A stretch of 64,000 bases of DNA from NCBI RefSeq assembly GCF_000788395.1, contig NZ_CP009889.1, forward strand, positions 1,302,001 to 1,366,000, in the 5' to 3' direction. Position 1 is the stretch's first letter; each line of letters begins with the position of its first letter. The DNA is from Pseudoalteromonas piratica (GTDB lineage Bacteria > Pseudomonadota > Gammaproteobacteria > Enterobacterales > Alteromonadaceae). Positions 1 through 64,000 of the stretch are shown here, piece after piece. The notes below the pieces were generated by a model, which saw only the letters and a program-made list of their open reading frames with translations, had not been told where the DNA came from and did not search any database. The translations under genes were made by a program, and so were the position numbers.

Positions 1-531
1 ATCTCGACAATTTGCTAAATATGCGAAATTAACATAATTGATGCCATCTACAACAGTCAAATAAAAGTGTATTTTAGGCCCATTTGATGGGGCGCTGTAA
101 AGCTGATGGATAATAAGTGGCATACCTGGTGTTAACTGGCTGTCTAACTTAAAACTAAATGCATTCCAACGTGACTGCCCTTTTTCGAGATCAACGAATG
201 AGTTTTGTGTTCCATCGCAGTAGCTATTTTTGTAGCCCATAAACTCTGAAGCAAATACTTCGACTCTACTGCCACCTTTAGGCAGATGAAATTTTAACCC
301 TGGACCATTATTCACACCATAATTATCTCCCCACTTCACAAAGCTAGATGAAGAGTTCCATACTTTTGCTACAAATGGTCCCTCAGGGTTTCTTGTGTGG
401 GGTGCCGCATTAAATGCGTTACAGGTAGTAATTTCGACAGGGTTATTAAAATTACCGTTATATACAAATTCGTTTGCATGTGTGTTGAATGCACTAAACA
501 CTAACAGTGTTGAGAAGATCGTTTTTTTCAT
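1..531 (-). CDS. Secreted protein, possible polysaccharide lyase-like jelly roll (3' end beyond window)
   Basis: An open frame starts with ATG at 531 on the minus strand and runs without a stop to base 1, giving the first 177 residues. The start is a clean Sec signal peptide (MKKTIFSTLLVFSAFNTHA, cleavage near residue 19). The mature part is rich in Asn, Gly and aromatic residues, with Cys pairs. A stretch reading SFKLDSQLTPGMPLIIHQLY and then SNGPKIHFYL recalls the strand pattern of secreted jelly-roll polysaccharide lyases, where a conserved 'I-x-Q-x-H/Y' segment is followed by a substrate-facing strand. That family link is from memory and weak. It could also be a secreted lectin-like protein. 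It lies divergent from the transposase at 757. Confidence 0.55.
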   Translation of the reverse strand, partial: MKKTIFSTLLVFSAFNTHANEFVYNGNFNNPVEITTCNAFNAAPHTRNPEGPFVAKVWNSSSSFVKWGDNYGVNNGPGLKFHLPKGGSRVEVFASEFMGYKNSYCDGTQNSFVDLEKGQSRWNAFSFKLDSQLTPGMPLIIHQLYSAPSNGPKIHFYLTVVDGINYVNFAYLANCRD

Positions 532-756
532 TTTATATCCATATAACAAAAATAGGTTTTTAAACCGGGCACCCAGATGGGCGATAACTTTAAATAGCAT
601 GTCAAACGGTACAAAAAAAACTTACACAAGTAAATAAAAACATATTTAAATCATATAATTAAATAATTTAATAGCGTTCGAAATGAATAAAACCTCATAT
701 ATGACTTTTACACTACACTTATAATTTTAATGCAGTCTGTTTCGAGGGATTATGAA

Positions 757-1458
757 ATGGCAAGATTAAAACGGATTTGCCCTCCAAACATTTCACAACA
801 TATTATTCAGCGCGGCAATAATCGACAAATATGTTTTGCGTGCGAACAAGACTTTGAAGCCTACATCGCTTGGTTAAAGCAGTATAGCGAAGAATACAAT
901 GTACAGGTACATGCATGGGTTTTGATGACAAATCATGTCCACTTATTGTGTACACCTACTTCTCAAGAGGGAATTAGTAAGTTGATGCAGTCTCTTGGCC
1001 GACAATATGTCAGGTACTTTAACAACACTTATAAGCGCACTGGTACACTTTGGGAAGGCCGCTTCAAATCATGCCTAGTCGATAGTGACAACTACTTGCT
1101 CACACTTTATCGATATATAGAACTAAACCCTGTTCGCGCCCATATGGTCAATCACCCAGCCGAATACAAATGGTCGAGTTATCAAATAAATGCTATCGGG
1201 AAACCAAGTTCACTTTGCACAGCACATGCTGCTTATGAATCTTTAAGTAGAACCAAAATTCAATGGCTCAAAGTTTATACGCTGCTTGTAAATGAGCCAT
1301 TGTCACACAGTCAGATCGAGCAGATTAGAATTCAAACTAACAAAGGAATGGCGATTGGAAGTGAGAAATTTAAGGAACAAATTACCGCTTTAACTGGACA
1401 ACGCGTACAACCCTCCAAGTTAGGCAGGCCAGCAAAAAGTAACATGGCGACAGACTAA
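757..1458 (+). CDS. REP-associated tyrosine transposase (RAYT, Y1/IS200-like)
   Basis: This is a 233-aa protein of the Y1_Tnp (IS200/TnpA_REP) family, single-strand HUH transposases that act on REP palindromes. The metal-binding HVH motif is at residues 60-62 (MTNHVHLL). The catalytic tyrosine is expected in YRYIELNPVRA (Tyr118 or Tyr120). GRQYVRYFN and GTLWEGRFKS are further family blocks. The ATG at 757 is chosen over 730 because GAGGGA lies about 8 nt upstream and the protein then begins MARLKR, typical of the family. The C-terminal tail (LGRPAK) is basic. REP-like repeats start right at its stop codon, which supports a self-maintaining RAYT/REP unit. It appears intact. Confidence 0.9.
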   Translation: MARLKRICPPNISQHIIQRGNNRQICFACEQDFEAYIAWLKQYSEEYNVQVHAWVLMTNHVHLLCTPTSQEGISKLMQSLGRQYVRYFNNTYKRTGTLWEGRFKSCLVDSDNYLLTLYRYIELNPVRAHMVNHPAEYKWSSYQINAIGKPSSLCTAHAAYESLSRTKIQWLKVYTLLVNEPLSHSQIEQIRIQTNKGMAIGSEKFKEQITALTGQRVQPSKLGRPAKSNMATD

Positions 1459-1514
1459 ATCAAAATCAGCTAGAGCTAACTATTTTGATTAAGTTTACTC
1501 TGGCCCTAGTTTTT
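1452..1514 (+). repeat. REP-like repeat copy 1, beside the RAYT stop
   Basis: A 63-bp unit begins within the last codons of the transposase. Its left part reads AAATCAAAATCAGC and its right part TTTACTCTGGCCCTAG. The right 24 bases (1491-1514) are repeated in direct tandem at 1515-1538, with TCTGACCC in place of TCTGGCCC. The whole unit recurs at 1622-1684. The ends of the unit (AGA-TAAAT ... TTTACTCT) are inverted repeats, here with one mismatch. TTTACTCTGACCC-type repeats next to RAYT genes fit the REP/BIME picture. Confidence 0.75.
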
Positions 1515-1538
1515 AAGTTTACTCTGACCCTAGTTTTT
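1515..1538 (+). repeat. Tandem extra copy of the 24-bp REP-like half unit
   Basis: The 24 bases are an exact-period tandem copy of 1491-1514, differing at one base (GACCC versus GGCCC). The same 24-mer occurs a third time at 1661-1684. Only the right half of the unit was duplicated here, so this copy lacks a palindrome partner. Confidence 0.75.
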
Positions 1539-1539
1539 A

Positions 1540-1632
1540 TGAAGCAATCTTTTCTTCTGTCGTTGGATTAAAAATACAGGTAGTCCCGGTCAAGCAGACC
1601 AACAAAAAGAATCAAGGTGGCAGAGTAAATCA
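1540..1632 (+). pseudogene. 3'-terminal relic of a second RAYT transposase
   Basis: The DNA reads in frame as a decayed version of the tail of the intact RAYT. The block EQITALTGQRVQP of the intact protein aligns with EAIFSSVVGLKIQVVP here. After a frame change, the tail SKLGRPAK aligns with SRSSRPTK, followed by a stop at about 1630-1632 inside the next REP-like repeat. Only about 30 codons remain and there is no start. The relic plus the repeat at 1622-1684 look like the end of a former RAYT/REP unit. The alignment was done by eye. Confidence 0.5.
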
Positions 1633-1684
1633 AAATCAGCAATAGATTACTATTTCAATTAAGTTTACTCTGACCCTAGTTTTT
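1622..1684 (+). repeat. REP-like repeat copy 2 with perfect inverted ends
   Basis: This is the second copy of the 63-bp unit at 1452-1514. It opens with AGAGTAAA (1622-1629) and the right part contains TTTACTCT (1665-1672), so the two ends pair as an 8-bp perfect inverted repeat that can form a hairpin with GACCC just outside. It interrupts or abuts the truncated gene that follows, because that gene's frame has no start codon before it runs into this repeat. Confidence 0.7.
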
Positions 1685-1687
1685 AAT

Positions 1688-1972
1688 CTAGTTTTTAATC
1701 AATCAGATCTTGTCGGAAAAGTTTTATGGGGCATTGTTATTGATGACCCTACTTGCCGATTCGCTGGAGAAGATTATGTTTGTACATCTCAGATTATGAA
1801 GGTCTATATCGACAAGCAAGTTATTGAAACCGCATCAGGTAGTTTTTACAAAGCTATTGGCAAAGGCCAAGAGGCAATAGTAGAATTTGAAGATTTTGAA
1901 CTATTGAGAAACGGCTTTAGTCCAAAACAAATTTGGCAAATGAACCGTAACTCTGGTGGTAAACTTCATTAG
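1688..1972 (+). pseudogene. 5'-truncated gene remnant, unknown family
   Basis: An open frame ending at TAG 1970-1972 reads protein-like for at least 87 codons (from about 1712: VGKVLWGIVIDDPTCRF, then GEDYVCTSQIMKVY and ETASGSFYKAIGKG). It has ordinary codon use and no in-frame ATG, GTG or TTG at a sensible place near the 5' end. Upstream it continues straight into the REP-like repeat at 1622-1684. The simplest reading is that the 5' part was lost when the repeat or transposase arrived. Family not recognised. It ends 5 bp before the next gene, so the two were probably co-transcribed. Confidence 0.55.
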
Positions 1973-1977
1973 CGAAC

Positions 1978-2976
1978 TTGCTTAAAGCTAATCGCAAACC
2001 ACCAAAAGTAGAAAGCAAAGAATTGAGTTCTGCCAGCCATTTAGCGAAAAAATTTATTGGTAAGTACTATCCCAAGATACTCTTCGTTAATATAACAGCA
2101 ATTGAAATAACACCGAAATTAACCAATCAAAGGAAGGATATGATACACATCAAAGACAAATACCAAAGTTCAATCTCTAGCATTTTACTCAATGGGTTCG
2201 AAGTTGAACTTTTAGACTCAGCATTTATAAATCTATTAACCCCGAACCCATTAAGGTTGAATAACTTTGCATATGCGCTGCGAGAGTTGACTCGCCACAT
2301 ACTGCATCGACTTGCTCCAGATGAACAGCTAGAAAAGTGCTGTTGGTTTAAACCTGATAGCACATCTTCAAATGGAATCACTCGTAAACAAAGAATCAAG
2401 TTTTGTATTCAAGGTGGCTTATCAGATTTCTATGTAGAAAAGAAATTACAAATAGATGAGATAGACATAGTTGCAACTGATTTAGTTCAAACAATCTCTC
2501 AACTAAGTAACTATACGCACATAGAGCGAGCAACATTCAATACTGATGAAGCTGAGGTTGAGAGAGTTGCTATTGAATGTCTAGAAACCACATTAGCTTT
2601 TGTAAATAAAATATATGAGCTTAGAGAATTAGTTGCAGAAAAACTATTTGGTGATGTTTCAGACAAGCTAATGAATCGGATTAATAGCGAATCTGTTGTT
2701 GAATTGATGGAGATTTCAACTCATCAATTTGTTGAAGATATTGCCCCTGAAACTATCTCGAATATTTCCATAAATTCGGGTTCACTAGAAATGGAGGTAG
2801 TGGGAACCATTCATGCTCAACTCATATATGGATCAGCTTCTGATAGACGAAAAGGTGACGGTGCGGAGATACCTGTTAGCTTTCCTGTAAAAAGCAAAAT
2901 GGAAGTACTATTTAAGCAGCCCTTAGGAAGCGAAATCACCCTCCATAGTTTTGCTGTAGATATCTCCAGTTGGTAA
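1978..2976 (+). CDS. Uncharacterised 332-aa cytosolic protein
   Basis: The family is not recognised with confidence. The frame opens with TTG at 1978, 5 bp after the stop of the truncated upstream gene. There is no strong ribosome site, so the true start could be a little later. There is no signal peptide or membrane segment. Notable blocks are FAYALRELTRHILHRLAPDE (about residues 97-116), TRKQRIKFCIQGGL and a helical middle with many Glu/Leu. The C-terminus is beta-rich with alternating hydrophobic residues (SLEMEVVGTIHAQLIYG). The arrangement faintly recalls proteins annotated as pPIWI-associated predicted nucleases, but I see no nuclease motif I would defend. The position in a transposase/toxin island suggests an accessory, possibly defence-related, gene. 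Confidence 0.6.
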   Translation: MLKANRKPPKVESKELSSASHLAKKFIGKYYPKILFVNITAIEITPKLTNQRKDMIHIKDKYQSSISSILLNGFEVELLDSAFINLLTPNPLRLNNFAYALRELTRHILHRLAPDEQLEKCCWFKPDSTSSNGITRKQRIKFCIQGGLSDFYVEKKLQIDEIDIVATDLVQTISQLSNYTHIERATFNTDEAEVERVAIECLETTLAFVNKIYELRELVAEKLFGDVSDKLMNRINSESVVELMEISTHQFVEDIAPETISNISINSGSLEMEVVGTIHAQLIYGSASDRRKGDGAEIPVSFPVKSKMEVLFKQPLGSEITLHSFAVDISSW

Positions 2977-3021
2977 GAATAAGTTATTAAGCCTTTTTTC
3001 ATACAAGTTAACACTTAAAAC

Positions 3022-3045
3022 AAAGCCCCGCGAGTGCGAGGCTTT
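3022..3045 (-). terminator. Rho-independent terminator of the RHS/immunity operon
   Basis: The stem AAAGCC-CGC pairs with GCG-GGCTTT around a GAGT loop. On the minus strand the hairpin is followed by TTTGTTTT, placing it about 25 bp beyond the last gene of the toxin operon (stop at 3070). It may also slow plus-strand transcription from the 332-aa gene. Confidence 0.65.
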
Positions 3046-3069
3046 GGATTCAAAAAGTAACTGATGCCA

Positions 3070-3393
3070 TTATTCAGAGTCTAAATTTAACACTTCATCT
3101 ACTGACAAGTTGTACACCCCAGCTTCCCCTTCAATGAATAGTTCTTTCCAATATTCATAGCCTTCTACAAAGTCTGCTATATCAATATTTGACTGAACCA
3201 AGTCCAATACAGAGTCTTCAATTGCTTGTTGAGAAAAAGGCATAAAAGGAGAATCTCCCATTTCTGAGTCAACGACAGCTACGCCTACAATTTTTTGATC
3301 GTCAAGTTCCTCAGCGCTGACCACTAACAAATTATGCAGTTTTTCGTTATCAGCAGCCTTACAAGTCCATAACTGACCTACTTCGAAATTCAT
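3070..3393 (-). CDS. Small acidic protein, putative second immunity protein
   Basis: This 107-aa acidic protein (many Asp/Glu, begins MNFEVGQLWTCK) has no signal peptide or membrane segment. Family not recognised. It starts 7 bp after the stop of the gene at 3401 and lies on the same strand downstream of the RHS gene, so it is the third gene of the toxin operon. Small acidic genes directly after an RHS gene are usually immunity proteins that bind and neutralise the toxin tip, or orphan immunity genes left from earlier tips. That role is inferred from position only. It could instead be a small regulator such as a DUF-type cytosolic protein. Confidence 0.65.
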   Translation of the reverse strand: MNFEVGQLWTCKAADNEKLHNLLVVSAEELDDQKIVGVAVVDSEMGDSPFMPFSQQAIEDSVLDLVQSNIDIADFVEGYEYWKELFIEGEAGVYNLSVDEVLNLDSE

Positions 3394-3400
3394 ACTTTAT

Positions 3401-3682
3401 CTAATCTCCAGTGTAACTAATCCATAGCTTATTATTATAACTATACTGAAGCAGTTCTTTGAAACTAATACAGTTAGAAGCTTTTGGAAGCGAAATATGC
3501 TCATCTATAAAGTCATTCAATATACCAGCATGGTCTGGGCTTATTTTTCCGTCTGAATACTCATCAACCCTAATTCCTGTTTTTGATCTAAGAGCTTCAA
3601 AAGCCGCATAGAAAACCTCAAAATCTTTATGATTAAGAGACACCTTTTCCGATTTTGAGTCAACTTTGAATTCAACACTCAT
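3401..3682 (-). CDS. Small protein directly after RHS gene, putative cognate immunity protein
   Basis: This 93-aa protein starts with ATG at 3682, one base after the RHS stop codon (3684-3686), and so is almost certainly translationally coupled to it. The ribosome site is inside the RHS 3' end (AAGGAACC). The longer reading to 3739 overlaps RHS and is less likely. It has no signal peptide. It contains acidic stretches and a C-terminal LWISYTGD. Family not recognised. The gene directly after a polymorphic RHS toxin is by established pattern the cognate immunity gene, neutralising the tip domain in the producing cell and its siblings. That assignment is from context. Confidence 0.7.
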   Translation of the reverse strand: MSVEFKVDSKSEKVSLNHKDFEVFYAAFEALRSKTGIRVDEYSDGKISPDHAGILNDFIDEHISLPKASNCISFKELLQYSYNNKLWISYTGD

Positions 3683-3683
3683 A

Positions 3684-6600
3684 TTACGGTTCCTTCTTTG
3701 TCGGGAATTGAGTAACTCTCTTACCCGAACTCTTATCAATTACAGTGACATTTGTTTTTTCACCATTTGTGCCGATCTCGCGTTTAAAGTCCTTTTCGAC
3801 TCTTACTCTATCACCTTGATCTTGCACCCGATCAGGCTTTTTGACTGTTTTTTCGCTTAACTTATCCATTTGATTTGGCTTTTTAAATTTGCTCTTATCT
3901 GGATATTTATTTCTATCAACATGACGGTTATCGGTATGCTTAGTCTTTCTTCCACCACCTCTAATTTTATCCGCAACTTTTTTACCAGCTTTTATTACAG
4001 CTCCACGACATGCTGCATTTGTAGCGCATCTTCCAGCTACAACCAAAGGAACTACGGGTAGCTTTCCATCGGGATCTACATATTTATAAGGGTTGTTATT
4101 TGCGTATGCGTACCTATTGAACCCATGTATTGGATTTCCTTTTTCTGCATGGCCTAAATAACCCACCGGATCATTTGAGTAGAAACGACCTATGACTGGA
4201 TCATAGTATCGTGCCTGCATATAGCTTAACCCAAGCGCTTTATCAAACTTGTGGCCTGTATAGCCTATATCGTCCTTTGCATCTGCTAATGTTTCACCAT
4301 AAGGACGATAATGCTGGCGAGATTCATCAATCGATGCAGCTGGTTCTACATCACCGTATTTCGCAATCAGCTTTTTACCCAAGTAAATATAACTCACTCC
4401 GTTACCGGTAATTGTCTCACCTTTCTCACGATAAATCAGCGTGCCATCTTGTGTATAAACAGAATAGCTGCCGCCATTATCTGATTGATACACCCGACGA
4501 TTATGGCCATCGTATTTATACGTGAAACCATTAGCTGATTTAACTTGGTTAGCATCGTTAAAGGTTAAGCCAAACTGACCATTATTCGTGATATTGCCTT
4601 TGATATCGTAACCAAAACTGGAGTATTTACCCGCTACACCCGTTACTTTAGTTAAACGGTTAGTTGTATAGTTGTAGGTATATTCGAGTGAACGGTCTTT
4701 GCTGGTATAAGACGTGATATTACCAAAACCATCGTATTTAATGGTACTGTTGCCAATGCCTGAGTTACCATAAACATTAGTTAAACGATCGAGCCTATCA
4801 TATTGCAAGTCAGTAAGACTGAAATCAGAATTAACACCATCGATAATTGACGTGACGTTGGCATTATTATCAAAGGCATACGTTAAGCTCACTACATTGC
4901 CAGATGTATGAGTATCAATCAGCGCTTCAGGTAGTTGGCTAGTCGGATCCAATGTCAGAGAATGAGTAACACCATTGCCATAGGTGAAGCTCTTTAACAT
5001 ACCATTCGGGTAATATTTAGCATTAGAGGCAAAATCGTGTGTTATTTCATTATCGTTGTAAACTCGCGCCTCTGTGGGTTCACCAAACGCATTCGGGTTG
5101 TAACGAACCAAAATGTCTGAAACATCCGGATACGCCATCCAACTACGTTGCATGAGTGCATTATATCCATAATCTGTGAACAACGCATTTTGACCACTAA
5201 TGATGAGTGTTTCATCTTCCAATAAGTTCTGATTGTTATAAGTATAAGAGTGGGTCACATCGCCCGCTTCTAAAGTTAAAACATTGCCATTATTATCTCG
5301 CGTATAAGTTACATCACCTGAATCATCTGGGTAATCGACCTTATATAAGTCACCCAGATTGTCATAGGTATAATTTATCGCACCAGTTGGTTTAGTGGTG
5401 GTGCAGGCCGTGTTGCTGACGCCTGCTTTAGACCACGTCATTTCACCAAGGGCATTACGGCCATAAATTGTATTACCCACATCGGGGCGGGTAACCAAAC
5501 ATAGCTGTTTGGCATTATTGTAATAACGATTCTCTGTGAGTGTTATACTGTTTCCGTCTTTGTCTAACCCCGTTTGTGCAATGCTGCGCACTAAACCTAA
5601 GACGTCTACATTAATATCTGTTGTTATATCTTCTGGTGATACTATCTTTGTTGCAACTTCATAGCTCGGTTCGCCAAATGCTTGATAAGTCGTCGTTGTC
5701 ACATTATTTTCAGCATCAGTCACCTTAATTTTATTACCCTGAAGATAATCATAGTCAATGGTGCCACGCCCTGAGGTAGTCACTGATTTAACGCGGCCGA
5801 GTGCGTCATATTTCGTGGTAGTGCCTAACCCATTATCAATAGCAGAATCAGTTAAAAACGATTTGTAGGTCAGTTGGTTGTTATGGTTATACGAAAAGTG
5901 CTGATAGCGTTTAATATCATTAAGCTCATCACTCATCTCTTTTTTAATTAGGCGGTAGAGTGGATCAAAGTATTCAATGGTTTTAAAACTCGTTGACCCA
6001 TTGCACTTTGTTCTATGCTCGTCAAGCACACATCGCGATAAAGTACGGGTATTGTTTGCGTCATTCCAGGTGATTAGCGTGTCTAGCCAATCAACTCCAG
6101 ATGGTACGTCATTTTCTAAATCAATTGCCTTTAAACGGCCTATGCTATCGTATACGTAGTAACTTGATACATTATTAAAATCATTAGTTTCTTTTACCTT
6201 TCCGTTATTATTTACTAGTGTTTGTCTATTCAACTTTTTATCGGCATTATAACGGTTAGGCACATTAATAGCTTGGGGCACTCCTCTTTTATAATTTGTA
6301 AACTCAATCTCTCTTTTCTCTTTAGCGTTTGAGTAGAGTGATGCATTATATTCCACATGTTCAACATTTCCTTCTCTTGAGAAGGTTTTATAGTACTTTT
6401 TTTCTACTCCTAAGCTGGCTTCTTTCGTTACCATTTGAACATCAACGTTAAATTTTTTTGCTGCGAAAGTATTTGTCAGAATATTAAATTCATCAGCGGT
6501 ATCGCTTGATTTTACGTCTACTGTTTGGGTTTGATTTAAATGATTATTCTCCAAATCATGTTTAAACCCTGTTTTAATTCTTTTGTAGGTCGTTGAGTTT

Positions 6601-8399
6601 GGCTTGTAGTAACGAACCAATTGTGCTTTGTTAAATTCATTAAATTCGGAATAATCTGTTTTATATATTGTTTCCTGGCTACTATCCATTCGAGTTGTTT
6701 TGACAATTCGCTGTCTTTTCGTTTTCCCGGCCGCTGGAGATTGCAGAGGAAGTGTATCTAATTCATCCTCTGTCACTCTAATATTATGATATCTATTATT
6801 AGTTCCTACTGATTCGCTAAAATCATATATGTATTTTTTTGTTTCTAACAAAGTATTTTCAGAATCTAAAATTCTTTCTAACAGTAAATGTAAGTATGTT
6901 TCACCAAAGCGCCTATCAAAAATATATACTTTTTTAGTGTTGTTCGGCTCTATTTCAATAGTATAAGAAAGGTCACTAAGTGAATAATTTTCTACTGCAT
7001 ATTTTTCATCGACCTTTTGGTTTTGCACTATTTCATCACCTGAAAATGCGCCTAAATTTGAAGAATATTCATAATTCCATCTATAAGTGTGTTCGCCAAC
7101 AGTTATGTTTTTCTTCGTTACTGAGTAAACATTATATTGCAAAGGGATCCAGTACTTTTCAACTTGATCTTGTTGTGGATTAGGCAATCTGAATTTAGGG
7201 ACTTCTGATCTCGTTTGGCATCTTCCCGTCACATAAAAATCAGCTTGTACCCCTTGCGGTGAGGTAATGTGAATAAATGGAATGTCGCCAGAATGTGCCA
7301 AACAAACATCTGTTTTAAATGAAACCGAAGGCGTTTGATTAAATAATGGGTAATTCCAAAATATGCCACTTTTATTATGTGTGTAAACCCATTCTTTATC
7401 GTTTTCAAATTTTACTTTGTTTAACGTTATTATTTCTGTCTCATCGTATTCATATTTGACAGTTTGAGTACCGTCAGTTGCTGAGGCCACCCTTCCTTTA
7501 TCCGAATCCAAATAAATATTAATTGTACGTTGATCACTGCTGCTTATTGTAATTTTTTCATCTGTATAACTGTAAGTAACATAATTGCCAAACTTATCCT
7601 CGATACGAGTTACCATCAAAAAAATATAATACATTGGCAATCTTGCTGCATCAGGGGCATCACCAATTGGCTGAGCTACAGGTGGAGCCTCACATGGAAG
7701 CTGACAACTTGATTGAGGAGTGGTAGACATATTGTAGTCTTTAATAGACCGAACTATTTTTTTGTGTGAGAAAGTATACTTATTGCCACGATCATCAGTA
7801 ACTATAATCACCTCTTTCTCATCGACTTCACCACAATCAATCTTCCATCCATTTTTTAATACGCGTTCTTCCTTTGTGTTTGAAAGAATGTCGTAATTTT
7901 CATTTCTTGAAATGAAGAGTTTCTCACCTATCCAGTATTCCTTACTAAATGCAAAATACCAACTTCCTTCAACTATTGTGTCAAAATCAGGATTGATATT
8001 TTGTTTTTTACTGCAATACTCTCCAAGTGCCCAAGCACTTGTTCTAACATCACCATTTTTTTCAGTAAGATAGTTTGTTTTAATATGCGGGATTTCAAGG
8101 CTCCAATTAGAAAATTCTCGCGTGCCGGTAGCCCAATCTTCACCACCGTTCAACATCCGTGTAACCGAAACCGGTATATTAAAATTCCCCGGTAGGTTCA
8201 AATCAGTTACGCTAAAATTTAAACTACCTGAAGTCACATCTATTTTGTCCCCCAAGACTTCTGTTGTAAAAGAGGTGATGTTTTCTCTCACTGGTTTGGA
8301 ATCGTTGTAGTTGTATGCATAATCTTTAAGCTGACTTGATACACTAAAGTTTGAAAAACTTAAAAACAACGTGATTAATAAGAATCTATAAAACTTCAT
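3684..8399 (-). CDS. RHS/YD-repeat polymorphic toxin with variable C-terminal tip
   Basis: This 1571-aa secreted protein begins with a Sec signal peptide (MKFYRFLLITLFLSFSNFSVSS). Residues about 280-1350 carry many YD repeats (YTYDNLGDLYKV, YDALGRVKSVTT, YNYTTNRLTKVTG), which fold as a beta-cocoon. The RHS core follows: YRPYGET at about 1364, DDIGYTGH, LSYMQARYYDPVIGRF, then NRYAYANNNPYKYVDPDG at about 1445. After DPDG the sequence changes to a basic tail of about 125 residues (RHVDRNKYPD ... KRVTQFPTKKEP), the likely toxin tip. The tail has His, Arg and Lys but no motif I can assign; a small RNase fold is a guess. No PAAR or VgrG-binding part is seen. It begins 4 bp after the Ig-like gene and is followed by putative immunity genes. 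The usual HTDLLGSPVAET segment before YRPYGE is missing. Confidence 0.88.
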   Translation of the reverse strand: MKFYRFLLITLFLSFSNFSVSSQLKDYAYNYNDSKPVRENITSFTTEVLGDKIDVTSGSLNFSVTDLNLPGNFNIPVSVTRMLNGGEDWATGTREFSNWSLEIPHIKTNYLTEKNGDVRTSAWALGEYCSKKQNINPDFDTIVEGSWYFAFSKEYWIGEKLFISRNENYDILSNTKEERVLKNGWKIDCGEVDEKEVIIVTDDRGNKYTFSHKKIVRSIKDYNMSTTPQSSCQLPCEAPPVAQPIGDAPDAARLPMYYIFLMVTRIEDKFGNYVTYSYTDEKITISSSDQRTINIYLDSDKGRVASATDGTQTVKYEYDETEIITLNKVKFENDKEWVYTHNKSGIFWNYPLFNQTPSVSFKTDVCLAHSGDIPFIHITSPQGVQADFYVTGRCQTRSEVPKFRLPNPQQDQVEKYWIPLQYNVYSVTKKNITVGEHTYRWNYEYSSNLGAFSGDEIVQNQKVDEKYAVENYSLSDLSYTIEIEPNNTKKVYIFDRRFGETYLHLLLERILDSENTLLETKKYIYDFSESVGTNNRYHNIRVTEDELDTLPLQSPAAGKTKRQRIVKTTRMDSSQETIYKTDYSEFNEFNKAQLVRYYKPNSTTYKRIKTGFKHDLENNHLNQTQTVDVKSSDTADEFNILTNTFAAKKFNVDVQMVTKEASLGVEKKYYKTFSREGNVEHVEYNASLYSNAKEKREIEFTNYKRGVPQAINVPNRYNADKKLNRQTLVNNNGKVKETNDFNNVSSYYVYDSIGRLKAIDLENDVPSGVDWLDTLITWNDANNTRTLSRCVLDEHRTKCNGSTSFKTIEYFDPLYRLIKKEMSDELNDIKRYQHFSYNHNNQLTYKSFLTDSAIDNGLGTTTKYDALGRVKSVTTSGRGTIDYDYLQGNKIKVTDAENNVTTTTYQAFGEPSYEVATKIVSPEDITTDINVDVLGLVRSIAQTGLDKDGNSITLTENRYYNNAKQLCLVTRPDVGNTIYGRNALGEMTWSKAGVSNTACTTTKPTGAINYTYDNLGDLYKVDYPDDSGDVTYTRDNNGNVLTLEAGDVTHSYTYNNQNLLEDETLIISGQNALFTDYGYNALMQRSWMAYPDVSDILVRYNPNAFGEPTEARVYNDNEITHDFASNAKYYPNGMLKSFTYGNGVTHSLTLDPTSQLPEALIDTHTSGNVVSLTYAFDNNANVTSIIDGVNSDFSLTDLQYDRLDRLTNVYGNSGIGNSTIKYDGFGNITSYTSKDRSLEYTYNYTTNRLTKVTGVAGKYSSFGYDIKGNITNNGQFGLTFNDANQVKSANGFTYKYDGHNRRVYQSDNGGSYSVYTQDGTLIYREKGETITGNGVSYIYLGKKLIAKYGDVEPAASIDESRQHYRPYGETLADAKDDIGYTGHKFDKALGLSYMQARYYDPVIGRFYSNDPVGYLGHAEKGNPIHGFNRYAYANNNPYKYVDPDGKLPVVPLVVAGRCATNAACRGAVIKAGKKVADKIRGGGRKTKHTDNRHVDRNKYPDKSKFKKPNQMDKLSEKTVKKPDRVQDQGDRVRVEKDFKREIGTNGEKTNVTVIDKSSGKRVTQFPTKKEP

Positions 8400-8403
8400 A
8401 ATA

Positions 8404-11400
8404 TTATTCCTTTGTCTCAGCCACTGGACTTCCTAACAAATCCGTATGTATAAAAATAATTTTTTTCTTCTGTATAGGTTGCCACACATTACTCCACGCA
8501 CTGCACCGGTCATCAGCAAAACAGGCTTTAACACGATAGGCGCGCTTAGTATCATCATTTGGAAGTGCAAAGCTTGTAGATGCGCTCTTTTGAATAAGTT
8601 GCCAATTGGCTTCAGTATAGTTGCCACAAGTTTCACCACATGCGTAATGCTGAAGTTCATAACTCTCAGCATTAGCGATGGTTGACCAAATTAATGTACC
8701 TTCAGTTTTTTCAAGTAATGGAATCGAAATACCGTCAGGCTTACCCAAAACTTTCAATGGTGCGCTGATAAATAGAGAAGAGTCAGATGGATATCTAGTT
8801 GTTAAATCATTGATATCTTTAAAGCACTCCCAAATAGTGTTTCTTTCAATTGGATTTTCATAAATTTGTAATCCATTATTCCCTTCTGTGCCACGCCATC
8901 CCTTTTTATCATCCGGGTCTGCTCTACGACAGTTTTCAACACCCGATATGTCCCAATAAAAAGTTGTCGGCTGACCAGCCAGAACTACATTTGGTACCCA
9001 TTCAAAACGATTGACATTAACTGTGTCGTTAGTCGTTACTGTTATGCTATTACTATGCGCGCCACACTCTTGCTGCGCATTACAAGCCTGGATACGATAA
9101 ACTTTATTCTCAACTATTTCAGGCAATAAATAACTTTGCTCTGTTACATAGCCTTCCAACTGCCATGCTGTGTAAGGGATCTCTGTACAACTCGCCCCGC
9201 ACTTTGCTACCTCTAATTTGTAATTGTCAGCGGACGAATTATAAGTCCATATTAAACTGTCTGAGTTTTTACTGAGGATTGGCATATTTACACCATCAGC
9301 TTCTTGCAAAACATCAAGCTGCGCTGTAATAAATTTAGAATTATCAAATGGATATCTTACTCCTGATTTAGTAAAACATTCCCACTTCGTTTGCTTTTGC
9401 TGAACTTCAGTAAATATTTGAACACCGTTATTACCAACATTAGTTCTCGGCCCTTTCGGGTCGACTTCAACATCTGCTCTTTGACATGTTTCAACACCCG
9501 AAATGTTCCAGTAGAAAGTTGATGGTTGGCCCACTACAACTTTATTCGGAGTCCATTCAAATCGATTAACCGTAACTGGGTCGACAACCTCAACTTCAGT
9601 TACAACTCCCGTAGTACAAAGGGTTTCATCATTACAACTTAATACTTTAAATGTATGTTTACCTTTTTCATTGAGTATTGGGCTAGCTATCAGGTGATTT
9701 TCAACAAAAGCTTTTTGAACTACCTTTGGTTTATACGTTGTATTAAGCGTGCCATTTGGTAACGTATGTACAACTGTGTAATAACCATCTACGCGAATAC
9801 CACTTGCCCACTTCCAACTGATAGTCACATTATTACCTGCGTTGACATATGTTTTGTCTACTGTAACTGCTGTTGCTTCTCCTGATTTACCGTAAACATG
9901 TATGCGTAACTCTGGACCATATTCACTGCATACACCGTTACTACAATGGGCATACGATAAGAAATAATAGCCTGTCGATTGAGGTGTGAACTTGGCTATA
10001 TTCCCTTGATATGTGATTGATTCGGTTGCTGGTTGCTTATTTGTGCCTTCAAGGTTTCCAGTTTGCAACTTTAATTTATAACTTTGCGCACCCGATATTA
10101 TCGGCATAGTTACTGAAACACTACTATTCACACGCTGATAGTTGCCACCTGCGACATCTGGCATTTCTTCAGGTTTTGCAGGAAACACATCAACCGTAAT
10201 ATTGACATCACCACTACAATGGGAATCGTCATTACACGAATCGATTTTAAAGGTGTGTGGGCCAGCTAATGTTAGTGACTCTGTTGTTTGCTCAAAATCA
10301 AAAACACCTGTTGGTTGCGTAATATTTGCATATTGTTTGGTGGTACCATCTGGTCTCATTTGTTTCAGTTTATAATGACCGCCAACACGAACACCATTAA
10401 ATGCCCATTTAATATTTGCGCTACTACCAACACTTGTTGAAACAGGATCTGCCACCACGTTTTTGGCATACCCCGGCCTACCATATACAACAATTCTCTG
10501 TGTTGGGCCAAATTCACTACAGTAATTACCTTTACATTGTGCATATGATACAAAATGATAACCTGTTTTAGATGAGGAAAAACTGGTGTTAGAGCCGGTA
10601 AAGTTTTTAGTAAGTAGAGGTTGTTTATTGACCCCTTCAATCGGTCCAGTCTCAACTTTTAAACGATAGCTTGTTGCACCATCTATCGCTGATATATTCA
10701 CATTAATAGTTGAATTAAGTGGATAATAGTGGCCGCCCACAACTGATGGTATTGCTGTTGGCGCAGTAATTGGGGTACCTTCAATACTGACATTTCGTGC
10801 ACTACCGCATCCAACGTTTTCTGGATTACATGCAACAATCGAAAAAATATTTTGTGAGCTTGTTACAGTTACATCCATATACTGGTTGCTCGTACGGCTT
10901 AGTTCAGTCCCTTCTTTTGAAATAACATATGAAATCCCAGGTACATTTCCACCAGGTAAATCCCAAGTAAGTTTACTATTACCGCCAACTTCCACACTCG
11001 ATGGAGTTGCTTTAAAATTATTTACGCCACCAGGTGCAGTATAAAAATAAATTGGTAAAGAGGTTGAATATGGTCCACACCCAATTTCATTACATGCACG
11101 TACCTTGTAGTATCGTCTGCCGTAATTTGCGTGGGAAACAGAGTCTGTTAGCGACTTATAATCATGTATTTTTGAACTATCTTCAAATAATTCATAACGA
11201 TTTGCACCACTAATGCTCGACCATTTTATTTCTTTCGAACTATTTACGGGGTGGTACGCATAACCAATATCTAAGTTTGGCGCTTGGGTGATAGCTTCAG
11301 CTACATTGACATTTGCACTGCCCCACGGCCCACACGGAAGACTTGGATTACATGCCCTCACCTTAAAGATATAAGTGCCGGTTTGGCTAAGCGCAGAGGA

Positions 11401-12516
11401 GGTGAAACTTGTTGAAGTTGCCCCTGACGTATGATTTAAACTTGGTAAGTTTTCAATATGACCCGACGGTGCTACAACTTGCCTTTCATAATATGAACCA
11501 GAATAAATAATGTGCTGTGGATTAGGCCAACTAATATCAACAGTGTTATGTTTAATGACTGTTGTGTTACTCGCACTTGGGGAAGCTTGTTTAGGCGAAC
11601 CATAAGAGTGTGTTCTACGCCAAGAACTTAATCCACTACAACCTGCATTATTACAAGCACGATATTTAATATAGTTATAACCCCAGTCACTCCTCAAAGT
11701 TACTTGGTTAGCACTTGATTGTAATTGATAATTACTGTCAGTTGTGCTCATAAAAACTTGGTAATATGTGGCATTCGCTACTGTCGGTAAACTCAGTTGA
11801 ACTGATGTACCATACGGGTGATAACTGCCGCCAACTACATCAGGAATGGAGCTAGGTGTTGACGGTTTGTCGTAAAAGCTGACATATCGAGTGCTCGATA
11901 AAGGACCACAACCACCATCGTTACAAGCATTGACACGGTAACTATTAGTGCCACTCGTGCTGCTGGAAATCGTTGTAGATGTGCGATTCCCCTGATAATA
12001 AAGACTGCCGTTCTGGTAAAGGTTAAAATAATCAGCACCACTTGTGGATGACCATGAAATAGTCTGATTACTATTAATCGGTGCATTACTTGGTGCACTC
12101 GGGGTGCTTAACCTTCCTGGCGCCGGCGGTAAAACTCTAACATTTGCTGTCAAGTATATTCTATCACCACTGCTGTCTTGACAATACCAGCTAGTTGTTC
12201 TGTTTACTGGGCTTGAAAAAAGTTGGCGCCCATTATTTCCAACAGCTGTGCGGCGCTTGTTATTACCAAAACAAAACTCTGCTCCTTCAATATTCCAATA
12301 AAAGGTTGTCGGAGTGCCAAGCGTAACAACAGAGGGTGACCATTCAAATCTATGCACTTTCATTGCTGCAAAAGAACTAAATGAAGCAAACAACAAAATA
12401 AAGATGAAAAAGCAAACAAAAGGACTTTTTAGCTTTGCGTAAAATTGACTAGATAAACTAGTAAGTAACGTCGACGATGAGAATTCGCCATTTTTAAGAA
12501 CAGGCATTGATTTCAC
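8404..12516 (-). CDS. Giant secreted Ig/fibronectin-like repeat protein ending in an RHS motif
   Basis: This is a 1370-aa surface protein. It uses a GTG start at 12516 with AAGGA 7 nt upstream; ATG 12507 is the alternative. A hydrophobic segment at about 32-51 is the export signal. Three homologous blocks begin with HRFEW/NRFEW, then GQPTTFYW-I-G-E-C, at residues about 54, 985 and 1168. Between them are about ten beta-sandwich modules with W/Y core residues and paired cysteines (RVNACNDGGCGP, KVRACNEIGCGPYS), like Ig/FN3 folds. The very end is FIHTDLLGSPVAETKE, a signature normally inside RHS cores. The gene sits 4 bp upstream of the RHS gene, whose ribosome site (AAGGA) lies in its last codons. 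It probably presents, binds or delivers the RHS toxin, which is inferred from context. Confidence 0.8.
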   Translation of the reverse strand: MKSMPVLKNGEFSSSTLLTSLSSQFYAKLKSPFVCFFIFILLFASFSSFAAMKVHRFEWSPSVVTLGTPTTFYWNIEGAEFCFGNNKRRTAVGNNGRQLFSSPVNRTTSWYCQDSSGDRIYLTANVRVLPPAPGRLSTPSAPSNAPINSNQTISWSSTSGADYFNLYQNGSLYYQGNRTSTTISSSTSGTNSYRVNACNDGGCGPLSSTRYVSFYDKPSTPSSIPDVVGGSYHPYGTSVQLSLPTVANATYYQVFMSTTDSNYQLQSSANQVTLRSDWGYNYIKYRACNNAGCSGLSSWRRTHSYGSPKQASPSASNTTVIKHNTVDISWPNPQHIIYSGSYYERQVVAPSGHIENLPSLNHTSGATSTSFTSSALSQTGTYIFKVRACNPSLPCGPWGSANVNVAEAITQAPNLDIGYAYHPVNSSKEIKWSSISGANRYELFEDSSKIHDYKSLTDSVSHANYGRRYYKVRACNEIGCGPYSTSLPIYFYTAPGGVNNFKATPSSVEVGGNSKLTWDLPGGNVPGISYVISKEGTELSRTSNQYMDVTVTSSQNIFSIVACNPENVGCGSARNVSIEGTPITAPTAIPSVVGGHYYPLNSTINVNISAIDGATSYRLKVETGPIEGVNKQPLLTKNFTGSNTSFSSSKTGYHFVSYAQCKGNYCSEFGPTQRIVVYGRPGYAKNVVADPVSTSVGSSANIKWAFNGVRVGGHYKLKQMRPDGTTKQYANITQPTGVFDFEQTTESLTLAGPHTFKIDSCNDDSHCSGDVNITVDVFPAKPEEMPDVAGGNYQRVNSSVSVTMPIISGAQSYKLKLQTGNLEGTNKQPATESITYQGNIAKFTPQSTGYYFLSYAHCSNGVCSEYGPELRIHVYGKSGEATAVTVDKTYVNAGNNVTISWKWASGIRVDGYYTVVHTLPNGTLNTTYKPKVVQKAFVENHLIASPILNEKGKHTFKVLSCNDETLCTTGVVTEVEVVDPVTVNRFEWTPNKVVVGQPSTFYWNISGVETCQRADVEVDPKGPRTNVGNNGVQIFTEVQQKQTKWECFTKSGVRYPFDNSKFITAQLDVLQEADGVNMPILSKNSDSLIWTYNSSADNYKLEVAKCGASCTEIPYTAWQLEGYVTEQSYLLPEIVENKVYRIQACNAQQECGAHSNSITVTTNDTVNVNRFEWVPNVVLAGQPTTFYWDISGVENCRRADPDDKKGWRGTEGNNGLQIYENPIERNTIWECFKDINDLTTRYPSDSSLFISAPLKVLGKPDGISIPLLEKTEGTLIWSTIANAESYELQHYACGETCGNYTEANWQLIQKSASTSFALPNDDTKRAYRVKACFADDRCSAWSNVWQPIQKKKIIFIHTDLLGSPVAETKE

Positions 12517-12908
12517 ACAATCATCCTTGATTTATTTTCCATTTTAAAAACAGGGCATTATATTGAGGAGAACTTTATTTTCAAGAATAACTGTAACTAA
12601 ATGTAAAAAATTAAGTGATAGAACATACTTTTTAGTAACAACACTTGAGTGATACAGTTTATAGAATTGAAGATTAAATAAATTTGTTTGAATTACTTCT
12701 CAATCAGACATTAATGACGACGCTACTGTAAAAATCTGATTACTTGTCAAACCTACCAAAGCCCACACTCTGTTGTGGGCTTTTTATTGGCTGAATACGT
12801 TAGATTACATGCCAAAAAAGCAAAAATTTCATATAATTAAAAATCTAACTGAAAAGTAGAATAGCCATCTTAAATTGATTTTTATTTTGTTTTGCTCATG
12901 GAATTGGT
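12517..12908. other. Gene-free control region between divergent genes
   Basis: These 392 bp are AT-rich and separate the minus-strand Ig-like gene from the plus-strand gene at 12909. I see no coding frame. The one clear element is a plus-strand intrinsic terminator at 12758-12786 that follows no visible gene. Promoters for both flanking genes must lie here, but none is clear enough to name. Confidence 0.6.
12758..12786 (+). terminator. Orphan intrinsic terminator (plus strand)
   Basis: AAGCCCACA (12759-12767) pairs with TGTGGGCTT (12774-12782) around a short loop and runs into TTTTT. It is a strong terminator read left to right. No plus-strand gene lies upstream of it in this region, so it may close a small RNA starting at about 12640-12700, or be a relic. 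Confidence 0.75.
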
Positions 12909-14684
12909 GTGACTAAGAAGTTTTTAATATTTTCTGTTCTTGTATTATTACTCGTACCACTTATTTGGTTTGCTAACTTCTACTCCCCAGCTGACATTGA
13001 CGTAAACACAACTCAAGTACTTGTTCACTCAGATAGCCCGTTACCTCAATACCCAACAGATAGCACGCCTCAAATACAAACTAAAAACGAAGAGAAACCG
13101 TTATCAGTAGATGATAAAACGCCGAGCTATTGTAAAGATCAACCGCGTTATTTCGCTAGGTTTGAGCGTGATAAAATTAACTATCTGAGCCAAATTGCCA
13201 TTGCCTGGCATATGCAAGGTGAATCATTATTTAAAATAAAGCATGCATTAGAACATACCGTATCGAAAGACGCTGCAGACCGTTTCTTACAAAATGTTAA
13301 GCTTGTTTCTTCATATAATGAAGCAAATCAGCGTAAAAGCGTACAATTTATCAATGAAGGTATTCGTTTTGCCGATTATGTAAAAGAAAAGCATCGTTAT
13401 CGTTTTGAAAAATGGCGAAAAACTAGTTCTAAAAAACCGTTTATTGAAAATTATCGCGAGCAAATAGCACGCTACCCTGATATCGCTGTCGATATTTTAC
13501 AAACAGCCTTTGTCCAAGCTGTTAATCGTGATAACCCTAAGCCTAATTTTGACGACTTGTTATTACTTTACGATAGCTATTTTTCGCTTAACCCATCTCC
13601 CAATAAGTTTATTCTATCTGCGCAATTACCCTATGTACTCAACGGCCTCACTGGCGAAAAAGCGCTTTTGGCCCTTTCTCGTTTGTTATTAATCGAACAA
13701 TTACATTCAAGCGAAAGTCAGTCTCTGTTGCTATCGCGCATTGGTGGGCTCAACACACAATTTGCAGATATTATAAAAGGCGCTTCGATAACCAACCCGG
13801 CAGACATCGACAGTAATGCCCTGCAGTTACAAATTAAGCAAATCATCAAGCAACAACAGCTTTCTTTAAAGGAACAAAATGTTTGCCAATTATATGGTGT
13901 TGACGCAATACAAAGTGACATAAAAGTTAGCTATGTCGACGCGAAGGATCTGCCATACCCTCATCCTAGTTGTGATAGATTACTCTCTGTAAAAGCAAAA
14001 GAAGTGGGAATGCTCGCACTCTTTACTGAGTTATCTGCACAGTTTTTAGCGCTTGATATTGATCTCAATAACTTATCCGATGCAGCCCAAATCAAGCGTG
14101 CAGATTTAATGCAAGTTTACGAATATCTTGAGAAAAAATCGCCATTTGAACGCGAGCTTGCATACTTGTTATTGTATTCTAGGCCAATGCAAAATAAGCG
14201 CCTTGAAATCATTGACGCACTCGTGAGTCAGGGGCTTTATCCAAAAAATACCAATGCGGTTGCAGTAATTCAACGGCTTAAAAATGACGAAGCATTAAAA
14301 ATACTCGCGCGCATGGAAAACATTGACCTGCCCAATCAGCGCGGTGAAAGTATCATTTACAATTTAATGTTTATGAACCCGACATTGACCAGTGAACTTA
14401 TAAATCGTGGATTTACACAAAAGCATACAGAACAGAGCCCTGATCCACTGCTAAAAATGTTGCATTATTTACGTGAAAATCGTGAATCTGAAAAATGGAT
14501 CGCTGTTATTACTGCACTCATCAATAACGGTGCAAAGATTGAATCACAGCATTTAAATGAAGTGTATCGATTGCAACTCACGCTACCGGAACTTTATTCG
14601 CAATTAGTTGGCCGCCACCCAGAGCTAAAACCATCGGAGCCTTCAGAACTTAAAGTCGTTCAATGTCATAGCTCTGAGAAATAA
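12909..14684 (+). CDS. Membrane-anchored protein with ankyrin-like C-terminal repeats, unknown function
   Basis: This 591-aa protein uses a GTG start at 12909 and a weak ribosome site (GGAATT). Residues 4-25 form one hydrophobic N-terminal segment (FLIFSVLVLLLVPLIWFANFY), either an anchor or an uncleaved signal, followed by a low-complexity Ser/Thr/Pro linker. The rest is helical. Residues about 440-560 have a helix-turn-helix rhythm like ankyrin repeats (DEALKILARMENIDLPNQRGESIIYNLMF, then LTSELINRGF, then ITALINNGAKIE). It probably sits in the periplasm tethered to the inner membrane. It is convergent with the channel gene that follows (12 bp between stops). No enzyme motif was recognised. 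Confidence 0.75.
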   Translation: MTKKFLIFSVLVLLLVPLIWFANFYSPADIDVNTTQVLVHSDSPLPQYPTDSTPQIQTKNEEKPLSVDDKTPSYCKDQPRYFARFERDKINYLSQIAIAWHMQGESLFKIKHALEHTVSKDAADRFLQNVKLVSSYNEANQRKSVQFINEGIRFADYVKEKHRYRFEKWRKTSSKKPFIENYREQIARYPDIAVDILQTAFVQAVNRDNPKPNFDDLLLLYDSYFSLNPSPNKFILSAQLPYVLNGLTGEKALLALSRLLLIEQLHSSESQSLLLSRIGGLNTQFADIIKGASITNPADIDSNALQLQIKQIIKQQQLSLKEQNVCQLYGVDAIQSDIKVSYVDAKDLPYPHPSCDRLLSVKAKEVGMLALFTELSAQFLALDIDLNNLSDAAQIKRADLMQVYEYLEKKSPFERELAYLLLYSRPMQNKRLEIIDALVSQGLYPKNTNAVAVIQRLKNDEALKILARMENIDLPNQRGESIIYNLMFMNPTLTSELINRGFTQKHTEQSPDPLLKMLHYLRENRESEKWIAVITALINNGAKIESQHLNEVYRLQLTLPELYSQLVGRHPELKPSEPSELKVVQCHSSEK

Positions 14685-14696
14685 TAGCCCTAGCAG

Positions 14697-15392
14697 TTAT
14701 TCGCTTTTTTGCTTAGCTGATGTGTTATTACCGACATGATTTTGCTGCAAAATGTTGAGTCTCGCCCCCACCAAGCTGGCCACTAAAATTGTTAAATAAA
14801 GCTGCCCAACCACTGCTTCAAAATAAACAAAAACACGTGACAAAGGGATATTAGGAGAAATATCGCCAAAACCTAAGGTGGTGAGTGTGACAAAAGAAAA
14901 GTAAATGAACTCAGGAAAGAGTGCATACCATTTTGTTGTTACAACAACGTTGTTAAAGGCAGGCGCAAAATTGATATGGATAAGGCAATAAATAAGCGCC
15001 CATATCACCCCCATCATAAAATACAGGCAAATGGCACCCAGAATTTTATTACTGTCAATAATGCCTGAGAAAAGCACTTGCTTGGCAGTTTTAAACGCGG
15101 TGAATAAAAAGAATACTAACATTAACGCTAGAGTCACGTTATCACCCATGCTGTTATCGATAAAAAGGGTAAACCAAGACATTGCGATAATTACAAAGGG
15201 GAATAGCATCTTATACTTGAAAAATGGGCTTTTAGAATCAATTCCCCAAACAGAAAGCAACAGGGTAAACATGGTGCTAGCCTGCATAACATGCTGTAAT
15301 TTTGCACTAAAAAACTGATGACAAAGTGCTGTGCCGAACAAAAGGAGTGTTAGTGCAATGGTAAGATAGCGAAAGTTATCCCGATGGCTCAT
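14697..15392 (-). CDS. Potassium-channel-like membrane protein (Ion_trans_2)
   Basis: This 231-aa inner-membrane protein has about six hydrophobic segments. Residues 163-177 are the pore helix and selectivity filter (FVTLTTLGFGD at about 167-177), the TLGFGD form of the K+ channel signature, followed by the last helix (VFVYFEAVVGQLYLTILVASLVGARL). This matches the two-pore-helix Ion_trans_2 family preceded by extra N-terminal segments. No cytosolic RCK/TrkA domain follows; the C-terminus is a short polar tail. The likely role is a K+-selective passive channel. ATG at 15392 follows a weak site. It is separate from, and convergent with, the gene ending at 14684. Confidence 0.8.
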   Translation of the reverse strand: MSHRDNFRYLTIALTLLLFGTALCHQFFSAKLQHVMQASTMFTLLLSVWGIDSKSPFFKYKMLFPFVIIAMSWFTLFIDNSMGDNVTLALMLVFFLFTAFKTAKQVLFSGIIDSNKILGAICLYFMMGVIWALIYCLIHINFAPAFNNVVVTTKWYALFPEFIYFSFVTLTTLGFGDISPNIPLSRVFVYFEAVVGQLYLTILVASLVGARLNILQQNHVGNNTSAKQKSE

Positions 15393-15503
15393 GCTTTCAT
15401 CCAGAAAAATTTATTATTATAAACACGTTATTCTACGTACAGCTTTAATAAAAGCTAGCCAAAGACAGTGAAATAAATTTTAGGCCGCTGGAAAAGACCG
15501 GTT

Positions 15504-16670
15504 TTATTGAGCGATATTAACAGCAAGATTAAAGTCGCTTGCCACACGAATGTAAGGCATGGCGATATCATGTTTTGCAACCAGCATTTCGGCATGTTGT
15601 TTGGCCAAGTGATATGACTCAAAATCAAAGGCAACGCTATAGTAGGCCCCATTCATTTCAACAATACTCGCCCCCACTTTTTCCGCTAGAAACAACGCAT
15701 TTTCACGCACACTAAATTTGCCAAACTGTAAAACAAATCCACTTAAATTTTTTGCTTTGGGTGTAGTTTCAACAGTTGCAACTGCGAGCGCAACAGGCTT
15801 AGCGGTACGTTGTTTTGGTGCGCTAGGTTTTTCCGTTTCAAGTAAAAATAATTCTGCCTGAGGCACACCATTTGCCACAGCAATCTGAGCGTAGGAATGC
15901 GCTTTATTGCTATTTTGTGAAACATGCTCACCTTTAAAATAAAGCGATGCAAGATTATGTGCAGCAAAGCCATTCCCTTTTTCGGCAGCTAATTCGTAGT
16001 AATTAATGGCTTGCTCTGGGTTATTTTTGAAAATAAGCGTGGCGTAAATAAATTGCGCTTTATCATAGCCACTCTCAGCAGATTGTTTTATTAAACTTAG
16101 GCCATGACTTTGGTCGCGAACAACGCCTTCACCTTTTAGATAAAGTGCGCCTAATTCCAGTTTGGCTTTGTCATCTCCGTTTTCAACAGCAGTTGTTAAC
16201 CACTCTACAGCCTTTTGCGGTTCATACACTAAGCTTGCATCATCGCTGTATCGACTTGCGAGTTTGCGTTGTGCGTTTGTCGAACCATTTCGTGCCGCTT
16301 TTAAATAGTGTTCAAATGCCAAACGTTTTCTTTTTTCAACATCAACACCGACCACTTTGCCAAGCTCATAGGCTAATGCAAGATTAAATGACCCTTCGCC
16401 ATGTCCTTGCTCATCTGCCAAAATCAGATACTCAAGGGCTTTTCGTTTGTTTTTAACAACACCTTGCCCTTTGGCATAAAGGGTTGCCAAAATGAAACTC
16501 GCTTCACCATTATTTTCTTCAGATAACTCGGCACACTCATAACGCGCATTAACAAAATCAGCGCTATTAAATGCTGTTGTACAATCGTTATCTAATTCTG
16601 TCACATACTGTGCATGTGCACTTATAAAAGGTGCTAGCAGTGTTAAAAATAAAAGAGAGCGTATTTTCAT
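15504..16670 (-). CDS. Secreted Sel1-repeat protein with C-terminal SPOR-like domain
   Basis: This 388-aa protein has a signal peptide (MKIRSLLFLTLLAPFISAHA). Residues about 50-270 are tandem Sel1/TPR-like repeats (ATLYAKGQGVVKNKRKALEYLI, AYELGKVVGVDVEKRKRLAFEHYL, ALYLKGEGVVRDQSHGLSLI). The C-terminal part from about 310 (GFVLQFGKFSVRENALFLAEKVG) has the beta-alpha-beta rhythm of a SPOR domain, which binds denuded peptidoglycan. The combination suggests a periplasmic adaptor at septa or cell wall sites; this is inferred from domains. It ends 111 bp before the channel gene and lies downstream of greA beyond a terminator, so it has its own promoter. Confidence 0.82.
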   Translation of the reverse strand: MKIRSLLFLTLLAPFISAHAQYVTELDNDCTTAFNSADFVNARYECAELSEENNGEASFILATLYAKGQGVVKNKRKALEYLILADEQGHGEGSFNLALAYELGKVVGVDVEKRKRLAFEHYLKAARNGSTNAQRKLASRYSDDASLVYEPQKAVEWLTTAVENGDDKAKLELGALYLKGEGVVRDQSHGLSLIKQSAESGYDKAQFIYATLIFKNNPEQAINYYELAAEKGNGFAAHNLASLYFKGEHVSQNSNKAHSYAQIAVANGVPQAELFLLETEKPSAPKQRTAKPVALAVATVETTPKAKNLSGFVLQFGKFSVRENALFLAEKVGASIVEMNGAYYSVAFDFESYHLAKQHAEMLVAKHDIAMPYIRVASDFNLAVNIAQ

Positions 16671-16683
16671 AATTTACAAACAA

Positions 16684-16709
16684 AAAAGCTCGGTAATAAC
16701 CGAGCTTTT
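16684..16709 (-). terminator. Intrinsic terminator after greA
   Basis: AAAAGCTCGG pairs with CCGAGCTTTT around TAATAA. On the minus strand the hairpin ends in TTTTTTG. It lies 6 bp after the greA stop and is symmetrical enough to work in both directions. Confidence 0.85.
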
Positions 16710-16714
16710 GTAGA

Positions 16715-17191
16715 TTAAATGTATTCTACTTCAGTGATTTCGTACTCAACCGCACCATTTGGGGTTTTGATTGTTACTGCATCGTCGATTTCTTTACCAA
16801 TCAAACCGCGAGCAATTGGTGAGTTAAATGAAATCAGATTATTTTTAATGTCAGCTTCATCGTCACCTACGATGCGATAAGTCGTTTCTTCGTCGGTATC
16901 TACGTTAACGATAGTAACAGTTGCACCAAAAATTACTTTGCCGTTATTTTGCATTTTAGTAACGTCGATGATTTGCACTGTTGAAAGTTTTGCTTCAATT
17001 TCTTGAATACGGCCTTCACAAAAACCTTGTTCTTCACGCGCTGCATGATATTCCGCGTTTTCTTTTAAGTCACCGTGTTCACGTGCTTCAGCAATATCAG
17101 CGACAATTTTTGGACGGCGTACCGTTTTTAATTCATTTAACTCTTCACGCAGTAGTTGTTCACCACGAACTGTCATAGGTGTTTGTTGCAT
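16715..17191 (-). CDS. greA: Transcription elongation factor GreA
   Basis: This 158-aa protein is full family length. GreA enters the secondary channel of stalled RNA polymerase and stimulates cleavage of backtracked RNA. The N-terminal coiled coil (residues 1-75) has the acidic tip [20 protein letters not shown], typical of GreA, and [14 protein letters not shown]. The C-terminal FKBP-like domain has [17 protein letters not shown], and [19 protein letters not shown] at 17191 is preceded by GGAAGAA about 8 nt away. The order carA-carB-greA on one strand is common in gammaproteobacteria. Here a terminator separates carB from greA. Confidence 0.97.
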
Positions 17192-17217
17192 TCTTCTTCC
17201 TAGAACTTTTCAGAATC

Positions 17218-17242
17218 AAAAGCCCGGCATAACCGGGCTTTT
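17218..17242 (-). terminator. Bidirectional terminator between carB and greA
   Basis: AGCCCGG and CCGGGCT pair around CATAA, flanked by AAA on one side and TTTTT on the other, so the hairpin carries a T-run in either direction. It ends the carAB transcript about 55 bp after the carB stop. GreA must therefore have its own promoter just below it. Confidence 0.85.
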
Positions 17243-17294
17243 TCGTTTCTATTTTAATTGTCTTAGTCTATATCAAAAAATATAGACGGGGCAA

Positions 17295-20200
17295 TTAATT
17301 TACACGTTTGTGTAGCTCTTGCACTGAAGAAACCGTTGAACGGTCATCAGCAGCATGTGCTTTACAGTTTGCAAATGCAGCATTAAGCGTTGTTGTGTAG
17401 TTCACTTTACCTTGCAGTGCGCCACGACGAAGTACTTTTGAGTCTTCAATCGCTTGGCGACCTTCTGTGGTATTTACAATGTAGCTGTACTCGCCATTCT
17501 TGATGCGGTCAAGAATATGAGGACGACCTTCGTAAACTTTATTTACGCGGCGTGCTTCAATGCCAGCATCTTCTAAAGCCTTAGCAGTACCGCCAGTAGC
17601 GTCTAGTTCAAAGCCTAAATCACGCATGGTGCGTGCAAGCTCAACAATACGTTTCTTATCGCTGTTACGAACAGAAAGTAGTGCGCGACCACCACGAGGC
17701 ATTACATTACCTGCACCAAGCTGTGCTTTAGCAAATGCTTCAGCGAATGTTTCACCCACACCCATTACTTCACCTGTAGAGCGCATTTCAGGACCACGCA
17801 TTGGGTCAACACCAGGGAATTTAGCGAATGGAAGTACCACTTCTTTTACGCTGTAGTAAGGAGGAATGATTTCTTTTGTTACACCTTGGCTTGCAAGTGA
17901 CTGACCCGCCATACAACGTGCAGCTACTTTTGCAAGTGCAACACCTGTTGCTTTTGAAACAAAAGGTACAGTACGCGCAGCACGCGGGTTAACCTCGATT
18001 AGGTATACTTCGCCATCTTTAACAGCAAACTGTGTATTCATTAGACCTACAACACCAAGTTCTAACGCCATGCGTGTTACTTGGTCACGCATACGGTCTT
18101 GGATTTCAGGGCTTAGTGAGTATGCTGGTAGTGAACATGCTGAGTCACCTGAGTGAACACCTGCTTGCTCGATGTGCTCCATGATACCGCCGATGATCAC
18201 TTGCTCACCATCACAGATTGCATCTACGTCGATTTCAATTGCGTCATCTAGGAAGCGGTCAAGTAGAACTGGCGCTTCGTTAGACGCTTGTACCGCTTCT
18301 GTCATGTAACGACGTAAATCGTCTTCGTCGTATACGATTTCCATCGCTCGACCGCCCAATACGTATGAAGGGCGTACAACTAGTGGGAAGCCGATTTCAG
18401 CTGATTTAGCAATTGCTTCTTCTAGTGAAGTTACTGTTGCGTTTTCAGGCTGAAGTAGATCTAAACGCTCAACCATTTGCTGGAAGCGCTCACGGTCTTC
18501 AGCACGGTCGATTGCATCTGGTGAAGTACCAATGATTGGCACACCGTTCGCTTCAAGTTCACGTGCTAGTTTAAGTGGCGTTTGACCACCGTACTGCACG
18601 ATAACGCCTTTTGGCTTTTCAACACGTACGATTTCTAATACGTCTTCTAGCGTGATTGGCTCGAAGAATAAACGGTCTGACGTGTCGTAGTCAGTTGAAA
18701 CTGTCTCAGGGTTACAGTTAACCATGATAGTCTCGTAGCCGTCTTCACGCATTGCAAGGGCAGCATGTACACAACAGTAATCAAATTCAATACCTTGACC
18801 GATACGGTTAGGACCACCGCCGATAACCATGATCTTATCTTTGTCAGATGGGTTTGCTTCACACTCTTCATCGTATGATGAGTACATGTACGCTGTGTCT
18901 GAGCTAAATTCTGCCGCACACGTATCTACGCGCTTGTACACTGGTAATACTTCTAACGTATGACGCTTCTTACGTACTTCTGACTCGCTCACACCTAATA
19001 GTTCAGCGATACGTGCATCCGCAAAACCTTTACGCTTTAAGCGGCGAAGGAAATCTTTGTTAAGGCCAGCCATGCCGCCTTCAACGATTTTTGCTTCGTC
19101 TTTGATGATGTCTTCGATTTGAACTAAGTACCAACGGTCAATCTTAGTCAGCTCAAATACATCTTCAACACTCATACCGTGACGCATTGCATCAGCAACA
19201 TACCAAATACGCTCTGCACCTGGCTCGCGTAATTCGCGTACGATTTTTTCATTCGCGTTAGGGTCATCCAGTGCAACAACTGGGTTGAAACCAGTCGCGC
19301 CAACTTCTAGCCCACGTAATGCTTTCTGTAGTGATTCTTGTTGGTTACGGCCAATCGCCATCACTTCACCTACCGACTTCATCTGTGTTGTTAGACGGTC
19401 GTTAGAACCTGCGAATTTTTCGAAGTTGAAACGAGGGATCTTAGTAACAACGTAGTCGATTGACGGCTCAAATGATGCTGGTGTTGCGCCACCTGTGATG
19501 TCATTTTGTAGCTCATCAAGGGTGTAACCTACTGCTAATTTTGCAGCGATTTTTGCAATTGGGAAACCTGTTGCTTTTGATGCAAGTGCAGATGAACGTG
19601 ATACACGTGGGTTCATTTCGATGATAACCATACGGCCGTCAGCTGGGTTTACACCAAACTGAACGTTTGAACCACCTGTTTCAACACCGATTTCACGAAG
19701 AACCGCCATCGATGCATTACGCATTAGCTGGTATTCTTTGTCAGTTAGCGTTTGTGCTGGTGCAACTGTGATTGAGTCACCTGTGTGAACACCCATTGGG
19801 TCGAAGTTCTCGATAGAACATACGATGATACAGTTGTCGTTTTTGTCACGAACAACTTCCATCTCGTACTCTTTCCAGCCTAGTAAGCTTTCATCGATAA
19901 GAAGTTCGCTTGTTGGAGAAAGGTCAAGACCACGCGTACAAATCTCTTCGAACTCTTCCATGTTGTAAGCAACACCACCACCGGTACCACCCATAGTGAA
20001 AGAAGGACGAATGATACATGGAAAGCCGATACGCGTTAACGTGTCACGTGCTTCATCCATTGAGTGTGCGATTTCTGCACGAGGACACTCAAGGCCAATC
20101 GCCTTCATTGCCGCATCAAAACGCTCACGGTTTTCTGCTTTGTCGATTGCATCAGCAGTTGCACCGATTAACTCAACGCCGTGCTTTGCAAGTACGCCGT

Positions 20201-20513
20201 GCTTGTCTAAATCGAGTGCACAGTTAAGTGCAGTTTGACCACCCATAGTAGGTAGTACTGCATCTGGCTTTTCTTTTTCGATGATACGCTCAACCACTTC
20301 CCAGTGAATTGGCTCGATGTAAGTTGCATCAGCCATTTCTGGGTCGGTCATAATCGTAGCTGGGTTAGAGTTAACTAAGATTACGCGGTAACCTTCTTCT
20401 CTAAGTGCTTTACACGCCTGCGCGCCAGAATAGTCGAATTCACATGCCTGACCGATAACAATCGGGCCGGCACCTAAAATCAAAATACTTTTTATGTCAT
20501 TACGTTTTGGCAT
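17295..20513 (-). CDS. carB: Carbamoyl-phosphate synthase large subunit
   Basis: This 1072-aa protein is the normal length. It makes carbamoyl phosphate from bicarbonate, ammonia (from CarA) and two ATP for arginine and pyrimidine synthesis. Two homologous synthetase halves are visible: the first opens [22 protein letters not shown], the second [20 protein letters not shown] at about 558. ATP-grasp blocks occur in each (TMGGTGGG at about 173; [13 protein letters not shown] at about 712; [34 protein letters not shown]). The C-terminal MGS-like regulatory domain is from about 940 ([20 protein letters not shown]). It begins 17 bp after the carA stop, so the two form an operon. Confidence 0.98.
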
Positions 20514-20530
20514 TTTAGTCTCAGTCCTAA

Positions 20531-21661
20531 TTATTTACGTTCTTGCATTAAGTCGATGAAATGGTCAAATAATGGCGCCGCATCGTGAGGACCAGGGCTT
20601 GCTTCAGGGTGACCTTGGAAGCTAAACGCTGGCTTATCAGTACGGTGAATACCTTGTAATGTACCATCGAATAATGAAACGTGCGTTGCACGTAAATTGT
20701 CAGGAAGTGTGTCTTGATCGGCAGCAAAACCATGGTTTTGCGCTGTAATCATAACCACATTTCTGTCTAAATCTTTAACTGGGTGGTTACCGCCGTGGTG
20801 ACCAAATTTCATTTTTACTGTCTGCGCGCCTGAAGCAAGAGCAAGTAACTGGTGACCTAAACAAATACCAAAAATTGGCGTATCTGTTTCAAGGAAAGTT
20901 TTAATTGCTTCAATCGCATAGGTACATGGCGCCGGGTCACCAGGACCATTTGATAGGAAGATACCGTCGGGGTTTAACGCCAATACATCTGCTGCAGGAG
21001 TTTCAGCAGGTACTACAGTTAATTTACAACCGCGGTCTACTAACATACGTAAAATGTTACGTTTTACACCGAAGTCATAAGCAACTACGTGGAATTTTGC
21101 ATCTTCATCGCTCAGAGTCTTAAACCCTTCGCCTAACGTCCAACTTGTTTCATTCCATGTGTACTGCTCTTTAGTACACACTACTTTAGCAAGGTCCATA
21201 CCTTTAAGACCTGGGAATGCTTTTGCCGCTTCAAGCGCTTTCGCTTCGTCAACATCACCGGCAATGATACAGCCGTTTTGTGCACCTTTGTCACGTAAAA
21301 TACGGGTTAACTTACGTGTATCGATATCTGCAATACCTAAGATATTGCGAGATTTTAGGTACTCATCAAGTGATTGTTCATTTCGGAAGTTACTTGCCAG
21401 TAATGGCAGGTCACGAATTACTAGGCCTTTCGCCCAGATTTTATTCGCTTCTTCATCTTCGCTGTTGGTACCTGTGTTACCAATGTGTGGGTAAGTTAAA
21501 GTAACAATTTGTTCAGCATAAGATGGATCAGTTAAAATTTCTTGATACCCAGTCATTGAAGTATTAAAAACTACTTCACCAACTGAGATACCCTCAGCAC
21601 CAATGGCAGTACCGCGAAATACCGTGCCGTCTTCTAGGACTAACAAAGCGGATTTAGACAA
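20531..21661 (-). CDS. carA: Carbamoyl-phosphate synthase small (glutaminase) subunit
   Basis: This 376-aa protein hydrolyses glutamine and passes ammonia to CarB. The N-terminal domain has [19 protein letters not shown] and [16 protein letters not shown]. The C-terminal class I amidotransferase domain has [11 protein letters not shown] and [12 protein letters not shown] with the nucleophile Cys267, and [14 protein letters not shown] with the catalytic His-Glu. The start is TTG at 21661, supported by a near-perfect ribosome site AGGAGG 5 nt upstream and by the conserved start of the protein; no ATG or GTG lies at that place. A strong ribosome site with a weak start codon suggests tuned translation. 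A terminator-like hairpin lies between the promoter and this start. Confidence 0.97.
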
Positions 21662-21678
21662 GTTGACCTCCTAACAGT

Positions 21679-21715
21679 AAAAAACGGGCGAAATTTGCGT
21701 AAATTTCAACCCGTT
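21679..21715 (-). terminator. Terminator hairpin in the carAB leader (possible attenuator)
   Basis: Read on the minus strand, AACGGG and CCCGTT enclose an inner pair GAAATTT/AAATTTC around ACGC, and the hairpin runs directly into TTTTTT. It ends about 18 bp before the TTG start of carA, with the ribosome site just after it. It could simply terminate readthrough from dapB (stop at 21879). A consensus -10 element at 21748-21753 would, however, put it inside the carA leader, where it could act as an attenuator. A second weaker hairpin (TCTAGCGC with GCGTTAGA, about 21721-21748) lies just before it. Confidence 0.6.
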
Positions 21716-21740
21716 CAATCGATCTAACGCCCTAGAGAAA

Positions 21741-21772
21741 GCGCTAGATTATAAAATTTTGGCAAATTCCAA
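21741..21772 (-). promoter_or_regulatory. Probable carAB promoter
   Basis: On the minus strand a perfect TATAAT occurs at 21753-21748, followed by a G/C-rich discriminator (CTAGCGC). The -35 is poor (TACTTG at about 16-17 bp, or TTGGAA at 13 bp). GC-rich discriminators after a strong -10 are common at stringently or nucleotide-controlled promoters. No clear ArgR or PurR box was recognised. Start of transcription would be near 21741. Confidence 0.45.
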
Positions 21773-21878
21773 GTATTTTAGATGAAATCTGAAAAAAGGT
21801 CTAATAAAAATTGAGAAAAAATTAAAAATAACGCTTTTAACAGAAATTTTACTTAAAACAGCCAAAAAATTCAGTTTT

Positions 21879-22679
21879 CTACCTAAAACCGAGCACATCT
21901 TGCATAGTATAAAGTCCAACCGGTTTATTATGTAACCACGCCGCAGCCCTTACAGCACCTTTAGCAAAGGTCATTCGAGAGCTTGCTTTGTGAGTAAGTT
22001 CAAGCCTTTCGCCTTCAGCTGCAAAGTAAGCCGTATGTTCACCAACTATATCGCCACCTCGCATCACCGAATAGCCAATTTCTTTTTGACTTTTAGCCTG
22101 CTCATCTTTTGAACGGTCAAAAACTGCAACGTCATCATGTTGCCAGCCTTTCGCTTCTGCAATGGCCTCACCAATCATTAAAGCAGTGCCAGAAGGCGCA
22201 TCAATTTTATGTTTGTGGTGCAATTCAAAAATTTCGATATCAATATCATCAGCTAAGGTTTTTGCCGCTGTTTTTACCAAGTTTTCAAGCAAATTTATGC
22301 CAACAGAATAATTACGCGAAAAAACGATAGGGATTTCTTTTGCAGCTAACTCAAGCTCTGCCATATCAGTAGGTGTTAATCCTGTTGTGCCAATTACCAT
22401 AGGTATTTTATGTGCAACTGCGTATGCCAAATGCTTTTTCATACCCACTGGTAACGTGAAATCAATTATCACATCGGGCTGACTCTCTAAGGTATGTTCA
22501 CTTGAAAAGCGTACTTGTGTATCGCCCTTTGCAATAAAGTGCTTTACTGCTTGGCCTAGTAGCTCGTTATTATCTCGCACCGCTGCACAGACAAGATCGG
22601 TTGTTTCGCTATTAATACTGGCTTCACAAAGCGCGCGGCCCATTCTGCCATTGGCGCCATACACAGCAATTTTAGTCAT
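21879..22679 (-). CDS. dapB: 4-hydroxy-tetrahydrodipicolinate reductase
   Basis: This 266-aa enzyme reduces the product of DapA with NAD(P)H in the diaminopimelate/lysine pathway. The N-terminal Rossmann motif is IAVYGANGRMGRAL (residues 4-17). VIIDFTLPVGMKKHLAYAV and VIGTTGL are cofactor-site blocks, and NYSVGINLLENL precedes the catalytic block ELHHKHKIDAPSGTAL (about 155-170) with the conserved His-His-x-x-Lys. The ATG at 22679 gives the standard N-terminus. It lies upstream of carAB on the same strand, with a 217-bp gap holding the car promoter and hairpins. The order dapB-carA-carB is typical of gammaproteobacteria. Confidence 0.97.
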   Translation of the reverse strand: MTKIAVYGANGRMGRALCEASINSETTDLVCAAVRDNNELLGQAVKHFIAKGDTQVRFSSEHTLESQPDVIIDFTLPVGMKKHLAYAVAHKIPMVIGTTGLTPTDMAELELAAKEIPIVFSRNYSVGINLLENLVKTAAKTLADDIDIEIFELHHKHKIDAPSGTALMIGEAIAEAKGWQHDDVAVFDRSKDEQAKSQKEIGYSVMRGGDIVGEHTAYFAAEGERLELTHKASSRMTFAKGAVRAAAWLHNKPVGLYTMQDVLGFR

Positions 22680-22831
22680 ACTTTTCTCTACTTTTGTTCG
22701 TTTAAATGCGTTAAACCTGACGCTTTCATAATTTAGGATAAAGTTTGTTTGATATTACCCTTTTAAGAAAGCCGACCTTAGCATTTTTTCGCGATTAATT
22801 TTATTCCTTTGCCGATTATAGCAAGTTCAAT

Positions 22832-22869
22832 TTGACAAAACATCTAGACATCTATACATTCGCACATCC
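22832..22869 (+). promoter_or_regulatory. Promoter with MetJ operator array upstream of metT
   Basis: A consensus -35 TTGACA lies at 22832-22837, and TACATT at 22855-22860 is a fair -10 with 17-bp spacing. The spacer and -10 are filled by four contiguous 8-mers in the register of the met box AGACGTCT: AAACATCT (6/8), AGACATCT (7/8), ATACATTC (4/8), GCACATCC (4/8), covering 22838-22869. Tandem 8-bp met boxes over a promoter are the established mode of MetJ repression in response to S-adenosylmethionine. Confidence 0.7.
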
Positions 22870-23017
22870 ATTTTTATTCATGCGGTTTTTTCACGTTATT
22901 TGCTTAAAACTTGCGCTCAAGTGCAAAACGTGGAACTAATAGTGCTGAATAAGAAGAAGAAATTTCAGTTTCGTGCACTTATGCATGCAACATGTAAAGT
23001 TTCCGTTTGAGGTTTAT

Positions 23018-24334
23018 ATGGATACTCATATCAATAAAACAGCAGCAAAATTATCATTGCTACCACTACTAACATTTGTTGGACTATTTTTAGGCGCCGG
23101 CCTTTACTTGCAATCGCAAGGGGTAGACTATGCGTTTTATCAGTTGCCAGCTCCTGTTGCGATTTTGCCGGCAATCCTTTTGGCATTTCTACTCAATAAG
23201 AAATCCATAAACGAATCAGTTGAAACCTTTATTAAAGGTGCAGGCCATAGCAATATCATTACCATGTGTTTGATTTACTTGCTAGCAGGTGCATTTTCAA
23301 CGGTAGCAGGTGCTACAGGTGGGGTTGATGCCGTTGTAAATGCAGGTCTTGACCTTGTACCACCGGCATTTTTATTACCTGGATTATTTTTAATTTCGGC
23401 TGTTGTTTCGACAGCCATGGGCACTTCAATGGGTACCATAGGTGCAATTGGCCCAATTGCTTATGCCCTTTCAGTCAAAACAGGCCTTGATCCAGCATTG
23501 GTTGCCGGTACGGTTGTTTCTGGTGCCATGTTTGGTGATAACTTATCAATTATTTCAGACACCACCATTGCCGCAACGCGCACACAAGGCTGTGAAATGA
23601 AAGATAAGTTCCGTGAAAATTTAAAAATCGCTTTACCAGCAGCGGCATTAACCGTGCTGCTTTTGGCGTTTTTAACACCGGAGCCAGAACTTATCGATGT
23701 TAACGATTACGACTTACTTTTAGTCCTTCCTTATGCCTTTATTTTAGTACTTGCGGTTGCTGGCTTTAATGTGTTTGTGGTGCTGTTTAGCGGTATTGTG
23801 TTTGCCGGTTTAATGGGCTTTACCGGTGACTATCAAGGTGGACAGTTTGTAAAAGACATTTATGAAGGCTTTAAAGGCATGCAAGAAATTTTCTTGTTAT
23901 CAATGTTTATTGGCGGCTTGTCTGAATTTATTCGTATTAATGGTGGCCTCGATTATATCGCTGATAAAATTCAAAAGGCTACTAAAGTTATTGCGAAATG
24001 GAACCGCAAAGTAGCCGACCAATTTGGCATTGCTGCGTTAGTGCTTACTTCAAACTTATGTATTGCCAATAATACAGTGTCAATTATTGTTGCAGGACCA
24101 ATTGCAAAAAAGCTTGCAGAAGATGGCAATATTCCTGCGAAACGTTCAGCGAGCTTACTCGATATTTTTGCCTGTGTGATGCAAGGTAGCTTGCCATATG
24201 GCGCGCAAGCATTGTTACTTGGTGCAACCTTCCACATTACACCTTGGGATGTTGCAACTAGCTCTTACTACTGCTTTATTCTCGCGTTTGTCGCATTAGC
24301 AATAATTGCATTTTATAAACGAAACGAAGCCTAA
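23018..24334 (+). CDS. metT: NhaC-family carrier, predicted methionine transporter MetT
   Basis: This 438-aa inner-membrane protein has about 11-12 hydrophobic segments. It belongs to the NhaC/YfcC-like antiporter group: GAFSTVAGATGGVDAVVNAGL, AMGTSMGTIGAIGPIAYAL, SGAMFGDNLSIISDTTIAATRTQGCEM and SNLCIANNTVSIIVAGPIAK are its helix-break motifs. The start is ATG 23018, with GAGG 7 nt upstream; an upstream in-frame ATG at 22973 lacks a site. NhaC homologues preceded by MetJ boxes in Vibrio/Shewanella-type genomes were predicted to be sodium-coupled methionine importers (MetT). The four met boxes here support that assignment over plain Na+/H+ antiport. A terminator follows directly. Confidence 0.75.
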   Translation: MDTHINKTAAKLSLLPLLTFVGLFLGAGLYLQSQGVDYAFYQLPAPVAILPAILLAFLLNKKSINESVETFIKGAGHSNIITMCLIYLLAGAFSTVAGATGGVDAVVNAGLDLVPPAFLLPGLFLISAVVSTAMGTSMGTIGAIGPIAYALSVKTGLDPALVAGTVVSGAMFGDNLSIISDTTIAATRTQGCEMKDKFRENLKIALPAAALTVLLLAFLTPEPELIDVNDYDLLLVLPYAFILVLAVAGFNVFVVLFSGIVFAGLMGFTGDYQGGQFVKDIYEGFKGMQEIFLLSMFIGGLSEFIRINGGLDYIADKIQKATKVIAKWNRKVADQFGIAALVLTSNLCIANNTVSIIVAGPIAKKLAEDGNIPAKRSASLLDIFACVMQGSLPYGAQALLLGATFHITPWDVATSSYYCFILAFVALAIIAFYKRNEA

Positions 24335-24360
24335 TTTTAGCTTGTAACGATTCCGTGTTT

Positions 24361-24384
24361 GGCGCTCATATGAGCGCCTTTTTT
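24361..24384 (+). terminator. Intrinsic terminator after metT
   Basis: GGCGCTCAT pairs with ATGAGCGCC with almost no loop beyond the central bases, followed by six T. It sits 27 bp after the metT stop. Confidence 0.9.
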
Positions 24385-24452
24385 CTTGAAAAATTTGTGT
24401 TAAACTCAAAGAACACTAGAGGTAACGTGCTTATTTTAAAAGGATTTAACTA

Positions 24453-24836
24453 ATGCGTTTATTCGTTATTTTTTCACTTATCACTTTTCTTGTGAGCTGT
24501 TCATCTGCGTCTTTCAAGGTGTCGACAAATGCCAACGAAGCCATTTTGTCATCTATTTCACGCAGTGCAGCTTCAAATCATGTGCTTGATTTAAGCTATC
24601 AAGACCTTCATCAATATAACTTTGTCGCTCTGGGTATGATTGAATCAATAGGCTGCACCAGTGATTACAATAATTTTTTGCCCTCTGACTCACAAATGCG
24701 ACAAAAGTTAGCAATTGAAACTGCACAAAATGGTGGTAATGCGATGGTTTTCAGCCATTGCCGTTCCGCAACAGGGTATAACGATTGTAAAAAAGCAAAA
24801 GTATGTAAAGCTGAAAGTTTTCGTGTTGAGCTATAA
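24453..24836 (+). CDS. rcsF: RcsF-like outer-membrane lipoprotein
   Basis: This 127-aa protein has a lipoprotein signal with lipobox LVSC (Cys16). Four further cysteines, Cys68, Cys103, Cys112 and Cys118, have spacings 35, 9 and 6. These equal the spacings of the disulfide cysteines of E. coli RcsF (74, 109, 118, 124), and the context AxExAQNGGNAMVFSHC resembles the RcsF KMKANAVLLHSC block. RcsF is the envelope sensor that activates the Rcs phosphorelay through IgaA. No other Rcs gene is in this window, so the partner here is unknown. It is a single gene with AAGGATTT as ribosome site. Confidence 0.82.
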   Translation: MRLFVIFSLITFLVSCSSASFKVSTNANEAILSSISRSAASNHVLDLSYQDLHQYNFVALGMIESIGCTSDYNNFLPSDSQMRQKLAIETAQNGGNAMVFSHCRSATGYNDCKKAKVCKAESFRVEL

Positions 24837-24981
24837 ATCGCTGACAAAAAACAGTACTAATACTCGAAAATTTGATAAGAGTTTCCCTTCTACTTCCTTT
24901 GTGAAATCAATGGACATCATTTTTTTTATGTCCATTTAGAATTTCTCATTGTTAATAAATAAAATAAACCTTGCTTTTAAT

Positions 24982-25020
24982 TGTTATATTATAACATAAT
25001 TAAAATGTTACTTTATAACA
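24982..25020 (+). promoter_or_regulatory. Two tandem Zur-box-like operators
   Basis: TGTTATATTATAACA (24982-24996) is a perfect 7-1-7 palindrome and matches the core of the gammaproteobacterial Zur box (GTTATANTATAAC). A second, imperfect copy TGTTACTTTATAACA follows at 25006-25020, 24 bp later. They end 18 bp before the start codon of the AztD-like gene. Zur with zinc would block transcription, so the gene should be induced by zinc shortage. Confidence 0.8.
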
Positions 25021-25038
25021 TAACAAGGATTTTAAATA

Positions 25039-26322
25039 ATGATTCGTAAAGCGCTAGCGAGTGCTATTTTAGTTTCCCTTTTAAGTGCCTGTGGTTCTGA
25101 AAAACATACTGTTATTGACAACACACCCGTTATTGATACACCTTCTACTCCTGAAGAACCGATTACCTTACCTGCAGGTCGATTAGCATTTAGCTCGCCA
25201 GACTCAAACATGGTTAACATTTTTGATTTATCACAAAATGAGATAATCGACAGTTTTGCATTAACCCACCCAGCTTCTGCACTTTATGCAAGTCCTAACG
25301 GACGTTATGCTGTTGCTATTCAACGTAGTGAAAGCCTTGTTGAATTCATTGATGGCGGTATATATTTGGAAGAACATGGTGATCATCACGATCTCCACGA
25401 AGACGCTCCTGCAGCTAATTCATTTGAATTACTAGACGTAAAACCAACCCATTACGTCCCTGTAGGCGAACATGCATTGGTATTTTTTGATGGTGATAAA
25501 GAAGCTTCAGCAGATGCTGGCTTTGCCATTATTTCTGACGAAAGTATTAATGAAACCCGCGTGATTGCTGAGCATCATTATGAGACATATCAGCACGGTA
25601 CTGGCCAAATCCGCGATAACTTTGTACTTGCCACAATTCGAGATGTAAACAGTGAAAGTTCTCTTCCCGAAACAATTGGGTTATTTGAACTGCATAACGA
25701 TCATTTTCACCAAGAGCAAACATTTGAGCACCTTTGCCCAGCTCTTCACGGCAGTTTCCAAACTGAAGACTACATTGCCTTTGCTTGTAGTGATGGTGTT
25801 GTGAAAATTAAACAAGATGGTGAACTGTTTACATCAAACAAAATAGCTAACCCTTCAAGCATGCCTGAAGGCGTAAGAATTGGTAAATTTATTGGCAGCG
25901 AAGAAAACAACACCATTATTGGCCTATCACGAGGTGGCGTATTTACTGTCAACCTTGAGACAGACGAGATCGCGCCATTTGCATGGCAATCTGAAGGTGT
26001 TACTAACTATTTGGCTTACAGCGTGAGCGGTGATAATGAAGCTGTGTTAGTACTTGATGATGCTGGCTTTATCAATGTCTTCGATCAACATGAACAATGG
26101 CAACTAACAACTCGTTTTCAGGTTATAGATCAACTTGATGAAGAAAAAAGCGCTAAATTAATCGCTAATAAAGCACATGATATTAGTTACCTTGTTTACG
26201 GTAACACAGTGTATCAAATCAACTTTGAGAACCAGAGCGTAAACGAGTTAATCACTGTTGAACAAGGAATTGCAAACCTAACTTGGTTAGGTGCCTTTGA
26301 AGAAGAAGCGCACGAACATTAA
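25039..26322 (+). CDS. Zinc-responsive beta-propeller lipoprotein, AztD-like metallochaperone
   Basis: This 427-aa protein has a lipoprotein signal (LSAC, Cys18). A low-complexity Pro/Thr linker is followed by a beta-propeller (GRLAFSSPDSNMVNIFDLSQNE, YASPNGRYAVAIQRSESLVEFIDGG). A His-rich loop HGDHHDLH (residues 113-120) and a C-terminal HEH are suited to zinc binding. This layout matches AztD-type periplasmic zinc chaperones, which hand zinc to the AztC-like solute-binding protein; here it is a lipoprotein with no azt transporter beside it. The Zur-like boxes directly upstream give independent support for a zinc role. ATG 25039 has AAGGA 10 nt upstream. A terminator follows at 26367. Confidence 0.78.
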   Translation: MIRKALASAILVSLLSACGSEKHTVIDNTPVIDTPSTPEEPITLPAGRLAFSSPDSNMVNIFDLSQNEIIDSFALTHPASALYASPNGRYAVAIQRSESLVEFIDGGIYLEEHGDHHDLHEDAPAANSFELLDVKPTHYVPVGEHALVFFDGDKEASADAGFAIISDESINETRVIAEHHYETYQHGTGQIRDNFVLATIRDVNSESSLPETIGLFELHNDHFHQEQTFEHLCPALHGSFQTEDYIAFACSDGVVKIKQDGELFTSNKIANPSSMPEGVRIGKFIGSEENNTIIGLSRGGVFTVNLETDEIAPFAWQSEGVTNYLAYSVSGDNEAVLVLDDAGFINVFDQHEQWQLTTRFQVIDQLDEEKSAKLIANKAHDISYLVYGNTVYQINFENQSVNELITVEQGIANLTWLGAFEEEAHEH

Positions 26323-26366
26323 CCCCTTTTTCAAAAATCACTTTGGTTTCCCATTAAAGTGAACTT

Positions 26367-26398
26367 AATGCCGGAAACGCTACATTGCCGGCATTTTT
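26367..26398 (+). terminator. Intrinsic terminator after the AztD-like gene
   Basis: AATGCCGG (26367-26374) pairs with CCGGCATT (26388-26395), followed by TTT. It lies 45 bp beyond the stop. Confidence 0.85.
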
Positions 26399-26449
26399 CT
26401 AGGTTTTCATTAGTGTCGCTAAATTTGAGGGCGACAAGCAGCAGTTACA

Positions 26450-27793
26450 TCACTCAGTTTTAAACGTTGCTCTGCGACGAAGAAAACTTATCGCCAGTAA
26501 AGACATCACCATAAAAGAGAATGTCCCGCCACTGCTCTCACTTTGTTTATCCTCGGTAGGCTGGCCTGATGATGTATCTGTATTTGCACTGAAATTTGCA
26601 GTCAATTCAATGTTTGAACCTTTCGCAACACCACATTCAATATAACTACTTGCTGCATGATAGAAAAAGCTATGATTATTAAATTCACCCGTAGCGATAT
26701 CTTGATAGCCATCCATGTTAAAGTCAGCAACTTGCACTGCCGTTAACCCTTCTTCACCGGTAGCAATTTCTATAGCCGTATCATAGCTGCCCGCATTATT
26801 ATAAATAGTACGCAAGCTATATGGTCCATAGTGTGCAGTAACAATGTCCATATCACCATCATCATCAAGATCGGCAAATCCGACACCGTAAGGTGCTGTG
26901 CTTTGATCAATAACCATGCCTGCGAACCCGTCAGATTGACGGTACACAGACACATTACCCGTATCAATTTCAGCGGAAACAATCACCAGTCCATGATCAC
27001 TATCTACATAACTGTCTAATGTTACCGCTGCAGTATTTGCAATACTCTGGCTTTTTATATAACCATCTGCGGTTTTTTCATAGATTGCAACCTCTTGATT
27101 CTTAATTGAATTGACGAGTTTAAACAAATCACCAGAGCGATCAGCTGAAAAGCTCGAAATAATTAATTCCGCCGTACCATCGTTATTTAGGTCTGCCGCA
27201 CTAATGGCATAAGGAATGATGCTTGGAATGTTAATCACCTCTGATTCAGTTAATTGTCCTGACCCATCATTACTATAAACGCGCACTTGCTTCGCGCCAT
27301 ACTCTGCCACTAATAAATCAGAAAACCCATCATCATTCATATCATGGCTTGCCAATGCTGAAGGGTAATTTAATTGTGAAAACAAACTGCTTGACGTGAA
27401 GGTGCCATTCCCTTGATTTTGATACTTAATAATTTGTCCCCTAAAAAGGCTAATGCCCAACAAATCACTATCGCCATCATTATCAATGTCAACGGTTGCA
27501 AGTGTTTTAGCACCGCCGCCAGCCCTACCAATCGATGAACGTTCCAAGTTAGTTTTAACTCCCTGGCCAAAGTCACATTGCTGCCCACTCCAATGTGAAA
27601 AGCTGCCGCCCGAGTGTGCATTTGGTAAAAGCATTACGCTATTATTTTCGGTACTGATGGTGCAGCTATCACTACATGTTTCATCGCCATACTTAACGTT
27701 ACCATTACCGGCAACATCTAAAGTAATCTGGTTCGCAAGTGCACTAAAAGGCATGCTAACTAACATTGCAATCACACTGATTTTTTTGTTCAT
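26450..27793 (-). CDS. Secreted FG-GAP/VCBS beta-propeller protein with GlyGly-CTERM-like tail
   Basis: This 447-aa protein has a signal peptide (MNKKISVIAMLVSMPFSALA). The N-terminal part has a cysteine-rich segment (GDETCSDSCTIS). Residues about 95-370 contain six or more FG-GAP/VCBS repeats with DxDxDG calcium loops (ATVDIDNDGDSDLLGI, SHDMNDDGFSDLLVAEYG, ADLNNDGTAELIISSF, ADLDDDGDMDIVTAHYG, ADFNMDGYQDIATGEF), i.e. an integrin-like propeller. The C-terminus SSGGTFSFMVMSLLAISFLRRR resembles a GlyGly-CTERM/rhombosortase tail: small Gly pair, hydrophobic helix, basic end. It is probably a surface or extracellular protein. It diverges from the CadC-like regulator at 27911, which may control it. 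Confidence 0.82.
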   Translation of the reverse strand: MNKKISVIAMLVSMPFSALANQITLDVAGNGNVKYGDETCSDSCTISTENNSVMLLPNAHSGGSFSHWSGQQCDFGQGVKTNLERSSIGRAGGGAKTLATVDIDNDGDSDLLGISLFRGQIIKYQNQGNGTFTSSSLFSQLNYPSALASHDMNDDGFSDLLVAEYGAKQVRVYSNDGSGQLTESEVINIPSIIPYAISAADLNNDGTAELIISSFSADRSGDLFKLVNSIKNQEVAIYEKTADGYIKSQSIANTAAVTLDSYVDSDHGLVIVSAEIDTGNVSVYRQSDGFAGMVIDQSTAPYGVGFADLDDDGDMDIVTAHYGPYSLRTIYNNAGSYDTAIEIATGEEGLTAVQVADFNMDGYQDIATGEFNNHSFFYHAASSYIECGVAKGSNIELTANFSANTDTSSGQPTEDKQSESSGGTFSFMVMSLLAISFLRRRATFKTE

Positions 27794-27857
27794 TTTATTC
27801 TCCTAAACATTCAACGCTCAATAAAATGCCTATTCCATCTAATCAATTGCAATTGAG

Positions 27858-27888
27858 AAGTTATCTCGATAATATTTAAAAGTTATCT
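27858..27888. promoter_or_regulatory. Direct-repeat operator candidate between FG-GAP gene and CadC-like gene
   Basis: AAGTTATCT occurs at 27858-27866 and again at 27880-27888, 22 bp apart (about two helical turns). They lie on the same face between divergent start codons. OmpR-type winged helices such as CadC bind direct repeats with this kind of spacing, so this may be the site of the neighbouring regulator. An adjacent palindrome CAATTGCAATTG lies at about 27844. Confidence 0.4.
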
Positions 27889-27910
27889 TATTAATTTTCA
27901 GAAGGTTACA

Positions 27911-29890
27911 GTGGGCATTTTTTACATAGGGAAGTTTAAAATTGAACCGGAAAAGAATAAGGTAAGTTTACCCAAGGCTGAATTTCGACTAGAACCTCGT
28001 GTAATGTCTATATTATGCTACCTGGTCAAACACCCAGGTCAGGTGCTCAGTAAAGAGATGATTTTGAGTGTACTATGGCCGAATCAAACCCTCGAGCCTG
28101 AGCTAGTGACAAAAGCCGTTTTTGAAATTCGAAAAATACTTAATGATAATCCTAAGTCGCCTCAGTTTATCGAAACCATCCCTCGTAAAGGTTATGTGTT
28201 TATAGGCAAAGTAGAATCTAAAGCCACCAAACTAAACATCACCAGTCTCTTACTATTAGGGATTTCTACGTGTGCATTGATTTTCTTATTTTTTATCAAA
28301 AATACGCAGCAAAATGAGATTCAATTAGTTAACTTAACCACTAAAAAGACAATACGACACAGTAGCGATGGTGAAATCGATTCAATAAGCGTTAATAACC
28401 GAAACCAACTTTTGTTTACTCGCAAAGAGCACGCTTTGTCTGAGCTTTACCTACACGATAACAAAACGCTTAAAAACACCTTGCTTGACACACAACAATC
28501 TAAAATAAAAGACATATTTTCAACGAATGAGAGCGATTACATTATTAGTTGTGATGACGCTTGCTCAATTGTTAAGCGCAGCAAGAACAGGGTTATGCCT
28601 GTAATAACCTTAAATGAGAGAGTTGTTGAGTTGAGCGTTTCTCCGAATGAAAAGTGGCTAGCATTGCAAACCAGCAAACACAATAGACATAATGTTGTGC
28701 TAGTTTCGCTCGAAGATCAGGACGCTAAGCTTTTTTATCTCCCTCATGATGGCAGTGAAAAACACCCAGTATTTGCCAACAATGAAACCCTATATTACAT
28801 TTCACAATCAGCAGACAGAACAACCTATTTAGCCAATTACAATCTCGATACACGTCAAACACTGACACAACCTTTACCAATTGATAGGGTGGGTAGCTTA
28901 TCGCATTACTCCGGCGAAGAGTTCGTAATTGCTGGGCGCTATAATGGACAATATGCGTTGTGGCTATTGGCTTTAGAACCCATGTCACTGTCTGTGTTAG
29001 CAAACATTGATCCGCAGCAAAAAGTGGTTGGGGTCGCGATTGAAGCAAAAAACAAGGCGATTCATTATGCTGTACAAAATCGTCCCATCACGATTCAAAG
29101 CAAAGGCGCATTATCATTAAAAATCGAACATCCTAGCCTCAATCTTGATGGTGTATATCTCGCCCAAAGTAATAATCTCATTTTTAGTTCAAATCGTTCA
29201 GGAAGCTATGAAGTTTGGATAGAGTCAGATGGTCAACAATCAAAACTTACTGATATTAATGCAAGCTATATTCATGCGATTAAAGTAGATAACAAAGAAA
29301 AGTTGATTGCCTTTAGCTATACCAAAGACAAAACCAAACATATTGCAATTTACTCTTTATTAAATAATGCACTGATATCGGACTTTTCAATAAAGAACGA
29401 TAGTTATTTACTCAATTTTGATCACACCTCTACGCATTTATTTATTAGTCAGCGAGCGGCTCAAAACTATGATTTAGTAAGCTTAAATATCGAAAGCCAA
29501 ACACACGCTAAAATTGCAATTAATGTCGGTATTACAGCAATGAGTGATGAAAATGGGGTTTATTTCTATTCATTCAATGATCACACCCTACAGTATCAGG
29601 CTAATATTGGAAAAACTAATAAGCTGTATGACTTTAAAGATAAAGCACTGAGTATTAGAGCGAGTAGTATAAAACTAACAAAAGAGGGCTTCTTTTATTT
29701 AAGTAAGATCGAAAATCAGCAAGTTATCAGCTTTTTCGAGCTGACAACCCAAACAACTAAGCCATTATTTATGCTGAACGCGAATCAGTTTGTTACTGAT
29801 TTTGGTTTTATCAACCAAGAACCTTATGTTATCTATGATGAAGACGGCAGCGTTACCAGTCAGATAATCAGTTTAGAGGTAGTCGATTAA
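27911..29890 (+). CDS. CadC/ToxR-like transmembrane transcription regulator with propeller-like sensor
   Basis: This 659-aa protein is a membrane-bound one-component regulator. Residues 1-100 are an OmpR/CadC winged helix (RLEPRVMSILCYLVKHPGQVLSKEMILSVLWP, then ELVTKAVFEIRKILNDNPKSPQFIETIPRKGYVF). One transmembrane helix is at about 112-131 (LLLLGISTCALIFLFFI). The remaining 500 residues are periplasmic, with TolB/WD-like beta-propeller rhythm (SVSPNEKWLALQTSKHNRHNVVLVS; IFSSNRSGSYEVWIES). The start is GTG 27911, with AGAAGG 6 nt upstream, which keeps the winged helix intact. It diverges from the FG-GAP gene, its most likely target, and from itself via the direct repeats at 27858. Confidence 0.88.
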   Translation: MGIFYIGKFKIEPEKNKVSLPKAEFRLEPRVMSILCYLVKHPGQVLSKEMILSVLWPNQTLEPELVTKAVFEIRKILNDNPKSPQFIETIPRKGYVFIGKVESKATKLNITSLLLLGISTCALIFLFFIKNTQQNEIQLVNLTTKKTIRHSSDGEIDSISVNNRNQLLFTRKEHALSELYLHDNKTLKNTLLDTQQSKIKDIFSTNESDYIISCDDACSIVKRSKNRVMPVITLNERVVELSVSPNEKWLALQTSKHNRHNVVLVSLEDQDAKLFYLPHDGSEKHPVFANNETLYYISQSADRTTYLANYNLDTRQTLTQPLPIDRVGSLSHYSGEEFVIAGRYNGQYALWLLALEPMSLSVLANIDPQQKVVGVAIEAKNKAIHYAVQNRPITIQSKGALSLKIEHPSLNLDGVYLAQSNNLIFSSNRSGSYEVWIESDGQQSKLTDINASYIHAIKVDNKEKLIAFSYTKDKTKHIAIYSLLNNALISDFSIKNDSYLLNFDHTSTHLFISQRAAQNYDLVSLNIESQTHAKIAINVGITAMSDENGVYFYSFNDHTLQYQANIGKTNKLYDFKDKALSIRASSIKLTKEGFFYLSKIENQQVISFFELTTQTTKPLFMLNANQFVTDFGFINQEPYVIYDEDGSVTSQIISLEVVD

Positions 29891-29928
29891 CCCGAACGAA
29901 CACTTAAATTCGGGTTCATCAAGGCAAT

Positions 29929-30447
29929 TTAAAGCGCATTGAGAATATTTTTAACAAAGGGTGATTTAGCTTTGCCATAGTCATCTTGCACTGTTGTACC
30001 ACGCGCGATCACTTCCCGTTTTTTTGCTTCATAAGCCGCCCTATCCGCAGGATTATTGAGCATATGCTGTTTATATTTCACTTGTTTTAAATGCTCTTCA
30101 CTGTTTTTTTCAATCACATGCATGTGCACATTAAACGTTTCATTTTCAAAAATTACAGCAATGTCTTTACGTGGCCTTGAATCAGGAAAAGGATTGTCAC
30201 TATGCTGATCAACAAAGCCGAAGTGTTTAAGGTGAGCAACAGCTTCTTCTAACTTTCCTGGTGGGTACAAAATAGAAATATCAATAATCCCCTTGCCCGC
30301 TACTTGAAACGAAGAAGAGCCGAAGTGAAGAAAGTCGAATCGCTTTTCTTCAAGTTTATTAATTACTGCTGCTGCGACATCTAAATAAATTGCGCGCCAT
30401 GGATTGAAACTGGCAGGAACGAGACTGTATTTGCAAAAAGAGAGCAT
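29929..30447 (-). CDS. GrpB-family (UPF0157) nucleotidyltransferase-like protein
   Basis: This 172-aa cytosolic protein matches the GrpB family. HFGSSSFQVAGKGIIDISI (about 41-59) corresponds to the nucleotidyltransferase-fold motif (usual form HIGSTSVPGLxAKPIIDI), with NVHMHVIE in the middle. The C-terminal YKQHMLNNPADRAAYEAKKREVI block is typical (LRxNPxxxxxYxxLK). The usual second Ser/Thr of the GSTS loop is Ser here and Pro is missing, so activity is uncertain. Members' substrates are unknown. Its start region (ATG 30447) faces a Fur-like control region at 30480-30566. Confidence 0.75.
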   Translation of the reverse strand: MLSFCKYSLVPASFNPWRAIYLDVAAAVINKLEEKRFDFLHFGSSSFQVAGKGIIDISILYPPGKLEEAVAHLKHFGFVDQHSDNPFPDSRPRKDIAVIFENETFNVHMHVIEKNSEEHLKQVKYKQHMLNNPADRAAYEAKKREVIARGTTVQDDYGKAKSPFVKNILNAL

Positions 30448-30539
30448 TTAAAAACATCCATAAAAATATTCACTCATAATAACATGTGTTTAACCACAAT
30501 CATTATGCTTGCGTGAATAATAAAAACCGCAAAACCGTA

Positions 30540-30566
30540 TTGCGAATGATTATCACTTGATATAAT
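30540..30566 (+). promoter_or_regulatory. Fur-box-overlapped promoter of a small RNA
   Basis: TGCGAAT-G-ATTATCA (30541-30555) matches the Fur 7-1-7 site TGATAAT-n-ATTATCA at 12 of 14 positions. It overlaps a -35-like TTGCGA (30540-30545) and leads to a perfect TATAAT at 30561-30566. The spacing of 15 bp is short but usable. A weaker AATCATTAT element is at about 30497-30505. Iron-loaded Fur bound here would shut off plus-strand transcription. Confidence 0.65.
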
Positions 30567-30572
30567 ATCACC

Positions 30573-30728
30573 TGAGTTGGCTTAATGGTTATCTCTGATT
30601 AAAGCTGATATTTCTACAAGGCTTATTTTTCAATAAAACGAGTTCCCTGAGATTTAGTAACTGTTCACCTATTTAGGTAGCTCCCCTACTAAGTTAACAC
30701 ACCCAAGGGCACCTAAGTGCCCTTTTTA
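30573..30728 (+). ncRNA. Candidate Fur-repressed small RNA (RyhB/PrrF-like role)
   Basis: A plus-strand promoter with an overlapping Fur box (30540-30566) and a strong intrinsic terminator (30705-30727) bound a region of about 155 nt with no coding frame longer than a few codons. Inside it, TTAG-g-TAG / CTA-CTAA (30673-30692) forms a hairpin whose loop is CTCCC, an exposed C-rich seed as seen in several iron-responsive sRNAs. The terminator's T-run is on the plus strand, so it does not serve the minus-strand araC-type gene it touches. The likely role, by analogy, is to lower iron-using proteins under iron starvation. No homology to RyhB was seen; the ends are predictions. Confidence 0.55.
30705..30727 (+). 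terminator. Intrinsic terminator of the candidate sRNA
   Basis: AAGGGCAC (30705-30712) pairs with GTGCCCTT (30717-30724) around CTAA, then T to 30727. On the minus strand the hairpin is followed by GGGTGTG, so it is not a good terminator for the AraC-type gene. Confidence 0.8.
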
Positions 30729-31598
30729 ATTTATAAGATCATGATTAAGTAATTGCTGACGGAATTTGCGCGGAGTACAGCCTTTAATTGCTAAAAAACG
30801 GCGATTAAAGTTAGATACATTATTGAAGCCACATTGATCACTGATTACTGAAATAGGTGAAGAGCTACTGATTAATAATTTACACGCTTTACCAATACGT
30901 AATCTGTTTATAAACTCTGTGAGCGTGTACTCTGTTCGTTGTTTGAAGTAACGATGGAAATGATTTGTTGACATATGAGCAAGCTCTGCAAGCTGCTCGG
31001 CATATAAGCTTTCAGTATAATTTTCGTAAATAAATTCAATTACTTGATTAAGTTTTCCATTGTTTTTTTCTAATTGTTTACCAAAAGCAAACATGGGTGA
31101 AGACAAAGTATGCTGCTGCGTATCATCTAACATGATGGTAAGTAACTCTAACAGAAGAATAAACCGTTGAGCGCCACTTGCCTCATCCATTTTTTCAAAT
31201 AAGTGCTTGGCTGAGAGTGCGCAGGCAGTGGAAAATTTAATGCCTTTTAGAGAACGGGTTAACAATGACATCATTCCTTGCAATTCTTTGTGGTCTCGCA
31301 CGAGTTTATCAAGCCAATTAACGGGCACTTGAGCGACATAAACAATTTGCTCTGAGCCATCACTATTACTTTCAGATTGCCAGGTATGGGGTAAATTAGG
31401 CCCCATAAAAACTAAATCATAGTCACCATATTCAGCGATGTGGTCACCGATATGGCGCACTCCTTTACTATTTAAGGTTAAACAGATTTCGTATTCAGGA
31501 TGGTAATGCCAACTAAATGGCAGATAAGGCATTTGATATTTATGATAACGCCATGATGCGTCCGTTGGCGTGATAATTTTTTCGCAAAAGGCGCGCAT
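30726..31598 (-). CDS. AraC-family regulator, probable controller of the GlcNAc operon
   Basis: This 290-aa protein has an N-terminal cupin-like sensor with the metal/ligand-type cluster FSWHYHPEYEI (about 28-38) and GPNLPHTWQS. The C-terminal double helix-turn-helix (about 185-288) has YAEQLAELAHMSTNHFHRYFKQRTEYTLTEFINRLRIGKA and ISVISDQCGFNNVSNFNRRFLAIKGCTPRKFRQ, the full AraC signature. It is divergent from the FHS carrier/ROK kinase/hexosaminidase operon across a 418-bp region with several inverted repeats, so control of that operon is likely. The ligand is presumably a chitin-derived sugar (inference). Confidence 0.88.
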   Translation of the reverse strand: MRAFCEKIITPTDASWRYHKYQMPYLPFSWHYHPEYEICLTLNSKGVRHIGDHIAEYGDYDLVFMGPNLPHTWQSESNSDGSEQIVYVAQVPVNWLDKLVRDHKELQGMMSLLTRSLKGIKFSTACALSAKHLFEKMDEASGAQRFILLLELLTIMLDDTQQHTLSSPMFAFGKQLEKNNGKLNQVIEFIYENYTESLYAEQLAELAHMSTNHFHRYFKQRTEYTLTEFINRLRIGKACKLLISSSSPISVISDQCGFNNVSNFNRRFLAIKGCTPRKFRQQLLNHDLIN

Positions 31599-32016
31599 TT
31601 ATTATAATTCCCGACGTGAAGTTACATAATATTTCACCAAAATTACAAACCCGCTTTAATACTATTCTAACAAGTAACAATACTTTTCTATTTTATTTTA
31701 GGGCTTACTTCTGTGCTATTAGATAAAAGTCGCACGCACTGAGAGTTGGCTACTAAAAAACCCCAAACAAACTGCATGATGATTGAATAGTATTACTAGT
31801 AAATAGAAAAATACCGCTTACACGTGAGATTCATTGGCAGACTAAATAACGTTTACTGTCGGATCTGGTATTTCCCCCTAAGAAATGGCTAAACAGACAT
31901 GTAAACACGAGGTGGTAGTAATCCCCTTGATTTTGTCTGCCCGCCATAAATCATATTTTTGCTACCACCTCATTATTTGAACAACTTACCAATATAACAA
32001 TAATTAGGATTAAACT
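31599..32016. promoter_or_regulatory. 418-bp divergent control region with inverted repeats
   Basis: No gene is seen in this stretch. It contains AATACTATTC (31658-31667) with its complement GAATAGTATT (31785-31794), and TTTTCTATTT (31684-31693) with AAATAGAAAA (31801-31810). These are two inverted pairs in interleaved order. GAGGTGGTAG (31909-31918) and CTACCACCTC (31962-31971) form a third, perfect 10-bp pair around 43 bases, closer to the carrier gene. They could be AraC-type looping sites or leader RNA structures. Promoters were not assigned. Confidence 0.5.
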
Positions 32017-33261
32017 ATGAAAGCCTATCCGGTCGTGCTTTTGGTACTCATCACATTCTTTGTGATTTCGTTTGTCACAAACTTACTGGGTCCCATTTTC
32101 CCAGCCTTAATTGACAGTTATCAAATTGGGTTATTGCTTGCAGGCTTCTTTCCTTTTGCTTTTTTTGCTGCCTACGGCTTAATGTCTATTCCTGCAGGTT
32201 TACTGGCTCAGGAAAAAGGTGAGAAATTCGTTATTGTGTTTGCTTTTGCATTAGCAACATTGGGCGCAATTTTATTTGTTGTATTACCCACTTTTGCCAT
32301 GGCAATGTTTGCTTTATTTACCATCGGCAGTGCGATGGCCCTGTTGCAAGTTGCCATCAATCCACTACTTAGACGCGCTGGCGGTGAGCAACATTTCGCG
32401 GCATTTTCAGTGGCAGCACAACTGCTGTTTGGTGCAGCTGCAACCCTATCGCCAATTGTATACAGCAGCCTAGTCTCGCATATTCAAACTGGTAGCGAAT
32501 TAGGTCAACAATTAAGTACCTTTACTCAGCCAAATAAAGACTGGTTAATTATGTATGCCTTGTTTGCTGTTATCAGTATCATCATGCTGATTATTACTCT
32601 TTTTACCGTCATTCCCAAAGCGCAACAGGGCTCAACTACAATTCGCTTTAGCGAGTCCTTAGCACTGTTTAAAGACAAAACGGTATTGTTATTTTTTATT
32701 GCCATTGCCTGTTATGTTGGTTTAGAACAAGGTATCGCTAACTCAATTTCAGTATTTTTAGCCACTTACCACGACGTTGATCCAAATACCCAAGGTACAG
32801 AAGTGGTCAGTCAATTTTGGCTACTGCTTACCATTGGGTGCATTTTAGGCTTAGCACTATTGAAAATCATGGATGCAAAACAAGTACTCAAACTGTTTTC
32901 TATTGGTGCGGCATGCTCGCTCATGTTTGCTATTTTTGGCACAAAAGAAATAGCATTAATTGCATTCCCTGCCTCGGGCTTCTTTTTGTCAATTATGTGG
33001 TCGGTGATTTTCTCTCTCGGTTTAAACTCTGTTGCCAAAGGACACAGTGCAGTTTCTGGCATTTTATGTACGGGTATTGTGGGTGGCGCACTCGCATCGC
33101 CTATTATTGGCTTTTTCGCGGAGCTCTCAGGCGACCTTCGTTTTTCACTTCTGGTGCTATTAATACCATTAGGCTTTATTTTTAGTGTCAGTGTGTGGGC
33201 CAAGCCACTTATTAAAAACCACACAATTCAACTCGTTAAAAAACGCACAGCAATGGATTAA
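32017..33261 (+). CDS. nagP: FHS/NagP-like sugar carrier (N-acetylglucosamine/chitobiose import)
   Basis: This 414-aa major facilitator has 12 membrane segments, of the fucose-galactose-glucose/H+ symporter branch. The opening FFVISFVTNLLGPIFPALIDSYQIGLLLAGFFPFAFFAAYGLMSIPAGLLAQEKG is the typical FHS N-terminus with its A-motif-like loop. GxxxNPLLRRAGG is in helix 4-5, and SIMWSVIFSLGLNSVAKGHSAVSGILCTGIVGGALASPIIG is near the end. NagP carriers of Shewanella/Alteromonas belong to this branch. Co-location with a sugar kinase (gap 8 bp) and a GH20 hexosaminidase supports GlcNAc or a related amino sugar as substrate. ATG 32017 has AGGAT 9 nt upstream. Confidence 0.82.
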   Translation: MKAYPVVLLVLITFFVISFVTNLLGPIFPALIDSYQIGLLLAGFFPFAFFAAYGLMSIPAGLLAQEKGEKFVIVFAFALATLGAILFVVLPTFAMAMFALFTIGSAMALLQVAINPLLRRAGGEQHFAAFSVAAQLLFGAAATLSPIVYSSLVSHIQTGSELGQQLSTFTQPNKDWLIMYALFAVISIIMLIITLFTVIPKAQQGSTTIRFSESLALFKDKTVLLFFIAIACYVGLEQGIANSISVFLATYHDVDPNTQGTEVVSQFWLLLTIGCILGLALLKIMDAKQVLKLFSIGAACSLMFAIFGTKEIALIAFPASGFFLSIMWSVIFSLGLNSVAKGHSAVSGILCTGIVGGALASPIIGFFAELSGDLRFSLLVLLIPLGFIFSVSVWAKPLIKNHTIQLVKKRTAMD

Positions 33262-33269
33262 AAACGATT

Positions 33270-34136
33270 ATGACGAACCAAGTTTCCCCTTACATTACCT
33301 GTGTCGACCTCGGTGGCACTAAACTCGCGATAGCAAATATATGTAATGGTCGCATAATCTCATCAAAGCGACAGCCGATAAACAGCACCCTAAATGCAGC
33401 TGATTTTAATGCCTTTTTAATCGAACAACTTAGTCCTTTTATAACAGAAAGTTGCCAAGGCATTTGTATTGGTGTTCCCGGTTTAGTTGAAACACACTCT
33501 GGCTTTGTAATCGAAGTACTCAACATTCCTAAATGGCACAACGTGGCTTTAAAAACACTATTTGAAAAACACTTTAAAGTACCAACACTGGTTCATAACG
33601 ATGCCAACTGTTTTACCTATGGCATTTTTAAACACGCTAATTATCAACATTTTGATAATGTGGTGGGTGTTACATTAGGCACCGGGCTCGGTGCAGGACT
33701 CATTTTAAATAATCAGCTTTATACAGGAAAACAATCAGCAGCCGGGGAGTTTGGCAGTTTTCCTTACTTAGATGGCATTATTGAGCACTATTGTTCTGGA
33801 CAATTTTTTAAACGACAAGGCCTTGATGGGTTAACCACTTTTGAACAAGCGCAGGCTGGAGAAACAAAAGCCCTTAACTTATTTAGTGAACTGGGTACGC
33901 ACTTGGGCAGCGCAATCGTTCAGGTTGTTCAAGCCTTTAACCCAGACGCTATCGTATTTGGCGGCTCAGTTGCCAAAAGTGCGCCTTTCTTTCTCCCTAA
34001 CCTGCAGCAAACATTAAAAAGCACACTGCCACCAAGCGTATTTAGCGCGCTGCAAGTTCATTACACACAAGACGCCAATACTGCTTTATTTGGTGCCTAT
34101 CACCTTTTTACTTCTGAGGTTATGACACGTGATTAA
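33270..34136 (+). CDS. nagK: ROK-family sugar kinase, probable N-acetylglucosamine kinase
   Basis: This 288-aa protein shows the ROK fold: CVDLGGTKLAIA (phosphate loop, residues 11-22), GICIGVPGLVE, HNDANCFTYG (catalytic Asp in the NDAN block, about 111) and GVTLGTGLGAGLILN (about 134-148). After GEFGSFPYLDG the zinc site is gone: the usual GH(x)11-13CxCGxxGCxE appears as GSFPYLDGIIEHYCSGQF, with Ser for the metal-binding His and a single Cys. It is therefore a ROK kinase without the structural zinc centre. It should phosphorylate the imported amino sugar. It sits 8 bp after the carrier stop and its end overlaps the hexosaminidase start by 8 bp. Confidence 0.82.
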   Translation: MTNQVSPYITCVDLGGTKLAIANICNGRIISSKRQPINSTLNAADFNAFLIEQLSPFITESCQGICIGVPGLVETHSGFVIEVLNIPKWHNVALKTLFEKHFKVPTLVHNDANCFTYGIFKHANYQHFDNVVGVTLGTGLGAGLILNNQLYTGKQSAAGEFGSFPYLDGIIEHYCSGQFFKRQGLDGLTTFEQAQAGETKALNLFSELGTHLGSAIVQVVQAFNPDAIVFGGSVAKSAPFFLPNLQQTLKSTLPPSVFSALQVHYTQDANTALFGAYHLFTSEVMTRD

Positions 34137-36672
34137 ACGTTTTTCACTCTCTTTTTTATTTTGTGTTACTCCCCTGTTTGCTAATCAAGCTGCGATTGAT
34201 GATCTCGCAGCTAATTTACAGGTTAAATACACTTTAATAGATGCCATGCCAGTGAGCTGTCCTGAAAAGCTAAAAAAATGCTACTTATCTGAGCTGGTAC
34301 TAACTGTACCAAGTGATGCAAGGTACAACGACTTTTCTATCTTTTTTAGCCAGTTAATGCCTATTTATTCGGTTGAATCAGAGCACTTTTCTATCAGCCA
34401 TATTAATGGCGACTTACACAAAATCACCCCAAAAGCGGAGTTTACTGGATTTAATAAAGCAAAAGCTGAATCAATTCGCTTTTATACCAAAGATTCTCAA
34501 ATTACACGCTCTGAATTTATGCCAAATTACATCTTAACCAACAAAGATGCGTCCACAGATATCAGGGCTAGAGTGATAAAAAGTACACAAACTACACTCG
34601 ATGAAGACACTGGGCTCGAACAACAACCTTACCTTGCCCCGTTTAAATCACTTAACCAACTAAGAGTGAGCAAGCATGATAAAACGCCTTGGATGGGAGC
34701 GCAGTATCTTTATCAAACACAAGTCAAACCAACATTGACAAAACCGCCGGTGAGTTTAATTCCAAAACCAACTCATTTAGAGATACACACTCCCAGTAAA
34801 AACGTTGATTTAGCCAAAGGTCTAGCGATTGCGCCAGAACTGGCAAATAATCATGCCCTATCGGCAGCTTTTGCGCGGCTCAGTGCACTCGGTATAAAAG
34901 CAAATGACACAGGTATTAAAACGACGCTAATAATTGATACCTCTCTTGCCAATGAAGCTTATTCGTTGGACATAACCCCTCAATCGATCATTATAACCGC
35001 AAGCAATAACACCGGAGCTTTTTATGGCTTAATGTCAATTGCAGGACTTGTCAGCCTCGATAATTTAGTCGTGCCGAGTCTTAAAATAAATGATGCCCCG
35101 CATTTCGAATTTCGCGGTTTACATCTGGATGTAGCACGAAACTTTCGCTCTAAAGCGTTTATCTTAAACACCTTGTCGCAAATGGCAGTTTACAAACTTA
35201 ATAAGCTGCATTTACATCTCGCTGATGATGAAGGGTGGCGGTTAGCAATTGATGACTTACCCGAACTAACCCAAGTCGGGGGTCATCGTTGTTTTGATTT
35301 GACCGAAACTGAATGCTTATTACCCCAATTAGGCGCTGGCATAGACAAAACTTCGTCAATAAATGGCTTTTACAGTAAAAAAGATTACCAAGAAATCTTA
35401 AAGTTTGCTGCGCTCAATCATATTGAGGTGATCCCATCGCTTGACATGCCCGGGCACTCTCGCGCCGCGGTAAAAGCCATGGATGCGCGCTATCAAAAAT
35501 ACATAACACTAGGCAATAAAGCAAAAGCCGAGGAATACTGGTTAAGTGAACCAAATGACGATACTGTTTATAGCTCTATACAACACTACAATGACAATAC
35601 ACTGAATGTATGTTTGCCGAGTACCTATCGCTTTATTGAAAAAGTAATTGATGAGTTGATAGCAATGCACCAAGAGGTGGGGGTTGAGCTTACAACCTAC
35701 CATATCGGCGCGGATGAAACTGCAGGTGCATGGTTGCAAAGTCCAGCCTGTAATGCACTCAAATCCCAGCAACCTGGTTTAACTTCGTTTAATGGTTACT
35801 TTATTGAAAAGGTGGCAAAAGTCATTGAAAATAAGGGTGTTAAAGTTGCCGCTTGGAATGACGGACTTGGCGATACCAAAGCGACAAATATGCCAACAGC
35901 TGTGCAGTCTAATGGCTGGTCTATGATCACCGAAGGCGGTCATCAAGAAATACATAAACAAGCAAACTTAGGCTGGGATATGGTGTTATCTATTCCAGAA
36001 GTATCTTATTTCGATTTTCCTTACCAAAGTCACCCTGAAGAGCGCGGTAATCACTGGGCTGCACGGGCAATTGATGGTTATAAAGTATTTAGTTTTATGC
36101 CAGAAAATTTACCGGCACATGCCGAAATTTGGCGAACCAAAGAAAATACCAATTTCAATGCGGATGATACGCAACACCGCTTAGCATCAAATGTTAAATT
36201 TAAAGGGATACAAGCGCACCTTTGGAGTGAAATGATACGCTCAGACAAACAAGCAGAATACATGCTTTACCCTCGACTATTGGCGCTCGCTGAGCGGGCA
36301 TGGCACCGCGCTGACTGGCAATTACCTTACGCTGAAAAAGGCCGTGTTTATAATCAATCTAGTGAAACGTTTACTGAGCAAGCTCAGCAAGAAAGAACGC
36401 AAGATTGGCAACGCTTCGCAGCATTAGTTGGCTTTAAAGAAATTCCCAAATTAGCGTCAGAAGGCGTGTTTTATCGTATTCCCACAGTGGCAGCACAAAT
36501 AAAAAATGGCAAATTAGATGCGTTCACGCCCTACCCAGGTTTTGCTATTGAAGCAATGACCAATGAAGGCAAATGGCTACCAATAGATCAAATTCAACAT
36601 GGCAACGAGATTCAATCTGTTAGAGCAAAAAGCGCTGAGCGTGTTGGCCGGAGTTTACCCCTGACAGAATAA
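34129..36672 (+). CDS. GH20 beta-N-acetylhexosaminidase / chitobiase
   Basis: This 847-aa secreted enzyme has a signal peptide (RFSLSFLFCVTPLFA). The N-terminal carbohydrate-binding (CHB_HEX) domain, to about residue 190, is followed by a GH20b linker domain. The catalytic barrel from about 320 opens FEFRGLHLDVARNFRSKAFIL and includes HLADDEGWRL, then PSLDMPGHSRAAV and HIGADETAGAW with the Asp529-Glu530 catalytic pair, as in chitobiase. W-rich blocks (LWSEMIR, LAERAWHRADW) and a small C-terminal beta domain follow. It cleaves GlcNAc from chitobiose and chitin ends, feeding the carrier and kinase of the same operon. The start is GTG 34129, overlapping nagK, so it is translationally coupled. 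Confidence 0.93.
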   Translation: MIKRFSLSFLFCVTPLFANQAAIDDLAANLQVKYTLIDAMPVSCPEKLKKCYLSELVLTVPSDARYNDFSIFFSQLMPIYSVESEHFSISHINGDLHKITPKAEFTGFNKAKAESIRFYTKDSQITRSEFMPNYILTNKDASTDIRARVIKSTQTTLDEDTGLEQQPYLAPFKSLNQLRVSKHDKTPWMGAQYLYQTQVKPTLTKPPVSLIPKPTHLEIHTPSKNVDLAKGLAIAPELANNHALSAAFARLSALGIKANDTGIKTTLIIDTSLANEAYSLDITPQSIIITASNNTGAFYGLMSIAGLVSLDNLVVPSLKINDAPHFEFRGLHLDVARNFRSKAFILNTLSQMAVYKLNKLHLHLADDEGWRLAIDDLPELTQVGGHRCFDLTETECLLPQLGAGIDKTSSINGFYSKKDYQEILKFAALNHIEVIPSLDMPGHSRAAVKAMDARYQKYITLGNKAKAEEYWLSEPNDDTVYSSIQHYNDNTLNVCLPSTYRFIEKVIDELIAMHQEVGVELTTYHIGADETAGAWLQSPACNALKSQQPGLTSFNGYFIEKVAKVIENKGVKVAAWNDGLGDTKATNMPTAVQSNGWSMITEGGHQEIHKQANLGWDMVLSIPEVSYFDFPYQSHPEERGNHWAARAIDGYKVFSFMPENLPAHAEIWRTKENTNFNADDTQHRLASNVKFKGIQAHLWSEMIRSDKQAEYMLYPRLLALAERAWHRADWQLPYAEKGRVYNQSSETFTEQAQQERTQDWQRFAALVGFKEIPKLASEGVFYRIPTVAAQIKNGKLDAFTPYPGFAIEAMTNEGKWLPIDQIQHGNEIQSVRAKSAERVGRSLPLTE

Positions 36673-36683
36673 TCACAGGATTG

Positions 36684-36709
36684 CAGAGTGAGCCTTAAAG
36701 CTCACTCTG
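36684..36709 (+). terminator. Hairpin after the hexosaminidase gene
   Basis: CAGAGTGAGC (36684-36693) pairs perfectly with GCTCACTCTG (36700-36709). It lies 12 bp after the stop of the GH20 gene. No T-run follows, so it may protect the 3' end or act with Rho. The stop codon of the weak minus-strand frame at 36695 lies in its loop. Confidence 0.5.
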
Positions 36710-36898
36710 TATGTGCATAAATCTCAGGCAGCAATTGCCATTTAAGTTAATCTCATAAGTCATATTCTTCGAAAAAAGTCCTTTAGTAAACAACACACCC
36801 AAGTGTTTATCCTTGTTACAACCGTCATACTTATGTGCATAAAGGTATTTAATACTCCAGCATGAAAAAATAAGTCCATTTTTATCATAAATTTTCAC
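36695..36898 (-). CDS. Doubtful small Cys-rich frame, perhaps a 5'-truncated gene
   Basis: A minus-strand frame from GTG 36898 gives 67 residues with Cys at 13, 27, 56 and 57. The same frame stays open about 30 codons further upstream (TCNHCCQYLFAVKIYDKNG) through the operator region but offers no start codon there. The composition reads protein-like, with a Cys-His cluster. The frame has no good ribosome site and ends in the hairpin after the GH20 gene. It may be the tail of a broken gene or chance. Family not recognised. Confidence 0.25.
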   Translation of the reverse strand: MKIYDKNGLIFSCWSIKYLYAHKYDGCNKDKHLGVLFTKGLFSKNMTYEINLNGNCCLRFMHIQSEL

Positions 36899-36910
36899 AG
36901 CAAATAAATA

Positions 36911-36961
36911 TTGACAGCAATGATTACAGGTGTAATCATTAATTGAAATTACATTTGTAAT
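36911..36961 (+). promoter_or_regulatory. Promoter with two BlaI/CopY-like operators
   Basis: A consensus -35 TTGACA (36911-36916) and TAATCA at 36933-36938 (16-bp spacing) are overlapped by TGATTACAGGTGTAATCA (36921-36938), a perfect 8-2-8 palindrome. A second palindrome ATTACATTTGTAAT (36948-36961) follows with its centre 25 bp further on. Both share the TACAnnTGTA core recognised by BlaI/MecI/CopY-type repressors. No such regulator is encoded in this window. Confidence 0.65.
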
Positions 36962-37002
36962 CTTAATGTTTAGTATTTTAAGCTCAATTAAAAGGAATTG
37001 TT

Positions 37003-37443
37003 ATGTCACGCTTTTTCAATATTCGACAAAATAGACCGCAATCGTTATTTCATATTGGGATGATTTCATTTTTTATTTTGTATGTAGCTTTGCTTTCACC
37101 ATCACTGTCAGCAAAGGAAGATAACAGTCAAGCTAGTGCGTCAGTGATTAAACGCGCACTTCCCATATACCCCAAATATGCAATAAAACATAAACTCGAA
37201 GGCAGTGTATTAATTAATTTTAGTATCGAAAAAGACGGAAACGTGTCAGATATCGAGGTAGTTGCATCCGATTTAGATGGCTTATTTGACGGTAATGCCG
37301 TGTTAGCAGTTCAAAAATGGCTTTACACACAACCCAAAAACAAAATCCGAAATAACTATGTTGCGCTTGAATTTGCATTAACAGACATTCCTAACTTATC
37401 TCAATTTAGTCACGTTGAGCGCATTCAAGTAAGGCCTAATTAA
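37003..37443 (+). CDS. Small TonB C-terminal-domain protein under BlaI-like operators
   Basis: This 146-aa protein has a hydrophobic segment at about 18-38 (GMISFFILYVALLSPSLSA), an anchor or signal. A TonB_C domain covers 48-130: ALPIYPKYAIKHKLEGSVLINFSIEKDGNVSDIEVVASD, then FDGNAVLAVQKWLYTQP. There is no Pro-rich spanner, so it cannot bridge the periplasm as a classical TonB. Such short TonB-domain proteins are often linked with BlaR1/M56-type sensor loci. ATG 37003 has AAAGGAA 8 nt upstream. The gene stands alone, with operators at 36921 and 36948 that suggest induction by a cell-wall or metal signal. Confidence 0.78.
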   Translation: MSRFFNIRQNRPQSLFHIGMISFFILYVALLSPSLSAKEDNSQASASVIKRALPIYPKYAIKHKLEGSVLINFSIEKDGNVSDIEVVASDLDGLFDGNAVLAVQKWLYTQPKNKIRNNYVALEFALTDIPNLSQFSHVERIQVRPN

Positions 37444-37489
37444 TGCGTTTGTGGGTGAAATTGTGTTGGCTTTCACCCCAATGTAAAAA

Positions 37490-37789
37490 CTAATCTAATA
37501 CACCTTTAAAAATTAATGGGTATCTGCGGATCCGGATACCTATATAGTCATCCGCTAAAATTTGCTGACAAAATTCATCAATGGTTAGATTGGCTTCAAA
37601 TAACCACTCCATACGCTCCAATGCCAGTAAAAAGCCTTTTTTCAGATATTGTTGATCTTGGTAATCGGCAACATTGGTTTTTACAATGTTTAGTTTTTCA
37701 GGGTTAGCTTTTAATGCTTCAATCACTGACTGTAAGTATTGTTGGTTTTGTGGGTGATGTTTCTCTTTGCGCTGACGGCGTGCTCTCAC
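37490..37789 (-). CDS. Small hypothetical protein, 99 aa
   Basis: This cytosolic protein has a basic start (RARRQRKEKHH) and a helical body (QYLQSVIEALKANPEKLNIVKTNV), ending in IRIRRYPLIFKGVLD. Family not recognised. The start is GTG at 37789, with only GAGA upstream, so start and reality are moderately certain. The composition and codon use are like the neighbours. It lies between the TonB-C gene, with which it is convergent, and the substrate-binding gene upstream on the same strand. Confidence 0.5.
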   Translation of the reverse strand: MRARRQRKEKHHPQNQQYLQSVIEALKANPEKLNIVKTNVADYQDQQYLKKGFLLALERMEWLFEANLTIDEFCQQILADDYIGIRIRRYPLIFKGVLD

Positions 37790-37845
37790 ATTCGTTTTCT
37801 CAATAAGGCTGATGTTTTGTTATAGGGATGAAACAACTAAACAGT

Positions 37846-38586
37846 TTACTCATTGTCGCTTTTTTCTGAAAATAAACTTGAGAAGTTTGCATGATCATAA
37901 TAATCACCATAAATACGCTTGAGTGTTTGCCTTTTATATAATTGTTCAAAAGACGATTCAAAGTGTGCCTTTAATCGATTGCCTTTTTCCGTATTTTGAA
38001 ACGCCAACCAAATTGGCATGCTGCCCATTAATTCAACCGTTTTAAAGATTTTAAGCTGCCTTTCATCCAAGTTGTAAATATGGTCAACAACAACATCAAT
38101 TTTACCTGATTCGAGTAAATCCAAGGCTTTTATGATGTCAGTGAAACGGTATGTTTGACCATGTAATGGTACATAGCGATCATACGCATACTCTTCATAC
38201 CAACCTACTGTTAGCGTTTTAAAATCTTCGCGGTGGCGCAGTTTAGTTGCTCGCGGGTTATAAATTGCAACAACCGGAAATTCGAGGTCAAGATAGTATT
38301 TGGGGTAAACAGTGTTCGCATGTAGAGATTGGTCATCTTTATAGACTCCCACTAATACATCGGCTTTACGATTTAAAAACAAACGCTTAGCACGGGCATA
38401 ACTACCAACATCAAATTCAAGCTGATGTCCGTCAAAACTACGTTTAATTACATCTAGGTAAATCCCAGTGCCATTTGGCTCAGAGAACTCTCGCCAGTGT
38501 GCCGACGCAACTTTTATTGATTCCCCAAAACAGAGAAATGATATGTTTAGTAAAACAGCATACACCAATAAACGAACTAAACGCAT
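37846..38586 (-). CDS. Orphan periplasmic substrate-binding protein (SBP_bac_3 type)
   Basis: This 246-aa protein has a signal peptide (MRLVRLLVYAVLLNISFLCFG). The fold reads as a type 3 solute-binding protein: IKVASAHWREFSEPNGTGIYLDVIKRSF, YARAKRLFLNRKADVLVGVYK, ALDLLESGKIDVVVDHIYNL. ATG 38586 is preferred to the upstream TTG 38610, because it gives the clean signal. No ABC permease or ATPase is nearby, so it may act as a ligand sensor or belong to a distant transporter; amino acids are the usual ligands. Similar orphan proteins occur at 42686 and 53033. Confidence 0.75.
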   Translation of the reverse strand: MRLVRLLVYAVLLNISFLCFGESIKVASAHWREFSEPNGTGIYLDVIKRSFDGHQLEFDVGSYARAKRLFLNRKADVLVGVYKDDQSLHANTVYPKYYLDLEFPVVAIYNPRATKLRHREDFKTLTVGWYEEYAYDRYVPLHGQTYRFTDIIKALDLLESGKIDVVVDHIYNLDERQLKIFKTVELMGSMPIWLAFQNTEKGNRLKAHFESSFEQLYKRQTLKRIYGDYYDHANFSSLFSEKSDNE

Positions 38587-38679
38587 ACTCACTTCTGCCA
38601 CTTTGTTCAAAACACTCTTAGCAAGTATAGATAACGTTTTCTATTTTACCGTGCAACACGTTTACACATACCAAGCCTT

Positions 38680-39282
38680 TTATATTGATTTGGCTTGATA
38701 ACGGGCTAAAAACAAGTCGACTGTTTGTGCAATTAAATAGCTTTCTTGCGCTTCACTTGGCACATCAAAACCATATAAACGCGGATAAAAAATATGAGAT
38801 TTTAACTGATAAACAAATTGTTTTGAGGCAAGTTCTTTATCTTCAACAACCAACTGTTTAGCACTTTGTGCATCTGTTAGAAACTGTTCAAAATAGACAG
38901 CACAACCCACTTTATGAGTACCTATTTGCTTAGCAAAATCGGGCTGTGACATCATGTGCATAAAAGCTATTTTAGCTACTTTTAAAAAAGGAGCTGATTT
39001 AAATAATTCGCACTCTTGCTGCGCGATTGTCATCAATTGTTCTTTTATTGGCTTATCTGTATTAAAAGCAATGTGTTGTGTGCTATTAAGCAACATCATC
39101 ATGCGTTCAATAATGGCTGAGAAGAGCGCGTCTTTGGTATCAAAATGATTGTAAACTGTGCGCTTAGATACGCCGGCTGTTTTCGCCACTTCATCCATGC
39201 TGGTATGCGCAACACCTTTGTCATAAAAAAGTTGTTCCGCAGCATCCAAAATATGTAGCCGTTTTTGCTCAGATAATTTCAT
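38680..39282 (-). CDS. TetR-family repressor, divergent from the metallo-hydrolase
   Basis: This 200-aa protein has an N-terminal TetR helix-turn-helix: RLHILDAAEQLFYDKGVAHTSMDEVAKTAGVSKRTVYNHFDTKDALFSAIIERM (residues about 7-60). The C-terminal part is a helical ligand/dimer domain, with the TetR_C-type CELFKSAPFLKVAKIAFMHMM. ATG 39282 has GAGG 7 nt upstream; an earlier in-frame ATG (39336) lacks one. It diverges from the lipoprotein hydrolase gene at 39407. A perfect 9-1-9 palindrome at 39368-39386 between them is the likely operator. Confidence 0.9.
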   Translation of the reverse strand: MKLSEQKRLHILDAAEQLFYDKGVAHTSMDEVAKTAGVSKRTVYNHFDTKDALFSAIIERMMMLLNSTQHIAFNTDKPIKEQLMTIAQQECELFKSAPFLKVAKIAFMHMMSQPDFAKQIGTHKVGCAVYFEQFLTDAQSAKQLVVEDKELASKQFVYQLKSHIFYPRLYGFDVPSEAQESYLIAQTVDLFLARYQAKSI

Positions 39283-39367
39283 AGCGTCCTCATTGTTTAC
39301 TTTGCATATTTTAAACTGAATCAAAAAAAAGTGCACTAATCAGTTTACTTTTTTAAATTTAGATGCA

Positions 39368-39386
39368 AAACTACACCGTGTAGTTT
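39368..39386. promoter_or_regulatory. Palindromic operator, probably for the adjacent TetR repressor
   Basis: AAACTACACCGTGTAGTTT is a perfect 9-1-9 palindrome between the divergent starts at 39282 and 39407. It is 21 bp upstream of the hydrolase start, where it would overlap the promoter. Size and symmetry suit a TetR dimer pair, so both autoregulation and repression of the hydrolase are likely. Confidence 0.7.
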
Positions 39387-39406
39387 ACTTTTTAGAGTGT
39401 ATAAAA

Positions 39407-40525
39407 GTGATTAAGTGGATTTGTCTAATAATCGTTATTTTATTTATCGGAGCTTGTACTGTGAATAACTCGTTAGCAACTGTCGGCACAACCAAGGTAC
39501 CGACGCAGAGCCATTTTGAAAATGGTAAGTTTTACAATGCTGAACCAATGGAAGCAAATAGTTTTAGTAAAGTCGCTGGTATTTTTGTCAGATTCCTAAT
39601 GGAAAAAAAAGTGGATGCAGCCCCAGAACAAGCACTTCCTATGAACACCCTAACTCGCGAGCAACTTATTGATTTAAACAATGACACTATTCATGTTATC
39701 AAGCTCGGTCACTCATCTATTTTGCTTAAAGTTTATGGCGAATTTTGGTTGTTAGATCCTGTATTTGCAGAAAGGGCATCCCCTTTCCAATTTATGGGCC
39801 CCAAACGATTTCACCCAACACCAATCACTATTGAACAGCTTCCCCCTATCGATAAAGTGCTTATTTCACATAACCATTATGACCATCTTGATAAACACAG
39901 TATCAAGCTGCTCGCCAATAAAACAAAGCAGTTTTTAGTACCTTTGGGTGTTGCAAGCGACCTAGAAAAGTGGGGAATACAACCAAATAAAATTAATGAA
40001 TTTGATTGGTGGCAAGAACAATTAACCCCGTTTGGATTTATTGCTTTTACACCCACTAAACATTTTTCAGGAAGAGCAATTAGCGATGGCAATAAAAGCT
40101 TATGGGGATCTTGGGTTATCTCAGCTAAAGAACACTCTCTCTATTTTAGTGGTGATTCCGGTTACTTCACTGGTTTTAAAGAAATTGGCGAGCGTTACGG
40201 GCCGTTTGATATGACATTCATCGAAACTGGCGCTTACGATAAAGATTGGCCAGATGTACATATGACGCCAGAGCAAAGTGTTCAAGCGCATATTGATTTA
40301 AAAGGCAAAATAATGACCCCTGTTCATAATGGTACTTTCGATTTGGCATTCCATGCATGGTATGAACCTCTCGAACACGTACAGTCAATATCTAACGAAC
40401 AATGGATCCAGCTACATACCCCAATCGTGGGAGAAATCTGGCAACTTGGGCAACCCCATCAAACTCAACGTTGGTGGCAAGCATATATGCCAAAGTACAC
40501 CAGCACGATTATTACTGCAGAATAA
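39407..40525 (+). CDS. Lipoprotein metallo-beta-lactamase-fold hydrolase (NAPE-PLD/RomA-like)
   Basis: This 372-aa protein has a lipoprotein signal (LFIGAC, Cys17). The fold is the MBL branch related to NAPE phospholipase D and RomA: LGHSSILLKVYGEFWLLDPVFAERASPF, then SHNHYDHLD with zinc ligands His155, His157, Asp159 and His160, then YFSGDSGYFTGFKEIGERYGPFDMTFIETGAYD, and MTPVHNGTFDLAFHAWYEPLE with the last His. It probably hydrolyses a phosphodiester or lactone at the cell envelope, but the substrate is unknown. The start is GTG 39407, required to keep the lipobox, with a weak site. It is divergent from and probably repressed by the TetR protein. Confidence 0.85.
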   Translation: MIKWICLIIVILFIGACTVNNSLATVGTTKVPTQSHFENGKFYNAEPMEANSFSKVAGIFVRFLMEKKVDAAPEQALPMNTLTREQLIDLNNDTIHVIKLGHSSILLKVYGEFWLLDPVFAERASPFQFMGPKRFHPTPITIEQLPPIDKVLISHNHYDHLDKHSIKLLANKTKQFLVPLGVASDLEKWGIQPNKINEFDWWQEQLTPFGFIAFTPTKHFSGRAISDGNKSLWGSWVISAKEHSLYFSGDSGYFTGFKEIGERYGPFDMTFIETGAYDKDWPDVHMTPEQSVQAHIDLKGKIMTPVHNGTFDLAFHAWYEPLEHVQSISNEQWIQLHTPIVGEIWQLGQPHQTQRWWQAYMPKYTSTIITAE

Positions 40526-40596
40526 TGAGTTTTTTGGTTTAAATTAAAAACGCTTTTCCAAACCCACTGAAAAAAGAATACTCAGTTACAAATAAT

Positions 40597-40624
40597 GTGG
40601 TGATGACCACTCTGACATCACCAC
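40597..40624 (+). terminator. Hairpin after the hydrolase gene
   Basis: GTGGTGATG (40597-40605) pairs perfectly with CATCACCAC (40616-40624). It lies 72 bp beyond the hydrolase stop, between convergent genes. No T-run follows on either strand, so function as a terminator is not sure. Confidence 0.4.
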
Positions 40625-40737
40625 ACCTCTTTGTTGTTTAACTATTTATCTTGTCACGAAAGTGAACGAAATGAAGGGTATCGTTATGAACCAAGCTAAC
40701 GTCAGCCTCCAAGCGTTTTAAATTGATTCGTGTCAGT

Positions 40738-41166
40738 TTAGTCCATACTGTATTGCTTAAGAATGGCTAACATCTCTTCTGGAATAGGTGATTTTTGACC
40801 GGTTTTCATATTAAACATTACAACATTAGCATAACCCGTTGTACAAATTGCCTGCTGTGATTCACTAAATGCCTCATAACGCATAGTAAATCGGTCACTT
40901 TTAATGTCAGTAATATACGAGCCAATATACAAGGTGTCTGGGAAGGTGACTGGGCGCTTGTACTGTGCGTAAGTATCTCGCAATACTGGGCTGTGAGTAG
41001 GCTCAGATAAGATTGAAAGCAACCCAGTTTGCTTTAGAAAATCGATACGCGCAGTTTCGAAATAACGAAAATAAGAAACGTTGTTAACATGTCCCAATGC
41101 ATCCATCTCACCCCAGACGACATTAATTTTGGTGTGTATTGGAAATTTTTCGAAAAATGACTGCAT
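40738..41166 (-). CDS. Acyl-CoA thioesterase, YbgC/FadM (hotdog) family
   Basis: This 142-aa protein has a single hotdog fold. The opening INVVWGEMDALGHVNNVSYFRYFETARIDFL carries the 4-hydroxybenzoyl-CoA thioesterase signature with Asp in MDALGHVNN. QYKRPVTFPDTLYIGSYITDI and FTMRYEAFSESQQAICTTGYANVVMFN complete the fold. It hydrolyses acyl-CoA thioesters; the precise chain length is unknown. It stands alone, with ATG 41166 after a weak site. Full family length, no oddities. Confidence 0.9.
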   Translation of the reverse strand: MQSFFEKFPIHTKINVVWGEMDALGHVNNVSYFRYFETARIDFLKQTGLLSILSEPTHSPVLRDTYAQYKRPVTFPDTLYIGSYITDIKSDRFTMRYEAFSESQQAICTTGYANVVMFNMKTGQKSPIPEEMLAILKQYSMD

Positions 41167-41279
41167 TATGATGCCTTTATTGTTTAATGTTCTTCGAGCT
41201 TACCAACTCATTGTACCAGTCACAAGTCATAACTGATAAAGCGCGTAAGGCGCTTATTTTAAACGTTATAATTTTATTA

Positions 41280-41684
41280 TTACCAGTTCATAACCGTAAT
41301 TGAGAGCTGCAAAGTGGTGGCAACTGATACCCAAATAAAATAAGGAACCTGCAATAAGGCAATTAATTTGTAATGCGGCCAGATTTTATAACTTAGCCAA
41401 ATAATACTTGCCCAAACAATCACAATATCAATGGCAGCAAGCGTCAAATTTCTAAGGCCGAACTGAATAGGGGTAAACGCAATGTTAGCAACTAGATTAA
41501 CAATAAACGGAATAACTAAAATCCGTGGGATTTTGCCTCTAAGTGCCTGTACAAATACAAATGAAAAGGTTACTAGAATGATCGGGTAAAGGGTTTGCCA
41601 CACAAGCCCGATAAACTGCGGGCTTGGTGTCCAACCAGGTTTTGCTAGTGCGTTATACCAGTCAATAAAATTGCCATATTCCAT
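41280..41684 (-). CDS. TspO/MBR-family membrane protein
   Basis: This 134-aa protein has five membrane helices. Family features are the early WYNALAKPGWTPSPQFIGLVWQTLYPII (Trp/Pro-rich loop and helix 1-2), IQFGLRNLTLAAIDIVIVWASIIWL and a final LIALLQVPYFIWVSVATTLQLSI (the usual PYxxWxxxAxxLN end). TspO proteins bind porphyrins and other tetrapyrroles or sterols and act in stress and haem handling. ATG 41684 is preferred to the in-frame 41753. The presence near the haem cluster is suggestive but not adjacent. Confidence 0.85.
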   Translation of the reverse strand: MEYGNFIDWYNALAKPGWTPSPQFIGLVWQTLYPIILVTFSFVFVQALRGKIPRILVIPFIVNLVANIAFTPIQFGLRNLTLAAIDIVIVWASIIWLSYKIWPHYKLIALLQVPYFIWVSVATTLQLSITVMNW

Positions 41685-41817
41685 AAAAGTTATCTTGTTG
41701 TTATATATACGAGATACCTTTACGTATGGCACGTTTATTGTGATCACCAACAAAACCTAGTGTTCAGGTGCTATCTAACCTTAACAAATAAGAGTTAATG
41801 TTTAATGATCGCTACAA

Positions 41818-42219
41818 TTACTTATTCTTGTTCGGTAACTGAAGAATTAAGCAAATCATCCCAACAATTGCAGTAAGTGCAAACCCAGAAAGTAAAAATG
41901 GGTCAATAAAAATATTGTCGTTAAACTGAAATTTTCCTGAAGAAATCTTTTTCCACCCCATAAAGTGTTGATTACAGGCAACAACAATTCCAAAAATACC
42001 AATCACCAGTGAGATGTATTTAACTATCCAGTGATAGGCAAAGGGCAACAATAATACCCCACCTAAAATACCAATTACGGTTCGTTGAACACGACAATAA
42101 GGACAAATATAGACATTACCTGAAATCTCTAGTGCCCATGCAATTATGCAAAGTGCTATTGCAAATAAACCAATCCAAACGCGTTTGCCAATTAAATAAT
42201 TAATATCAATGTGCTTCAT
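41818..42219 (-). CDS. DsbB-like inner-membrane protein with one CxxC
   Basis: This 133-aa protein has four membrane helices in the DsbB arrangement. The first periplasmic loop has CPYCRVQRTVIGILG (CxxC at about 39-42, with the Q-R pair next to the quinone site). The second loop, where classical DsbB has two cysteines, has only one (VVACNQHF, about 82). It may be a vitamin K epoxide reductase-like or DsbB variant with incomplete relay, possibly taking electrons directly. ATG 42219 is chosen over 42258 because it starts at the first helix. No DsbA is next to it. Confidence 0.65.
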   Translation of the reverse strand: MKHIDINYLIGKRVWIGLFAIALCIIAWALEISGNVYICPYCRVQRTVIGILGGVLLLPFAYHWIVKYISLVIGIFGIVVACNQHFMGWKKISSGKFQFNDNIFIDPFLLSGFALTAIVGMICLILQLPNKNK

Positions 42220-42685
42220 AATCTGTCTAAAGTGAAAAAATTTCCGTGATAATATCACAAAATAAAACTTTAGTTATATATTATTACGTTAAGGAATATA
42301 AAGTCAGACTGAAACCTAATATTTACTTTAAAGTAATGGGCATTGCTAAACCGTTTATGTGTATCTTTACACCTCCCTAGCAATGCGCTAAACGGTGTTT
42401 GCGAGTAGGTAATAGTAATTTGTTGCCACTAAATGGTGCTATTGCATAGTAGTCTCAATGATTTAAAACATATTTCTTTAATGACCTTCGAAGAGATATG
42501 CAGGTTGGCGGTTAATTTACGGCATAAAAGCGTTGCCATTTTGTGAGCAACGTAGAAAGTGACAAGGTGGATCTTTGACTGTGCGAAACATTGTTGCCTT
42601 TTTAACATTAATCGCGTTTGCCCCATGTTAAAACAGCAAACCAAACTATACTCATAACCAGTAAATCGAGTGTGTGTTTTGTATT
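42220..42685. other. Gene-free region with interleaved inverted repeats
   Basis: 466 bp, AT-rich; no convincing coding frame on either strand. At 42340-42396 two inverted pairs are interleaved: GCATTGCTA (42340-42348) with TAGCAATGC (42378-42386), and ACCGTTTA (42350-42357) with TAAACGGT (42389-42396). In RNA this order could make an H-type pseudoknot. The rest shows no repeats or recognisable sites. It may be an untranslated leader of the DsbB-like gene, a relic, or a small structured RNA. Confidence 0.45.
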
Positions 42686-43498
42686 ATGCGATATATTATT
42701 TGTTGTTTTTTTCTTTTATCAAGTGCACTCAACGCCAGTCCACTGCCTGTGAAGATTGTGTCAGATGTTTTGCAACCTGAAGAAGCAGACGAACTGGATA
42801 TGGGGTTTCGTATACTACTCGACCTGACAAATCAGCTCGAAAGCAAAGGGCACATTTCTGCGGAATTAATCCCGGCAAGCCGACTTAGAGAATGGCGAGA
42901 GCTTACTAGCCAACCAGATGTTTGCTTATACAACAAAGTTAAAACACCTGAGCGAGAACGCTTTGCTGAATTTACTGCCAAGCCAATTGTCGCTTTTCCA
43001 CCTAACAGATTCGTTGTTCATAAAACCACCGCGTTGCCAAATAGCGTTTCATTAGCGCAAATATTAAAAGAAAACTCATTACGCATCGGCGCCGTAAGCG
43101 GGCGCGCATATGGCAAACATATCGATGCGCTTTTTAAAGCCCACAACAAACAACTTATGTGGATATCTGGTAAAGATGCAGCAAAACGATTACGTCTTAT
43201 GTTTGCAAAAGAAAAATTTGATGCGGTTATTGAGTACAATGCGACCTTTATTAGTGAACCAGAAATCGATTTAAACAAGCTGAGTTTTCATAAACTAGAT
43301 GAAGGTGGTCATGTCGTATTTGGCTATATTGCATGTGCAAACTCTGAGCTTGGCAAAGCCGTTATTAGAATGTACAACGAATTACTTAGACAGCCGAATA
43401 ATCAAAAAATGATAGCAGAATCGCATTACGTGGAATTTTTTGGTCAAGAAGCATATTTTGTACAAGAAGCCATAACACAAAAATTAAAAGAACCTTAA
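42686..43498 (+). CDS. Orphan periplasmic substrate-binding protein
   Basis: This 270-aa protein has a signal peptide (MRYIICCFFLLSSALNAS). The body is a type 3 periplasmic binding fold: ISAELIPASRLREWRELTSQPDVCLYNKVKTPER, SLRIGAVSGRAYGKHIDALF, KEKFDAVIEYNATFI, FGYIACANSELGKAVIRMYNELLRQ. Homologues of this layout include proteins that sense or bind amino acids. ATG 42686 suits the signal; GTG 42674 is the alternative. No transporter subunits are adjacent. It is convergent with the haem cluster. Confidence 0.72.
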   Translation: MRYIICCFFLLSSALNASPLPVKIVSDVLQPEEADELDMGFRILLDLTNQLESKGHISAELIPASRLREWRELTSQPDVCLYNKVKTPERERFAEFTAKPIVAFPPNRFVVHKTTALPNSVSLAQILKENSLRIGAVSGRAYGKHIDALFKAHNKQLMWISGKDAAKRLRLMFAKEKFDAVIEYNATFISEPEIDLNKLSFHKLDEGGHVVFGYIACANSELGKAVIRMYNELLRQPNNQKMIAESHYVEFFGQEAYFVQEAITQKLKEP

Positions 43499-43546
43499 TC
43501 GGAGGAATTATTGCTTTCTCAATGCAGTTAGTTGATGAGATAGGTT

Positions 43547-43581
43547 AGCTTGAAGCCAGCTTTCAAAGCTAGCTTCAAGCT
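43547..43581. terminator. Long near-perfect hairpin between convergent genes
   Basis: AGCTTGAAGC-c-AGCTTT pairs with AAAGCT-a-GCTTCAAGCT, 16 base pairs with one mismatch and a minimal loop. It lies between the stop of the binding protein (43498) and the stop of hmuS (43619). No T-run follows. It most likely marks 3' ends of both convergent transcripts. Confidence 0.5.
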
Positions 43582-43618
43582 ATTCAAACATACATTCTTA
43601 GTTAAACGTTAAATAAAG

Positions 43619-44674
43619 TTAACTAATCATTGCGAGTTTTTCTTCGGTCAAATTCTGACAAATAGATTGCCATTCTTTCGTTTGCTTTTTACCTTCAGTT
43701 CTTCGGCCAAACAATGTCAATACAGTGTCACCTTGCGCATCGAAAAACTCAATTGATGTCACCACTGTTTCGCCATTGTCCGTTGGTTTTCTAACTACAA
43801 ACGCACGATTAAATTGTTCGGCTTTTGCATGTAAATTAAACATTGGGTCAAGTACATTAAACCATTCCCCAACCTGCTTTAAGGTATTCACTGGACCTGA
43901 GTATATTTGCACTGCCCCCTGATTTCCTACAAATACCATGATTTCCTGCGCTTGCGCTTTCACTGTTTCAAGCACCTCAGGTAATACATTATGAGGGATC
44001 TCATAACTCCATGGCGAACCAACTAATTCAAGTGCCTGAACACGCCCTAAGTTAAATGTATCAAGTAATTTAGGGAACAAGTGAACATCTTCAAGCTTTG
44101 CCCATGCTTCTCTAAACTCAGTAAGTTCTTTTTCACTCGGTGTATGCTCATTCTTTGCAGTCTGAATTTCTGATGTCACTGCAAGCTGATATGCAGGCAC
44201 TTCAAAGCGCGCTTTTATATTTGCAAATTCAGTAAGGTCTGATTGTGGTGTAGTAAACACTTTATGTACTGCTTTTCCTTCTTTATCAAAAAATTGCACA
44301 CTTGAATGGCGCTCAGACTCAACTAAAAATACACTCTGCCATTTATGTAAAAACAGCCTCAAATCAATACCGCCTGGATTAATAGCCACCCCCATCAAGG
44401 AATCATTACGCTCTGAAATATAGAGTTTTTCATACACCCCCTTAATTTCATTAACAACATCATTATTACGCGTTAACGCCATAACTCGGCCAAGCTTTTT
44501 AAATGATTTCAATATCTCTGGGATCTTGGTTGGATCCAAACACGTTACATTTACCCCAACCAGAGCATTAAGCAGTTCAGCTTCACTCACACCTAATTTT
44601 TCTGCAGCGTCAACAGCTCTTAGTCGCGGCTCTTCAGTTTGCAGTTTTTGATAGTTTTCAAGCAATGTATTCAT
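43619..44674 (-). CDS. hmuS: HmuS/HemS-family haem-handling (haem-degrading) protein
   Basis: This 351-aa cytosolic protein is two tandem homologous halves, as in HemS/ChuS/HmuS. The N-half has GRVMALTRNNDVVNEIKGVYEKLYI and GVAINPGGIDLRLFLHKWQSVFLVES, with RHSSVQFFDKEGKAVHKVF. The C-half repeats the pattern: GRVQALELVGSPWSYEI, VGNQGAVQIYSGPVNTLKQVGEW, NVLDPMFNLHAKAEQFNRAFVVRKPTDNG. It binds and degrades or stores haem brought in by HmuTUV. It starts 10 bp after the receptor stop with AGGAG as ribosome site, so it is in the same operon. Confidence 0.92.
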   Translation of the reverse strand: MNTLLENYQKLQTEEPRLRAVDAAEKLGVSEAELLNALVGVNVTCLDPTKIPEILKSFKKLGRVMALTRNNDVVNEIKGVYEKLYISERNDSLMGVAINPGGIDLRLFLHKWQSVFLVESERHSSVQFFDKEGKAVHKVFTTPQSDLTEFANIKARFEVPAYQLAVTSEIQTAKNEHTPSEKELTEFREAWAKLEDVHLFPKLLDTFNLGRVQALELVGSPWSYEIPHNVLPEVLETVKAQAQEIMVFVGNQGAVQIYSGPVNTLKQVGEWFNVLDPMFNLHAKAEQFNRAFVVRKPTDNGETVVTSIEFFDAQGDTVLTLFGRRTEGKKQTKEWQSICQNLTEEKLAMIS

Positions 44675-44684
44675 CTGATTTCTC

Positions 44685-46787
44685 CTAGAATCGCCAGCTA
44701 ACTTGCGTTTTAATATTACGCCCTAAACCATAATCTCCGATGCCGCCACCAGTACCTGCCATCAGCTTGTACTCTTTGTTAAACACGTTATCGACAGCAA
44801 CTCGCAAGTTCACTTTTTCTGAGAGTGACCAATTTGCATATAAGTCTACTAATGCATAGCTATCTTGTGTTTGCTTGGTATACGTTCGTGTTGTACGGTC
44901 GTACACTTGAACATCGCGCGCAGCATTTTGGGTTATTTGAGTACCAATACGAAGCGCGTTATCAAGTACAAATACACCCGCATTTAAGGCCAGTTTATCC
45001 GCAGGTAAATACCATAGCGGTTCACCTAAATGATCTTCGCCATCAATATTGCTGTAGGCTAAATTGGTGTATAGCATGGTGGTTGCAAAGTTAAGTTCAA
45101 ACTCGATACCATCGCGGTCATTGCTAGCACGGTTGGCGTATCTTGGTGCCGGCAACGGATTTGCTGCTTCACTTGTCACGGACGTAATTTCATCATCCAC
45201 ATTGATATCAAAATAGATAAAGCGTGCAGTAAGTGAATCGTTGTCGGTAATCAGGTTTTTCGCATCAAAGGTCACACCTACTTCAGTGTTATCACTGTAT
45301 TCAAGACCTAAATCTAATGCTGGTTGACGTCCACCATATTGATCGTATAACTCATCCAGTAATGGTGCACGAAAACCTGATTGGCGGTTGGCAAACACTG
45401 CAAAGTTTGAATTTACCCGATAATTCAAACTGATGGCAGGCGCCCAATCACTGTGCGATACCTCTGTTTTTAGGGTGTCAAACTGCTGTGCAAATTGGGC
45501 TGTCGGGGAACTCTTGTAATGTTCATATCGAACACCCGCAATAATGGTCAAATCAGCTAGCTTAAATTCATCTTGCAGATACACGCCTGTGCGCTTTTGT
45601 GAGCCACCTGGGTGCGATGTCATTTCTGACTTACGCGGTGTGTCACCGTACTTCACACAACGATATGTTTCATAATCTACCTGCTCGCAAGGTAATGCTG
45701 TTTTTTCCCCAACACGTTCTTGGTCTGTGTATTGCAAACCGTAGGTTAAGGTGTGTCCGCTCAAGCGTGAATTATTCATTACATCTAAAGTAGTGATGTT
45801 GTATTCGTAATTGGACTCTATGCCAACAAAATCAGCTAGCATGCCTTCACCGTCAGATTCAGTTACTTGACTGTTTGAAAAACCTAGCTTCATGGTTAAA
45901 TCTATCAGCGCATTGTTTTCAGGCACAAATTCATAACTCACGTTTGCACTGGTCTGATCAACATCGCGATAAAGGGTACCCCAAGCACCCGGATCTGTTG
46001 TATTGAATTCAGTGCGTTGGCCATCTGAAGTTTGCGAAAAACTCGCGCCAATGACGGATTCTTCAGATAAGAAATATTCGCCCTTGAATAACAAAGATGT
46101 ATTTTTAAGCGCTGAATTATCTAATGTTTCATCATTTGAAAGTTCAAAATCATCGCCATCCCGCTTGATCACTGCAGCAAGTAAATCGAGTGACTCGGTT
46201 GGCCTTGCAAACGCATACACACTGCCATTTTTTTGTTCGTTATTAGAGTCGTAACCCAATTTAACAATGGCACCAGCTGTTTCATCTTCAGTTAAAAAAT
46301 CGGCCGCATCTTTAAGCTCAAGTTGCACCACGCCACCTAACGCGCCACCGCCATGTAATACTGTGCTTGTACCGCGTTTAATACTAATCGTGCGATATAA
46401 ATCAGGGTCGGTAAATAAACTACCCATTCGGTATTTTTCGAAAGTTTGCACCATGCCATCCACGGTAACGAGTACATCTTCCGCATCACTGAAACCACGA
46501 ATATTAAACTTATGCCCTGCCGCACGAGGCCCGCCGCTGGCACTCACATTTGGGATCATATCAAGGGTATCAAAAAGGTTTCTGTCTAGTTTTTTCTCAA
46601 CATCTTCTGCTGAAATGACATTAACCGCTTGTGCAGATTGCAACACTGACTTTTCTGTTCGAGTGGCTGTTACGGTTACCGCATCAAGCGACGTTTCAAC
46701 TAAGTCGGTGTCTTTTTTAAGTGCATCTGCATATGACATGGTTGGCAATATTGCAGCAATAGAAAGACAGATAAGAGACAAACGCAT
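44685..46787 (-). CDS. hmuR: TonB-dependent haem/haemoglobin receptor
   Basis: This 700-aa outer-membrane barrel has a signal peptide (MRLSLICLSIAAILPTMSYA). The TonB box/plug opens DAVTVTATRTEKSVLQSAQAVNVISAEDVE. The plug core has RGFSDAEDVLVTVDGMVQTFEKYRMGS and IKRGTSTVLHGGGALGGVVQLELKDAADFL. The haem receptor signature FRAPLLDELYDQYGG corresponds to the FRAP block, about residue 475. The C-terminal strand ends KTQVSWRF, with a terminal Phe for BAM. ATG 46787 has GGAG 7 nt upstream. It is followed by hmuS; a Fur-like site lies at 46970-46984. Confidence 0.95.
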   Translation of the reverse strand: MRLSLICLSIAAILPTMSYADALKKDTDLVETSLDAVTVTATRTEKSVLQSAQAVNVISAEDVEKKLDRNLFDTLDMIPNVSASGGPRAAGHKFNIRGFSDAEDVLVTVDGMVQTFEKYRMGSLFTDPDLYRTISIKRGTSTVLHGGGALGGVVQLELKDAADFLTEDETAGAIVKLGYDSNNEQKNGSVYAFARPTESLDLLAAVIKRDGDDFELSNDETLDNSALKNTSLLFKGEYFLSEESVIGASFSQTSDGQRTEFNTTDPGAWGTLYRDVDQTSANVSYEFVPENNALIDLTMKLGFSNSQVTESDGEGMLADFVGIESNYEYNITTLDVMNNSRLSGHTLTYGLQYTDQERVGEKTALPCEQVDYETYRCVKYGDTPRKSEMTSHPGGSQKRTGVYLQDEFKLADLTIIAGVRYEHYKSSPTAQFAQQFDTLKTEVSHSDWAPAISLNYRVNSNFAVFANRQSGFRAPLLDELYDQYGGRQPALDLGLEYSDNTEVGVTFDAKNLITDNDSLTARFIYFDINVDDEITSVTSEAANPLPAPRYANRASNDRDGIEFELNFATTMLYTNLAYSNIDGEDHLGEPLWYLPADKLALNAGVFVLDNALRIGTQITQNAARDVQVYDRTTRTYTKQTQDSYALVDLYANWSLSEKVNLRVAVDNVFNKEYKLMAGTGGGIGDYGLGRNIKTQVSWRF

Positions 46788-46969
46788 GAGTTACTCCAGA
46801 GTATATTTTTTCTTCAGCTGTATACTTATAAATCCCTTTAAAATTCAATACAGGCTTTGCTAATCGCATCGTTGTTGTAAGTGCAAAATCCTTGCTACTG
46901 AAAGCAAAACACAATTTAAATATGCTTTAACTTCTGTACGGATGAGGACTATAACACATCAAATATAAA

Positions 46970-46984
46970 TGATAACTATTTTTA
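46970..46984 (-). promoter_or_regulatory. Fur-box-like site upstream of the haem receptor
   Basis: TGATAAC-T-ATTTTTA matches the Fur 7-1-7 consensus TGATAAT-n-ATTATCA at 11 of 14 positions. It overlaps the exbD stop codon. Just downstream on the minus strand a TTATCA/TATAGT pair with 16-bp spacing could be the receptor promoter, partly covered by this site, giving a long leader of about 150 nt before hmuR. Confidence 0.6.
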
Positions 46985-47389
46985 TTTGCGTTCAGTTAAA
47001 ATATTTGCAATCGTAATGTTTTGCTTACTTAACGCAGCAAGGGTTTGTACTAAATATTCACTGGGAACCTGTTTATCCACCGCAATAAAAGTGGGTGCAG
47101 AATTAAGGTCATGCTCGAGCGCAGCTATAACATGCTCTAGTGTGCTAAATGGTTGATCGTTCAAAGCAAACTTCACTTTATTTTGCTCGTAAATTAGGCT
47201 TATCACTTTTGGCTGCTGTTCAATCACTGGAGCATTATTATCACCAACCGTAGGTAAGCTGACCTCCATCACATTCACTTTTACAGCAACACTTAGCAAT
47301 AAAAACACCAGTACGATAAACAACACATCCAATAACGCGGTAAGATCAGCCGCCATACTTTGTGTTTTCACTTTAGGTAACTCAAGCAT
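46982..47389 (-). CDS. exbD: ExbD-family proton-channel subunit
   Basis: This 135-aa protein has one N-terminal membrane helix with the essential Asp environment DLTALLDVLFIVLVFLLL and a periplasmic domain ending NITIANILTERK. It works with ExbB to drive TonB with proton-motive force. The ATG at 47389 overlaps the exbB stop (ATGCTTGA) by 8 bp and has AAGGG 8-9 nt upstream; longer readings to 47407 or 47500 are less likely. This is classical translational coupling. Confidence 0.92.
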   Translation of the reverse strand: MLELPKVKTQSMAADLTALLDVLFIVLVFLLLSVAVKVNVMEVSLPTVGDNNAPVIEQQPKVISLIYEQNKVKFALNDQPFSTLEHVIAALEHDLNSAPTFIAVDKQVPSEYLVQTLAALSKQNITIANILTERK

Positions 47390-47891
47390 TGGCAGAGCCC
47401 TTTTCATGCCATGTGCGGTTAATGAAAATGATGAGTTCGCCTTGCATTCTTTCGACGACTGCTTGCGCAAGTCCGTAGAGCAATAAACACGGCATCGCAA
47501 TGGCTAATCCAGCCATGGTTGAATACATTGCCTCCCATAAGCCATCAGCCAGTAGAGCCGGTGTAACCGCTTGATCACTTTGTGCAATACTTTGAAACAT
47601 CACCACTAAGCCCCACACAGTGCCAAAGAGCCCCATTAATGGACTTAACGTGCCAACTAAACTTAAAAAGGCTAAGCGTGTTCGCCACGCCATCACTTTT
47701 TGTTGCAACGATATTTGCGCAAGCTCAAGTAATGAAAAGTGGTAATCTCGCTTATTTGTTAAAATTGCGCGTACTTCAAACCAGGCAAAGGTTAATACCA
47801 CCGCACGCTCTAAAATGACTGCCGTAGCAAAAATTGAAATAACAATAAATGGCCAAAGCATTGGGCCTAGCTGCTCTAAATAGGTAAACAT
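47382..47891 (-). CDS. exbB: ExbB/MotA/TolQ-type proton-channel subunit
   Basis: This 169-aa protein has three membrane helices: N-terminal LGPMLWPFIVISIFATAVILERAVVL, and the two conserved helices RLAFLSLVGTLSPLMGLFGTVWGLVVMFQSI and ALLADGLWEAMYSTMAGLAIAMPCLLLYGLAQ. The TPxxGLxGTVxG motif is the ExbB/TolQ signature. ATG 47891 has GAGGAA upstream. It forms the energising complex with ExbD and TonB encoded on either side (15-bp gap to tonB). Confidence 0.95.
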   Translation of the reverse strand: MFTYLEQLGPMLWPFIVISIFATAVILERAVVLTFAWFEVRAILTNKRDYHFSLLELAQISLQQKVMAWRTRLAFLSLVGTLSPLMGLFGTVWGLVVMFQSIAQSDQAVTPALLADGLWEAMYSTMAGLAIAMPCLLLYGLAQAVVERMQGELIIFINRTWHEKGSANA

Positions 47892-47906
47892 TGTTTCCTC
47901 GATAAA

Positions 47907-48641
47907 TTAAGAAAGTTTGAATTCGATGGGTACGGTAAACCTTGCTCTAACGGCCTGTTTGCCTTGTTTAAAAGGATGAAATTGCCATTGTTTTACATTG
48001 TTTATTGCCGCGTTATCTAAACTTTTGTAACCGCTGCTTTTGACCACTGACAATTTTACGATGTTGCCTTTTTTATCGAGCTCTATCGCTAACACACTGA
48101 CACCTTGGAGTCCTCGCCGCTTTGCTTTTAATGGGTATTTGAGTTGCGGTCTTGGGCTTTTAAATAGCGCGGGTTTGTCTAACTCAACAATCGCATCCAC
48201 TTGATTATCAAGTTGCGATTTGTGCTTGGCACTTGCGAGCTGCTGTGTTTGCAACTGTTTGGCCGGTGAGATTTTGTTAGGAGCAATCTTTTGTGGTTTA
48301 TTTACCTTCTGCTTCACAGTATTGGTCGGGGGCGTATCAAGCGGCTTAATCAGTGCTTTAGCTCTGGTGGTGTCAAGTATCTCTGGCTTGCTGACAGCAT
48401 TTGGTGTCTTCGCAATCCGCAAAGATTTACCGTTAAAGTCAGTTTTAAAACTATTTTTCTTTACGGTTTTTACGGGTGATTCAACTACAGGTTGAGTTAA
48501 TGACAGTTGCATCACTTTTACTTTACGATCTGATACTTGTGCCTTTACGCCTGACACTGAAACCAAAGGTTGTTCTGGGTTTACAAGCCATGCTGCAAGA
48601 TGCAAAAGCGCCGAAAATATCACACAAGCAAGAAACTTCAT
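47907..48641 (-). CDS. tonB: TonB energy transducer
   Basis: This 244-aa protein has an N-terminal anchor helix (LACVIFSALLHLAAWLV, with the SxxxHLxxxW pattern that engages ExbB). A Lys/Pro-rich periplasmic spacer (about 60-155) follows, unusually low in Pro-Glu/Pro-Lys repeats. The TonB_C domain is from about 165 (PQLKYPLKAKRRGLQGVSVLAIELDKKGNIVKLSVVKSSGYKSLDNAAINNVKQWQFHPFKQG). It gives energy to the haem receptor next door, and possibly to others. It is the first gene of the minus-strand haem operon, with a Fur-like site in front. Confidence 0.93.
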   Translation of the reverse strand: MKFLACVIFSALLHLAAWLVNPEQPLVSVSGVKAQVSDRKVKVMQLSLTQPVVESPVKTVKKNSFKTDFNGKSLRIAKTPNAVSKPEILDTTRAKALIKPLDTPPTNTVKQKVNKPQKIAPNKISPAKQLQTQQLASAKHKSQLDNQVDAIVELDKPALFKSPRPQLKYPLKAKRRGLQGVSVLAIELDKKGNIVKLSVVKSSGYKSLDNAAINNVKQWQFHPFKQGKQAVRARFTVPIEFKLS

Positions 48642-48655
48642 TTGATTAATCTAAA

Positions 48656-48678
48656 TACTAACTGTTATCATTTGCATT
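48656..48678. promoter_or_regulatory. Fur-like site between tonB and hmuT
   Basis: GTTATCA at 48664-48670 matches a Fur half-site at 6 of 7, and AATGATAAC is seen on the other strand; the second half is poor (4/7). It is centred in the 62-bp region between divergent starts, so one bound Fur could control both operons. Confidence 0.5.
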
Positions 48679-48703
48679 AGATATTACTGTTTTTGGAATT
48701 ACA

Positions 48704-49621
48704 ATGAAAGTATCTATACAACGATTTTTAAAACTGAACATCTGGTTACTACTGTTAGTGCCACTCTTAGGTAAGGCAGCACAAGACATTGAGCGAATAG
48801 TTGTTTCTGGTGGTTCTATCACCGAAATCATATACGCATTTAATGAACAGCAACGTATTGTCGGGGTTGATAGCACCAGTGTTTTCCCAAGCGATGCAAC
48901 AAACAAACCTCAGGTAGGTTATGTTCGTCGTATTAATGTTGAGGGCATTTTGTCGCTCAACCCTGAGTTGTTACTCGGCGAAGCCGACACCGGCCCTGAA
49001 AAAGTGCTCAAACAGCTGCAAAACACAGGATTAAAAACCCATATTTTTTCTGAAAATGACAATTTAGCTGGTGTAGAAAATAAAATTAAAAAAGTTGCCC
49101 AGTTACTCAATGTTGAAGAAAAAGGAAAGCAACTTGTTAATCATATTGCTAAAGATCGAAATGCCTTAACGCACCTATTATCGCAAGTAACTAGCACACC
49201 TAACGTGTTATTTGTTTTAAACTTGCGTAGTGGACAGCCGATTGTTTCAGGTGCGGGTACTTCTGCTCATGAAATTATCACAGCTGCTGGCGCGACTAAT
49301 ATTGCTGCTACACATTTCAATGGGTGGAAGCCACTTTCAACCGAAGCGGCAATGGCGATGAACCCAGATTTTATTATTGCCATGGGCAGACATGGACAAG
49401 ATAAAGTAGCTGATCTGGCAAGCATTCCCCATTTTAAATTCTCAAACGCGGTTAAAAAGAATCAGGTGCTTATTTTCGATGGTTCTTATTTGTTGGGCAT
49501 GGGACCACGAACACCGCAAGCAGTTGCAGAGCTCGCATCAAAACTGCACCCCAATGCAAAACTCCCTAATGACTACCAATTTAGCGCCTTACAAAGTGCA
49601 ACAAAAGTTGAGTCGTTATAA
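48704..49621 (+). CDS. hmuT: Haem ABC transporter substrate-binding protein
   Basis: This 305-aa periplasmic protein has a signal segment (LNIWLLLLVPLLGKAAQ). The type III binding fold shows IERIVVSGGSITEIIYAFNEQQRIVGVDSTSVFPSDATNKPQVGYVRRINVEGILSLNPELLLG, the canonical HmuT/BtuF opening (helix-backbone, no flexible hinge). VSGAGTSAHEIITAAGATNIAA and WKPLSTEAAMAMNPDFII follow. It carries haem to HmuUV. ATG 48704 begins immediately behind the Fur-like region. It is the first of three genes. Confidence 0.92.
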   Translation: MKVSIQRFLKLNIWLLLLVPLLGKAAQDIERIVVSGGSITEIIYAFNEQQRIVGVDSTSVFPSDATNKPQVGYVRRINVEGILSLNPELLLGEADTGPEKVLKQLQNTGLKTHIFSENDNLAGVENKIKKVAQLLNVEEKGKQLVNHIAKDRNALTHLLSQVTSTPNVLFVLNLRSGQPIVSGAGTSAHEIITAAGATNIAATHFNGWKPLSTEAAMAMNPDFIIAMGRHGQDKVADLASIPHFKFSNAVKKNQVLIFDGSYLLGMGPRTPQAVAELASKLHPNAKLPNDYQFSALQSATKVESL

Positions 49622-50677
49622 ATGCTGGTGCTTAATCAGTCGCTTATCCCTGAACAAACTGCGCGCAAGCTTTTAATTAGCCTCCTTGTTGTGTGCTCGG
49701 TATCCGTTGCTGTTATTGCGCTCGCGCTTGGTGGCGTAGACATTAAGTTAACGCGTCTATTTAGAATTTTGTTTAACCCTGAAGTAACGAGTTTGGAGCA
49801 CGCTGTAATTTGGCAAATTCGATTACCGCGCTTGGTATTAGCCATGTTTGTCGGGGCTGGTTTGGCAGCATGTGGCGCTGCAATGCAAGCAATATTTAGA
49901 AATCCACTTGCCGACCCTGGCTTAATTGGCATTTCAAGCGGCGCTGCACTGGGTGCCATTGCGACTATTGTACTTGGTTCAACACTGCTCAGTGGTTTTG
50001 TTGAAAACTATGGTATTTATGCCGTGCCAATGGGTGCATTTATTGGTTGCCTTGCTATATGTGCGATTATTTATCGTCTATCAAGTAATGGTAACCGTTT
50101 TACTATCGTAAGCCTGTTACTTGCAGGCATTGCAGTAAATGCCATAGTTGGCGCAGTGATCGGTATTTTGACAATGATCAGCTCCGATGAACAACTACGG
50201 GATCTGACATTTTGGAGTATGGGTTCGCTTGCTGGTAATAGCTTTAAGATGATCGTTCCTGCTTTATGTTTAATTGTGCTGTGTTGTATTGGTATTGCTA
50301 GATTAGCACAACCATTAAATCTCTATTTACTCGGAGAACAACAAGCTAAACATTTAGGAATAAATGTTATCTCTCTGAAAAAAAAGGTTTTTGTATATAC
50401 CGCACTGTGTACAGGCGCTGCCGTGGCAATTACTGGCATTATTGGCTTTGTTGGCTTTATTGTACCGCATATTGTGCGCTTGCTATTAGGCCCTGATCAT
50501 CGCTATTTATTGCCTATTTCAATGTTAGGCGGTGCTATGCTACTGAGCCTCGCCGACATATTAGCGCGAACTCTAATACTGCCATCAGAGTTACCAATAG
50601 GCCTAATTACCAGTGCCATTGGCGGCCCATTTTTTCTAATAATGCTATTTAAAACTTACCGCATTAAGGAGCTATGA
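49622..50677 (+). CDS. hmuU: Haem ABC transporter permease (FecCD family)
   Basis: This 351-aa protein has about ten membrane helices. Family blocks are IWQIRLPRLVLAMFVGAGLAACGAAMQAIFRNPLADPGLIGISSGAALGA, FWSMGSLAGNSF and TGIIGFVGFIVPHIVRLLLGPDHRYLLPISMLGGAMLLSLADILARTLILPSELPIGLITSAIGGPFFLIMLF. It forms the channel for haem. ATG 49622 follows directly after the hmuT TAA; ribosome binding sits in the hmuT 3' end. One base separates its stop from the hmuV start. Confidence 0.95.
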   Translation: MLVLNQSLIPEQTARKLLISLLVVCSVSVAVIALALGGVDIKLTRLFRILFNPEVTSLEHAVIWQIRLPRLVLAMFVGAGLAACGAAMQAIFRNPLADPGLIGISSGAALGAIATIVLGSTLLSGFVENYGIYAVPMGAFIGCLAICAIIYRLSSNGNRFTIVSLLLAGIAVNAIVGAVIGILTMISSDEQLRDLTFWSMGSLAGNSFKMIVPALCLIVLCCIGIARLAQPLNLYLLGEQQAKHLGINVISLKKKVFVYTALCTGAAVAITGIIGFVGFIVPHIVRLLLGPDHRYLLPISMLGGAMLLSLADILARTLILPSELPIGLITSAIGGPFFLIMLFKTYRIKEL

Positions 50678-50678
50678 G

Positions 50679-51470
50679 ATGCTAAAAGGCACAAACATTT
50701 CAATACAGGTAGGCAACAAAACCTTGCTAAGTAATGCAACTATTGAAGTGAAACAAAGCGAATTAGCCGTAGTGTTAGGGCCAAACGGCGCGGGTAAATC
50801 AACTCTGCTCAAAGCCTTATCTGGTGATATTGCTATTAATAAAGGGGCGGTAAGCTACCAAGGTAAGGCATTAGAAAACTACAGCAGCGATAACTTGGCA
50901 AAAATACGTGCTGTATTGACGCAAAATTATGACTGCGAGTTTCCCTTTAGTGTGCAAGAAATTGTCGATATGGCGCACTATGTCCATCAAGAGGATTACA
51001 GTAAATCAGAGCTTGCAGCGTTCTCACAACAGGCTATGGCAAAATTGCATGTTGAACATTTGGCAAAGCAAGCTTTTCCAAGACTCTCAGGCGGGGAAAA
51101 ACAGCGTGTGCAATTTGCACGTGTGTTGTGTCAATTATTGCCAATTTTAGCGCAGCAAAAACCCTGTTATTTGCTAATTGACGAACCAACAGCGAGCCTT
51201 GATCTCTATCATCAGTATCAAGTGATGCATTTGGCAAAAGAGGTAGCGAAGATGGGCGCAGGCGTTGTTGCAGTCGTGCACGATTTAGCGTTAGCAGCGA
51301 GTTTTGCTAACACCGCTTACTTACTCGAAAAAGGTAAAATTGTTGCTTGTGGTATTCCTAAAGATGTACTCAATGAATCCCAGTTAAAAAATACTTATGG
51401 TATTGCGGCGCATTTAGCTGCCAGCGACGGTTTTTTACCTAACTTACGCGTTGCCGCGCACTTTGGCTAA
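50679..51470 (+). CDS. hmuV: Haem ABC transporter ATP-binding protein
   Basis: This 263-aa ATPase has Walker A GPNGAGKST (about residues 35-43), Q-loop VLTQNYDCEFPF, signature LSGGEKQRVQFARVL (about 137-151), Walker B LLIDEPTASLD and the switch His in VVHDL. It powers HmuTUV. It starts 2 bases after the hmuU stop. The C-terminus ends with a cytosolic tail typical of HmuV. No T-run terminator follows; a TGGGGCA/TGCCCCA hairpin at about 51482-51508 may mark the end. Confidence 0.95.
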   Translation: MLKGTNISIQVGNKTLLSNATIEVKQSELAVVLGPNGAGKSTLLKALSGDIAINKGAVSYQGKALENYSSDNLAKIRAVLTQNYDCEFPFSVQEIVDMAHYVHQEDYSKSELAAFSQQAMAKLHVEHLAKQAFPRLSGGEKQRVQFARVLCQLLPILAQQKPCYLLIDEPTASLDLYHQYQVMHLAKEVAKMGAGVVAVVHDLALAASFANTAYLLEKGKIVACGIPKDVLNESQLKNTYGIAAHLAASDGFLPNLRVAAHFG

Positions 51471-51513
51471 GGTTTAGTTATGTGGGGCAAGTTTAAAACT
51501 CTGCCCCATTCAC

Positions 51514-52536
51514 CTACTTAGACTCATTTAATCGAAAGAGGTCTACAGCAGGATCGCTTATCCTGTCAAAAATTAAATGAACCCCATCAATGGGTGGACG
51601 GTTCGCTAATTGATTAAAATCGCCTTTTACAAAACCCTTGCCAGTGTTAGTGCCAGCAACAAAAGAAAACACATAATAACCTTCAAGTCCCATCCGCAAA
51701 TCGCTTATTACAATTTGATCTTGATGAAAATAAACGCCGTACAGCCCTTTCGTGAAAGTTTTTAACATATTTACTCTGATATCGTTTTCAATATGAAGTA
51801 ATAAGTCATTACGTGTTGGGACAAAGCGTAAATTGACGTCATCAGGGTTATCGAACACGGACGCATAAATTTCATAATGCCCCGTGTTGGTTGTAGCTAC
51901 GGCTCGCCATAATAGTGTATTGAATGGTGCGGGCGTACTCACGTAAGCCAAGGGAGATATTCCATTTTTTGTTAGCACAAGGTGAACCTTATTGTCGATA
52001 TGCCACTTTGCAGCTAATCCCCACGCTAGATAAATACTACTCAGTATTAGTGCACTAACATTAATCTTATGTGCATGCGCATTTAACCATTTAAAACTAG
52101 TCAGCAACAAAGCAAATAATAGAGGTAGGCTATAAACTGGATCGATAATAAATATACTGGATAAGCCAAACGGGTGGTGAGTTAATGGCCAAAGCAATTG
52201 GGTGCCATATACGGTAAAGCTATCAAGTAATGCATGTGTACTTAATATAGCGAATATTGCAAAGCTCCATTGCAAAATAGACAGTGACTTTGCCCACCTA
52301 AACTGTAATAAACACCAAGCAAAAAACGGGGAAAGTGGTGCCTGTATTAAAAGTGAATGACTAAAACTACGATGAAATACAAAGTTTTCAACTGCACCAC
52401 CAAAATCAATTAATACATCTAAGTCTGGTAATGTGCCGAAAGCTGCACCCACAATGAGTGCCCGACGCCCTATTTTTCCACCAAGCAATGCGTAACCAAC
52501 ACTGCTTCCTAATGCGATTTGTGTGACTGAGTCCAC
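51514..52536 (-). CDS. Membrane-bound metal-dependent hydrolase, YdjM/DUF457 family
   Basis: This 340-aa inner-membrane protein has the opening MDSVTQIALGSSVGYALLGGKIGRRALIVGAAFGTLPDLDVLIDF (metal Asp pair in DLDVLID) and the conserved HRSFSHSLL with two His. THALLDSFTVYGTQLLWPLTHHPFGLSSIFIIDPVYSLPLL is also typical. The N-terminal 190 residues are the LexA-regulated YdjM-like membrane core, and the C-terminal 150 are a soluble domain of unknown role. Metal-site residues are intact. ATG 52536 has AACAAAG upstream, a weak site. Confidence 0.85.
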   Translation of the reverse strand: MDSVTQIALGSSVGYALLGGKIGRRALIVGAAFGTLPDLDVLIDFGGAVENFVFHRSFSHSLLIQAPLSPFFAWCLLQFRWAKSLSILQWSFAIFAILSTHALLDSFTVYGTQLLWPLTHHPFGLSSIFIIDPVYSLPLLFALLLTSFKWLNAHAHKINVSALILSSIYLAWGLAAKWHIDNKVHLVLTKNGISPLAYVSTPAPFNTLLWRAVATTNTGHYEIYASVFDNPDDVNLRFVPTRNDLLLHIENDIRVNMLKTFTKGLYGVYFHQDQIVISDLRMGLEGYYVFSFVAGTNTGKGFVKGDFNQLANRPPIDGVHLIFDRISDPAVDLFRLNESK

Positions 52537-52634
52537 TTTGTTCTTATTAATTTACCTAGCTATAAAATTCAGCCTACTTGAAAGACCCTTAGGCATCAAA
52601 CTTTAACCCATCAATTACAAAAAAGTGATAACTC

Positions 52635-52913
52635 TTAGGTGCGATATAGTACTTTAATAATATGCCAACCGAATTTGGTTTTAACTAATTGCGGCGTTAA
52701 AATTTCGCAAGAGAAACAGACTTTATCAAATTGCGGGACCATAGTGCCGCGCCTAAACTCCCCTAGGTCGCCGCCTTTTTTGCCCGAAGGACAATTAGAG
52801 TATTTCTTTGCTAAAGTTTGAAATTTAGCCCCTTTTTCAAGTTGCTTAAGAATATCTTCTGCTTTTTCTTTGTGCTTAACCAAAATGTGTAACGCATGTG
52901 CGGTGTTTGCCAT
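52635..52913 (-). CDS. ppiC: Parvulin-type peptidyl-prolyl isomerase PpiC
   Basis: This 92-aa protein is a single rotamase domain with the full PpiC layout: [59 protein letters not shown] and [14 protein letters not shown]. Catalytic-site residues (His at 8, Cys in NCPSG, and the final His) are present. ATG 52913 gives the E. coli-like N-terminus; a TTG 9 bases earlier is the alternative. A cytosolic foldase, standing alone. Confidence 0.95.
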
Positions 52914-53032
52914 GTTACGCAACTCTCACTATTTAAAACCATCTTTTACAATGGCTTAATAATACACGAATGCATAGCGAAAGATGAGGTTTTAACCTAA
53001 TCTAAATCTAAATGTATAAAAAGGGTAAATAT

Positions 53033-53800
53033 GTGACTAAAGAGTTTATAAAGCGCCACCAGCATTATTCTATATGGTTTTACATACTCGTCATTTTAAT
53101 AATTGCTTTTCCCAATCATGCTATCGCGCAAACACTTTCAATTTCAGTTGGTTGGAACAAACCTCCTTATGTAATTGAAGAAACCAACTCTGGGTTTGAG
53201 CTTGACATGGTTTCAGCTATTTTTGCTTCGATGGGTTATTCTGTCAGTTATGTTTATGTACCATTTGGTCGCTCAAATACGCTGATCAAAGTAGGTAAGG
53301 TTGATGCAGCATTAACAATGAATCAACGAATGGACATCAACAACCTAGTGCTCAGTCAGCCGTATATTTCCTATCAAAATGCCGTCATTAGTTTGAAAGG
53401 ACGCAGTATCAAAATTAACTCAGTATCCGACTTAAAATCATACTCAATTGTGGCTTTTCAAAACGCATCTGTTGTATTAGGTAGAGAGTATCAGCAGGTT
53501 GCCAATATGAGTCCGCTCTATTTGGAATTACCTGATCAACGAAAACAGGTCGAAATGTTATTGAAAGGCAAAGTCGATTTGGTAGTGATGGACATTAATA
53601 TTTTTAACTACTTCAGTAGAGAATTAGTTGGGAGTTCTCATATTTCGAATGTAGATATCCACCGCCTTTTTCCTAAAACTCATTACAACATTGCTTTTAC
53701 CAAGCAAACATTAATGCTCGAATTTAATAAAGCAATGAAAGCATACAAGCAATCAGATGATTACACTCACCTAGTTGCGAAGTATGAGTTTTTGTATTGA
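53033..53800 (+). CDS. Orphan periplasmic substrate-binding protein (SBP_bac_3)
   Basis: This protein of about 255 residues has a signal anchor (IWFYILVILIIAFPNHAIA). The fold is SBP type 3: LSISVGWNKPPYVIEETNSGFELDMVSAIFASMGYSVSYVYVPFGRSNTLIKVGKVDAALTM, then SYQNAVISLKG and FQNASVVLG. GTG 53033 is chosen because AAGGG lies just upstream; ATG 53012 is the longer alternative without a site. It probably binds an amino acid. No partner permease is near. It is the third such orphan in the window. Confidence 0.78.
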   Translation: MTKEFIKRHQHYSIWFYILVILIIAFPNHAIAQTLSISVGWNKPPYVIEETNSGFELDMVSAIFASMGYSVSYVYVPFGRSNTLIKVGKVDAALTMNQRMDINNLVLSQPYISYQNAVISLKGRSIKINSVSDLKSYSIVAFQNASVVLGREYQQVANMSPLYLELPDQRKQVEMLLKGKVDLVVMDINIFNYFSRELVGSSHISNVDIHRLFPKTHYNIAFTKQTLMLEFNKAMKAYKQSDDYTHLVAKYEFLY

Positions 53801-53915
53801 AGAAAAGATTTCAAGTCTCTAATTCATTTATTAGAATCATAAGTTGTTAAATAGTAGAGCTAAGCATTGCAAGAGCATAGCTAACCGCGTTCTTCATAAA
53901 ATCAAAGCATGCCAA

Positions 53916-54557
53916 CTACTTAGGTTTAGTCAGCTTGCCATTTTCAAGGAGCGCTTGGTATAAACCCTTCAGAGGTTCAGGGATCTTATCGTGAAGCTTT
54001 GGTTTTGCTTTTAGTAATTCAATTAGCGCTTGTTCTGCACCATTTTTATCATTTTTTTCAAGTTTAGCTAAAACACCTTTGAACTCAGAAAGTGGTTCAG
54101 CGCCTTTTAAATTCAGCATTGCAGGCGGGGGCGCCTGAACAGTTCGCGTTTCTTGCTCTTGGGCTGCGTGTTCAATTTTTGAGGCCGTTACTTCTATTTT
54201 TTCTAACTGCACGTCATCTGCTAATAGTTCCATCATTTCAACTTGCGGTTCACGTTTGGCTGTTTTCTTGGCTTGCTGTGACGCTGGTTTATCAATTGAT
54301 TCTACTGATTTTAATTCTGATTCAAAATCTGGTTCTTGATAATACTGCCAAGGTGCAAACACGGCGATAGCAACCATTGCAGCAGCAATACCAGAATATT
54401 GCCACCAGCGGTTTGGCTTTATGATAACGGGCTGCTCTTTGCTAATTGCATCGGACGCGTGGGCCAAAATGGCGTCATCGAGGGCTTTTGGCGGCATCTC
54501 GTCATTATCTTGTTGATAAAGCTTAATGATCTCTTCATCGTTAAATTGCTTACTCAT
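53916..54557 (-). CDS. Anti-sigma-factor-like membrane protein, partner of the ECF sigma factor
   Basis: This 213-aa protein has a cytosolic N-terminus of about 50 residues (FNDEEIIKLYQQDNDEMPPKALDDAILAHA, acidic, like sigma-binding segments). One membrane helix is at about 53-69 (YSGIAAAMVAIAVFAPW). A periplasmic Lys/Glu-rich region contains EKIEVTASKI (119-128), then a helical tail (ALIELLKAKPKLHDKIPEPLKGLYQALL). It overlaps the sigma gene by 4 bp (ATGA), so they are co-translated. By position it is the anti-sigma; there is no ZAS zinc motif. EKIEVTASKI is the same type of motif as EKIVVTGSRL in the VWA protein two genes upstream. Confidence 0.72.
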   Translation of the reverse strand: MSKQFNDEEIIKLYQQDNDEMPPKALDDAILAHASDAISKEQPVIIKPNRWWQYSGIAAAMVAIAVFAPWQYYQEPDFESELKSVESIDKPASQQAKKTAKREPQVEMMELLADDVQLEKIEVTASKIEHAAQEQETRTVQAPPPAMLNLKGAEPLSEFKGVLAKLEKNDKNGAEQALIELLKAKPKLHDKIPEPLKGLYQALLENGKLTKPK

Positions 54558-55180
54558 ACCGACCTTTCGCCTCCTAATTCAGTTGCACCCGCTTTACGCT
54601 GCAAACATTCGCGAAGTTGCGACATAGCATAGCGTAACCGAGTTTTAACGGTTTCAGGTTTTGCCTCAACAATGTCACAAACTTGTCCGGGTTCAAACCC
54701 TGCTTCGTGGCGCAGTAAAAACGCTTCGCGTTGCTGTGGTACAAGTAGCTCAACACAATGCTTAATGGCCTTTTGTAAATAATCATTATGCAAAGTGTTT
54801 TCCTGATGTGTTTGGTTTGAGGCAAGAGTAATGTTTTCGCCTTCACCTTGTTCATCATTCACCAAAGACAGGTGCTCACCTCGTGCTGTTAACTTTCGCT
54901 GTTCATCAACCAACAAGTTATGGGCGATACGATAAAGCCAAGTACTAAATTTAGCCTCAACTTTATAACGGGTGCGATTATCGATTACCCGCAGCCACAC
55001 TTCTTGAAATAATTCTTGTGCTTTATTTTGATGCTTTGTGCCTAATTGGCGACACACATAACGATACAACGGCCCTTTGTGTCTGGCATAAAGGGCACGA
55101 AAGGCAGCTTGATCACCTTTTCCATAATCAAGCATAAGTGCCTCGTCCGTTTCCATGTGTGGTTCAATGTTTGTAGTCAT
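54554..55180 (-). CDS. ECF sigma-70 family RNA polymerase sigma factor
   Basis: This 208-aa protein has sigma region 2 from about 20 (GDQAAFRALYARHKGPLYRYVCRQL ... AQELFQEVWLRVIDN ... FSTWLYRIAHNLLVDEQRK). Region 4 is at about 140-195 (HCVELLVPQQREAFLLRHEAGFEPGQVCDIVEAKPETVKTRLRYAMSQLRECL). It directs polymerase to its own regulon. It overlaps the anti-sigma gene by 4 bp and lies 19 bp from the VWA lipoprotein gene, so the three form an operon. ATG 55180 has a weak site; a second in-frame ATG is 24 bases on. Confidence 0.92.
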   Translation of the reverse strand: MTTNIEPHMETDEALMLDYGKGDQAAFRALYARHKGPLYRYVCRQLGTKHQNKAQELFQEVWLRVIDNRTRYKVEAKFSTWLYRIAHNLLVDEQRKLTARGEHLSLVNDEQGEGENITLASNQTHQENTLHNDYLQKAIKHCVELLVPQQREAFLLRHEAGFEPGQVCDIVEAKPETVKTRLRYAMSQLRECLQRKAGATELGGERSV

Positions 55181-55199
55181 ATAGGCTATGGTGATTCAA

Positions 55200-56915
55200 C
55201 TATAAAGCACTGGCAAGTTCAACCAAGTTAACAAATTCACCGCGATAGTTAAATGGGTCATCTCCCCTATTTGCTCGTGCAATTGTGGCGATATCTTGGT
55301 AATTCATACTGCCTAAGTACTGACTCTGCTTTAACTTTTGCGCAAATGCCGCGACTGAAGTCGCAAATTTAAAATCCAAACTGGCACTATCGAAATCATT
55401 TAACACCTGTTGTTTATTAACTACTTGGCTAATTAGTTTACTCTCCGTTTCGCCCGGTAATTTATAGCGAATTTTCACCTGTAACAGTTCTTCACTGGCA
55501 CTTACCACTTGTTTTTGTTGGTAGCGCAGTGCATCAACTTGCCCTTTATTGCCAGCAAGCGTTAATTCATAAAGCGCAGTCACAGTATGACCTGCGCCAA
55601 TTTCGCCGGCATCGACCTTATCGTTATTAAAGTCTTCGTCTTTCAGTAAGCGATTTTGATAGCCAATCAAGCGATACTCTTTAACATGTGCTGGGTTAAA
55701 TTCGAGCTGAATTTTGACATCATTCGCAATACTTTGCAGTGTGCCGCTCATTTGCCTTAAAAGTACTTTTTGCGCCTCGTGCAGGGTATCAATATAGGCA
55801 TGATTGCCATCACCAATATTAGCTAACTGTTCCATCATGGCATCGTTGTAGTTACCGCGACCAAAGCCAAGTGTGGTTAAGGAAATGCCTTGCTTGCGCT
55901 TGTCAGCAATCATCTCTTTGAGTGCATCAATATTAGTTGTGCCAACATTAAAGTCACCATCAGTGGCTAAAATTATGCGGTTCACTCCGCCTTTAATAAA
56001 CGCTTTTTTCGCCGCATGGTAAGCCATTTTGATACCACTTTCACCATGTGTACCGCCACCTGCTTGTAGTTTTTGTAGCGCATTAATAATAGTTTGCTTT
56101 TCATTGCCTTTAGTGGGACTTAGTACTAATTCAGTATTGCCTGCATAGGTAACCAAACTCACCGTATCGCGTGCCGATAACTGTTTCACCATCATGGTTA
56201 GGCTTTGCACTAGTAAAGGCAGCTTGTTTTTATCATGCATCGAACCCGATACATCCAATAAAAACACCAAATTAGACGGCTTGCGTTCACTCACTGGTAA
56301 ATCAAAACCTTGCAAACCAATTCGCAAAATATGGCGCTCATCACTCCAAGGCGCTGGTGCTAATTCAGTAAAAGTAGCAAACGGCTGTGATTTGTCTTCT
56401 GGTACGCGGTAGTTGTAGTCAAAATAATTAATAAAGGCTTCTTCGCGTACGGCATCTTGTGGGGGCTTTTGCCCCATGCTTAAATAACTACGCACATTGG
56501 CATAACTTCCGGTATCAACATCAACCGAAAACGTAGAAAGCGGTGTGGTCGCAGCTTGAAATACCCCATTACTATCACTCGGCAGGTAGTTATCTTGGTT
56601 TTGAGGCTGCGTAAAATATTCAGGTGGTGGCGGTGGCGCAATACGCTTTCTTATTGCAGGTGCTGCCATTAAGACTTGTGGCTGACTGGCTTTCATGTAC
56701 TCCACAGCTCCCCCATCAGTTTGCACATCAGCTAATCGGCTACCTGTTACGACAATTTTTTCAACCTCCGCAATCTCTTTATTTTCTTTAGTAGTTTGGG
56801 CTTGTTTTTCATTTTCAGGCTGCTTTGCAATTGTTGTTTCCGACTCTTTATTCGAACAACCAGAAATAAATAGCGTGCCGATTGTTAAAGCGGTTAAGGT
56901 TTTATTTGTTTTCAT
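55200..56915 (-). CDS. VWA-domain lipoprotein (YfbK-like) with a TonB-receptor-like plug motif
   Basis: This 571-aa protein has a lipoprotein signal (LFISGC, Cys20). A charged linker with EKIVVTGSRL at 52-61 and a Pro-rich stretch follow. A von Willebrand N-terminal domain (TTPLSTFSVDVDTGSYANVRSYLSMGQKPPQDAVREEAFINYFDY) precedes the VWA with an intact MIDAS (NLVFLLDVSGSMHDKNKLPLL, then TYAGNTELVLSP, then ILATDGDFNVGTTN), from about 210 to 390. The C-terminal DUF3520-like part ends DPFNYRGEFVNLVELASAL. It acts at the envelope with a metal-dependent binding face. The motif EKIVVTGSR is normally found at the plug start of TonB-dependent receptors. It is first in the sigma/anti-sigma operon. Confidence 0.88.
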   Translation of the reverse strand: MKTNKTLTALTIGTLFISGCSNKESETTIAKQPENEKQAQTTKENKEIAEVEKIVVTGSRLADVQTDGGAVEYMKASQPQVLMAAPAIRKRIAPPPPPEYFTQPQNQDNYLPSDSNGVFQAATTPLSTFSVDVDTGSYANVRSYLSMGQKPPQDAVREEAFINYFDYNYRVPEDKSQPFATFTELAPAPWSDERHILRIGLQGFDLPVSERKPSNLVFLLDVSGSMHDKNKLPLLVQSLTMMVKQLSARDTVSLVTYAGNTELVLSPTKGNEKQTIINALQKLQAGGGTHGESGIKMAYHAAKKAFIKGGVNRIILATDGDFNVGTTNIDALKEMIADKRKQGISLTTLGFGRGNYNDAMMEQLANIGDGNHAYIDTLHEAQKVLLRQMSGTLQSIANDVKIQLEFNPAHVKEYRLIGYQNRLLKDEDFNNDKVDAGEIGAGHTVTALYELTLAGNKGQVDALRYQQKQVVSASEELLQVKIRYKLPGETESKLISQVVNKQQVLNDFDSASLDFKFATSVAAFAQKLKQSQYLGSMNYQDIATIARANRGDDPFNYRGEFVNLVELASAL

Positions 56916-57129
56916 AATCTGTCTCTTTTATAGATGGTTTAACGCTATAAACGGACGACGATAAGTTTGGGGGTGAATTATTTTTAAGATTTTTTTGTGA
57001 GGCCATTCCTGATCGCTATCAGCAAACAGTTAGATTCAATATCCCAATTCTCAAATAATGTAACAAGATCAATTCAAATCTGCTCAAATATAGCTTTCGC
57101 GTTTAAACGCTCACTCTATAAAAGTTGGA

Positions 57130-57987
57130 TCAGGGCGCTCCCCCAGTGAGTGCGCCGCAGTCTTTATCAGCTGAATAATGAAATTCATCATCCCAAGGAA
57201 TGAGGCGACGCATTTTATTTTGCCCTGTTCGATTAGCAAACGCTCTCTGTAAAGTATTGAAATAGAGTAATTTGGGGTTTCTAAAGTGTGGGAAATTATT
57301 CTGTAATACTCTGGTACACATACTAATATTCACAAAATCCAAGATAATTTTTTTGCCTATATCTTCATCTAAATGAGAGAATCTATTTTGTTCAACATCA
57401 ATGACTAATTGCAAGGTTGGTGCAGCAGCTAAACTAAAAGTGATAAGCTCGGGTGAGTCAAATTTTTCATAAACAATTCGCTCATAATCATCTCGAATAC
57501 CGTTTGCGTTTTGATCGACGCCGTCTAATGTTTTGTAGTCATCACGGTGCGCTGGCGGTAAATTAGGATAAACATAAAAAAGATCGCGTATACGCTGCCA
57601 ACTATGATGAGATTTAGGTTCGTTATTTTCATTCCAATAACGGGCGAGAAAATACTCAGTTCCATACTTTACTAAATCACCGCCTTTATAAACCTTAGTG
57701 GGTAGCCATTTTTCAATGACAGGGCCTTGCACCCAAATCCACCCATCCCAATTAATATTATTTTTAACTGGTTCGATGCCTTTAACCCAGTGCATTGCAA
57801 CAAATAGATTTTCGTTATGAGAAACCACATCACCTGCAATATATACTGAGCTTGCACTCCATGGGTTATGCTCAGGCGCGATGTTAGCTAAATCAATGTT
57901 TTCCTTCTCAGAAGCTAACCGTAATAAATTCGTAGCATGGGTGTGAGCACAAAAAAACAAACACGCTAAAAGTAGTACCCTAACCAT
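57130..57987 (-). CDS. Secreted protein with two CBM5/12-like carbohydrate-binding modules
   Basis: This 285-aa protein has a signal peptide (VRVLLLACLFFCAHTHA). Two ChtBD3-like modules follow: NPWSASSVYIAGDVVSHNENLFVAMHWVKGIEP (about 41-72) and KWLPTKVYKGGDLVKYGTEYFLARYWNENNEP (about 93-124), each with W...Y..GD.V.....F.A..W. GVDQNANGIRDDYER (about 153-167) is a calcium loop like the dockerin/EF-hand or thrombospondin-3 repeat. The rest (LVIDVEQNRFSHLDEDIGKKIIL) is unassigned. It is likely to bind chitin outside the cell; no catalytic domain is seen. Confidence 0.75.
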   Translation of the reverse strand: MVRVLLLACLFFCAHTHATNLLRLASEKENIDLANIAPEHNPWSASSVYIAGDVVSHNENLFVAMHWVKGIEPVKNNINWDGWIWVQGPVIEKWLPTKVYKGGDLVKYGTEYFLARYWNENNEPKSHHSWQRIRDLFYVYPNLPPAHRDDYKTLDGVDQNANGIRDDYERIVYEKFDSPELITFSLAAAPTLQLVIDVEQNRFSHLDEDIGKKIILDFVNISMCTRVLQNNFPHFRNPKLLYFNTLQRAFANRTGQNKMRRLIPWDDEFHYSADKDCGALTGGAP

Positions 57988-58255
57988 TTCAAGTTCCTTT
58001 TGAATTAATCGGTTGTACTGTTAAATCAAGTTCAACTCTGACCTAAAAGCAACATGAAGCGTTTAAATTACGAATAAACTACTAAAACATCTAATCACCA
58101 ACTATTTAGAAATTATACTCTAAGTTAAAGAAAAATAATGAATATATGGCTTATCTGCCACCAATATTAGATAAAAGACGTTTTAGTTCTGACTTGTTTG
58201 TAAACACATCTAAAGTTTGTTTAAATTCTCTATGATGATTTAGAAAAGGGACTTT

Positions 58256-59248
58256 ATGATGTCAAAACAATTAAATGCTATTTATAGTTTCTGCTTAGTA
58301 GTCGCACTTTGCCTAAGCACAAAACCTAATGCCTCCGAACAGCTAGCTCAAACTCCCTCTGATAAACTAAATCAACTGATTGAAAGCCGAACGAAAACTT
58401 GCCTTTCCGAAGAGTGCAGCAAAAAGATAAAACAACTTCGCAAATACGCGCGTTGGAATGAAGCAAAAGCGCAGTTGGTACTTGGCATTGCCTATTTATA
58501 TGGTGATGGTGTTGAGCAAAACACAAATGAAGCACTAAAGTGGTTGATTAGAACATCTCGCAATAAACAACCTGATGCTAAGCGGTATGCTCTTAAAACA
58601 ATGCATATTTTAGAGATGTTATATCGCCAAGGGATTGGAGTTGAAGTTAACCAAAGGCAAGCGGACTATTACCAAAAGCGTTTGTTGAAACATAGTTATG
58701 GGCCAACTTTGCACCAAGTTGCTCTCAATGCACTTGCTGATAACCCCGCCAAAGCCCTTGATTACTTAAGACTTGCAGATAAACAAAAGCACTCACCTTC
58801 AACATATCTGCTTGCACAGCTTTATCACACAGGCAATGCTGTAGAACTGAATTTACTTACAGCAGCAAATTATTACGAAGCCCTCGCCATATCTAACTAC
58901 AAAGATAGTCGTAAACAACTATCATCAATTACCAAACAATTGAGTAAATTAAATAGCAGTGACTTCCAACAAAATATCACCAAATTTGAACGCACACTTG
59001 GTATGGAAGTAATTACTGTCAACCCAAATAATATGGGCTCACAAGACAAATTAACTAGCATGCTTTCTATGTTTAAAGAGGGTGATGGCAAAGGAATAAA
59101 TAAATATAAATCTACTGGCTCACATTTAAGAGGCCAAAGATGTGGTTCGACGTCTTACATGTGTACAAGTTCTGACGGGTGGGATGATCTTGAAGGGACA
59201 GGCATTTTAGGAAGGGCAGCAATCCCTAGTGCACCTTCAGGGCTTTGA
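58256..59248 (+). CDS. Secreted Sel1-repeat protein
   Basis: This 330-aa protein has a signal peptide (LNAIYSFCLVVALCLSTKPNASE). Sel1/TPR-like repeats are at about 70-220 (NEAKAQLVLGIAYLYGDGVEQNTNEALKWLIRTS, MLYRQGIGVEVNQRQADYYQKRLL, ALDYLRLADKQKHSPSTYLLAQLYHTGNAVELNLLTAANYYEAL). The last 90 residues are Gly/Ser/Cys-rich (RGQRCGSTSYMCTSSDGW), unusual for the family. Two ATGs (58256, 58259) follow AAGGGA. Sel1 proteins act as scaffolds in the periplasm or outside. A single gene, no operon. Confidence 0.8.
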   Translation: MMSKQLNAIYSFCLVVALCLSTKPNASEQLAQTPSDKLNQLIESRTKTCLSEECSKKIKQLRKYARWNEAKAQLVLGIAYLYGDGVEQNTNEALKWLIRTSRNKQPDAKRYALKTMHILEMLYRQGIGVEVNQRQADYYQKRLLKHSYGPTLHQVALNALADNPAKALDYLRLADKQKHSPSTYLLAQLYHTGNAVELNLLTAANYYEALAISNYKDSRKQLSSITKQLSKLNSSDFQQNITKFERTLGMEVITVNPNNMGSQDKLTSMLSMFKEGDGKGINKYKSTGSHLRGQRCGSTSYMCTSSDGWDDLEGTGILGRAAIPSAPSGL

Positions 59249-59405
59249 TTTACTAAATAAATTAGCAGAGCAGTAACTATTGAAGCCCTTAAAGTTTACT
59301 GCTCAATTTATAATCCTTGCTTTTATTCATTACTAGTGTTCAGCGAAACAATATCAACCAAGCACCATTAAAGTTGCTAGTTCTTGCATACAACACACAT
59401 CTCAA

Positions 59406-60164
59406 TTAAAAGAACTTACTGAATAATAATCTGAAACTGATATTCGTATCGTCCTCAACAAGTGGACTATCTGTAATGCTGTCGTCAAACCAATTGTAAT
59501 CAATGGCTAGTTGTGTGAAACCCCCAAAGAAAATAGGTGTTGAAATAGCGATACCGACAGCTGAGTTTAAGGCACTGTCACCTGTGAATTGCGGCCTAAA
59601 GTTAGCGGCTTCATGTGCACCAACACCATAATAATAATCAACATGCTTGCTGTCTAAGTAACTGACTGAAATATTAGGTTCAAAAAAGACTGGGCCACTT
59701 TTAAATGCCCTGCCTAACTGCGCAGATAGCTCGTAGCCGTTTGATTTATTTAAAATATCATGCATTGCCGACAAATTAATTTTCCAGTTTTGGCGCTCAT
59801 ACTTAGCACTTAACCCCGCATCCATGGAAAACTTACGCTCATCCATACCAATAAATATGTCACTATCAGACTCATCAAACCCCTGAAAGCGAGGAGATAA
59901 TTGAACTTGAAATTCAATATCTTTTAACTCAAGCATTTCATAGCTAACAAAAGGGCCATAAACAGTGAGGTCTTCACTTCTATATCCAATAATTGGTAAG
60001 GGTATTACACGTCTGTCATAACCTTTATAAATCTCTTTGTTAACACCTAGGCCAAACCCGTATAAAAAACCAATTGGTTCTAATTGCGCTCTTATTGCAC
60101 CACGCTCATCAGCAAAAACCGCATTCGATATTAAACATGCCAGCATTAAAACTATTTTTTTCAT
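59406..60164 (-). CDS. MipA/OmpV-family outer-membrane beta-barrel
   Basis: This 252-aa protein has a signal peptide (MKKIVLMLACLISNAVFA). The mature part alternates aromatic and small residues in about ten strands (GFLYGFGLGVNKEIYKGYDRRVIPLPIIGYRSEDLTVYGPFVSYEML, SDIFIGMDERKFSMDAGLSAKY, PVFFEPNISVSYLDSKHVDYYYGV) and ends in Phe (FRLLFSKFF), as barrels assembled by BAM do. GxGLxVxxEIYKGYDxR matches the MipA/OmpV entry. It may scaffold murein synthesis or be a porin-like or adhesive barrel; the class is certain, the role is not. Confidence 0.78.
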   Translation of the reverse strand: MKKIVLMLACLISNAVFADERGAIRAQLEPIGFLYGFGLGVNKEIYKGYDRRVIPLPIIGYRSEDLTVYGPFVSYEMLELKDIEFQVQLSPRFQGFDESDSDIFIGMDERKFSMDAGLSAKYERQNWKINLSAMHDILNKSNGYELSAQLGRAFKSGPVFFEPNISVSYLDSKHVDYYYGVGAHEAANFRPQFTGDSALNSAVGIAISTPIFFGGFTQLAIDYNWFDDSITDSPLVEDDTNISFRLLFSKFF

Positions 60165-60415
60165 TTTTATTTCTTTTCTAAGTTAAAGGTAACGATACGT
60201 AAAGTCATAGAAATTCGTTCACAGCATAATGGTCTAACAATGTGCTTATCGGTAATAGCCCTATCAAACCTGCTCTCAGAGCTTACCTTTGCAAAGTAAA
60301 AGTAGAGCAGATTTATATTACTAATGAGTGACGCTTGCCGTAGAAAAATTTTTTAAAATTGTTTAAACCTTTTTGCGTATTGGATACGACAAACAAGTAT
60401 CAAAAGGAGAACAAA

Positions 60416-61015
60416 ATGAATAAATTAGGAACAGCACTTTTACTTATCGCCTCGTTATCGGCATGTGCAGAGCAACCACTTGATTGCAGTGTATTTAATG
60501 AGCAAAACAGTGCCGATTACATTTTACCTTTTCAAACAGGGGCATCTTTTAAAGTAGAAGTATCAACTGGGCACTACCGAAAAAGTAATGGTGGCGTAGG
60601 ACTTTATGCCGTCGATTTTAACATGCCAATTGGCACAACGATTGTCGCCGCTCGAGCAGGTAAAGTTGTCGCTGTACGTGATGAATTTGAAGATTGGAAT
60701 GGCAAAGATCTTGCTGAAAATTATGTATTTATTGAACATCAAGATGGCACAATCGCCCGCTATTTTCATTTAACGCATAACGGCGCACTTGTCAGCGAAG
60801 GCGAGCACGTAACGCAAGGCCAAGTAATCGCAAAAAGTGGGAATACAGGTCAATCCGGTGGGCCGCATTTACATTTTGATGTGCAAAAGTGCGGGCCAAA
60901 TTTATCACCAAATTATAACAAGATGCCATGCGGTCAAACTCTGCCAGTCATGTTCAAAAACACAAGCTCGCATCAATGTGGATTAGAAGCGGGTAAAACC
61001 TATAAAGCGTTATAA
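60416..61015 (+). CDS. M23-family peptidoglycan endopeptidase-like protein
   Basis: This 199-aa protein has a signal peptide, possibly a lipoprotein (LLIASLSACAEQ, Cys at about 17). The M23 barrel has GLYAVDFNMPIGTTIVAARAGKVVAVRDEFEDWN, YVFIEHQDGTIARYFHLTHNGALVSEGEHVTQGQVIAKSGNTGQSGGPHLHFDVQ. The HxH zinc pair (PHLHFDV) is present. The first His of the HxxxD metal pair is replaced by Leu (GLYAVDF), though the Asp is kept; many relatives have Gln or another residue there. ATG 60416 has AGGAGA 8 nt upstream, far better than the earlier frame start. It may cut or only bind peptidoglycan cross-links. Confidence 0.82.
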   Translation: MNKLGTALLLIASLSACAEQPLDCSVFNEQNSADYILPFQTGASFKVEVSTGHYRKSNGGVGLYAVDFNMPIGTTIVAARAGKVVAVRDEFEDWNGKDLAENYVFIEHQDGTIARYFHLTHNGALVSEGEHVTQGQVIAKSGNTGQSGGPHLHFDVQKCGPNLSPNYNKMPCGQTLPVMFKNTSSHQCGLEAGKTYKAL

Positions 61016-61102
61016 GCCAATAGCATCGCCTCTAAATCGGCCGTAAAAGGTTAGCGATATTACGTTAACCTTTTACATAGTTACTTAAATATTTGAGAAT
61101 GA

Positions 61103-61432
61103 TTACTGCAAAACCACAGATGATTTAGCGGTGATCAACACGGTACCAATAGCAATCAAAGCAATACCAGCAATTGCGTATACATCGAATTTTTGCTGCC
61201 AAAGCAATACTGACGCAACACACACCATTGAAATTCCCACTCCGGACCAAATCGTGTAGGTCAATCCAACACTCATATGTTTTAAAACGATGCCGAGAAA
61301 AATACCTGCTAAAGAGTAGAAAAAAATCGAGCCCATACCAAACCACCATTTTTCCCACCCATTAGATGCTTTAAGCAATAGTGTTGCTGTCACTTCCGTT
61401 ACAATAGCCAACACCAAAAATACATATGACAT
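61103..61432 (-). CDS. SMR-family multidrug efflux transporter (EmrE-like)
   Basis: This 109-aa protein has four membrane helices. SYVFLVLAIVTEVTATLLLKASNGW has the proton/substrate-coupling Glu (about 12, equal to EmrE Glu14) and LKAS. FYSLAGIFLGIVLKHMSVGLTYTIWSGVGISMVCVASVLLW is the typical YAxWxGxG turn (here YTIWSGVG). The C-terminal helix is AIAGIALIAIGTVLITAKS. It exports lipophilic cations in exchange for protons. ATG 61432 has GGAGG 6 nt upstream. It is convergent with the M23 gene. Confidence 0.93.
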   Translation of the reverse strand: MSYVFLVLAIVTEVTATLLLKASNGWEKWWFGMGSIFFYSLAGIFLGIVLKHMSVGLTYTIWSGVGISMVCVASVLLWQQKFDVYAIAGIALIAIGTVLITAKSSVVLQ

Positions 61433-61783
61433 AACGCCTCCCAATTAAACGATATTTCAATGGTTACAAACATGTGATTTTGAATAACAGAGAGTATTGA
61501 ATTTTATTTACTTGATAAGTAGAGCGATTTGTCACAAGTTTTCACTGACAATTGTCATAACATTAACATTAAAGGCTGGCTCAAATTGCTATATAAAGAG
61601 TAATCTGCAAGCACTTCCTATAAGCTATTTGGGTGTAATAAGGACCTATTTTCACTTGAGTCTTATTATGGCAGTTATAAAACTACGGACAAAATCAAGC
61701 TAGGTGCTCTGATATGCCCCTGTTTATTGGTTGATCTCATAAGCATTATCTTCGTACTTAAAAGAAAACTGTAGAAATATAAT
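61433..61783. other. Gene-free stretch upstream of the small zinc-ribbon gene
   Basis: These 351 bp hold no convincing coding frame, no repeat and no recognised operator. Short open frames here have no ribosome site and unlikely composition. It must hold the promoters for the SMR gene (minus) and perhaps for the small gene at 61784. Confidence 0.5.
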
Positions 61784-61963
61784 GTGAGAATTCGTCAAAA
61801 GGCATGTGCACAATGCCAACAAAGCAAAGCGGTTTTGTATCGCTGTCGATTTGCAACTAATAAAGACTGGTTATTTGTATGTGGCCCATGTTTGCAAACA
61901 ATCAAACAGCACCATATTAATACTTACCAATACGGTGGCACTTGGAAAGCGCGTAAGCGCTAA
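61784..61963 (+). CDS. 59-residue four-cysteine zinc-ribbon-like protein
   Basis: The frame from GTG 61784 to TAA 61961-61963 encodes 59 residues with CAQC (about 8-11) and CGPC (about 33-36), an evident Cys4 zinc ribbon: KACAQCQQSKAVLYRCRF then DWLFVCGPCLQTIKQ. It ends in a basic GGTWKARKR. Two CxxC knuckles about 22 residues apart and the C-terminal YxYGGTWKA look like a small conserved family, possibly nucleic-acid binding. There is no strong ribosome site and the ATG two bases earlier is out of frame. It lies between the SMR pump and the DUF5694-like gene. Confidence 0.65.
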   Translation: MRIRQKACAQCQQSKAVLYRCRFATNKDWLFVCGPCLQTIKQHHINTYQYGGTWKARKR

Positions 61964-62120
61964 AAAAACAATGCGCCATTGCATACGCCATTACACATTG
62001 TTCTCCCTTTGTACCAAAACGTTATATAACCTGGGCTAGGGTTAAGAAGTTAGTCAACTAATCGAATATATAAACTTATATTCTGTTAGTGTTTTAGTTT
62101 GACAATTTTTCTTACTAAAA

Positions 62121-62150
62121 GGCAAATTGGCTGTTAGAAAGCAATTTGCC
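62121..62150 (-). terminator. Intrinsic terminator of the DUF5694-like gene
   Basis: GGCAAATTG (62121-62129) pairs with CAATTTGCC (62142-62150). On the minus strand the hairpin is followed by TTTTAG. It lies 15 bp beyond the stop codon. Confidence 0.75.
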
Positions 62151-62164
62151 ATCCCGAGTTGAGA

Positions 62165-62971
62165 TTATTTAATATACTGAATTACATCAACAGCTTCGCG
62201 CTGTGAATCAAGATTTAAAAAGTCTCTAAAAATAGATGTATGACCCTGCCCACCAATTACTAGCACACGCTCACCTGGCTGTGCATAGTGTTGAATATTT
62301 GCATACATCCTAAAGTTTCTATGCCACCAACTTGCGGCTGCATCGGCACCTTCAAAACCATTACCTGCACCTACATGATTAGTTCTAAAGTACAAAGATT
62401 TATTTAAGTTATCCCATTCAGGACTATTGCTCATAAGTAACAGCTCTTTTAATGATTTTGTCAGCTGGTTTTGCTCCATATCTTGAGTCAGTTTGGCAAT
62501 AAACGTGTTAAATGCTTTTTCGGTTTCGCTGTCGTGTTTGGCCATGTACTCAAACAAAGGCTTTGCTTGCCAATGCACTTCTTGTTCGTCGTATAAATGT
62601 ACTTCACTTAATCCAGCCTGTTTTGCAACTCTGAATCCCAATTGATAAATCTCGTTGCTTTTAAGGTCAAATTGCCCCTTTAAATACTGAGCGTATTCTT
62701 GCTGCGTTTGTTGTTGGTATTTTTTATTGTATTCGAGCAACACCACTGTCGGTTTAAACTCGCTGAGTCGTTTGGTCAAAGACGTTAAATACGCTTGATT
62801 TTCAGCAGTCATTACATTTATTTGCTTCGTTTTCACTTTATCTGCTTGAGGGTTTGCAAAATGAAACACTCCCATCAGCATCACTTTTGCAGGGTCATTA
62901 TGTGTTTGCTCTTCAGCGAGCAGTGAGAAAGGTGTGGCAATGGCCAATAAAACTAACAGTATTTTATTCAT
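62165..62971 (-). CDS. DUF5694/TraB-ChaN-like secreted protein
   Basis: This 268-aa protein has a signal peptide (ILLVLLAIATPFSLLA). The core starts KVMLMGVFHFANPQADKVKTKQINVMTAENQAYLTSLTKRLSEFKPTVVLLEYN and includes the late GQGH motif in ERVLVIGGQGHTSIFRDFL. LMGvFHF, a Glu in LLEYN and GQGH mirror the three metal-type motifs of the TIKI/TraB/ChaN superfamily. Substrate unknown; a peptidase or lyase role is possible. ATG 62971 has GGAATAA upstream. A single gene with its own terminator. Confidence 0.72.
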   Translation of the reverse strand: MNKILLVLLAIATPFSLLAEEQTHNDPAKVMLMGVFHFANPQADKVKTKQINVMTAENQAYLTSLTKRLSEFKPTVVLLEYNKKYQQQTQQEYAQYLKGQFDLKSNEIYQLGFRVAKQAGLSEVHLYDEQEVHWQAKPLFEYMAKHDSETEKAFNTFIAKLTQDMEQNQLTKSLKELLLMSNSPEWDNLNKSLYFRTNHVGAGNGFEGADAAASWWHRNFRMYANIQHYAQPGERVLVIGGQGHTSIFRDFLNLDSQREAVDVIQYIK

Positions 62972-63151
62972 TATTATTCCTCTAAATGAATCTCTCCTTT
63001 ATCACCAGAAGTGCATTAAGAAGATTCAATCAATGTCCATGTCAATTTTGGGTACAACCGCTCATTGAGTGTAAAGGAATTGTTGGTGAATTTATATACT
63101 GTTCATATTGAAATAATGTTCATGATTCTCCTCCGTGTATTATCGATAAAA

Positions 63152-64000
63152 TTAGCTATCCCCTACTAAATTCTGCAAATGTTGTGTGATTGCTTCAATG
63201 CATACTTTGACGTTGAGTGGTTGGTTTTTACCAAAAGGATGAATCGCAAAAACAGGGGTGCTTGGCAACATTAAGTGTGGGTCTACTGGTACTAGTTCAC
63301 TGGTAAATCGCGATAAATAAAAGTCAGGTACAATGCCAATACCTGCACCTGCTTTAAGTAATGCCACACAAGCGTAAAATGAGTTAGTCGTACACTGCGC
63401 TTCGGCTTCGAAATGACGCTCTGAACCATCTTTACTGATAAAAATGTGCTTAATTTTATTGCCTTGCCAAACATTTGCAATATAGGGCAATGTGTTGATA
63501 TTTTGCTTCTCAAATACCGCTGTACCACACAGTACATCTTTAAACGCACCAATACGCTTTTGCGTTAAATTACTATCCGATGAGCGACCGACCCTAATCG
63601 CCAGATCAATATCGTTCGCCATAAAATCAAGCTGTTCATCCGCGCTTATCAACTCTGGTTTTAACGCTGGATAGTCTTTCATAAGCCTTGCAATTACCGG
63701 TGTCACTAACGTTTCCATTAAAGCATTTGGCGCAGTAATGCGTACACGCCCTTTCGGTTCAGCTAAATAGCTTTGTGCTTGCTCCCACGCATTTTCCGCA
63801 ATTGAGTTAATTGCCTTACATTGGGAATAAAAACGCTCCCCTGCATCAGTGAGTGATAGTCTTCGAGTAGTGCGCTTAAGTAACACCACGCCCAGTGAGT
63901 ATTCCAACTGCTTCAAGTTTTGGCTGATCACTGATTTAGATAAATTTAGCGCTTCACCAGCGGATGATATTGATCCCGCCTCAACAATATGGGCAAAAAT
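63152..64000 (-). CDS. LysR-family transcriptional regulator (5' end beyond window)
   Basis: The frame is open from the window's last base down to a stop at 63152; only the first few codons are missing. The N-terminal winged helix is visible: FAHIVEAGSISSAGEALNLSKSVISQNLKQLEYSLGVVLLKRTTRRLSLTDAGERFYSQC. The effector domain follows: PKGRVRITAPNALMETLVTPVIARLMKDYPALKPELISADEQLDFMANDIDLAIRVGRSSDSNLTQKRIG, then KAGAGIGIVPDFY. This is the layout of LysR regulators near DsdC/CrgA types. The target is unknown: the regulated gene is probably outside the window. Confidence 0.92.
   Translation of the reverse strand: MFAHIVEAGSISSAGEALNLSKSVISQNLKQLEYSLGVVLLKRTTRRLSLTDAGERFYSQCKAINSIAENAWEQAQSYLAEPKGRVRITAPNALMETLVTPVIARLMKDYPALKPELISADEQLDFMANDIDLAIRVGRSSDSNLTQKRIGAFKDVLCGTAVFEKQNINTLPYIANVWQGNKIKHIFISKDGSERHFEAEAQCTTNSFYACVALLKAGAGIGIVPDFYLSRFTSELVPVDPHLMLPSTPVFAIHPFGKNQPLNVKVCIEAITQHLQNLVGDS

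Follow-up and report, generated by a model that had tools for sequence, protein, structure and literature searches.

In Pseudomonas, the small RNAs PrrF1 and PrrF2 are controlled by Fur and lie in tandem, and the Fur-type box consensus reads TGATAATnATTATCA. Repeated GGA motifs mark another kind of small RNA (sRNA), the Csr antagonists, and Csr RNAs are described in P. fuliginea. Shewanella oneidensis has both Fur and RyhB, according to PMC8891985. In PMC9410917, IsrR of Staphylococcus and FsrA of Bacillus are presented as iron-controlled RNAs whose single-stranded C-rich regions lie in stem-loops or next to them, and binding of FsrA to Shine-Dalgarno sequences is attributed there to its C-rich motif.

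Here we consider a locus of Pseudoalteromonas piratica for which a Fur-repressed, possibly lineage-specific and iron-sparing sRNA had been proposed. The window is the whole 64,000-nt stretch of DNA that we analyzed.

A candidate Fur-controlled RNA gene between grpB and araC

The element occupies the plus strand in the 278-nt intergenic region between two minus-strand genes, grpB (GrpB family, 29929-30447) and a gene of the AraC family (30726-31598, called araC below), and the closest plus-strand gene upstream ends at 29890. On its other side (31599-36672), araC faces MFS, ROK-family and GH20 hexosaminidase genes; these neighbors may indicate control of amino-sugar or chitin-fragment use and contain no pointer to iron. 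The parts of the element are as follows, with their state in the three relatives that carry it (G096, G099 and G062; the window's own genome is G000).

30540-30566, plus strand: promoter, TTGCGA, 15 nt, then TATAAT with TGA before it (extended -10); -35/-10 pair also in G096, G099 and G062, at the same place
30541-30555, no strand assigned: Fur-type box, 12 of 14 positions; 11, 13 and 12 of 14 in G096, G099 and G062, at the same place
30573-30731, plus strand: predicted transcript of about 155 nt without an ORF, its start placed from the -10
30643-30649, plus strand: C-rich motif UUCCCUG, putative pairing region; in all four orthologs with small changes
30654-30693, plus strand: two-tier hairpin UUAGUA...UACUAAG with inner stem ACCU/AGGU; shape kept in all four, inner arms differing
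30681-30686, plus strand: CUCCCC in an internal loop; C run of this length in two of four
30688-30699, plus strand: ACUAAGUUAACA, the longest block common to the window and G099
30705-30731, plus strand: intrinsic terminator and T-tract, overlapping the region of the araC stop codon; G099 and G062 have it too, and in G096 it stands on a different contig

This is the layout that the original prediction had described, and its elements were recovered at its coordinates. The box TGCGAATGATTATCA agrees with the consensus at 12 of 14 positions over the -35-like TTGCGA, the TATAAT at 30561-30566 is perfect, no plus-strand ORF of at least 30 aa lies inside 30540-30728, and the plus-strand terminator at 30705-30724 belongs to no gene, there being no plus-strand gene before it. 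We found three 12/14 matches in the window compared to a mean of 0.68 in 100 shuffles, five of which reached at least three, and the whole genome holds 87 such box places versus 54 for a reversed control pattern. Since boxes of this quality are common in both window and genome, one such box alone is weak evidence, and the main weight of our argument is on recurrence in relatives. Within the intergenic region, a box this good arose in 0.65% of 20,000 mononucleotide shuffles. The -35 matches TTGACA at four of six positions, and because its spacing to TATAAT is only 15 nt, the promoter was missed by a scanner that requires 16-18 nt; the TGA directly before TATAAT makes it an extended -10.

The predicted transcript contains no ORF of at least eight codons, and the short ORFs in the transcripts of the relatives are unconserved. 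Folded as a whole (159 nt), it is weakly structured (z of -1.36, with 22 of 200 shuffles equally good), and its outer region is then paired differently; the hairpin by itself scored -1.25 in G000, -3.2 in G099, -3.65 in G062 and -3.91 in G096 against shuffles. The hairpin and the CUCCC that the original prediction had placed in its loop are both present, although in local folds (30637-30731, or just the hairpin) the CUCCC falls in an internal loop between the inner hairpin (ACCU/AGGU) and the outer stem (UUAGUA/UACUAA). The terminator, a GGGCAC hairpin of eight pairs with a T-tract, was listed by a terminator scanner, which reported four terminator-like sites in this 2.5-kb stretch versus 1.4 (sd 1.1) in shuffles. 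On the minus strand, its stem is followed by GGGTGTG and no T-tract.

Given this arrangement, the element (30540-30731) would be a stand-alone non-coding RNA gene of about 155 nt. Iron-loaded Fur would sit on the -35 to -10 region and block it, while in iron-poor cells the extended -10 promoter would fire and transcription would stop at the GGGCAC hairpin. The RNA would then most likely act in trans, its C-rich UUCCCUG (in some species also CUCCCC) pairing with purine-rich ribosome-binding sites.

Recurrence in close relatives and distribution in the order

A DNA search of 108 genomes of the genus gave matches in six, and the element is kept in four of these: G000, G096, G099 and G062. The matches in G067 and G021 share a terminator-like hairpin alone, and we rejected them as orthologs. 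From araC and grpB searches (107 genomes each) combined with reading of the sequence, we found the order grpB-element-araC in G000, G099 and G062, while in G096 grpB and most of the element stand at one contig end and araC with the terminator on another. The G096 break falls between ACUAAGUUAAC and the terminator (L004 1-80 and the araC-stop end of L008), and by eye the contig ends are inverted-repeat-like (CCTGAGCTCGGG / CCCGAGTTCAAG). They look like the trace of a mobile-element insertion, and the gene looks broken before its terminator in this genome.

All four boxes start one base into a TTGnGA. The -10 that follows is TATAAT after 15 nt in G000, TATAAA after 15 nt or TAAAGT after 17 nt in G096, and TAAAAT after 17 nt in both G099 and G062. 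Each of the four RNAs contains UUCCC(C)UG (within CUCCCUGG in G062, 5' of the hairpin), UUAGUAA, a hairpin with differing inner arms and ACUAAGUUAAC, which is directly followed by GGGCAC..GUGCCC in three of the four; the loop CUCCCC is kept only in G000 and, as UUCCCC, in G096. Identity to the window in G096, G099 and G062, respectively, was 86%, 86% and 82% for the promoter segment and 82%, 73% and 84% for the core, against a baseline of about 51% given by a shuffled partner; the 5' part is fast-changing (74%, 67% and 63%), and the grpB-side flank stood at 70%, 59% and 58%. The 9-mers shared with G099 were no denser here (7 of 270) than in the araC-MFS intergenic region (16 of 410).

The prediction of a Fur-repressed sRNA thus gains support from a box, a promoter pair, a hairpin and a C-rich motif in all four genomes, and from an intact terminator in three. 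Further points in its favor are a promoter segment better conserved (82-86%) than the grpB-side flank (58-70%), a two-tier hairpin whose shape persists with altered inner arms, and a plus-strand terminator that no plus-strand gene precedes. A Fur-type box kept on the promoter in relatives, a promoter and terminator of its own and the lack of a conserved ORF are features that would assign the element to this functional class. The points that count against an sRNA are the commonness of 12/14 boxes, the 15-nt spacing, the weak folds of the window's own RNA, the fast-changing 5' part, the 9-mers that are no denser with G099, a minus-strand promoter-like pair over the box in the three relatives, the apparently broken gene in G096 and a target test that gave no target (below). 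Weighing these, we consider a Fur-controlled, trans-acting sRNA gene of one small clade to be the likeliest reading of the element, with a probability of roughly two in three.

The box could instead serve grpB on the minus strand, with the plus-strand hairpin an unrelated terminator and no sRNA at all. A minus-strand TTGATA-17-GATAAT (G099 and G062) or GTGATA-17-GATAAT (G096) does overlap the box, and G000 has a TTCGCA-18-TATTAT on that strand; however, G000 does not keep a minus-strand pair over the box, whereas a plus-strand pair lies at the same place in all four genomes, and this reading would leave unexplained the hairpin, the C-rich motif and the terminator on the plus strand that the genomes share. 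We therefore regard control of grpB as an unlikely explanation.

A covariance model of the element (R1) recovered the four orthologs at E 2.1e-6 or better, and the next best match among 107 genus genomes was at 6.7e-4. Weak matches at E up to 1 occurred in 87 of the 107 genomes, mostly via the terminator. Twenty-six such extra loci (L066-L091) were rejected by eye, looking like gene-end terminators without the shared motifs; none has a 12/14 Fur box and two have an 11/14 box in the 400 nt before mid-match. Across 295 genomes of the order, E 0.001 was reached by the window's own genome and one other place, in G139 (35 bits), which we set aside because by eye it looks like a gene end. These genus- and order-wide runs used stricter filters, with which weak matches are lost.

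Among 30 araC loci scanned, a 12/14 box together with the motif was found in three (the window's own, G099 and G062), an assessment that leaves G096 aside because its locus (L008) is at a contig end. Among 76 named araC loci, two had a 12/14 box within 700 nt, one of them with the motif; a match of 106 bits was found in P1-9, presumably the same genome as G062, and one of 31 bits in a piece beside araC of G4, presumably G096. The expectation of a lineage-specific RNA is supported by the DNA, covariance and araC-locus searches alike (four genomes of the genus), and within the reach of these searches the RNA belongs to a single small clade.

No known family accounted for the element. The window contains no Rfam match at gathering scores, all matches for the window RNA falling far below them, and the RyhB model (RF00057) gave none in 30450-30760 up to E 10. 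Alignment of the candidate with E. coli RyhB did not recover the conserved pairing core (ACATTGCTCA region), the scores being reached by 14-85% of shuffles across the four orthologs. We also rejected a Csr antagonist, as the GGA count is 0 in all four orthologs.

Target predictions and a tandem Fur-boxed pair

The original prediction had further suggested an iron-sparing role. We located iron-related genes by Pfam family in the four genomes, naming them from family, length and N-terminus; the leuC starts (four genomes) and the G096 sdhC start were set by hand, and the G096 ferritin, a clipped locus, was left out. Shuffled targets served as the null because some starts in a 46-gene background had been wrongly chosen. 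For this chosen set of 10 own-genome leaders (two sod, sdhC, leuC, two aconitase, three ferritin/bacterioferritin and dps), the mean best pairing energy of the window RNA was -4.8, compared to -5.7 (sd 2.3) for shuffled targets. No pairing site in the iron-related leaders recurred in all four genomes, and two recurred only in the close pair G099/G062 (ferritin, -11.9/-9.3; aconitase, -5.9/-6.4). The iron-sparing role was thus not upheld by target prediction, in which pairing with the ten leaders was on average no better than with shuffled ones.

By listing the Fur boxes of the genome and reading their surroundings, we found a different locus with a stronger claim to that role. A unit of about 300 bp stands in two tandem copies at L230 6025-6610 (G000:C1, about 603024-603609); G099 has both copies (L231 7233-7820), G062 has one at a contig start (L232), and the G096 contig examined (L233) lacks the unit. 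Each unit consists of a box TGAGAATTATT(C/A)TCA, a TTGACA-17-GATAAT promoter, a second box TGATAATCAATCTCA over the -10, and a terminator, with a predicted transcript of about 225 nt. The TGAGAAT box halves seen at the window element in G099 occur again in the window's own genome, before this pair. Mean column identity over the four full copies is 92%, and the five copies seen do not differ in a 41-nt core, TTACTTGCTACATTGCTCATATCGGTGACGGTAGATATGAA. Of the 13 positions of ACATTGCTCAxAT in this core, 12 are shared with the pairing region of E. coli RyhB, a match reached by 1.3 and 1.8% of shuffles, yet the RyhB model gave no match at the pair even at E 10. The same listing included a perfect 14/14 Fur-type box (L217, G000:C2:934689), 388 nt before a gene that we take from its N-terminus to encode a class II fumarase, with a possible 111-aa frame between them.

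With accessibility weighting, the tandem RNA paired with the 10 own-genome targets at a mean of -8.9, compared to -6.5 (sd 2.5) for shuffles. Pairing with sodB was at the same site in G000 (-12.6) and G099 (-13.0), that with leuC was strong in G099 (-14.3) and weaker in G000 (-7.0, at another site), and the other sod gave only -2.3 and -6.6. Without accessibility, the core alone paired in all four genomes with leuC upstream of the ribosome-binding site (-26.3 to -32.8; G000 target shuffled, -16.4, sd 3.2, best of 500 -28.3) and with sodB codons 4-8 (-26.0 to -26.2; shuffled, -15.7, sd 3.4, best of 500 -30.0), at sites chosen after the scan and, for G096, with the core of the other genomes. The tandem pair, which does better than its null, acts as a positive control here and makes it less likely that the window RNA is the iron-sparing one. 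In G000, only the terminators of the two RNAs align; when the two were paired with each other, ignoring accessibility, the duplex scored -61.3 versus -49.7 (sd 5.2) in G000 and -74.9 versus -66.6 (sd 6.6) in G099.

The window RNA might still be the main iron-sparing RNA of the organism, a replacement for RyhB or PrrF that represses mRNAs of iron enzymes, as its Fur-type box and C-rich motif would suit and as the silence of the Rfam RyhB model in 107 Pseudoalteromonas genomes (stricter filters) might suggest. We think this quite improbable: the leader energies and the lack of a site common to the four genomes argue against it, the element was not found outside one clade as far as searched, and the tandem pair, judged from its sequence, is the better candidate for this part. 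The tandem pair looks like the RyhB of this genome, arranged as in PrrF.

Very unlikely, finally, is a convergent cis-acting RNA controlling araC (and perhaps amino-sugar use, with MFS, ROK and GH20 genes nearby), for although the araC stop codon (30726-30728) falls within the predicted 3' end and the neighboring families would suit, the two share just a few T-tract bases and araC orthologs in the other genomes read are without the element.

Comparison with described iron-responsive RNAs

Returning to the Fur-controlled sRNA, we conclude that the window RNA is probably a young addition, a second RNA of Fur type in a genome whose RyhB-like tandem pair is the more conserved. A bolder and still tentative proposal is that two Fur-controlled sRNAs, unrelated to each other, occur in this small clade: a RyhB-like pair that is older and would spare iron (leuC, sodB), and a young, fast-changing C-rich RNA with targets of its own. 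If that is true, close relatives would allow one to study how an iron-controlled sRNA is born and comes to divide its work with RyhB, the window RNA providing the case of a young Fur-controlled sRNA, and the tandem pair would bring RyhB-type control to a genus in which the standard model detects none. Among the papers listed for Pseudoalteromonas or Alteromonadales, from a library without most subscription journals, no title or abstract opening reports either RNA in this genus. Our analysis results in two loci open to testing: the window RNA, of Fur type and clade-specific, and, outside the window, the RyhB-like tandem pair as the better candidate.

The two resemble each other in having Fur boxes on the promoter, an intrinsic terminator and no ORF of annotated size, and they differ in that the promoters of the tandem pair contain TTGACA, each of its copies carries two boxes, and its 41-nt core is the same in every copy seen. 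As in IsrR, a C-rich motif stands beside a stem in the window RNA, a likeness of layout only, to RNAs of other phyla; IsrR and FsrA may therefore offer an analogy for a possible mode of action, not membership. With RyhB (RF00057), the window RNA shares a Fur-type box on the promoter, an intrinsic terminator and a stand-alone non-coding gene; unlike RyhB, it has no Rfam match, aligns to the E. coli RNA within chance and lacks support for iron-enzyme targets. Its likeness to PrrF1 and PrrF2 is Fur control, by analogy only, and it differs from them in being single copy and without an Rfam match, the tandem layout being that of the other pair in the genome.
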